IMG/VR virus record: IMGVR_UViG_3300025132_000255 | Coordinates: 1-25,967 of that record | DNA length: 25,967 nucleotides | Direction: 5' to 3' (one strand) | Source of the DNA: a virus | Part shown: piece by piece, positions 1 through 25,967 of the stretch | Position numbering within the stretch: position 1 is the stretch's first letter | Layout: every line of letters starts with the position of its first letter | Position numbers and translations under genes: made by a program | Notes under the pieces: generated by a model | Database searches by the model: none | What the model saw: the letters and a program-made list of their open reading frames with translations, nothing else | What the model was told of the DNA's origin: nothing

Positions 1-1
1 A

Positions 2-673
2 TCATCGGACGAGACTGTCGGATATATAGCACTTGAGGAGTCAACCAAGAGAACCGCTCTGGGCCTCATGGGACTGCACCTCAACAAACCTATTTACCTG
101 AACCCTAAGGAGGCTACAGAGGAGGAACTGAAGTCAGCGTTCGACGCTACTGTGGGTTCAGGTAATTACTTTACGTATGACCATTGGGGTTCCTTATCGG
201 AGGATAACCTGTTATCAAAAATTAGGTATTTAGTAACATCAGTTGGTTGCAAAATAATTTTCCTCGATCACATATCCATTGTGGTGTCAGGCATGGAGGG
301 TGGGGACGAACGCCGTATGATTGACAACACCATGACCAAATTGCGGAGCCTCGTGGAAGAGCTACGGTTTGGGCTAGTCCTCGTGTCTCACCTGAAGCGG
401 CCTGAGGGTAAGGGTCACGAGGAGGGGGCGAGAACCACACTAGCTCAACTGCGAGGCTCTGCTGCTATCGCTCAACTCTCTGATATTGTCATCGGATTGG
501 AGCGTGACCAGCAGGATGTCGAGAATGGTCACAGGACTACGGTCAGGGTTCTAAAGAATCGCTGGTCAGGTCAGAACGGAGTCGGTTGTTACCTTGAGTT
601 TAACAAGGACACAGGCCGGTTGATTGAAGGCGAAGCACCTGAGGAGACTGCTGATGAAGATCGGGATTTTTAA
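2..673 (+). CDS. gp4: Primase/helicase C-terminal part (T7 gp4-like), 5' truncated by window edge
   Basis: Replicative DNA helicase that unwinds duplex DNA at the phage fork using NTP hydrolysis. Only the last 223 residues are present, and the frame is open from base 2. The T7 gp4 RecA-type core is clear: GYIALEES near the left edge, a Walker B/H2 strand IIFLDHISIVVSG, the H3 strand LVLVSHLKRPEG, the DNA-binding loop/H4 segment LAQLRGSAAIAQLSD, and KNRWSG, whose Arg matches the T7 arginine finger. The tail is acidic and ends DRDF, like T7 gp4, which ends DTDF and uses that tail to hold gp5. The primase zinc and TOPRIM domains would lie upstream. The first ATG inside the window (68) is internal, not the real start. 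The end overlaps the next gene by 20 bases. Confidence 0.96.
   Translation, partial: SSDETVGYIALEESTKRTALGLMGLHLNKPIYLNPKEATEEELKSAFDATVGSGNYFTYDHWGSLSEDNLLSKIRYLVTSVGCKIIFLDHISIVVSGMEGGDERRMIDNTMTKLRSLVEELRFGLVLVSHLKRPEGKGHEEGARTTLAQLRGSAAIAQLSDIVIGLERDQQDVENGHRTTVRVLKNRWSGQNGVGCYLEFNKDTGRLIEGEAPEETADEDRDF
641..646 (+). promoter_or_regulatory. Ribosome binding site that fixes the 654 start
   Basis: GAGGAG lies 7 bases before the ATG at 654, inside the end of the helicase gene. The upstream ATG at 624 in the same frame has no such site and would give a longer overlap, so 654 is preferred. Confidence 0.6.
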
Positions 674-908
674 GGAAAAATATAAGACTGCATTGATAAC
701 CTTCCGTACTTATCAGGAAACCAAAGATGCTATAAAAGATATATCAAAACGATTGGACTGCAGTGACAGCGACACCCTTGCCTTAGCAGTCCACATAATG
801 TCTAAGCGAACCACTTCAGATTTACTCAGGCTTACTCAGTCAATGTATTTAGATCAGTTGAATGGCATGATTGAGGAAGGAGGTAACGATGAAAAGGGCA
901 ATCTTTGA
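654..908 (+). CDS. Small protein, ribbon-helix-helix-like
   Basis: 84 residues, not recognised as a named T7 gene (T7 has 4.3, 4.5 and 4.7 in this interval). The first half reads as strand (residues 12-18, TALITFR), helix (21-34), turn (CSDS), second helix (41-51, LALAVHIMSK). This is the layout of Arc/MetJ-type ribbon-helix-helix DNA-binding proteins. A third helix, rich in Leu, follows (54-72). A role in DNA binding or transcription control is inference from this pattern only. The gene overlaps the helicase end and the polymerase start by 20 bases each, so it is co-translated with the replisome genes. A small accessory replication protein is an alternative. Confidence 0.65.
   Translation: MKIGIFKEKYKTALITFRTYQETKDAIKDISKRLDCSDSDTLALAVHIMSKRTTSDLLRLTQSMYLDQLNGMIEEGGNDEKGNL
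877..884 (+). promoter_or_regulatory. Strong Shine-Dalgarno for the DNA polymerase gene
   Basis: AAGGAGGT is an almost full anti-SD match, 4 bases before the ATG at 889. It decides the polymerase start: the in-frame TTG at 871 lies upstream of it and is discarded. Confidence 0.8.
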
Positions 909-2727
909 CATAGAAACTAACGGTCTCTTGGACACCTGTGACACGCTCTGGTGTATCGTACTGATTGACGTTGAGTCAGGGGACATCCACAGGTTTGACC
1001 CTGAGGACTGCAAGGACGGGGTGAGGATGCTGCTGCAGTATGATGAAATCATAGGTCACAACATCATCGGCTTCGACATCCCTGCACTGGTCAAGCTGGG
1101 CCTCGCTGATTACGACAAACTCCCCAAGGTCACAGACACTCTCATCCTGAGTCGCCTAATGCATACCAACATCGGGGACGTAGACCGTGAGCATCTGGTA
1201 AAGAACAAGGACTACATACCCCTCAGGCTCCAAGGGTCACACGGCCTGAAGGCTTGGGGCTACAGGCTTGGGGAACACAAGGGAGAGTTCGGTGAAGAGG
1301 AGGGCTTCGATGTCTACAAGAGTGACATGCTTAACTACTGCAAGCAGGACACCATCGTCACTCACAAGCTCTACCAATCCCTGATGGATCAAGGTTGGGA
1401 CGATAAGTGTATCGAACTGGAACATGAGTTTGCTTGGTGCATTCACAGGATGGAGCATCACGGGTTCTCCTTCGACATCAACAAGGCACAAAAGTTGTAT
1501 GTTGATTTATCAGCACGAAAGCTGGAGCTAACTGAGGAACTTAAAGTCATCTTCCCTGACGATAAGATTCCCATGAAGTCTCACCTGTACCGGACACCTA
1601 ACGGACACCTATGGCCTACGAAAAAAGCAGCCAAGGAGGGAGGCTTTAAGGACAAGGAGATAACCAAAGGGCCACAGAAGTTAAAGCTGGTTCCCTTTAA
1701 CCCTGCCAGCCGTGATCACATAGGAGACAGGCTGCAGAGGTTGGGCTGGAAACCTGCTGATTTTACTGAGCAGGGTAAGCCTAAGATTGATGAGGGAATC
1801 CTCTCAAAGATCACGCTGGAGACCAACCAGCAGTCAGTTGAGCTACTTAATGAATACCTCCTGCTGGTGAAACGAATGGGGCAACTGGCAGAGGGTCAGC
1901 AGGCTTGGCTCAAGCTGGAAAAGAAGGGCCGTATGCATGGCCGAGTCAACACCAACGGTGCAGTCACAGGACGCTGTACCCATAGCAACCCTAACGTGGC
2001 CCAAGTGCCTCGTGTAGGGTCTCCATACGGGGAGGAATGTCGCTCCTTGTTCAAGGCCTCCGAAGGGATGAAACTCATAGGTTGTGATGCTGCTGGGTTA
2101 GAACTCAGGTGTCTGGCTCACTATCTCGCTCCCTATGATGACGGGGACTATACCCGTAAGCTCCTAGAGGAGGACATACACACTGTTAATCAGACAGCAG
2201 CAGGGCTTCCTTCACGGGACGCAGCCAAGCGATTCATCTACGCATTCTTATATGGTGCTGGTGATGCCAAGATCGGTGAAGTTATAGGCAAGGGCAGGGG
2301 AGCCGGTAAGAAAATTAAGGAGAAATTCCTGAGAAGTTTACCCGCTCTAGGACAATTAAAGACTTGTATAAGTAATGCACTTGAGTCAAGAAACTTCCTA
2401 AAGGGACTGGATGGGAGGCATCTCTTTATACGTAGTGAGCATTCTGCGCTAAACACACTGCTTCAATCGGCGGGGGCCGTAATAATGAAGCAGGCCACTG
2501 TCCATCTCTATAATAGCTTGACCAGTAAGGGGCTGGTTCATGGGAAAGATTGGGGGATAGTAGCACATGTGCATGATGAGTACCAATGTGAAGCCACGCC
2601 TGAATGGAGTGGACTTGTGGCTTCTGAGGCAGTTAGCGCAATCAAACAATCAGGGGTCACCCTTGGATTTAGGTGTCCACTGGATGGAGAATCTAAAGTG
2701 GGATTTAACTGGGCTGAAACGCACTGA
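889..2727 (+). CDS. gp5: DNA polymerase, family A with 3'-5' exonuclease (T7 gp5-like)
   Basis: Replicative polymerase of the phage, 612 aa (T7 gp5 is 704). Exonuclease motifs are intact: FDIET (D7, E9), GFD (D63) and YCKQD (D154), so proofreading should be active. Polymerase motif A is GCDAAGLELRCLAHYL (D400). Motif B is RDAAKRFIYAFLYGAG (R443, K447, Y451). Motif C is HVHDEYQ (D563, E564). Y451 is the position of T7 Y526 / E. coli F762. The protein ends NWAETH, keeping the terminal His of T7 (NWAICH). The thumb insertion that binds thioredoxin in T7 is only about 50 residues here (roughly 219-270), against about 76-90 in T7, and remains Lys-rich. The start at 889 is chosen for its strong Shine-Dalgarno. 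Together with gp4 it forms the replisome. Confidence 0.97.
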   Translation: MKRAIFDIETNGLLDTCDTLWCIVLIDVESGDIHRFDPEDCKDGVRMLLQYDEIIGHNIIGFDIPALVKLGLADYDKLPKVTDTLILSRLMHTNIGDVDREHLVKNKDYIPLRLQGSHGLKAWGYRLGEHKGEFGEEEGFDVYKSDMLNYCKQDTIVTHKLYQSLMDQGWDDKCIELEHEFAWCIHRMEHHGFSFDINKAQKLYVDLSARKLELTEELKVIFPDDKIPMKSHLYRTPNGHLWPTKKAAKEGGFKDKEITKGPQKLKLVPFNPASRDHIGDRLQRLGWKPADFTEQGKPKIDEGILSKITLETNQQSVELLNEYLLLVKRMGQLAEGQQAWLKLEKKGRMHGRVNTNGAVTGRCTHSNPNVAQVPRVGSPYGEECRSLFKASEGMKLIGCDAAGLELRCLAHYLAPYDDGDYTRKLLEEDIHTVNQTAAGLPSRDAAKRFIYAFLYGAGDAKIGEVIGKGRGAGKKIKEKFLRSLPALGQLKTCISNALESRNFLKGLDGRHLFIRSEHSALNTLLQSAGAVIMKQATVHLYNSLTSKGLVHGKDWGIVAHVHDEYQCEATPEWSGLVASEAVSAIKQSGVTLGFRCPLDGESKVGFNWAETH

Positions 2728-3106
2728 CGAATTAGCCGTGGGAGAAACTGCCGAAGCCATAATAGCCGCCAAGTTAATGGCCAAAGGCTTCATCGTTTCT
2801 GATCCTAGAAACACCACAGGCTATGACCTGCTGTCCGATTACAAGGATGTCATCAACAGAGTGCAGGTTAAATCTTCAGCTTCTCCACAACATCTGCGAG
2901 GGAAGGAAACCTATTACAGATTCAGGACAAGGAACGCCCTAGGGAACTACACTGTGCTGATTATATATGTGTTCCCTGAGGATGCTGCTTATATAATCCC
3001 TTGGTATGTTGTTAAAGAAAAGCACATGATCAACATACCCGTGAGTGGCCCCTCCAAGTATGATGAGTACAAAGAGAACTACAAAATACTACAGACGGCC
3101 AACTAA
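2684..3106 (+). CDS. PD-(D/E)XK nuclease-like protein
   Basis: 140 residues. The core resembles the small PD-(D/E)XK family linked to group I intron endonucleases and Holliday-junction-type nucleases: a helix with GETAEAIIAAKLMAKGF (E21), then GYDLL (D48), then a strand ending in VQVK (Q61, K63), followed by more strands. Spacing E...D-x12-QxK fits a catalytic site that would cut DNA with Mg2+. T7 keeps its own PD-(D/E)XK enzyme, endonuclease I (gp3), left of gp4; here a nuclease of that fold sits right of the polymerase, so it may do gp3's job of host DNA breakdown and branch resolution (inference). The ATG at 2684 is preferred over the frame's earlier ATG at 2567, which would give a 160-base overlap with the polymerase. 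An AGGTG lies 8 bases upstream of 2684. Confidence 0.75.
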   Translation: MENLKWDLTGLKRTDELAVGETAEAIIAAKLMAKGFIVSDPRNTTGYDLLSDYKDVINRVQVKSSASPQHLRGKETYYRFRTRNALGNYTVLIIYVFPEDAAYIIPWYVVKEKHMINIPVSGPSKYDEYKENYKILQTAN

Positions 3107-3392
3107 GGTTCTCATCCTCAACCAGACCTTTAAAGTCGAATGGGTAGCCTCTAGTGATTCACACGGCACAGCAGACCTAGACAAATGTGTCATTCAAATC
3201 GCTAAAGGCTACCCCAAAGAAACTACAGCAGACACTTTCCTTCACGAGTTAATCCACTGCATCAACCATGTGATGGATATAACTGACAGTACAACAGAAG
3301 AACAAGCAACAACACGATTAGCCACTGGACTCACTACGGTTTGGAAACACAATCCCAAGGTGTTTGAGTGGCTGGCTCGTCAACTCACATGA
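3060..3392 (+). CDS. Small HExxH metallopeptidase-like protein
   Basis: About 110 residues. It contains HELIH (residues 62-66), the zinc-binding and catalytic signature of gluzincin-type metallopeptidases, preceded by TADTFL and followed by a Glu pair (80-81, TTEEQATTRLATGL) that could give the third ligand. The layout (DLDKCVIQIAKG strand, then HExxH helix, then a Leu-rich helix ending NPKVFEWLARQL) resembles a small phage family with an ImmA/SprT-like fold. Substrate unknown; host-protein cleavage is a guess. The start is uncertain: ATG at 3060 or 3063, or GTG at 3045, none with a good Shine-Dalgarno. The gene overlaps the nuclease gene by 47 bases and shares ATGA with the exonuclease. Confidence 0.72.
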   Translation: MMSTKRTTKYYRRPTKVLILNQTFKVEWVASSDSHGTADLDKCVIQIAKGYPKETTADTFLHELIHCINHVMDITDSTTEEQATTRLATGLTTVWKHNPKVFEWLARQLT

Positions 3393-4132
3393 ATACAACC
3401 ATACTATTAGACGGAGACATCGTAGCCTATAAACACGCTGCAGGTGCTGAAGTGGCAACCGATTGGGGTGATGACATCTGGAGTCTCTGGACTGATGTAC
3501 GGCAGGCAGTGCAGCAGATGGATGCAGACATCAAGTTCATTGCTAAAAACCTGAAGGCGACCAAGGTTGTCATAGCCCTAACAGGTAAGGACAACTTCAG
3601 GAGAGACATTGATCCCACTTACAAACATAGCAGGAAGACTTCCAGAAAACCTATGGGCCTTGTCCCCTTACGGGAACACCTGCTGAAGGAATGGGCTGCA
3701 GAAATAGTAGAACCTTTGGAAGCAGATGACCTGTTGGGAGTGTGGGCTACTGATCCCAACTACTGCAAAGGCTCCCGTAAGATTATTGTCAGCACAGACA
3801 AAGACATGAGGACTATTCCATGTGAACTGTGGAACCCCAACAAGGCTGAAGAGGGTATCAAAAAGATTACCGAGGAAGCTGCAGACAGATTTCACCTATA
3901 CCAGACCCTCATAGGAGACTCCACTGACGGATACATGGGGTGTCCTACCATCGGCCCTACCAGAGCTAACCGAATCTTAAACGAAGGAGCTACATGGGAT
4001 GCTGTTGTAGAGGCATACGAACTACAGGGCCAATCCTCCGTGGACGCCCTAGTGCAGGCTAGGTTGGCTAGAATTTTACGGGCAGAAAACTACGATCCCG
4101 TAACCAAAAAGATTAAATACTGGAAACCATGA
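3389..4132 (+). CDS. gp6: 5'-3' exonuclease (T7 gp6-like, FEN family)
   Basis: 247 residues (T7 gp6 is 300). Double-strand DNA 5'-3' exonuclease and flap nuclease, used to remove RNA primers and degrade host DNA. Metal-ligand acids of the FEN/5'-nuclease family can be placed: LLDGD (D8, D10), EADDLLG (E111, D113, D114), STDKDM (D137, D139) and GDSTDGYMG (D177, D180). The last is followed by a helix-hairpin-helix-like CPTIGPTRANRIL that would grip the duplex. PTYKHSRKTSRK (76-87) matches the positively charged arch. The start at 3389 is chosen because the ATG shares bases with the stop of the preceding gene (ATGA). Its own stop likewise overlaps the next ATG. Confidence 0.93.
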   Translation: MNTTILLDGDIVAYKHAAGAEVATDWGDDIWSLWTDVRQAVQQMDADIKFIAKNLKATKVVIALTGKDNFRRDIDPTYKHSRKTSRKPMGLVPLREHLLKEWAAEIVEPLEADDLLGVWATDPNYCKGSRKIIVSTDKDMRTIPCELWNPNKAEEGIKKITEEAADRFHLYQTLIGDSTDGYMGCPTIGPTRANRILNEGATWDAVVEAYELQGQSSVDALVQARLARILRAENYDPVTKKIKYWKP

Positions 4133-4680
4133 AGATCATAGGACTATCGGGGAAGAAACGCTCAGGGAAAGATACTGTCTACCAAGTAGCAGGGGACTAC
4201 CTAAAGAAAAACAAGGCCAAGGCAGGGCGTGTTGCTTTTGCTGATCCTCTTAAACATGAAATATCAGAGATCACAGGATTCAATCTGGAGTTCATAGAGA
4301 AAAACAAAGAGGGACTTAGGCCCCTGCTTCAGACATGGGGTGCTGACTTCAGGCGTAAATACTGTGGTGCAGAATACTGGATCGACAAAATGAGGCCTAT
4401 AGTTGAGCAGTCCTCAAGCCACTACGATGTACTGTTCATTACTGATTGCCGTTTCACAAACGAAGCTAGGTACATCAAAGAGATCGGAGGAACTCTCGTC
4501 AAGGTTGAGCGTAGAGATTCAGGATACCCCGACTCATTCGACAACCACTCCTCAGAGAATGACCTCAATGATTATGGAGACTACGACTACATTCTTAACA
4601 ACGACAAGACCAAAGAGGAACTCACGCAATCAGTCAGCCAAATGCTAGAAACTTTAAATATTTTCAAAAATGCCGCTTGA
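4129..4680 (+). CDS. Deoxynucleoside monophosphate kinase
   Basis: 183 residues. Phosphorylates dNMPs to dNDPs, so nucleotides released from host DNA can be reused. A P-loop GKKRSGKDT (residues 8-16) opens the protein. VAFADPLKHEI follows, as in phage dNMP kinases of the T4 gp1 type, then ADFRRKY, the FITDCRFTNEA segment (Walker B-like, with the LID region after it), and NDYDYILNND near the end. These are typical of the family, though it is shorter than T4 gp1 (241 aa). The ATG overlaps the exonuclease stop (ATGA), so the nucleotide producer and the recycler are translated together. T7 lacks this enzyme in gene 6 context. Confidence 0.88.
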   Translation: MKIIGLSGKKRSGKDTVYQVAGDYLKKNKAKAGRVAFADPLKHEISEITGFNLEFIEKNKEGLRPLLQTWGADFRRKYCGAEYWIDKMRPIVEQSSSHYDVLFITDCRFTNEARYIKEIGGTLVKVERRDSGYPDSFDNHSSENDLNDYGDYDYILNNDKTKEELTQSVSQMLETLNIFKNAA

Positions 4681-4885
4681 CCTTCCTATTAATTTTGCTA
4701 ATGAGAAGTTGCCTCCAGTATCAGAGGAGCTTATCCTGTGGTTGAAAGGGGTGTATCCAGACCGGATGCCTGATGACGAAGAGATGGGGATCATTCGTTA
4801 TAAACAAGGGCAACAGTCTGTTGTAAGAACGCTTACAAGTATATACGAGGAGTTAAGGGATGTGTCTGTCAGCACCAAAACCTAA
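4670..4885 (+). CDS. Small hypothetical protein
   Basis: 71 residues, not recognised by name. It reads LPINFANEKLPPVSEELILWLKGVYPDRMP, then an acidic turn (DDEE), then a helix GIIRYKQGQQSVVRTLTSIYEELRD. A similar layout (helix, 'hPDRxP', then a helix with GQ..VV..L) is common in short phage proteins next to the portal gene. No catalytic motif, signal peptide or TM segment. It overlaps the kinase gene by 11 bases and the next gene by 26. Possibly a head-tail or assembly accessory protein; this rests on position only. Confidence 0.7.
   Translation: MPLDLPINFANEKLPPVSEELILWLKGVYPDRMPDDEEMGIIRYKQGQQSVVRTLTSIYEELRDVSVSTKT
4847..4852 (+). promoter_or_regulatory. Ribosome binding site for the 4860 gene
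   Basis: GAGGAG sits 7 bases before the ATG at 4860, inside the end of the preceding gene. It is among the strongest sites in the window and supports this small gene as real. Confidence 0.6.
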
Positions 4886-5087
4886 AATAGTTAAGGCCCC
4901 CGCGCCTATGCCGCTTCCTCCTGCACCTAACAAGGCAGGGGAATCCACCAAGAAACCACAGTCTATGGTAGGCAAAGGCAAGGACAAGCGGAGGCGAGGA
5001 ACAGCTAGGCAATCCCTAGTAGTACAACAGGATTCAAGACCCACAGGGGTCAACACCAACAAGGGCGGCGTAGGAGTATACAGCTAA
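4860..5087 (+). CDS. Small Pro/Lys-rich virion protein candidate (T7 gp6.7/gp7.3-like)
   Basis: 75 residues. It begins MCLSAPKPKIVKAPAPMPLPP, close in style to T7 gp6.7 (as I recall it, MCFSPKIKTPK...), a small protein packaged in the virion and ejected into the cell. The C-terminal half (GKGKDKRRRGTARQSL...GGVGVY) resembles the basic, Gly-rich end of T7 gp6.7 and gp7.3, both encoded just before the portal gene, as here. No globular domain is predicted; it looks disordered and basic. It has a strong Shine-Dalgarno, and its TAA overlaps the portal ATG (TAATG). Function as an ejected or head-tail protein is inference from sequence style and position. Confidence 0.7.
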   Translation: MCLSAPKPKIVKAPAPMPLPPAPNKAGESTKKPQSMVGKGKDKRRRGTARQSLVVQQDSRPTGVNTNKGGVGVYS

Positions 5088-6673
5088 TGCACACAGGCTC
5101 CCTTAAAAGCTACTACCAAAGCTGCGAAGCTGACAGGGATTCCTACCTACAAAGGGCTAGGGATGCAGCTAAACTGACGATTCCTTACCTAGTCCCGCCT
5201 GATAGCAACGGGCCAGCCACAGTTTACCCCCAACCGTTCCAATCCATAGGAGCCAGAGGCGTAAACAACCTAGCATCCAAGTTACTGCTGGCTCTTTTAC
5301 CCCCAAATTCTCCATTTTTTAGGCTAATCATAGACAAATACGAGCTTGAGAGTGCCAGCCAAGGTCAGACTGATGCCAATCTTAAAACTGAATTAGAAAA
5401 AGCATTAGCAGAAGTAGAACGAGCAGTACAATCCGAGGTGGAAACCAGTGCTGTTCGTGTCGGAGTCTTTGAAGCCCTCAAACAACTGATTGTCTCAGGA
5501 AATGTACTGTTGTACGTCCCTGACAAAGGAGGCTTACGTGTATTTAACTTGGATCGCTACGTCACTCACCGTGATCCAATGGGCAACGTCCAAGACATCA
5601 TCGTCAAGGAATCCCTCTCCGTGGACACCATCCCTGAATCTGTAAAGGAACAGTTACAGGAGATAGACTTCTCTAGTCCAGCAGCAGGGAACAAGAAGAC
5701 CGTTGATGTCTACACAGGAATTTACCGGCAAGGTAAGAAGTGGGTGGTACGACAGGAGATAGCTGACATAAATATACCTGAGGCAGAGGGGGAGTATCCA
5801 CTGGATAAAAACCCGTGGATACCCCTCAGGTATAGTCGCATAGAGAATGAAGACTACGGAAGGGGCTTCATTGAGGAGTACATGGGAGACCTGCAGTCTT
5901 TGGAAGGACTCACCCAAGCTATCGTCGAAGCCAGTGCTGCTTCTGCAAAAGTTTTATTCTTAGTAAATCCAAATGGAACCACTCGTCCACGTATTTTGGC
6001 TAATAGTCCTAACGGTGCTATTGTGCAGGGGAACTCTCAAGATGTCACGGTCTTGCAGGTGGAGAAATTTGCCGACCTCAGGGTGGCTCAAGAAACTATA
6101 ACCCAAATTAAGGAACGACTTGGGTTTGCCTTCTTGATGAACACAGCCATCCAAAGGCAAGGCGAACGAGTTACGGCTGAAGAGATTCGGTTTATGGCTC
6201 AGGAACTTGAGGATGTGTTAGGGGGTGTCTACTCCATCCTCTCTCAAGAATTCCAGATGCCACTCGTAAATAGGCTGATGGACAGAATGGCCAAGGCGGG
6301 GCGTTTACCTAAGTTACCCAAGAAAATCGTTAAAACAACCATTGTAACAGGGCTTGAGGCATTAGGTAGGGGCCACGACCTTAACAAACTGGACTCTTTT
6401 ATAGCAGGAGCAAGTCAACTACTGGGAGACCAGTTTGCTACCTACGTAAACATGGGGGATTACCTCAAGAGACGGGCCACTTCACTCGGCATTGACGTTG
6501 AAGGTCTCATCCGCTCCGAAGAAGAGATTCAACAAGAGCAGCAGATGGCTCAACAACAACAGATGATGTCACAGATAGCACCTAATGTTGCTAATGCTGC
6601 TGGGAAAATAGCTCAGGACGATCCTGAAAGATTTCAAGAGATGGCTCAAGCAGCCTCTGAACAGATGCAGTAA
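5087..6673 (+). CDS. gp8: Portal / head-tail connector (T7 gp8-like)
   Basis: 528 residues (T7 gp8 is 536). Forms the dodecameric ring at one capsid vertex through which DNA is packaged and ejected, and to which the tail tube binds. Clear T7 gp8 signatures run through the protein: GARGVNNLASKLLLALLPP near residue 50, YMGDLQSLEGLTQAIVEAS, VTVLQVEKFADLRVAQ, ERLGFAFLMNTAIQRQGERV, TAEEIRFMAQELEDVLGGVY, SILSQEFQMPLVNRL, and TGLEALGRGHDLNKLD. The C-terminus is Gln/Ala-rich and probably helical. The start overlaps the preceding stop (TAATG), with GGAG 10 bases upstream. Confidence 0.97.
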   Translation: MHTGSLKSYYQSCEADRDSYLQRARDAAKLTIPYLVPPDSNGPATVYPQPFQSIGARGVNNLASKLLLALLPPNSPFFRLIIDKYELESASQGQTDANLKTELEKALAEVERAVQSEVETSAVRVGVFEALKQLIVSGNVLLYVPDKGGLRVFNLDRYVTHRDPMGNVQDIIVKESLSVDTIPESVKEQLQEIDFSSPAAGNKKTVDVYTGIYRQGKKWVVRQEIADINIPEAEGEYPLDKNPWIPLRYSRIENEDYGRGFIEEYMGDLQSLEGLTQAIVEASAASAKVLFLVNPNGTTRPRILANSPNGAIVQGNSQDVTVLQVEKFADLRVAQETITQIKERLGFAFLMNTAIQRQGERVTAEEIRFMAQELEDVLGGVYSILSQEFQMPLVNRLMDRMAKAGRLPKLPKKIVKTTIVTGLEALGRGHDLNKLDSFIAGASQLLGDQFATYVNMGDYLKRRATSLGIDVEGLIRSEEEIQQEQQMAQQQQMMSQIAPNVANAAGKIAQDDPERFQEMAQAASEQMQ

Positions 6674-6677
6674 TCTT

Positions 6678-6800
6678 ATGTGTAAAAACAAAGACTGCTT
6701 TGATGACACGTGCAAAGGAGGATGTGTTCAAAAGAGAAAGAAGAGAGAAATCAACAAAGAAGATTGGCCTTGGTATAGGCAAGTCAAAACAGATAAGTGA
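6678..6800 (+). CDS. 40-aa Cys-rich micro-protein between portal and scaffold
   Basis: A short open frame that starts 4 bases after the portal stop and whose TGA overlaps the scaffold ATG (TGATG). The protein has four Cys in the first 16 residues (C2, C7, C12, C16; C-x4-C-x4-C-x3-C), then a strongly basic run (QKRKKRE) and an aromatic patch (WPWY). The Cys set could bind zinc, and the basic run could bind nucleic acid; both are guesses. Exact tiling between two certain genes, with no gap, argues that it is translated. No Shine-Dalgarno is evident, so translation by re-initiation after the portal is likely. I do not recognise a family. Confidence 0.6.
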   Translation: MCKNKDCFDDTCKGGCVQKRKKREINKEDWPWYRQVKTDK

Positions 6801-7528
6801 TGGAAAGAGTAACCATAACCGACCAAGAAACAGGCCCAGATGAACCTCAAGCGAACATTGAGCAACCATCTGAAGCACAAGAGACCGTTCAACAAGAACA
6901 GCAAGAACCGGCAGATCGCCCAGAGTGGCTTCCAGAAAAGTTCGGATCACCTGAAGACCTTGCCAAGGCCTACAGTAGTCTTGAAAAGAAGTTTTCTTCA
7001 AGGCAAGCGGAAGAGAAAGGCCTCGTTACGGATGCTGACTTTGAACAATATGCAAATGAGTATGCTGAAAAAGGCGGCTTGAGTGATGACACCTATAAGG
7101 CACTGTCAGATAAAGGACTTTCAAAGGAAATAGTTGATAACTACATACAAGGACAACAACTCCTACGGTCAGCAGAGGAACAGGAACTCTATGGGATAGC
7201 TGGAGGAGAGGAGCAGTACAAACAGATGGCTGCTTGGATGTCTGAGAACGTAGATCAGAGCGACATAGATGCTTACAACGATGCCATCGGTGGAGACAAG
7301 GGTCTAGCCAAGCTGGCCATCAAGGGCATGTATGCACAGTTTGTGGCTGCAGGAGGAGCTAGTGAGGGTGCGTCACCTAATCTAGTCCAAGGAGGTAAGC
7401 CACAGAATGTAGGGGGATACGGCTCTAACTACGAGATGATGCAGGACATGAAAGACCCAAGGTATAAGGCAGGGGACAAGCAGTTCCACGCAATGGTAGA
7501 GAAACGTTTAGCTAAAACAAATTTATGA
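6800..7528 (+). CDS. gp9: Capsid assembly scaffolding protein (T7 gp9-like)
   Basis: 242 residues. Directs capsid shell assembly and leaves before DNA fills the head. The N-terminal 40 residues are acidic and Gln-rich, followed by the hallmark RPEWLPEKFGSPEDLAKAY and SLEKKF (about 40-65) shared by scaffolds of T7-like phages. The centre is acidic and helical. The C-terminus is basic (MVEKRLAKTNL) and likely contacts the capsid protein. ATG at 6800 overlaps the stop of the 40-aa gene and is preferred to the GTG one codon earlier (6797). Its stop shares ATGA with the next micro-gene. Confidence 0.93.
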   Translation: MERVTITDQETGPDEPQANIEQPSEAQETVQQEQQEPADRPEWLPEKFGSPEDLAKAYSSLEKKFSSRQAEEKGLVTDADFEQYANEYAEKGGLSDDTYKALSDKGLSKEIVDNYIQGQQLLRSAEEQELYGIAGGEEQYKQMAAWMSENVDQSDIDAYNDAIGGDKGLAKLAIKGMYAQFVAAGGASEGASPNLVQGGKPQNVGGYGSNYEMMQDMKDPRYKAGDKQFHAMVEKRLAKTNL

Positions 7529-7581
7529 ACTACACCACTAGAGGGCCTAAAGTAAAACGACCTAAACCAAGACCTAAATGA
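7525..7581 (+). CDS. 18-aa basic, Pro-rich micro-ORF linking scaffold and holin
   Basis: ATG at 7525 lies in ATGA with the scaffold stop, and its TGA (7579-7581) lies in ATGA with the holin start at 7578. The peptide is MNYTTRGPKVKRPKPRPK: eight Lys/Arg and four Pro in 18 residues. It could be a real peptide (for example nucleic-acid or membrane binding). It could instead be a translated spacer that carries ribosomes from scaffold to holin and tunes holin output. The two shared start/stop junctions are seen; expression is inferred. No Shine-Dalgarno is visible. Confidence 0.5.
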   Translation: MNYTTRGPKVKRPKPRPK

Positions 7582-7853
7582 ACACAGTAGAAAAGAAAGC
7601 AGGGTACAAGAGTACAGAGTTCTGGATGAGCATGGCAGCAGTAGCTGTTGGTGCTATCGCCAGTTCAGGCATGGTGGAAGACAACGAGTTTGGGGCCAAA
7701 ATAGTAGGCCTTATAACTGCCACACTGGTAGCCCTAGGCTATACAGGATCACGCCTGACCTTGAAGAAGCAACAGTTAGACGCACAGGTGAAGTTAAATG
7801 CTGGAAATACTGGCAGTGATACTGAAGGAAGTTCTAAGCCTGCTGGTGAATGA
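7578..7853 (+). CDS. Holin candidate, two TM segments
   Basis: 91 residues. A short polar N-terminus (MNTVEKKAGYKSTEFW) leads into TM1 (about 14-33, with AVAVGAIASSGM) and TM2 (about 40-57, KIVGLITATLVALGY), followed by a basic then acidic, Gly/Ser-rich tail. The GYKSTEFW...GY(T/V)xSR layout matches a family of small phage holins. Holins form pores in the inner membrane at a set time and release the endolysin. T7 has its holin (17.5) far downstream, so the position between scaffold and capsid is different here. The start sits in ATGA with the 18-aa ORF. A non-lytic small membrane protein remains possible. Confidence 0.78.
   Translation: MNTVEKKAGYKSTEFWMSMAAVAVGAIASSGMVEDNEFGAKIVGLITATLVALGYTGSRLTLKKQQLDAQVKLNAGNTGSDTEGSSKPAGE
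7786..7790 (+). promoter_or_regulatory. Ribosome binding site for the 57-aa overlapping ORF
   Basis: AGGTG lies 7 bases before the ATG at 7798, inside the holin gene. It is the main independent support for translation of the out-of-frame 57-aa ORF. Confidence 0.45.
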
Positions 7854-7971
7854 AGCTGCTAAACCTGTTACAGCTACGGTTGCTCCCGTTGTGCCTCGCA
7901 AGTTGCGTGACGCTTGGGAGCAGCGGATGCTTGACAGGTTCAAAAAAAGTAGTATTCATTCACCCCAATGA
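7798..7971 (+). CDS. 57-aa out-of-frame ORF overlapping holin and lipoprotein genes
   Basis: Starts inside the holin 3' end and ends inside the lipoprotein gene, using a third reading frame. The N-terminus MLEILAVILKEVLSLLV is hydrophobic/amphipathic. The middle is Pro/Ala/Val-rich (KPVTATVAPVVP), and the end is charged and helical (RKLRDAWEQRMLDRFKKS). The amphipathic-helix, linker, 'RDxxxxRxxxRF' pattern resembles short proteins found beside phage holins. It could be the inner-membrane part of a spanin-like pair with the lipoprotein, or a holin regulator (inference). An AGGTG supports the start. An overlap artefact cannot be excluded without conservation data. Confidence 0.55.
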   Translation: MLEILAVILKEVLSLLVNEAAKPVTATVAPVVPRKLRDAWEQRMLDRFKKSSIHSPQ

Positions 7972-8122
7972 CACACTGGTAAGGATAGGGCCAGATGTGA
8001 AGGGTCACGTATATTATTACAAAGGCCCAAAGGAGGGATGGGAACTCTCCGCAAATAAAGTTCAGTTGCCAGAAGGCTGGTTAGCTGGGCCTATGAATTT
8101 GCCCGAAGGGGAAGCCGAATAG
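7850..8122 (+). CDS. Small lipoprotein in the lysis cassette (outer-spanin candidate)
   Basis: 90 residues. The N-terminus is a lipoprotein signal: MKLLNLLQLR, a hydrophobic stretch LLPLC, and a perfect lipobox LASC (Cys19). A second Cys (SSGC, C27) is a poorer lipobox. The mature part (KKVVFIHPNDTLVRIGP...VYYYKGPKEGWELSANKVQLPEGW) is beta-rich and like small lipoproteins that follow holins in other phages ('VRI..V...YYK.. GW......LPEGW'). It would be lipidated and exported, so it may act as an outer-membrane lysis (spanin) factor, though it lacks the coiled coil of classic spanins. ATG is in ATGA with the holin stop and lacks its own good Shine-Dalgarno. Confidence 0.72.
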   Translation: MKLLNLLQLRLLPLCLASCVTLGSSGCLTGSKKVVFIHPNDTLVRIGPDVKGHVYYYKGPKEGWELSANKVQLPEGWLAGPMNLPEGEAE

Positions 8123-8126
8123 CCGG

Positions 8127-8147
8127 TTACGACCGACAACTTGGAGG
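8127..8147 (+). promoter_or_regulatory. Candidate phage RNA polymerase promoter before the capsid gene
   Basis: TTACGACCGACAACTTGGAG resembles the T7 promoter TAATACGACTCACTATAGGG. With its TACGAC aligned to T7 -14 to -9, 13 of the 20 positions from -14 to +6 agree by hand count, including -11 to -9, -6, -5 and GGAG at the start region. Transcription would begin near G8143. It sits where T7 has phi10. I found no convincing second copy, so the consensus cannot be tested within this window. Confidence 0.4.
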
Positions 8148-8215
8148 CAATCCAATAGGGATTGTTAGTTAGTAGACTGCAGTGAGTGCTGTGGTCATTA
8201 GTTGTTTAGTAACAA
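8148..8215 (+). promoter_or_regulatory. Structured 5' leader of capsid mRNA: three hairpins
   Basis: Three potential stem-loops follow one another. The first is 8148-8164 (CAATCC / GGATTG, 5-base loop). The second is 8175-8196 (8 pairs including two G-T, 6-base loop). The third is 8202-8215 (TTGTT / AACAA, 4-base loop). The capsid Shine-Dalgarno AAAGG (8225-8229) is left free just beyond. T7 gene 10 mRNA also starts with a stem-loop that stabilises it, so a similar job is likely but not shown. The whole non-coding interval is 8123-8236. Confidence 0.5.
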
Positions 8216-8236
8216 AGTAAAAAGAAAGGCTATATT

Positions 8237-9469
8237 ATGGCATATATTAATAACCTCTTTGGTGGTCACGCTACCAACGATGGAGTAAAGGGTCGTATTG
8301 GTTCCAACAACCATGCAAGCGACTCAACAGGTCTCTTCCTAAAGAAATTTGCGGGAGAGGTAATGACGGTGTTCGATGAAAAGAACATAATGAAACCGTT
8401 ACATACCATTCGTACTATCTCGAAAGGTAAATCGGCACAGTTCCCTGTAATCGGAACTGCAGGAGCAGGCTACTACACGCCCGGTACGGACATCTTAGGT
8501 GTCGATACTACAGGTGCAGGAGCTAACGGTGGTCTCAATCTGATGAAGCAGACCGAAGTACTCATCCACATTGACAAGATGTTGATGGCTAACACCTTCA
8601 TTTCGTCTATTGATGAACTGGTGAGTCACTTCGATGTTCGCGCCCCTTATACACACCAACTTGGCGAAGCCTTGGCAACTCAGTTTGACAAGAACGTCCT
8701 CAAGGTGGCTATTAAAACAGGAGCAAAGAACAACGCTTCTGACACAGAAACTGCTGGTGTAAACAACGCTGATAAGAAGTGTCTGCTTCCGTCTGACGCT
8801 TGGATCAGTGGACAAACTAAACGTGGCTCAGTTGTTTATTCTAAACACGTAGTAGGTGCTGTTGATGATGCTGAAATTACGGCAAACACAGCGTCTGCTC
8901 ACACAGCAACAAACTCCTTGAGACATACTCCTGATGCTACAGCAATCCGCAATGCTCTCTTTGAGTCTGCACGATTGTTGGACGAGAAGGATGTTCCTTC
9001 AAGTGATCGGTACGCCATCATCACTCCTGCGATGTACTATGAGTTGATCAACAGTAACGATATTGTCACTGGTTCGGTCATCAACAAGGACATTGGAGGT
9101 TCTGGTTCTATTGCCTCTGGTACTGTTACTCAGTTGGCAGGAATCAACATTCTGGTAAGCAACCATCTTCCTACTGAAGACGAAACTGCTGGAACCCATG
9201 CAAACCGTTGGGAAGGTCAAACAGGTAATAACTACGACCTAGACTACACCCACTGTGCTGGCATCGTGTTCCAGAAGGGTGGATTCGGTACGCTGAAGTT
9301 GCAGGACTTGACGATGGAATCAGAATACATGATTTCCCGTCAAGGTAACCTGTTCGTTGCCAAATACAGCATGGGTCATGGGCCACTTCGCCCTGAGTCT
9401 GTTGTTGTTTGGTCTGACGGTACTCGTCCAGAACGGGAAACTGATTCTGACGTAACCGCAAATAACTAA
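8237..9469 (+). CDS. gp10: Major capsid protein (T7 gp10-like)
   Basis: 410 residues (T7 gp10A is 345), HK97-fold shell subunit. T7 gp10 landmarks are present: FLKKFAGEVMTVF (about residue 33), TIRTISKGKSAQFPVIGTAGAGYYTPG, VRAPYTHQLGEALATQFD, a central SSDRYAIITPAMYYEL strand-helix segment, AGINILVSNHLP, and the C-terminal KYSMGHGPLRPESVVVW. The extra length lies mainly in a Thr/Ala/Asn-rich stretch around residues 160-235 and another near 305-335, perhaps surface loops. A candidate promoter and leader precede the gene and a strong terminator follows it, as expected for the most expressed late gene. No frameshift site giving a 10B-type extension was seen. Confidence 0.96.
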   Translation: MAYINNLFGGHATNDGVKGRIGSNNHASDSTGLFLKKFAGEVMTVFDEKNIMKPLHTIRTISKGKSAQFPVIGTAGAGYYTPGTDILGVDTTGAGANGGLNLMKQTEVLIHIDKMLMANTFISSIDELVSHFDVRAPYTHQLGEALATQFDKNVLKVAIKTGAKNNASDTETAGVNNADKKCLLPSDAWISGQTKRGSVVYSKHVVGAVDDAEITANTASAHTATNSLRHTPDATAIRNALFESARLLDEKDVPSSDRYAIITPAMYYELINSNDIVTGSVINKDIGGSGSIASGTVTQLAGINILVSNHLPTEDETAGTHANRWEGQTGNNYDLDYTHCAGIVFQKGGFGTLKLQDLTMESEYMISRQGNLFVAKYSMGHGPLRPESVVVWSDGTRPERETDSDVTANN

Positions 9470-9480
9470 CACTTAACATT

Positions 9481-9519
9481 GGGAACCCCTCTGAAATATT
9501 GGGGGGTTCCCTCTTTTTT
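9481..9519 (+). terminator. Intrinsic terminator after the capsid gene
   Basis: GGGAACCCC (9481-9489) pairs perfectly with GGGGTTCCC (9503-9511) around a 13-base loop. TC and six T follow (9514-9519). It corresponds in position to T7 T-phi, which limits transcription past gene 10 so that capsid message exceeds tail message. Confidence 0.92.
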
Positions 9520-9526
9520 ATTTATT

Positions 9527-10357
9527 ATGGCTTACGGTGCATTTACAGGAAAGTTGGAGGCGGTCAACCAGATGTTGTCCACCATTGGGCAGTCTCGGAT
9601 CAGCCAACTGGCAACTGCAGGCGAAGCCAATGATGCTCAAAAGATATTAGAGGAGATAGACAAGGCGGTTCAGTCTGAAGGCTGGCACTTCAATATCTTC
9701 TATGATGTCGAGTTGGCACGTGGCAGTGAGACCATCACTTGTGTAGTAACAAACACAACCACGGTAACCACAAAGAACGGTAACGATGATGCCCCTCACT
9801 ATTTGTCCAAAGGAGAAACAGTAACCATAGGGGATACCAACTATACTGTTGCTTCTGTGACTAACGCCAACGCCTTTGTGGCCAGTGCAGGCCCCACAGG
9901 TACATCAATGGGATACACCAAACGTATTGGTACTCCCACAACAGCACTAAACATAGATTTCTCCTCGTATCGCTACGGTGACATAGACCCTGTGGTAAGA
10001 GGTAGGTTCATCTACGACAAAAACAACGCTACCTACGAGTACAACGAAGACCTCAAGGCAATCATTACGTATCAGATTCCCTTTGAGCAAAACTCCTCAG
10101 GAGGTGAGTCACTCCCTGAGTATGCGCGTAGATACATTACCATGAAGGCTGCACGTGTGTTTGCTCAACGACACGTAGGAGACCCTCAGTTGGTACAGAT
10201 GGCGTCCTACGAGGAGCGTGAGGCACACGCACAGTTTATCCAAGCTGACTCAGAGAATGCAGAGACCAACGTGTTCAATGCTTCTTTACCTTATTACACA
10301 GTATCACGAGGGCAAGCAGTACAGTCACCCTCTATATCTAATCTATACAAAGTCTGA
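9527..10357 (+). CDS. gp11: Tail tube protein A / adaptor (T7 gp11-like) with inserted domain
   Basis: 276 residues (T7 gp11 is 196). Forms the ring between the portal and the nozzle and docks the fibres. The N-terminal helix pair matches T7 (LEAVNQMLSTIGQSRISQL, NDAQKILEEIDKAVQSEGWHFN), as does the C-terminal YARRYITMKAARVFAQRHVG...EEREA segment. Between them lies an extra Thr/Asn-rich beta region (about 66-135), containing HYLSKGETVTIGDTNYTVAS. The ATG at 9527 starts the homologous part; the in-frame TTG at 9479 would read through the terminator and is rejected. No Shine-Dalgarno precedes the ATG, which stands 7 bases after the terminator T-run. The stop overlaps the next start (TGATG). Confidence 0.93.
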   Translation: MAYGAFTGKLEAVNQMLSTIGQSRISQLATAGEANDAQKILEEIDKAVQSEGWHFNIFYDVELARGSETITCVVTNTTTVTTKNGNDDAPHYLSKGETVTIGDTNYTVASVTNANAFVASAGPTGTSMGYTKRIGTPTTALNIDFSSYRYGDIDPVVRGRFIYDKNNATYEYNEDLKAIITYQIPFEQNSSGGESLPEYARRYITMKAARVFAQRHVGDPQLVQMASYEEREAHAQFIQADSENAETNVFNASLPYYTVSRGQAVQSPSISNLYKV

Positions 10358-13300
10358 TGCCTTTAGTTAAGAACGCAGCAGCAAGTCTAAACCAAGGGGT
10401 AAGCCAGCAGGCTGAGTCCCAGCGGTATCCTTCACAGGCCTCGGAGCAGATCAATGCTTACTCCTCGCCCATCAAGGGACTTGTTAAGCGTCCTCCAACT
10501 AAGTTCATCAACACGATTGGGACTGACTCCAGTGATTCTAACAGGAACAAATCTTTTGTTCACACAATCAACAGAGATTCCAGTGAGCAGTATGCAGTAG
10601 TCATCAACCCACAGGAAGCTGTGGATGTCACAGACTTTACAGTCGGAACCAACAAGGTAGCTGCTGCCGGTATCGTCACTAATGATGTAATTACTTTTCT
10701 GCCAAAAGAAGAAGGAGCAGTACCCCCTACAGGAATAGACTATGGTGTTGCTTATTATGCCCTAGAGAACTCTCCCTTTACTTTTTCAAAGACACAAGGG
10801 GGAACGGCGGTTTCTATTGGTGAATCATCCATACTGAATATACGCACAGAAGCTGTGTACGATTATGCAGGTGAACAATGGATAGACGGAGTTTTCCACG
10901 TTACATTTCCAAACGGACATTCACTCAAAGAGGGTGATAAAATTCAATTCTCAGGGCTGGTGGGAAATTACATCAAGACACAACTCCCTGAAAATAAAAC
11001 GTATATCCTACACAAGCCTTCTCTGGGGCCTAACAGTTCTAAGCAATATCTCGGTGGATACGATGTAAGCACAAGCAATGCTGCCACAGTCTCTCTATAT
11101 CCAGACAACAAGTTTATCCTAGTAGCAGCAGACACAGTAGATTTTTCGTCCAGCAACAACTACGGGTATGTAATTGATTCTATAGCTGTTAACGACACTA
11201 CAAACTATCGTGGATGGGTACAGTTAGGTGATGGCTCCGCTAGTGACGGGCCTAAGTTTAGCTTATGGAATAACTATGACTCCACAGGAGATGGTTCCAA
11301 TGACACATGGGTAGCAGCCAATGGGTCTTCAGGTGACAATGTGTTTAATACGGTACTCCTTGATCCAGATGACGAGAGTGATTTTGGTAGCGGTAACTTG
11401 GCCAACTGGTCTTCCAATCTTTCTCAGTTTGATGTGGGTGACTTGATTAGAATAGGCGGCATCTCAAATCCCAGTAAGGTGATGAGAGGTGTCATTGAGT
11501 CTATTGGTGTGGCAACCATCAACAGCGTTGCATACAAACGAATTACCTTCACTAGGCACATGAAGGCAGGCCAACTGTTTGACAACACAACAGGTAAATG
11601 GTGTCACATTTCGTTTTGGGGTGATGTCACTAATCCCACAACCCCCGCCACACACAACCCTCGCCAAGTAAAAGACACTGAAGTTCCCAACACTGCACGT
11701 GTAGGAACCAATGGAGCAGGCACAATTCAAGTCAGAAAATCTAACGGAGTAGGGGGAGTAGCAGTTTATGATTTAACCAACGGTCAACAACAGACAGTTA
11801 ACGTTGAGTCAGGTTTGGAATACCTCACTACTTCAGCTAACCCAAACGAAGATATTACAGCAGTCACTGTTGCTGATTACACTTTTCTCGTTAACAAAAC
11901 AAAAACAGTTAAGTCCGACTCTAGGCCTAAATATAAAACAAACTACGAAGCCTTCATAGAGACACGCACTGCCGACTACGGTAAGACTTACACAATCAAA
12001 GTTGGAGGTGAAACAGACAAAGAGAATGTAGCAGAATCAAACACTGACTATCCCCGTGCGTTTTTTGCTGGAAGGAACGACATAGGAAACAAGGTGGCCA
12101 ACGCCTTCATGCTTCGTGCTAAGACAAAGGAGTCCAAATACCTGAAGTGGACTATTAGGATAATCCAAAACTGGGAATGGAAAGTTGCCCCTGACTCAGT
12201 AGAGGGACAAAAAACTTATGACCGTTCTGATCCCAGCCCAACACAGGCTTTAGACTTATTGCCTCCCTTAAAGTACCGACAGGATGGAACAGGAAACAAA
12301 GTAGGCATAGAGTTTGACGATGATAACAAAGTGTTAAACATCTGGGCTAACTTCCACTTTGCACGTAACGGGCTGAACACCAACACGGATGTCCTTGCCA
12401 ATCTTACAACAGTAAAAGACATAAGAGATGCTGTTGCTAATCACTCTGAAGCAAGCCAACACTGGGATGTCCTAAAGGCTGACGGAAGTGCGCTAGATGA
12501 CACCAACGATGCCACAGCTTTAGCCTACACTCTCTTTGAAGTATACATCTCCAAGCAGAGAGGAAATGTACTCAACCTTTCATTTGATCACGACAAGTAC
12601 GATTGGCAGGAGATTCTTATTAATGTAGGTGAGGATGAAATTTATGGAGACATTGTTAATGGAAACTTCACTGAAGGACTCCTCACACCCTCTGCTACTT
12701 TAGGCCACTACCAACGTCACGGCCTGACAGGAATTGATGGAGCAAAAGTAATCTCTCCTAAGATGACCTTTGCCTTTGGGACACGGCAGGTAGCCAATGG
12801 GGAGTACTACTACAAGACTCCTAAATGGACAGGGAACGCAGACCAGCAGGCCATAGGCACTAATCAGATTGCTGAAAAACTAGCAAGTGATGCACGGTTA
12901 TCTTTGCAGAGTGACGGTTCAGGAACTTCTAGAAACTGGACATCAGCAAAACGGGCTGACGGAGCCTCTATCGTAGGAGGATCAGCAAATATAACTGAAG
13001 CCGTACAGATAGCAGGCCAAGAGGAGTGCCTTGGGTTAACATCAAAGAAAGCAGGAACAGACGGTATTCTCCAAAAAATTTCAGAAGTCAGCACAGCAAC
13101 AAGTGTTCCCCGAATAGATGGACACACTCAGGATTGGTTAGTCAAACAGGATGGGTACATGATCTCCATTCAGAATCCTGAAAACACTCGGTTTGCTATA
13201 TCAGTCGCAGATGACCTTGGAGGTAACGGACTGAAGATGACTTACTACGAGGCAGATGAGGCTGCAGACTTGCCTGCTATTTGCCGTCACGGTCACGTTG

Positions 13301-14892
13301 TTAAGATCGTAGGTAATGCCAGAGAGGAAGCTGACGATTATTACTTACGGTTTGAAGGCGACACCAAAGATAACACCAAGTTTGAACACGGGCGTTGGGT
13401 AGAGTGTGTAGGTTATGACACCAAGTATAAGTTTGATAACTCCACAATGCCTGTGGGCCTTGTACGCGAGTCTGATGGAACGTTTACGCTAAAGGAACTT
13501 GATTGGGATGAAAGAAAAGCTGGAGATGACCTAAGCAATCCTTTCCCTTCTTTTACCAACACAACAATCAACGACATATTCCTATTCAGAAACAGGCTGG
13601 GAATACTTTCTGGAGAGAACGTCATCTTCAGTGAGTCTGGAGAGTACTTTAATTTCTTCAGAACAACCACAGCAGCACTGCTGGACTCAGCCCCTATTGA
13701 TGTCACAGCCAGCACAAACAAAGTGTCCACACTAAGAAGTGCTGTTCCTTACAATGAAAGGTTAATTCTCTTTAGTGATCAAACACAGTTTGTACTGGAG
13801 GCTGAACCGTTTCTGTCTGTCAAAACGGTGACGCTTACGCCATCAAATGAGATCGACAGCATCAGTAATGTTAAGCCTGTCCTTAGTTCCAACTCTATTT
13901 TCTATGGATTCAAACGTGCAGGCTACAGCGGAGTGGGAGAACTGGGAGTGTCCATTGAGGATGCCGACCAGATAGATGCAGAGGATGTCACCTCCCACAT
14001 TCCTAAATACATCAAAGGCTCTTTACGTAAACTGGCAGCAGCAACAAACGAGAAGGTTGTCTGTGGGATCACGGATGACACAACAGCAGCTACCCTCTAC
14101 GTCTACAAGTTCTTCAACAACGCACAGAACCAGAGAGTTCAATCAGCGTGGTTCAAGTACACTTTTGGAACAGCCAACGACTACATCACTGACATTTCTT
14201 TCATAGCCAACACCCTGTACATGGTAGTCCGTAGAAGTGGCAGCATGTACCTTGAGGCAATTACCTTTGAGGATGACATCAAGGATACTGGGATGGACTA
14301 CGAAGTGTGTCTGGATCACAGGTACGACAAGCCTTCAGATAACTCAGGTGTTTCATACGGAACCACCACGACCATTACAATGCCTGCAGGTTATGTTGTG
14401 ACCTCTGCTATGAAGCTGGTGACTAATGAGTCCGTGCAGTACGCCAGCAGCACCACAGGGAGCAACACGTTTACTGTCGCTGCCAACCTAACCGGCAAGA
14501 ACTTCTTTATAGGTGTTCCCTACACAATGGAGTACACGTTCAGTCAGCCCTTTCTGAAACACGACAGGGTAACTGACACAGGGAGATACCAGATACAAAG
14601 GGCGTTCCTAGAGTACGCCAATGCCAGATCATTTACTGTTGATGTGGTTCACAATCCCAAGATGGATGCTCCTAATAAAAACACGATCACCAACACGTAT
14701 GCCAATGATGCGCTACATTCGATCCTGACAGGATCAGCAGATTTACAGGAAGGGTTCTTTAAGTTTGGAGTACAGGAGAGAAACGACAGGCTCCAGATCG
14801 TTGTTAAGAATGACACCCCATACCCTTCGGACTTTTTGAGTATTGATTATGAAGCAAGAACATTTGCTAGAGGAAGCAGATGGAGAGGTTAG
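10357..14892 (+). CDS. gp12: Tail tube protein B / nozzle (T7 gp12-like), greatly enlarged
   Basis: 1511 residues against 794 in T7. Hexameric nozzle of the tail. The N-terminus (LNQGVSQQAESQRYPSQASE, then GLVKRPPTKFINT) is the classic gp12 opening. Other T7-like parts are VAVYDLTNG (468 on) with TTSANPNEDITAVTVADYTF, GKTYTIKV (542-549), NADQQAIGTNQIAEKLA (827 on), GHVVKIVGNAREEADDYYLRF, PSFTNTTINDIFLFRNRLGI, EDVTSHIPKYI, and a C-terminus ending ARGSRWRG. Two insertions explain most of the extra length: about 82-467 and about 552-826. The first contains a beta module (GHSLKEGDKIQFSGL) like the insert in the gp11 homologue. Translationally coupled to gp11. Confidence 0.94.
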   Translation: MPLVKNAAASLNQGVSQQAESQRYPSQASEQINAYSSPIKGLVKRPPTKFINTIGTDSSDSNRNKSFVHTINRDSSEQYAVVINPQEAVDVTDFTVGTNKVAAAGIVTNDVITFLPKEEGAVPPTGIDYGVAYYALENSPFTFSKTQGGTAVSIGESSILNIRTEAVYDYAGEQWIDGVFHVTFPNGHSLKEGDKIQFSGLVGNYIKTQLPENKTYILHKPSLGPNSSKQYLGGYDVSTSNAATVSLYPDNKFILVAADTVDFSSSNNYGYVIDSIAVNDTTNYRGWVQLGDGSASDGPKFSLWNNYDSTGDGSNDTWVAANGSSGDNVFNTVLLDPDDESDFGSGNLANWSSNLSQFDVGDLIRIGGISNPSKVMRGVIESIGVATINSVAYKRITFTRHMKAGQLFDNTTGKWCHISFWGDVTNPTTPATHNPRQVKDTEVPNTARVGTNGAGTIQVRKSNGVGGVAVYDLTNGQQQTVNVESGLEYLTTSANPNEDITAVTVADYTFLVNKTKTVKSDSRPKYKTNYEAFIETRTADYGKTYTIKVGGETDKENVAESNTDYPRAFFAGRNDIGNKVANAFMLRAKTKESKYLKWTIRIIQNWEWKVAPDSVEGQKTYDRSDPSPTQALDLLPPLKYRQDGTGNKVGIEFDDDNKVLNIWANFHFARNGLNTNTDVLANLTTVKDIRDAVANHSEASQHWDVLKADGSALDDTNDATALAYTLFEVYISKQRGNVLNLSFDHDKYDWQEILINVGEDEIYGDIVNGNFTEGLLTPSATLGHYQRHGLTGIDGAKVISPKMTFAFGTRQVANGEYYYKTPKWTGNADQQAIGTNQIAEKLASDARLSLQSDGSGTSRNWTSAKRADGASIVGGSANITEAVQIAGQEECLGLTSKKAGTDGILQKISEVSTATSVPRIDGHTQDWLVKQDGYMISIQNPENTRFAISVADDLGGNGLKMTYYEADEAADLPAICRHGHVVKIVGNAREEADDYYLRFEGDTKDNTKFEHGRWVECVGYDTKYKFDNSTMPVGLVRESDGTFTLKELDWDERKAGDDLSNPFPSFTNTTINDIFLFRNRLGILSGENVIFSESGEYFNFFRTTTAALLDSAPIDVTASTNKVSTLRSAVPYNERLILFSDQTQFVLEAEPFLSVKTVTLTPSNEIDSISNVKPVLSSNSIFYGFKRAGYSGVGELGVSIEDADQIDAEDVTSHIPKYIKGSLRKLAAATNEKVVCGITDDTTAATLYVYKFFNNAQNQRVQSAWFKYTFGTANDYITDISFIANTLYMVVRRSGSMYLEAITFEDDIKDTGMDYEVCLDHRYDKPSDNSGVSYGTTTTITMPAGYVVTSAMKLVTNESVQYASSTTGSNTFTVAANLTGKNFFIGVPYTMEYTFSQPFLKHDRVTDTGRYQIQRAFLEYANARSFTVDVVHNPKMDAPNKNTITNTYANDALHSILTGSADLQEGFFKFGVQERNDRLQIVVKNDTPYPSDFLSIDYEARTFARGSRWRG

Positions 14893-15364
14893 GTGGGATT
14901 TTGAAAAACTCTACATTGAACATGCTACAACTGGAGATGCTGAATATGTTTCAGGAAGACTCCGTGATGCTGACAGAAGGGAAGTCACTGCCGTTACAAG
15001 GGAGTCTCCTCTACGAGTCCTTGTCGATGGAGTCATGCATTCCAGACCGTGTTACGCCATCAAGACTAGAAGAGGAAGACCCTGTGGAATCTTTGGTACA
15101 CGTGACTCTGAGCATCCCGAAAGCGGCGTGGTCTGGCTCCTCGGAACTGACGATCTCACTGCCGAGTCTCGCACATTTATCAGAAACTCAAAACGAATCT
15201 TAGATGAACTGCACAAGAAATACAGAGTCCTCTACAATGTCATTGATGCCAGAAACACTGTGCATCTTAGGTGGCTTGAATGGATGGGCTTTGAGTTCAT
15301 CAAGGAGTTCCCGAAGTACGGGGTAGAACGAAGGAAATTCATATTATTTACGAAACATGTGTAG
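14849..15364 (+). CDS. gp13: Internal virion / acetyltransferase-fold protein (T7 gp13-like)
   Basis: 171 residues. The C-terminal half, ILDELHKKYRVLYNVIDARNTVHLRWLEWMGFEFIKEFPKYG, follows T7 gp13 (as recalled, LEKYDTLWNYVWVGNTSHIRFLKTIGAVF) closely. The fold is GNAT-like, with N-x-x-H-x-R-x-L and a late 'GF.F' strand. PCYAIKTRRGRPCGIFGT and SGVVWLLGTDDL are the central strands. The acetyl-CoA P-loop is not evident, so it is probably structural, needed for virion assembly as gp13 is in T7. The ATG at 14849 is chosen with GAG 8 bases upstream; a TTG at 14843 is possible. It overlaps the nozzle gene by 44 bases. Confidence 0.8.
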   Translation: MKQEHLLEEADGEVRWDFEKLYIEHATTGDAEYVSGRLRDADRREVTAVTRESPLRVLVDGVMHSRPCYAIKTRRGRPCGIFGTRDSEHPESGVVWLLGTDDLTAESRTFIRNSKRILDELHKKYRVLYNVIDARNTVHLRWLEWMGFEFIKEFPKYGVERRKFILFTKHV

Positions 15365-15917
15365 CCCAGCATTCATGATTCCAGCCCTAGGGAGTAAACT
15401 CCTAGTAGGCGCGTCTGTAGCCACAGCAGGAGCCAGTGCCTATTTAGGTCACAAGGCGGCTAAAGATAATGCCAAGGCTATTGAAGGCCACCAACGCGCA
15501 GTAGGAAGCTCTATGACTGATCAACATGCTTCCAACATGACTGATTCTCTGGCGAGACAGCAGGAAGCCGCAACTAAAGCTGCACGGGACAGAGAACAAA
15601 TTCAACGTAAAGCATTTTCAGTAGCGGCTACAGCACGAACTTCTGCGCTGGAAAGTGGCCTTGGTGGAAATTCATTTGCAGCCTTAATGCAGGAGTACGA
15701 CCAAAGAGAAGCAGAGTTAATGCAGGCATCTTATTTGAATGAGGATTTACTGGAAAACCGTTACAGAAGAGAAAGAGAACAAGCATCAATAGGAACACAG
15801 GCAAGGCTTGTGTCTAATTATCGACCAATAAATCAACCAAGCGGTGTGGCAGCAGCCCTTGATTTTGCAGGTGATTCTTTGTCTGCCATTACAGCCTATA
15901 AAGCAAGGACATCATAA
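15357..15917 (+). CDS. gp14: Internal virion protein B (T7 gp14-like)
   Basis: 186 residues (T7 gp14 is 196). In T7, gp14 leaves the capsid first and forms the outer-membrane part of the ejection channel. Like T7 gp14 (MCWAAAIP...), it begins with Met-Cys and a hydrophobic stretch (MCSPAFMIPALGSKLLVGASVATAGASAYLG). A long Ala/Gln/Arg helical region follows, with ALESGLGGNSFAALMQEYD matching the SIRAAIGESMLEGSSMDR part of gp14, and ENRYRREREQASIGTQA. ATG at 15357 overlaps the gp13-like stop; its TAA overlaps the next ATG (TAATG). Confidence 0.88.
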   Translation: MCSPAFMIPALGSKLLVGASVATAGASAYLGHKAAKDNAKAIEGHQRAVGSSMTDQHASNMTDSLARQQEAATKAARDREQIQRKAFSVAATARTSALESGLGGNSFAALMQEYDQREAELMQASYLNEDLLENRYRREREQASIGTQARLVSNYRPINQPSGVAAALDFAGDSLSAITAYKARTS

Positions 15918-18900
15918 TGGCAGCAAAACGAAGAGTTACCCCATCCGTAGAATCTTTAGGGACACCCCAAACCGCCCCTGCTGTAGGATCGCCCAATTAT
16001 AACGTAATAGGAGCAGCAGGGCCTCCTATCGGGCCTAACCCGTTAGCACAACTCTCACAGTCTTTGCGTAGGTTTAATCCTGTGCTTGGTCAGTATGCTG
16101 CAGCTAAACAACAGATGTCAGCAGAAGATGCCAAGAAATGGTTTGATGAAATGGAGCAAGGCGTCAGCGATAACGCTATCTTCATTAAAAGAAAACTAAA
16201 GGAACTTGGCTATGACGATCACGCTAACCCTGAAATATACAAGCAGGAGATAATCAACACTGCTCAGAACTTTGCTGTTAGGGATGCCACAGCTATTGCT
16301 ACTAACCCAGAGTTCCTGACAGCTATGCAGGAGTTATCAAAGACCAGTGATGATTTCGCTAATGATGCTGTAGCTTTGATTAACGAAAAGTTTCCCCATC
16401 CTGAACGGGAAGCCGAAGATAAAAAAGTAGGACACTATTGGGAAGTGGGCTACGGCAAAGGATGGATTACAGCAAGAGATCATATCCTGTCTCCGTTTGT
16501 AGAGGCACACGAAAAAGCAAGGCCCGTTCAGATAAAACAGGCTTTCTTTGAAAACGGAAGAAACCAATTGGCAAGTGCGCTCTCTTCAAGTTCTAAAGAT
16601 TGGGAACCTAAATTTTTAGGCCTAAGAAAATTCCTCAACACAAGCTATGGGGGATACGCAGGACAAGGAGCAGCTTACTCGCAGGCCGTCATGGATAACA
16701 TAATTAAGCCTGTGTTTATGGATTTAGCCAGAGACCCAAATAATGACATTAACTTAGCAGCCGCATGGAATAGGGTCACAAAGCTAACAAGGGATAATCC
16801 TAACGGAGGCAGAACCCAACTGTTTAAAAAACACAGTGACATCAGCATGGCTGCAGGGGTGAACACTGCGACAGATGTTTGGGCTGAGATAGCGCAGGCA
16901 GAAGAACAAGCCTATTACAAGCAGAGCAAAAAGCAAAACACCCTGCAGACTGATTTAAATAACAAAGTACAACAGACGTTAGGTAACTGGGAAACTTTTT
17001 CGCAAACGCCTGAAAACATAGAATGGGCCAAAGGAGAAAACATTTTCGGGCTTGATCCTTTTGATCGCCTAAATCACAGCCGCATAGCAGACGCACTTTC
17101 AAGACACCCTGATTTAAGACTGCCGCCTACGGTAGCTAACGATCAGGTAATGTATATGTTCAGTGATGCTGTCAGGGATGGAAGAACCGCAGTACTCAAA
17201 ATTGATACAGAAGGCATTGGCGCAGAAAAAGATTACAGAGACGCCCTCATGAATAGCCTTTCTGTGGTCGCTCAAGAATCAGGAGTACCCATACTGCAGT
17301 CCATGATTCCCAAAATTGAAAAAGCCATAGGCAATCCTTCTTTAAGCATACCGGATATACGAAAGGAAGCCCTTGCGTTTCTCAACACAGATGAGTTCAA
17401 GATGGCGTTCTTCACGGATAATCCTAACATTGATCCTGAGACTCTTCCTTGGAAAGCTGCCATTACACAGGCCTTCGATAAGATGTCAGAAGGAACTGCC
17501 ATTTCTACAGGACGGGATTACCTGCATCTAGCTAACGCATTACTTGATAATCCCAATACAGCCACAAAAGATTTAAACGAAATCCATGAGGACTTGAGGG
17601 ACATTTTGAATGAGGTTGATGATACTGATTTAGAATCTGACATCAAAGGAGTCATGGATACAATAAAACAGAGAAATGACCTTAAGCCTTACTACACAAT
17701 CACTGACAAATATTTAAATGACATTGTTAACGAAGCAATAACCGATACCGTTAACGAAGAACTGGCAAACGTCTACGCACTGGCCAACCAAAGGCTACCA
17801 ACTGGAGAGGGTGCGGGAGATATAAACGTGGCTGATCCTGTCAAGATAATGGCGGCTGATGGTGCGCTGGCGAAAGCTGTTACTGTTGCAAGAAATGAAT
17901 GGAACGAACAAGTCTCTGCAGGCCTAGCTGGAATTGATCCTGTGGAAAGGGACGCTGCGTGGTCTGCGAAGGGACTAAAAGATACTGTAAGAGAACGAAC
18001 AGTTAATTCTCTAAAACGTACCTTTAAACACAGCGTCTTGAACGATTACAACGAGCGTTTAAGAAGAGACCCTAAAGCTGCTATAAAACAGGAAGAACAA
18101 GAGCAGGGGATATTCACAGATGACATTAAGGAACTTATAAGGAATAAGGATGGCGTAGAAAAACAATTCCATACGGACAAAATATATGGAGGGTCAGCAA
18201 CAGAAGGTAAAGAAACAGAAGTAAAACCTAATTTATCCCTGCAGTTTATGGCGGGGCCAAAAGGACAACAGCGGTACAACAACCTTAAGGAAAACAAACG
18301 TAAGATTGTTAAAGCACGAAAAGAACTTATTGGGAACATTTACAACAAAACAGAAGAACTGAAAAAACTTGAGGAAACTGGAAGCCAATCCGCACAGCGT
18401 TCCAAAGCGGCTGAACGTGACAACGAGGTACTGACTTTCAAGGCCTTTGAGAAAGAGTTTGGAATTTTGCCTTGGGAAAAACTCAATTCCCCTGAAGGCT
18501 TAACACTTGAGCTACCTACGGCAGGCGCACCTATACAGGTCAAGTTCGACCTAGATGAGGACAGGATAAACCTGAACAACACCCTCGTATTTGAGTCTCT
18601 TCCAAAAATCTCTGAAAAGATAGAGTCACTAAACACATGGGAAGAGGAGCAGGGAGGGGAGGCTGCAGAGACTAATCGTGAGTCTGCACCTGAAGACCTT
18701 AAGGAACACGCTAATTTTATTAAGAGAGCGCATGGGATAGATATACTAGCGCGTGACCCTTCGGTTAGAAAGTCAGCCCTTGAGGACTACACTCAGCTAC
18801 TCCAATCCCAAGCAGGCATGATTCACTCAAGCCATCCTGAGCAACTCCCCGTAGGAGTCAGGAAAGACCTAGAAGATCAGGCATTAAAACAGTTTTACAC

Positions 18901-19549
18901 AAGTGACTCTAATAAGTTTCAAGGGATTACTTTCTCTGAAAATGAAAAAAGTTGGGTGGCTGGAGTACACCAACAAAGAGAAGACATTATCGCAGGGAAG
19001 TACAATGTTGAAGATGGGCTAACTTCAGAAGAATTTATTAAGAATTATAAGGCGTTAACAGGGGGAGAAGTTTCCAGAGAAGTCTATACAGTATATGATG
19101 GCACACTACACGGTGTCCCTCAGAGGCAGATTTCATTAACACGAAAAACAACAGCATTGAACCCTAAGAGCGAGGCTGAAGTAATCGCCCAAGAATTAGC
19201 CATGCTTGATATTGGAATCCCTAATCCAATTCTATCTACGAGGGTTAAAAAGAATTCATACGGATGGGCAGGTGTGGGTGAAGATTCGTTGTTGTTCAGT
19301 ATCCTAGGAGATGACTTCTTTGGGGCAGACCCGAAGGAAATGCAGCTTAAACCTGAAGGGTTGAAACGTCTCCGTGAACGGACAAACTATTACAGGGGCC
19401 TGCTAGAAGCCCCGTCAGTGAAACAAACTGATTTAGCCAAAGCATTCAACAAGCTCCTTAAAGGAGAAACTAATTACTTTGAGAACAGATACAACAGGGA
19501 AAACACATTTGGGATAACCCCCCTGCCAATCCCAAGAAAACAAAAATAA
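15917..19549 (+). CDS. gp15: Internal virion protein C (T7 gp15-like), enlarged
   Basis: 1210 residues against 747 in T7. By position and character this is the gp15 core/ejection protein, which with gp16 forms the periplasmic tube that DNA crosses. The N-terminus is Pro-rich and flexible (PSVESLGTPQTAPAVGSPNY), followed by LAQLSQSLRRFNPVLGQYAAAKQ and long, mostly helical sequence. VGHYWEVGYGKGWITARDHILSPFVEAHEKA and QAFFENGRNQLA are like gp15 N-terminal repeats. A charged coiled coil is likely around 790-835. No catalytic motif, including lytic transglycosylase, was found. The identification rests on order and composition more than on long identity. Confidence 0.82.
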   Translation: MAAKRRVTPSVESLGTPQTAPAVGSPNYNVIGAAGPPIGPNPLAQLSQSLRRFNPVLGQYAAAKQQMSAEDAKKWFDEMEQGVSDNAIFIKRKLKELGYDDHANPEIYKQEIINTAQNFAVRDATAIATNPEFLTAMQELSKTSDDFANDAVALINEKFPHPEREAEDKKVGHYWEVGYGKGWITARDHILSPFVEAHEKARPVQIKQAFFENGRNQLASALSSSSKDWEPKFLGLRKFLNTSYGGYAGQGAAYSQAVMDNIIKPVFMDLARDPNNDINLAAAWNRVTKLTRDNPNGGRTQLFKKHSDISMAAGVNTATDVWAEIAQAEEQAYYKQSKKQNTLQTDLNNKVQQTLGNWETFSQTPENIEWAKGENIFGLDPFDRLNHSRIADALSRHPDLRLPPTVANDQVMYMFSDAVRDGRTAVLKIDTEGIGAEKDYRDALMNSLSVVAQESGVPILQSMIPKIEKAIGNPSLSIPDIRKEALAFLNTDEFKMAFFTDNPNIDPETLPWKAAITQAFDKMSEGTAISTGRDYLHLANALLDNPNTATKDLNEIHEDLRDILNEVDDTDLESDIKGVMDTIKQRNDLKPYYTITDKYLNDIVNEAITDTVNEELANVYALANQRLPTGEGAGDINVADPVKIMAADGALAKAVTVARNEWNEQVSAGLAGIDPVERDAAWSAKGLKDTVRERTVNSLKRTFKHSVLNDYNERLRRDPKAAIKQEEQEQGIFTDDIKELIRNKDGVEKQFHTDKIYGGSATEGKETEVKPNLSLQFMAGPKGQQRYNNLKENKRKIVKARKELIGNIYNKTEELKKLEETGSQSAQRSKAAERDNEVLTFKAFEKEFGILPWEKLNSPEGLTLELPTAGAPIQVKFDLDEDRINLNNTLVFESLPKISEKIESLNTWEEEQGGEAAETNRESAPEDLKEHANFIKRAHGIDILARDPSVRKSALEDYTQLLQSQAGMIHSSHPEQLPVGVRKDLEDQALKQFYTSDSNKFQGITFSENEKSWVAGVHQQREDIIAGKYNVEDGLTSEEFIKNYKALTGGEVSREVYTVYDGTLHGVPQRQISLTRKTTALNPKSEAEVIAQELAMLDIGIPNPILSTRVKKNSYGWAGVGEDSLLFSILGDDFFGADPKEMQLKPEGLKRLRERTNYYRGLLEAPSVKQTDLAKAFNKLLKGETNYFENRYNRENTFGITPLPIPRKQK

Positions 19550-19550
19550 T

Positions 19551-22500
19551 ATGCCAGTAGGAAGTATATACAGAAACAAGACGCAATCCGAAATGGATCG
19601 CTACGAAGCGCAGCTTCAGGACATTGCAAGCAGGATGCCTGACAGTGAGGAAAACGTGTCCTACAAGTCACACCTTATGCGTAATCGTTCTTGGTTTGAG
19701 AACTCTTATAAGGCAATAGGCAAAGGGGGACTAAAGGCTGCTGAGAGTACAATCAATTTTGTCCCTGACATGCTAGGGGCTAAAGACCGTTTCGCTACTT
19801 TTTCGGATTACATAGAAGACAATCCTGAAAGTATGCTGTTTCAAATTGTAGAAGACACAACCACACTAGGTTTAGGTCTTGCCACTACAGGCCCTATTGT
19901 CAAAGGGGTTAAAGCCTTAACAGGTCTCAAGACATCTGCAAAGCAGCTACGGGATCGCCAGCTAAAAGCAGCAGGAAAACGAGGGAGCAAAGAACGGTTA
20001 GGTTCTAAAGCGTGGAACATAGCCAAAGAAGGGGGCTTACGAGGAGGTGTCGCTGAGATGCTGGCTTTCCGTGGTCAGGATGAAGCTCTCTTCATGGAAT
20101 TATTTTTTGAGAAAAACCCGCCTTGGAAACAAGCGATTGAAGAAGTCACTGCTGCAGACGGCTGGGAAAACCAACCTACATCAGAGCTAGGCAAACGTGT
20201 GGTTCAAAGTGTAGAGAACATGACGGGAAGGGCATTGTTTGCCGCCGAGGGGGCTTTTATGGGAGCTTTGGCCAACTACCTAATAGCTGGTGCGAAAGTG
20301 TCGTGGAGGGCCGTCAGGGGCGACACAACAGGCGGTCTCAAGAAAGCCGTAGAGGGGGAGGATTTAGCAGGTGAAGCTGCTGCTGACGCTACAGAAGGGG
20401 GAAAGGTCTCAGCTAAGGAAGCAGAAGAAAGGGAGCTTAAGTTGGCCCAGCAGGAGGACTTGGCTAACGCTGAATTATCCAAGGCGAATGACGAGTTAAT
20501 TGAAGCACGTTTGAATGCACGTGAAGGGCTAGAAGAAAGCAAGCCGGTTATTAAAGACGAAAACCAAAGGGACTTAAATATAGTACCGGAGGAAGCTGAT
20601 GATATTATCATAACAGAAGCAACAACAGCCCGTGGGATTAACCCTGAAGTCTATACCAAGGAACCTCTGCCTAAGGACGCCAACCTTAAGATACAGTATG
20701 AGCCACTTAAAGGAAGCCGCACTGGGTTTGAGGGTGGTGTTATTAAGGTGGACAGAGAAGCGATAGACGCTGAGTTTTCTATATCCTTAAAAGATCGTGA
20801 CGCATTTACAGGGGATAACTCTTTCAACGCTTCAGATATATTTGATGATGTAGAAGATTACCAACGGTATTTAATTGAAAAGGAAAAGGCCAAACAGTTT
20901 TATCCTCAGTTAAAAAAGGAAACCGACAAGGGTTACGCCAAACGGGTAGAACGCCATGCAATCAATGAGGCCAAACGCAAAGGCCTTGGTCACTTCTACA
21001 AGTATGAGTTCGATGCGCCTCCCAAGATGAAACACTTGGAGCTTAAAGAGATTGAACTTGAGCTTCTCTTTAAAAAGGGAAAAGCCAGTGGGGCTAAGAA
21101 ACTCATAGACATGCTTACAGGCAAGTCAGGCGTTCCTGCTTCCCCTCAAGCACTCCTCAAGCAGATGGAAGAAGTCATGCGTCTGGACACAGCTTTTACT
21201 GACCAAGGGATGCAGTATTTCACAGGGAGGTTTATGAAGTTCTTTATCCACCACTACAGCAAAAACATGGCTAGGGTTTCTGATGCTGACACTTTTGCAA
21301 AAGCTGTGGGATACCTCCACAACCCCGAAGGGATGGGTCTGGATGAGATCATGGAAGAACACCTCTTTGACTCGATAGATGACATGGCAGCGGCTCATGG
21401 GTTGTCCTCCAAGGAAATGCTGCATCGTGTTCTTAAAGGGAGAGGTGCTGCTAAAAACATCTTCACAGGGAAAGATCACTTTGGGAAGAAACTTAACAAT
21501 GAGGAGATACTCAGTAACCGTTCCAAGATTGACGAGAGGAGTATGAAGGAACTCAATGTCAGGATCATGGCTTACCGCATGGAACAAGCCATAGGAATGA
21601 AGATGTATCGAGACTTGTCCAAGCAGGTGGCCAACATGTCTATAGAAGACTTGAACGGAACTGCAGCCGGTCAGGACTTACTCAAGAAGTATCTGTTAGA
21701 GATGGAAAAACAGAACGCCAAGATTGAGAGCCTGCAAAAACTCAGAAAATCCTCAGGTCGTGTTCTACGTGCTTGGAGGGATTTTAACGATGTAGGAATG
21801 ACAGGCATTCAGGGAAGCAAGCTGCTTTCCGAAAGGGGCGGTCTAAAGAACATCAAAAAACACGCCCAAAGGACTGACGCTATTTTTGAAGCAGGCGATA
21901 ACACTTTGGATTCTTCTGCTGCTGCAGGTGATTACCTAGCTAAGTCCACAGGGTTTGTTGACATTCACAATGAGTATTGGCTGAACTCAATCCTAAGCTC
22001 TACCAAGACACAGGTAGTCAACCTTATGTCTAACAGTCTTAGCATGTACTATAAACCCTTAGAAGGAATACTAGGGACTATAGGAAAAAGCGGGTTAAAC
22101 GCCGCTGAGAAATCTTCAGCCCGAAAAGGATTCACCAAAGCATTCGTGCAGACCGCCTTAATCCATGCACAGGTTACCCGTGTGTTAGCCAAGTTGGGCT
22201 TAAATAAGATCAAGAACCTGTTTGACGAAGACGGCTACATGAGTGGCCGTGAGGATATATTTAAGAGTGGCTCAGGTGAGGCCAACAGTAGTTATCAACA
22301 AGCTCTCGGAGCCGTTGCAGGGGCAAGGAAATCCCTAAGAACAGGAGAAGGCACACTCACTAAAGGTTCTGATATTTTTGACACAGCACTTCCTGAACAT
22401 ATCTCAGGAGACCTCCTAGGAGACAACGCCTCTAATCTTGCGAAGAACACATTAGACTACATAGGGAATATGGTACGCATCCCAAGTAAACTGATGGTTG

Positions 22501-24245
22501 GTTCTGATGAACTCTTCAAACAGATTACCTTTAGGTCAGCCGCTATGGGCCGCTTGACTGCTGATGCTTACGAATTGGCCTTAGAGCGTGGCGTGAAGCC
22601 AGACAAGATTGATTCTAAGTTTATTTCTGACTACGTAGGTCACCATTTTTCAGGGATGATTAGGGCATCTGGCAGGCGGTACTCAGCAAGAAGTCTTAAG
22701 GATGAGGCAAGGGCAGCATACAACACAAAGGCAGAAGCTGCGATGAAAAGCATGACTCCCTTTGAAGTTGATAAAGAAGACTTCGTAGAAGATTACATTA
22801 AAAAACAACAAAGAGGATTCCTAGAGGACACTTCCAACATGGCGATGGATTATGCTGAAGATGTCACTTTTACACGATCCCTCGATGCTGACCTAAGGCA
22901 ACTACAAGAACTAGGCGATGGGTCTCCTGTGAACATCTCTAAGACTAGAAGGTCTTTTCTTCAGGATACACAAGACATGGTACACCAGCATCCTTGGATG
23001 AGGCTGTTGATGCCTTTTATAAGAACACCAGTTAACTTGTTAAAATGGCCCCTGCAAAGAATGCCTATGGTCATGTCTCCTGACGGTAAGATACTTAACA
23101 AGGAATTTGATTTTATTAAGAAGCTGCACCTCAGGTATCAGGCAGACATGGCCAGTGGTGACACCATGAGGGCCGCTGCAGCCAAGGGAAGAGTCAATGC
23201 TGGTTGGTTCTACTGGTTTGGTTTTGCTTCTGCTGCTCAGTCAGGAACAATCACAGGTGCTGGGCCAAGTAATCCCAGAGAACGCAGAAACTTAATGGCT
23301 ACAGGATGGCGTCCTTACTCGGTTAAGGTAGGAGATAAATACATCAGCTATTCTCGCCTTGATCCCTTTGCTTCAGCACTAGGTCTTGCTGCTGATATGT
23401 ACGAAAAGGTTGCTGACTTAGGACAAGAAGGTGATGTAGAGGATGATTGGATGTTAGCCCTTATGATGGGAGGGGCCTATTCGTTATCAAACAACATGGC
23501 CGACAAGAGCTATCTGGCAGGCATCAACAACGTCCTAAAGGCCCTTATTGATCCTGAACACGAATTTGAAAGCCTTATAAAGAGGCAGGGGTCTTCTTAC
23601 ATACCCAAGATCATTTCCCAGTGGACTCCGATTACGGATGACAACTACATGAAGAAAACCTATGGCATTCTGGAAGGGATGACCGTTAGGGTTCCTTTTG
23701 CTAATCAGACCGTAGAACCTATGAGGAATTATCTAGGTGAACCTATGGAAGCTATGTATGGGCCTACAGTGTGGGCTTCAGGGATTAACCCATTTCTTGT
23801 GTCTAAAGCTAAAGATGATCCCGTATTAGAAGAACTGGCAAATGTGGGTTATGGCTTTGGTGCGCCTTCTCCACGTATCAAGGGTAGTAAGTATCTGGAC
23901 ATGCGTAAGTACCACGATCCTGATACAGGCAGGTCTGCTTTTGATCGTTATCAAGAACTAATAGGAGAGATAAAAACAGGAGGAGGCAAAACCCTTAGGG
24001 ACAAACTGACAGACCTGTTTAAGCACAGGCACTACAAGAGGGCCTCTCTAATGGCTGAACGGGGTCTCCTTCAGTTTGAAGGAACCTACCGTGATCCTAG
24101 GGTTAAAACCATCAAGGCCCTTATGGCCAAATGGCGAGCCGCAGCAAAAGTTCAGGTTCTCCGTGAGTATCCTGACCTGCTTAATGCTGTTAAAGGTTTT
24201 GATGAATCAATCGTTAGGCAAATGCAGGAAATCACAAGACTCTAA
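19551..24245 (+). CDS. gp16: Internal virion protein D (T7 gp16-like)
   Basis: 1564 residues (T7 gp16 is 1318). The largest ejection protein; gp16 is ejected into the cell and helps pull in DNA. Helical throughout. There are hydrophobic stretches near 105-125 (TTLGLGLATTGPIVKGVKAL) and 225-245, and a likely coiled coil around 290-335. A segment from 1145, HPWMRLLMPFIRTPVNLLKW, recurs in gp16 proteins of marine T7-like phages. GGAYSLSNNMADKSYLAGINN follows. The T7 gp16 N-terminal lytic transglycosylase (Glu in QESGFNP, then GLGQIMP) is not visible here, so the protein probably lacks muralytic activity. No good Shine-Dalgarno; it starts one base after the gp15-like stop. Confidence 0.88.
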   Translation: MPVGSIYRNKTQSEMDRYEAQLQDIASRMPDSEENVSYKSHLMRNRSWFENSYKAIGKGGLKAAESTINFVPDMLGAKDRFATFSDYIEDNPESMLFQIVEDTTTLGLGLATTGPIVKGVKALTGLKTSAKQLRDRQLKAAGKRGSKERLGSKAWNIAKEGGLRGGVAEMLAFRGQDEALFMELFFEKNPPWKQAIEEVTAADGWENQPTSELGKRVVQSVENMTGRALFAAEGAFMGALANYLIAGAKVSWRAVRGDTTGGLKKAVEGEDLAGEAAADATEGGKVSAKEAEERELKLAQQEDLANAELSKANDELIEARLNAREGLEESKPVIKDENQRDLNIVPEEADDIIITEATTARGINPEVYTKEPLPKDANLKIQYEPLKGSRTGFEGGVIKVDREAIDAEFSISLKDRDAFTGDNSFNASDIFDDVEDYQRYLIEKEKAKQFYPQLKKETDKGYAKRVERHAINEAKRKGLGHFYKYEFDAPPKMKHLELKEIELELLFKKGKASGAKKLIDMLTGKSGVPASPQALLKQMEEVMRLDTAFTDQGMQYFTGRFMKFFIHHYSKNMARVSDADTFAKAVGYLHNPEGMGLDEIMEEHLFDSIDDMAAAHGLSSKEMLHRVLKGRGAAKNIFTGKDHFGKKLNNEEILSNRSKIDERSMKELNVRIMAYRMEQAIGMKMYRDLSKQVANMSIEDLNGTAAGQDLLKKYLLEMEKQNAKIESLQKLRKSSGRVLRAWRDFNDVGMTGIQGSKLLSERGGLKNIKKHAQRTDAIFEAGDNTLDSSAAAGDYLAKSTGFVDIHNEYWLNSILSSTKTQVVNLMSNSLSMYYKPLEGILGTIGKSGLNAAEKSSARKGFTKAFVQTALIHAQVTRVLAKLGLNKIKNLFDEDGYMSGREDIFKSGSGEANSSYQQALGAVAGARKSLRTGEGTLTKGSDIFDTALPEHISGDLLGDNASNLAKNTLDYIGNMVRIPSKLMVGSDELFKQITFRSAAMGRLTADAYELALERGVKPDKIDSKFISDYVGHHFSGMIRASGRRYSARSLKDEARAAYNTKAEAAMKSMTPFEVDKEDFVEDYIKKQQRGFLEDTSNMAMDYAEDVTFTRSLDADLRQLQELGDGSPVNISKTRRSFLQDTQDMVHQHPWMRLLMPFIRTPVNLLKWPLQRMPMVMSPDGKILNKEFDFIKKLHLRYQADMASGDTMRAAAAKGRVNAGWFYWFGFASAAQSGTITGAGPSNPRERRNLMATGWRPYSVKVGDKYISYSRLDPFASALGLAADMYEKVADLGQEGDVEDDWMLALMMGGAYSLSNNMADKSYLAGINNVLKALIDPEHEFESLIKRQGSSYIPKIISQWTPITDDNYMKKTYGILEGMTVRVPFANQTVEPMRNYLGEPMEAMYGPTVWASGINPFLVSKAKDDPVLEELANVGYGFGAPSPRIKGSKYLDMRKYHDPDTGRSAFDRYQELIGEIKTGGGKTLRDKLTDLFKHRHYKRASLMAERGLLQFEGTYRDPRVKTIKALMAKWRAAAKVQVLREYPDLLNAVKGFDESIVRQMQEITRL

Positions 24246-24919
24246 TGGCCTTCTCACGTTACTACGCTACGGAAGATACCCCAGTTAACTCTGGAGTACT
24301 GACGCATACCATAGCCAACCCAAGTAACAACAACTTTGGTTACCTCGATCCATACCACTTGGAAGTCTATGCGTCCAAAAGCGACCAAAGCATGAGTTCC
24401 TTTCAGGCTGATGTTGCAGCAGGAAACGCTGACCAGTACACCCTGAACAATGACTTCACGCTGGCTAACAATGTTATAACTATTAGCAACCTAGCCACCG
24501 ACAAGAGATACCGCTTGTTCATCAAGAGGGTCACTCCGAAGTTAAGGCACTTTGTAGACTTCCAAGCAGGCTCTCCGCTCACAGAGGCTGACCTAGACAA
24601 TAGTAATAAGTACTCATTGTTTAGAGAGCAGGAGATCGAGGACGATTTAGCAGACGCAAAGGCAGATATACTTGCTATACCTGACCAGCTTTCCGATGAT
24701 GTCTCGCGGTTAAGGACATCGTTTACGACTGAAATAAGTGGGGGCAACAGCGTCTACGATATAACCCACAATCTTGGGTATCACCCAGTTGTGCAGGTAT
24801 ACGAGGGGAACAGCGTACCAAGCGACCAAATAGATTGTGTAGTGACTCACATCAGTACGTCAGTCACACGGTTAACTTTTGAGGGATCGGCAGTAACAGC
24901 AACAGCAGAATTTAGATAA
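24245..24919 (+). CDS. Tail fibre N-terminal adaptor (T7 gp17 N-domain-like), short
   Basis: 224 residues against 553 in T7 gp17. The stretch RLFIKRVTPKLRHFVDFQAG, then SPLTEADLDNSNKYSLFREQE, matches the N-terminal part of T7 gp17 that anchors the fibre to the tail (IEIRRVTSTTDRLVDFTDGS, LRAYDLNVAQIQ). A short helix (EIEDDLADAKADI) follows. The end is a small beta domain (VYDITHNLGYHPVVQVYEG...VTHISTSVTRLTF) of a kind found at fibre tips or joints. It has no receptor-binding distal part, so it probably carries the next protein as an adaptor. Its start overlaps the gp16-like stop (TAATG). Confidence 0.85.
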   Translation: MAFSRYYATEDTPVNSGVLTHTIANPSNNNFGYLDPYHLEVYASKSDQSMSSFQADVAAGNADQYTLNNDFTLANNVITISNLATDKRYRLFIKRVTPKLRHFVDFQAGSPLTEADLDNSNKYSLFREQEIEDDLADAKADILAIPDQLSDDVSRLRTSFTTEISGGNSVYDITHNLGYHPVVQVYEGNSVPSDQIDCVVTHISTSVTRLTFEGSAVTATAEFR

Positions 24920-24920
24920 A

Positions 24921-25967
24921 ATGGCAAATAAGAAGATATTCACGGGGTACACCTTTGAGGGTGGAGGACAGTCTAAGAATCTTCGGCTAGAAGCAGCGAC
25001 AAGTGATCCTACCAATGTCGGTAAGGGCCATGCGTACTACAACACGACAGCAGGAACCATAAAGGTATCCAATGCAGACTCTGATGCTACTGCTTCATGG
25101 AAGACCTTGCTGACTACAGGCTCGTCTATATCTACTGCATCTGTAATCACTTCCACGCTAGAATCGAATAGCGGAAACGCACCGCCGTTTGTTGTCGCTT
25201 CGTCGGACAAGGTGGTGGGCCTCAACGCTGACTTGCTGGACGGGCGTGACACTTCCGATAGTGCGGCTGCCAACAGCATTCCCATCTACGGAACCGACGG
25301 TGTACTCAAGGTCGGCACACCAGCAGCCAATGGAGATGCCGCTACCAAAGCGTATGTGGATACCGAAGTTGCTGGCTTACTTAATTCTGCTCCAGAACAT
25401 TTGGATACACTTGGTGAACTTGCGACTGCATTAGGAACTGCGGATGGGGCAGCAACTATAGTTGCTCAGTTAGCCAACAGACTACGGATAGACGTTAATG
25501 ACCAAGGGTTATCTGCTACTCAATTAACTAATGCCAGAACCAACCTTGGGTTAGGTGCTTTGGCAACTTTGGCTACTGTTGGTGCTTCAGAGATTACTAA
25601 TGGCTCAGTAGATACGGCAGAGTTAGCCAATGACGCAGTTGATGCTGACAAGCTGGACGATTCCGCTTCGTTCACAATGGGCGGGTTGACGGTGAATGGG
25701 GATATTGCCAACACGGGGAACATTAATTCTGGCGGTTATCTATACTTAAAATCGGGTGGTTCTGCTTACGGGGAGCTAGGGTTAGATGGTAACAAGCCAC
25801 GCTTGAGGGCATACGGGTCAAGCGGGTGGCTGGACGTACTCACGGTAGACAATAACAGCGGAAAAATAGGCATAGGAGCAGACGCTACCGCCCCCAGCGG
25901 AACCCTGCACATCAGCACGGCGAGGTATTCTATTACTGAAAAAATTACTAATGGTAATATGGCAAGT
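24921..25967 (+). CDS. Distal tail fibre protein, 3' truncated by window edge
   Basis: 349 residues, open to the window end. Typical fibre modules are visible: an N-terminal segment with GHAYYNTTAGTIKVSNA, LNADLLDGRDT (101-111), SAPEHLDTLGELATALG (from 156), TNLGLGALATLATVGASEI, and NGSVDTAELANDAVDADKL, which are repeats known from T4 gp37-type and other fibres. Then come GDIANTGNINSGGYLYLKSG and GKIGIGADATAPSGTLHIS (from 314), the 'GIGTxxPsxxLHV' motif of bacteriophage fibres. It should trimerise and recognise the host surface. It starts one base after the adaptor stop and has no strong Shine-Dalgarno, which suggests coupled translation. The receptor-binding tip and any chaperone domain lie outside the window. 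Confidence 0.85.
   Translation, partial: MANKKIFTGYTFEGGGQSKNLRLEAATSDPTNVGKGHAYYNTTAGTIKVSNADSDATASWKTLLTTGSSISTASVITSTLESNSGNAPPFVVASSDKVVGLNADLLDGRDTSDSAAANSIPIYGTDGVLKVGTPAANGDAATKAYVDTEVAGLLNSAPEHLDTLGELATALGTADGAATIVAQLANRLRIDVNDQGLSATQLTNARTNLGLGALATLATVGASEITNGSVDTAELANDAVDADKLDDSASFTMGGLTVNGDIANTGNINSGGYLYLKSGGSAYGELGLDGNKPRLRAYGSSGWLDVLTVDNNSGKIGIGADATAPSGTLHISTARYSITEKITNGNMAS

Follow-up and report, generated by a model that had tools for sequence, protein, structure and literature searches.

A candidate minimal zincin in the T7 5.3–5.9 slot of a T7-like virus genome

Gene organization of the locus

The stretch of DNA analyzed here, a 25,967-base virus record that we refer to as the window, carries its genes in a T7-like order: primase/helicase, family A DNA polymerase, PD-(D/E)XK protein, HExxH protein, 5′–3′ exonuclease, and deoxynucleoside monophosphate (dNMP) kinase, followed by head-tail connector, scaffold, capsid, tail, and internal virion proteins. 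The six genes from primase/helicase to kinase all lie on the plus strand. The window starts inside the primase/helicase gene, of which the C-terminal part is present (2–673; phrog_239, 1 × 10−76). The polymerase (871–2727) stands at the T7 gene 5 position and, like the dNMP kinase (4129–4680), was identified by Pfam and PHROGs profile matches. The PD-(D/E)XK nuclease-like protein (2684–3106) scored over the Pfam cut-off for PDDEXK_5 (3.1 × 10−10) and matched phrog_5018 (4.3 × 10−9), the family that T7 gp5.3 itself matches at 3.9 × 10−44; its alignment also matched T7 gp5.3 in hhalign (probability 95, P = 1.8 × 10−8), and we regard it as the T7 gene 5.3 homologue. The exonuclease (3389–4132; phrog_107, 1.3 × 10−64) is the homologue of T7 gene 6, with 32% identity to gp6 in a single comparison (E = 1 × 10−38).

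Elsewhere in the window, a 94-residue open frame without a convincing family match (624–908) overlaps the helicase and polymerase genes on either side, and a 71-residue protein of phrog_4970 (4670–4885) is conserved to about the same degree as the HExxH protein (median 72%). The best of three phrog_457 stretches in a 1511-residue tail protein (10357–14892) covers residues 816–1508, leaving the long N-terminal part less explained, and a 1210-residue protein among the internal virion proteins (15917–19549) has no PHROG match at E ≤ 0.01. The PD-(D/E)XK protein is fast-evolving (27–64% identity, median 36%), and the adjoining HExxH protein is slower.

The gene under study (3060–3392, plus strand) is 110 codons long, and its open frame, start, and stop agree with an earlier sequence-only reading of this DNA. 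It shares 47 bases with the gene before it and 4 with the exonuclease gene, the exonuclease ATG overlapping its stop codon. An alternative, longer start exists at GTG 3045; relatives favor the ATG at 3060 or 3063. The protein carries an intact HELIH at residues 62–66, as the sequence-only reading had described, and downstream of it the adjacent glutamates E80 and E81 as the probable third zinc ligand. Conservation and a structure model, both detailed below, support its description as a metallopeptidase-like protein of the zinc-protease type.

Conservation and selection

Relatives were collected from 22 contigs (57–92% identity over the matched part) using sequence patterns that did not include HExxH. 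All 22, encoding 17 distinct proteins, carry HExxH-x13-EE, and residues H62, E63, H66, E80, and E81 are invariant in an 18-row alignment (A2), both glutamates being kept in 18/18 rows. The one downstream histidine that we counted, H70, is present in 16/18 rows of A2 and in 10/62 rows of a wider family alignment (A4), and no family-wide conserved His follows HExxH at the positions examined. As the pattern behind A4 demanded HExxH, EE, G, V, and NP, the invariance of these residues in A4 carries no evidential weight.

Using the window protein and its relatives as queries, we found 27 named phage records and read 12 chosen to span hosts, comprising phages of Bordetella, Bradyrhizobium, Macromonas, Microcystis, Lactobacillus, Lacticaseibacillus, Streptococcus (two), Arthrobacter, and Clostridioides difficile together with two phages known from an environmental sample only. 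HExxH is present in 12/12, an adjacent downstream Glu-Glu pair in 10/12, and at least one Glu there in 12/12, at a spacing of +12 to +22; in the window protein and its clade the spacing is +14/15. Five carriers retrieved with an exonuclease bait (see below) also have HExxH, although all five were already among the 22 contigs and are not independent. Relatives lacking the HExxH residues, which the sequence-only reading had named as counter-evidence, were met in nothing that we read. These counts bear on whether the protein might bind zinc without cutting, for example as a binding inhibitor built on a zincin scaffold. In the material examined no activity is on record for the family, as such a protein would allow, but the general-base Glu of HExxH, dispensable for zinc binding alone, is kept in all 22 clade contigs and all 12 named records, and we consider a non-cutting role very improbable.

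The gene is under purifying selection where present. Its dN/dS was 0.03–0.12 in 7/16 comparisons, while synonymous change was saturated in the other nine, including that between the window and its relative L017 (pS 0.76, saturated; pN 0.036). Between the same two sequences, dN/dS of the neighbors was 0.026 for the polymerase, 0.034 for the exonuclease, and 0.137 for the PD-(D/E)XK protein, with the kinase saturated. In 16 of the 22 relatives we compared identity to the window gene by gene: the peptidase exceeded the polymerase in 10/14 comparisons, the exonuclease in 11/16, the kinase in 14/15, and the PD-(D/E)XK protein in 15/15, and fell below the portal in 13/14 and the helicase in 10/11.

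Family assignment and predicted fold

The window protein matched the phrog_1233 profile at E = 7.9 × 10−17 over residues 12–105 of 110 and, judged by sequence, is a member of this known but uncharacterized phage family. Searching viral contigs with a degenerate pattern gave 115 stretches, and a version with one-residue-longer spacing gave at least 120. The 233 proteins read out from the listed matches of both scans all matched the clade profile at E ≤ 1 × 10−3, their scores against the clade and family profiles being helped by the shared search pattern. Among the matches listed, they comprise at least 178 different cores in at least 60 clusters at 50% identity. The 62 rows of A4 (one per cluster, the window protein, and the protein of Bordetella phage BB8) all matched phrog_1233 at E ≤ 1 × 10−4; a search of the viral contigs with the BB8 protein itself gave no relative. 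In the genome_contigs collection the first pattern found only 11 stretches, 9 of which scored at least 80 bits against the family profile, and phrog_1233 matched in 2/14 control genomes; on these sequence counts, the family is largely viral.

Matches to families of assigned function were weak and split. At E ≤ 0.01, 17 of the 62 members matched DUF6782 in Pfam, 9 Peptidase_M78, 7 SprT-like, and 5 DUF4344. The best sub-threshold Pfam match of the window protein was SprT-like (PF10263), with 21.4 and 20.5 bits against a cut-off of 25.6 (E = 2.4 × 10−4), and Peptidase_M78 (PF06114) gave 12.6 bits against a cut-off of 22, so that the similarity to ImmA or SprT for which the sequence-only reading had proposed a search stays under both thresholds. 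Against solved chains, the profile of the clade itself (A1) listed three, among which Spartan was the sole peptidase (E = 0.67) and IrrE did not appear; the wider family profile (A4) gave IrrE/PprI as best solved relatives (IrrE E = 0.003), with Spartan at 0.2. NCBIfam returned nothing for the window protein at E ≤ 1. We rejected membership of a defense family, as PADLOC gave the window protein no match at E ≤ 0.01; its weak matches, to three PDC-S02 models and AbiEi, each came from one of the 62 members (best 0.003).

A structure model built from the 18-row alignment (pLDDT 88.6, pTM 0.79) is of the zincin type. Strands at 16–19, 22–29, 36–39, and 44–48 precede a helix (53–71) bearing HELIH, a second helix (80–97) that begins at E80/E81, and a final helix; residues 1–15 have no helix assigned, and the first ten average a pLDDT of 50. 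Foldseek found no solved structure in the PDB at E ≤ 0.001. The top solved match was PprI/IrrE (E = 0.093), with selecase-type minigluzincins among the first ten, and 11 models in a viral structure library matched at E ≤ 0.001, some of them named IrrE N-terminal-like or SprT-like. VIA-align gave Z scores of 5.2 for ArdC (88 residues, 4.0 Å), 4.6 for a Mycobacterium regulator, 4.4–4.5 for IrrE, 4.4 for selecase, 4.3 for lethal factor, and 3.6 for Wss1, values that may reflect a shared arrangement only. Kinship was not read from this ranking, since the Mycobacterium regulator and lethal factor score like IrrE and no family is singled out.

The third zinc ligand of SprT-like proteins is a histidine. 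Membership of SprT/Spartan was set aside on the Pfam cut-off together with the ligand type (a Glu pair, and no family-wide third His), and membership of M78 on the cut-off together with the spacing of the third ligand. In IrrE the ligands are His82, His86, and Glu113, a spacing of 27 (PMC5552922), as against 14/15 here; we therefore call the window protein a minimal zincin, as its fold is predicted to be, and a member of neither SprT nor M78.

The sequence-only reading had suggested a SprT/Spartan-like role, and the same evidence weakens it. A protease of this type would free the DNA in front of the phage replisome of proteins crosslinked to it or stuck on it; the gene adjoins the polymerase and exonuclease, SPRTN is described as a DNA-dependent HExxH protease (PMC5127644), and SprT-like is the best Pfam match of the window protein, as Spartan is the only peptidase listed by the clade profile. 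Set against this are the missed cut-off, the Glu pair in place of a family-wide third His, the preference of the wider profile for IrrE, and the lack of the gene in close relatives (see below), and the 110 residues probably leave no room for a separate DNA-binding module. We consider such a role improbable.

Genomic settings of the wider family

Family members occur in quite different modules. In Lactobacillus and Streptococcus phages relatives lie between portal/head and scaffold genes, and others adjoin methylase and guanylate kinase genes, or terminase. A relative in Streptococcus phage Javan445 (L282, 2998–3291) adjoins a repressor gene, with cro and antirepressor genes nearby, an ImmA-like position. 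We picked 90 neighbors by hand from cluster representatives outside the cluster of the window; these matched 186 PHROGs, the 25 commonest of which include terminase, DNA polymerase, exonuclease, portal, tail tube, and endolysin, and no family-wide neighborhood rule was found among them. Genomic position can for this reason be a misleading guide to function, and a single role for the family may not exist.

The Javan445 setting is one reason to consider an ImmA/IrrE-like regulatory peptidase, which would cleave a specific DNA-binding repressor of a prophage, of the host, or of the phage itself. IrrE cleaves the repressor DdrO (PMC5552922), IrrE/PprI heads both the solved relatives of the wider profile and the Foldseek matches, and nine of the 62 members match Peptidase_M78. 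The window protein, however, misses the M78 cut-off and has its Glu at +14/15 rather than +27, and a PHROGs scan of 21 window frames found no repressor, the early region lying outside the window. We regard this reading, which overlaps with the host-directed role proposed below and differs from it only in the kind of target, as unlikely, if still worth weighing.

The T7 5.3–5.9 slot

Between gene 5 (polymerase) and gene 6 (exonuclease), T7 carries genes 5.3, 5.5, 5.7, and 5.9. A PHROG scan of T7 returned 5.5 as an H-NS inhibitor and 5.9 as a RecBCD inhibitor, and placed 5.3 in phrog_5018 and 5.7 in phrog_1334. Described as a small winged-helix-like protein, T7 Gp5.7 is needed for optimal infection and acts as a repressor of host RNA polymerase at phage-genome promoters (PMC5569994); phrog_1334 is entered in PHROGs as unknown. 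The upstream neighbor of the peptidase in the window is of the gp5.3 family, the downstream neighbor is the gp6 homologue, and in Bordetella phage BB8 and 17 other contigs the gene immediately preceding the peptidase, on the same strand, is of the phrog_1334 (Gp5.7-like) type (5 of these 18 loci had contributed to the profile used). By gene order and homology, these neighbors thus place the peptidase in the T7 5.3–5.9 host-takeover slot. The sequence-only reading had placed the gene in a replication operon, which its polymerase and exonuclease neighbors bear out, and had called a protease there unexpected; this second part does not stand, as the gap is where T7 keeps small accessory takeover genes.

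The position is informative for T7-like members of the family only. In 7/60 clusters the family member is preceded by a T7-like polymerase, followed by an exonuclease starting within about 0.7 kb, or both (positions taken for at most three members each). Seven T7-like isolates near the window by polymerase (BB8 apart) have no phrog_1233 member in the 8.8–8.9 kb examined; their small genes in the same slot encode thymidylate synthase, a Gp5.7-like protein, and unknowns. We found no description of this gene or of phrog_1233 in the literature searched, and the main text of the BB8 paper has no word starting with protease or exonuclease. What is new here is the place of the peptidase in the T7 slot and the pattern of its loss, neither of which we found described in that literature.

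Absence from close relatives

We collected relatives of the locus with the exonuclease as bait, which is blind to the peptidase, covering the best 80 of 128 exonuclease relatives. Eleven loci had at least 60% exonuclease identity, and 10 of these had at least 400 bases upstream. The peptidase is present in 5/10, all with HExxH, and absent from 5/10; among remoter loci (<60% exonuclease identity, at least 700 bases upstream) it is present in 0/62. Neither figure is a prevalence, as the exact-peptide bait missed most known carriers with 57–65% exonuclease identity. The ten include near-copies: L312, L313, and L314 have identical exonuclease genes, and L316, L317, and L318 are 92–97% alike there. 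In the remoter loci (L323–L387, within the same best 80 of 128), a Gp5.7-like gene is present in 64/69 and ends within 23 bases of the exonuclease start, abutting or overlapping it.

The five non-carriers represent three lineages (L309, L311, and L312 = L313 = L314), and in all of them the gp5.3-like gene runs directly into the exonuclease. Polymerase, PD-(D/E)XK, exonuclease, and kinase genes are present at 5/5 of these loci and the portal at 4/5. No phrog_1233 member was found elsewhere on the non-carrier contigs, in stretches of up to 33.8 kb (L309 33.8 kb, L313 30.8 kb) that are probably fragments, and across 20 records scanned the family matched in five, namely the five carriers. In a 25-row tree L312 pairs with the carrier L037 (96/91), and L309 and L311 (97/93) group with the window and L017 (84/85, below the mark for good support). 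The presence or absence label needs four changes on this tree, three of them forced by well-supported branches; the tree rests on the exonuclease alone and carries a long-branch warning on its outgroup rows. Read from this tree, the nesting of non-carriers among carriers means at least two losses within the clade, or loss and regain. The sister phages L309, L311, and L312–L314 are natural absence controls for the gene.

This clean absence lowers the case for an essential role in replication or virion processing. It bears in the same way on a processing enzyme for a phage protein, whether in replication or in virion maturation. Conservation above that of most neighbors would suit a co-evolving phage partner, and the relatives between portal/head and scaffold genes fit such a role; yet the sisters without the peptidase keep the genes around it, so that any partner there manages without. 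We think this improbable.

Proposed role

The reading we favor, to which we give about an even chance, is that the gene encodes a zinc peptidase of minimal zincin type with an accessory role directed at the host, one that would cut one or a few bacterial proteins during takeover from within the T7 5.3–5.9 slot. The conserved HExxH and downstream Glu, the zincin-type fold predicted by the model, and the finding, on contigs, of close relatives that lack the gene yet keep its neighbors all point this way. Zinc binding and proteolysis are in our judgment quite probable, and whether the substrate is a host protein we hold to be evenly balanced. The peptidase would act on a conserved bacterial protein during phage replication, for example a nucleoid, transcription, or recombination/nuclease factor, as a proteolytic counterpart of T7 Gp5.5, Gp5.7, and Gp5.9. 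Among the targets that the sequence-only reading had named, a host repressor or a defense protein may be the best fit to the slot and to the absence from close relatives.

Because the gene is well kept where present, absent in some close sisters, and located among takeover genes, it is best read as a conditional aid, probably useful but dispensable, rather than a core replication step. It evolves more slowly than a protein in a fast arms race would be expected to, which counts against the host-directed reading and means that a host target, if there is one, should itself be conserved. A redundant repair function would also fit the lack of the gene in some lineages. More tentatively, and with less than even confidence, we propose that in some T7-like phages the binding-type inhibitors of the 5.5–5.9 slot (against H-NS, host RNA polymerase, and RecBCD) could be replaced or supplemented by a catalytic one, the 110-residue zinc peptidase, which would destroy a conserved DNA-associated protein of the bacterium. 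On this view its gene would be a cassette, gained and lost, that lies between gp5.3 or gp5.7 and the exonuclease.

The T7-like setting gives phrog_1233, a diverse family without assigned function, a testable context, with known neighbors, a well-studied slot, and natural sister phages that either carry or lack the gene. Should the substrate prove to be a host factor, proteolysis would join the ways in which T7-like phages disarm the cell, and a very small protease would become available for study. The general idea has precedents: cutting of host proteins has been proposed for SprT-like peptidases of jumbo phages (PMC7824862), and a SprT-like protein is reported to be widespread among mycobacteriophages (PMC12363180).

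Comparison with known systems

With IrrE/PprI and ImmA (PF06114, M78) the window protein shares HExxH and a downstream Glu, weak profile similarity, and weak fold similarity (Z 4.4–4.5), but at 110 residues it has no HTH region, its Glu is not at +27, and it scores under the Pfam cut-off. It resembles SprT-like proteins, Spartan, and Wss1 (PF10263) in its HExxH context, its sub-threshold Pfam match, and a Z of 3.6 to Wss1, and differs in the missing conserved third His and in falling below the cut-off. The minimal gluzincins (selecase, abylysin, jannalysin) and the ArdC peptidase domain are likewise small zincin domains among the Foldseek and VIA-align matches; identity to them is very low, all Z values are below 8, and several other zincins rank alike, so that kinship is not established.

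The zincin-like MPTases of phages and plasmids are described with an N-terminal helix, a beta sheet, the HExxH helix, and then a Glu helix (PMC5512222); the predicted model has the same succession of sheet, HExxH helix, and Glu helix, the N-terminal helix of that layout not being seen in it. In gene order the comparison is with T7, whose gp5.3, 5.5, 5.7, and 5.9 all lack a phrog_1233 match and which has Gp5.5, Gp5.7, and Gp5.9 instead, but whose gap between polymerase and gene 6-type exonuclease is shared by the window, along with an upstream neighbor of the gp5.3 family.

Follow-up and report, generated by a model that had tools for sequence, protein, structure and literature searches.

The lipoprotein of the lambda, T7 and P2 spanins is encoded downstream in the +1 frame (Kongari et al. 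PMC6139136). This register is not obligatory, and no coiled coil is predicted for more than 120 i-spanins (Kongari et al. PMC6139136), so the spanin class is wider than these pairs, yet a transmembrane domain (TMD) is still required. The combined periplasmic length of known spanins ranges from 62 to 300 residues (PMC6139136). Disruptins, in turn, are short amphipathic peptides that were described for phages without spanins (PMC12819732). Here, we analyze two overlapping genes, referred to as o57 and lip, on a 25,967-nucleotide stretch of the IMG/VR virus record IMGVR_UViG_3300025132_000255 (this whole stretch is called the window below). The o57/lip pair is a real functional unit that is undescribed in the libraries searched.

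Gene content and layout of the cassette

According to Pfam and PHROGs, the window derives from a T7-like phage with a DNA polymerase A, a Gp8-like portal, a T7 capsid-assembly scaffold, and a Gp10A-like capsid protein. Its closest matches in phage collections were members of the Autographiviridae, such as uncultured phage MedDCM-OCT-S45-C18 and roseophages. The scaffold gene ends at position 7528 and the capsid gene starts at 8237, with four small open reading frames (ORFs) in between (Table 1). A preceding sequence-only reading had described these ORFs as a compact lysis cassette in three reading frames. All four were found at the positions and in the frames claimed, and the overlaps of 56 bases between holin and o57 (7798-7853) and of 122 bases between o57 and lip (7850-7971) proved exact. 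Every base of o57 is thus shared with either the holin gene or the lip gene. ATGA stop/start overlaps join the scaffold gene to the 18-aa ORF, the 18-aa ORF to the holin gene, and the holin gene to lip. The AGGTG motif ascribed to o57 is present upstream of it in the window (as AGGTGA) but is not kept at this place in the relatives.

Table 1 Positions of the cassette features in the window and of a further overlapping gene pair in a relative.
Feature	Position	Strand	Remark
18-aa micropeptide ORF, cationic, proline-rich, MNYTTRGPKVKRPKPRPK	7525..7581	+	optional part of cassette
Two-TM holin candidate, 91 aa, KKxGYKSTEFW...GYTGSRLTLKK type	7578..7853	+	
o57, 57-aa protein	7798..7971	+	without private DNA
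lip, 90-aa predicted outer-membrane lipoprotein	7850..8122	+	+1 frame relative to o57
Cys27 codon of lip (GSSGC), likely lipidated	7928..7930	+	invariant in 54 sequences
Cys19 codon of lip (LASC), lipobox of the sequence-only reading	7904..7906	+	not conserved: LASY in L029, no Cys in L052/L053
Terminase-proximal pair	L110:18402-18680 and 18598-18825 (G001 37402-37825)		

The 18-aa ORF occurs with near-identical residues in loci L002, L008, L009, and L010 and in no other relative examined; its six differences between the window and L008 are all synonymous. In relatives lacking it, the holin start directly overlaps the scaffold end or follows it. One subclade encodes an additional protein of 103-111 aa between scaffold and holin, with a Sec-type signal peptide (ETFGASLKPxPxxTLFGQ...) and no Pfam match (L025:4370-4687, L034:2637-2972, L044:4397-4711, L050:747-1061, and others).

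The holin candidate of the window is hydrophobic over residues ~15-33 and ~42-60, which fits a small two-TM protein in a lysis context, and is 60-81% identical in close relatives. It had no match in Pfam or PHROGs, the best hit being the PHROG 297 holin with an E-value of 0.065. In one clade of distant relatives, the syntenic place directly upstream of o57/lip is taken by the Pam3 gp28 family (Phage_holin_10, PF23987; E = 1.7e-15, confirmed in genomes G003-G005), whereas the holin candidate of the window belongs to a different sequence family that Pfam does not list. Of 52 loci among the matches listed, 49 have a small TM ORF immediately before the pair. These ORFs belong to at least three unrelated types, including the KxGYKSTEF type of the window and Pam3 gp28 (PF23987). 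The holin context of the cassette is hence conserved, as the description of a lysis cassette implied. L179 and L182 have lip proteins with 65% identity but holins without any similarity; the pair thus persists when holins are exchanged.

Evidence for an endolysin was confined to a few genomes. A lysozyme-like ORF of 219-228 aa occupies the gap between the capsid and tail tubular protein A genes in only three relatives (L008:6843-7502, L029:6622-7302, and L015), with below-cut-off E-values of 0.0006-0.0012 to PF00959 in the two that were scanned. Neither the window nor the other relatives have a gene in this gap. A search of 14 genomes with five Pfam endolysin families yielded only a sub-threshold lysozyme in G007 and a doubtful partial GH108 domain within a 1478-aa frame in G002. 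In the relatives G003 and G004, which carry the Pam3-type holin, GP88 (PF17338) adjoins a DUF932 protein (L115:8632-10425, L114:752-2387).

Purifying selection on both nested frames

An open frame in the position of o57 proves little by itself because such a frame often survives synonymous recoding of the neighboring genes: the probability was 0.13 for the window and ~0.25 on average for the relatives (range 0.13-0.4). However, o57 is a real gene. Close relatives have an unbroken o57 frame at the corresponding position, with 69-77% identity, and identities across 20 relatives from the clade of the window are 51-77%. None of the intact loci listed has a broken o57 frame next to intact neighbors, a pattern that the sequence-only reading had named as evidence against the gene.

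That reading had also proposed a codon-position analysis, and in the o57/lip overlap this analysis revealed constraint on the o57 frame. In 24 sequences, differences at lip codon positions 1, 2, and 3 amounted to 0.12, 0.29, and 0.24 inside the o57 overlap and to 0.17, 0.13, and 0.41 outside of it. The most variable site of the overlap is lip position 2, which is the third (wobble) position of o57; therefore, o57 is more constrained there than lip. Ratios of nonsynonymous to synonymous changes (N/S) relative to neutral expectation, obtained by a single pairwise method from non-independent pairs, were 0.33 for o57 where it overlaps lip and 0.27 where it overlaps the holin gene, compared to 0.72 for lip within the o57 overlap and 2.38 for the control frame. 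Purifying selection thus acts on both frames, strongly on o57 and more weakly on lip in the overlap, which shows that the strongest constraint in an overlap can fall on a gene without private DNA.

RNA structure was rejected as the cause of o57 conservation, with covariation in just one of 20 base pairs. The cassette RNA (window positions 7490-8240) folds more stably than 20 shuffled versions (z = −4.27), and a hairpin within the o57/lip overlap displayed no convincing covariation.

Features of the o57 and lip proteins

The AlphaFold2 model of o57 (pLDDT 77.5) predicts an amphipathic helix (residues 2-20), a proline-containing linker, and a cationic helix (residues 34-51). The protein contains two near-invariant prolines and a conserved segment, P-x-x-(L/V/Y)-(R/H)-x-x-W, and has a net charge of +3 in the window. 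Family members comprise 49-75 aa, with a hydrophobic moment (muH) of 0.35-0.62 for the N-terminal helix and net charges mostly from +3 to +9 (0 in L080 and L082). As a TM segment, this helix scores poorly in the window, with a maximal KD value of 1.55, K10 and E11 in mid-helix, and an approximate dG of +2.1 on a home-made simplified insertion score that is not a TM predictor. On the same score, most of the window clade ranges from +2 to +5 (exception: L052, −0.6), and the clade with Pam3-type holins is borderline at +0.3 to +0.6. As the sequence-only reading had remarked, the coiled coil usual for spanins is missing from o57, and there is no second cysteine for a disulfide. The o57 model had no match in BFVD.

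The lip protein consists of a signal peptide, the invariant Cys27, a linker, and a small C-terminal beta domain (GxVYYxxGxxWELSxNxVxLPEGWxxGP) with modeled strands at residues 50-57 and 64-73 (AlphaFold2; pLDDT 85-93 over residues 41-80). The sequence-only reading had placed the lipobox at LASC. A lipobox cysteine is indeed kept in every relative, and a lipoprotein lacking it, which would have contradicted that reading, was not seen; the cysteine that is kept, however, is Cys27 and not Cys19 of LASC. Cys27 follows a hydrophobic stretch and is invariant in all aligned lip sequences, whereas Cys19 is lost in L029 (LASY), in L052/L053 (LLVLG/LLLLG), and in most of the distant clade. Cys27 is therefore probably the lipidation site. 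This choice rests on conservation: the lipobox at Cys27 is canonical in relatives (LTGC/ISGC) and weaker in the window (SSGC), where LASC looks better. The residue at position +2 of a lipoprotein, Asp versus others, decides its membrane according to the Lol sorting rule. Since the +2 residue after Cys27 is Leu and not Asp, lip is expected to be sorted to the outer membrane. No match was obtained for lip among PDB folds, and a WW-like fold for its VYY..W hairpin was rejected because the similarity to PRP40 was not significant (E = 1.8-2.9). BFVD contains the lip relatives A0A516LV47 (40% identity, E = 4.7e-6) and, more weakly, A0A6J7WFE6, neither of which is functionally named.

Distribution of the pair in uncultured phages

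Alignment-guided scans of IMG/VR retrieved 72 and then 166 lip loci, with the best 80 of the 166 being taken. Removal of identical lip C-termini left 59 loci among the matches listed, two of which end at a contig end. All 57 distinct uncut loci among these matches contain an ORF in the o57 frame, in the same register and overlapping the lip start. The o57 profile, which was built with 19 of the sequences concerned, matched 52 of the phylogenetically related loci listed at E ≤ 0.01. The two genes thus form an inseparable pair.

Contigs with the pair are T7-like, T4-like, and siphovirus-like. Genes for gp32 and a DnaB-type helicase adjoin it in L082, and a probable tape measure gene lies downstream in L186, so the pair is not restricted to T7-like phages. 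Lip was also detected on four contigs of metagenome-assembled genomes (titled Planctomycetota, Kuenenia, Neomarinimicrobiota, and "uncultured bacterium"), and the nested o57 partner is present in all three of these that are uncut at the lip gene. No recognizable copy was found among 50,697 phage records queried with five lip variants, o57, and three holins, and neither protein had a match in Pfam or PHROGs. Cultured pelagiphages and roseophages have other small ORFs, and no such pair, between the scaffold and capsid genes.

Four relatives (G001, G002, G007, and G009) contain another overlapping pair immediately before the terminase gene, a region that the window does not reach. It encodes a lipoprotein of 75 aa and a TM protein of 92 aa whose tail is charged and probably forms a coiled coil (E = 0.094 to the Rz-like spanin PHROG 739). 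Judged by these sequence features, this pair appears nearer to Rz/Rz1 than o57/lip and is a candidate canonical spanin. A lipoprotein scan of G003 and G004, two other near-complete genomes, found one further small lipoprotein in each, without an overlapping TM partner, and no second overlapping pair of this type; its fixed lipobox pattern failed to detect even lip in the window and in G004, so the scan is non-exhaustive. In one clade, o57/lip may be redundant with a canonical spanin, and in another it may be the only system; alternatively, its role may be a different one.

Proposed function and alternatives

With a probability of roughly 0.48, o57 and lip would form a two-component module that disrupts the outer membrane in the manner of overlapped spanins. 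The pair is placed in lysis because holin, o57, and lip follow each other in a fixed order in unrelated phages, because the two genes overlap in a +1 architecture, and because some relatives have the lysozyme-like ORF after the capsid gene; the outer membrane is the presumed target because a lipoprotein is combined with a small, membrane-active partner. By analogy, the two-TM holin would open the inner membrane, and the peptidoglycan would then be cut by an endolysin, which was not found in the window. The N-terminal amphipathic helix may hold o57 at or in the inner membrane, and the lipid at Cys27 may anchor lip in the inner leaflet of the outer membrane. Joining of the conserved P-x-x-(L/V/Y)-(R/H)-x-x-W segment of o57 to the beta domain of lip would finally destroy the outer membrane. 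A two-component envelope-disruption module, as suggested by the sequence-only reading, remains the best reading of the pair, as an inferred rather than demonstrated function with regard to localization, o57-lip contact, and membrane disruption alike.

The main rival, albeit an unlikely one, is a disruptin-like action of o57. Here, a cytoplasmic, cationic, and amphipathic o57 would leave through the holin lesion and permeabilize the outer membrane like phiKT gp28, with lip docking or sensitizing. The small size of the family, its amphipathic N-terminal helix, mostly positive charge, and lack of a clear TM segment, and the adjoining holin gene are consistent with this scenario, and so would be the two separated helices of the o57 model. 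However, o57 lacks similarity to phiKT gp28, and two members (L080 and L082) have no net charge. Moreover, the phiKT annotation shows no nested lipoprotein, whereas lip accompanies o57 in every intact locus listed.

Even less probable is a role in lysis timing, the holin regulator also considered in the sequence-only reading, with o57 as a cytoplasmic antiholin-like protein and lip as a periplasmic or outer-membrane sensor. The pair adjoins and overlaps the holin gene, but its retention alongside unrelated holins is at odds with a specific holin contact and makes this function less likely; a periplasmic antiholin feature was not found either. Some phage lipoproteins block receptors and thereby cause superinfection exclusion. 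Protection of the envelope by lip in this way, with o57 as an accessory, would be conceivable where phage genomes have another spanin. This is very unlikely given that the pair is located among late head genes behind the holin gene, that the holin-o57-lip order is fixed in unrelated phages, and that the beta domain of lip is conserved and not diversified. Finally, the notion that o57 is a chance open frame inside two genuine genes, to which its lack of private DNA and the survival of the frame in recoded sequences (0.13-0.4 per sequence) might point, is ruled out by the codon-position variability with its maximum at the o57 wobble site, the intact frame in all intact loci listed, and the N/S ratios of 0.27-0.33.

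Comparison with known lysis systems

Like overlapped spanins such as P2 LysB/LysC and those of phiKMV, and like the embedded T7 18.5/18.7, the o57/lip pair is nested, with a +1 lipoprotein gene that starts inside the partner gene. Small products and a lysis context are shared as well, and so is the location of the tolerant signal peptide of the lipoprotein in the part that overlaps the partner. The predicted N-terminal SPII signal of lip agrees with an o-spanin, and linkage of the two genes, overlapped and in +1 register, was found in all intact loci listed. Approximately 37 residues after the o57 helix (if periplasmic) and 63 after Cys27 add up to a combined length of ~100 residues, which lies within the spanin range. 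In contrast to i-spanins, o57 of the window has no convincing N-terminal TMD of type II topology, no coiled coil, and only those ~37 residues beyond its helix, and lip differs by its conserved beta domain. No similarity to known spanin families was detected in Pfam and PHROGs or by hhalign to T7 18.5/18.7. We thus propose that the pair works like a spanin and do not class it as one, because o57 lacks a good TM anchor and four relatives possess the second, more Rz/Rz1-like pair.

With phiKT gp28, which is a cationic protein of ~56 aa from a T7-like phage, o57 shares the short length, the positive charge (except for the two members mentioned above), the amphipathic helix, and the adjoining holin gene. 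It differs from gp28 in sequence, in its lower net charge, and in being tied to a nested lipoprotein. Ayaqvirus S45C18 (AP013544.1, L023) also has a holin-sized TM ORF in the scaffold-capsid interval followed by a nested gene pair, which consists of a 104-aa protein with an N-terminal amphipathic helix (4824-5138) and an unannotated nested +1 lipoprotein (4885-5106). This pair has no detectable homology to o57/lip beyond the signal peptide.

The conserved, holin-linked o57/lip pair is a concrete candidate for the breach of the outer membrane by such marine phages. An LPEGWxxGP lipoprotein nested in the +1 frame of a small amphipathic ORF provides a search signature for the annotation of uncultured phages. 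It is a tentative and still doubtful thought that the non-TM cationic amphipathic protein, together with the beta-domain lipoprotein that is encoded +1 to it, might represent a third outer-membrane disruption machine that stands between spanins and disruptins, common among uncultured phages with several morphotypes and not seen in collections of cultured phages.
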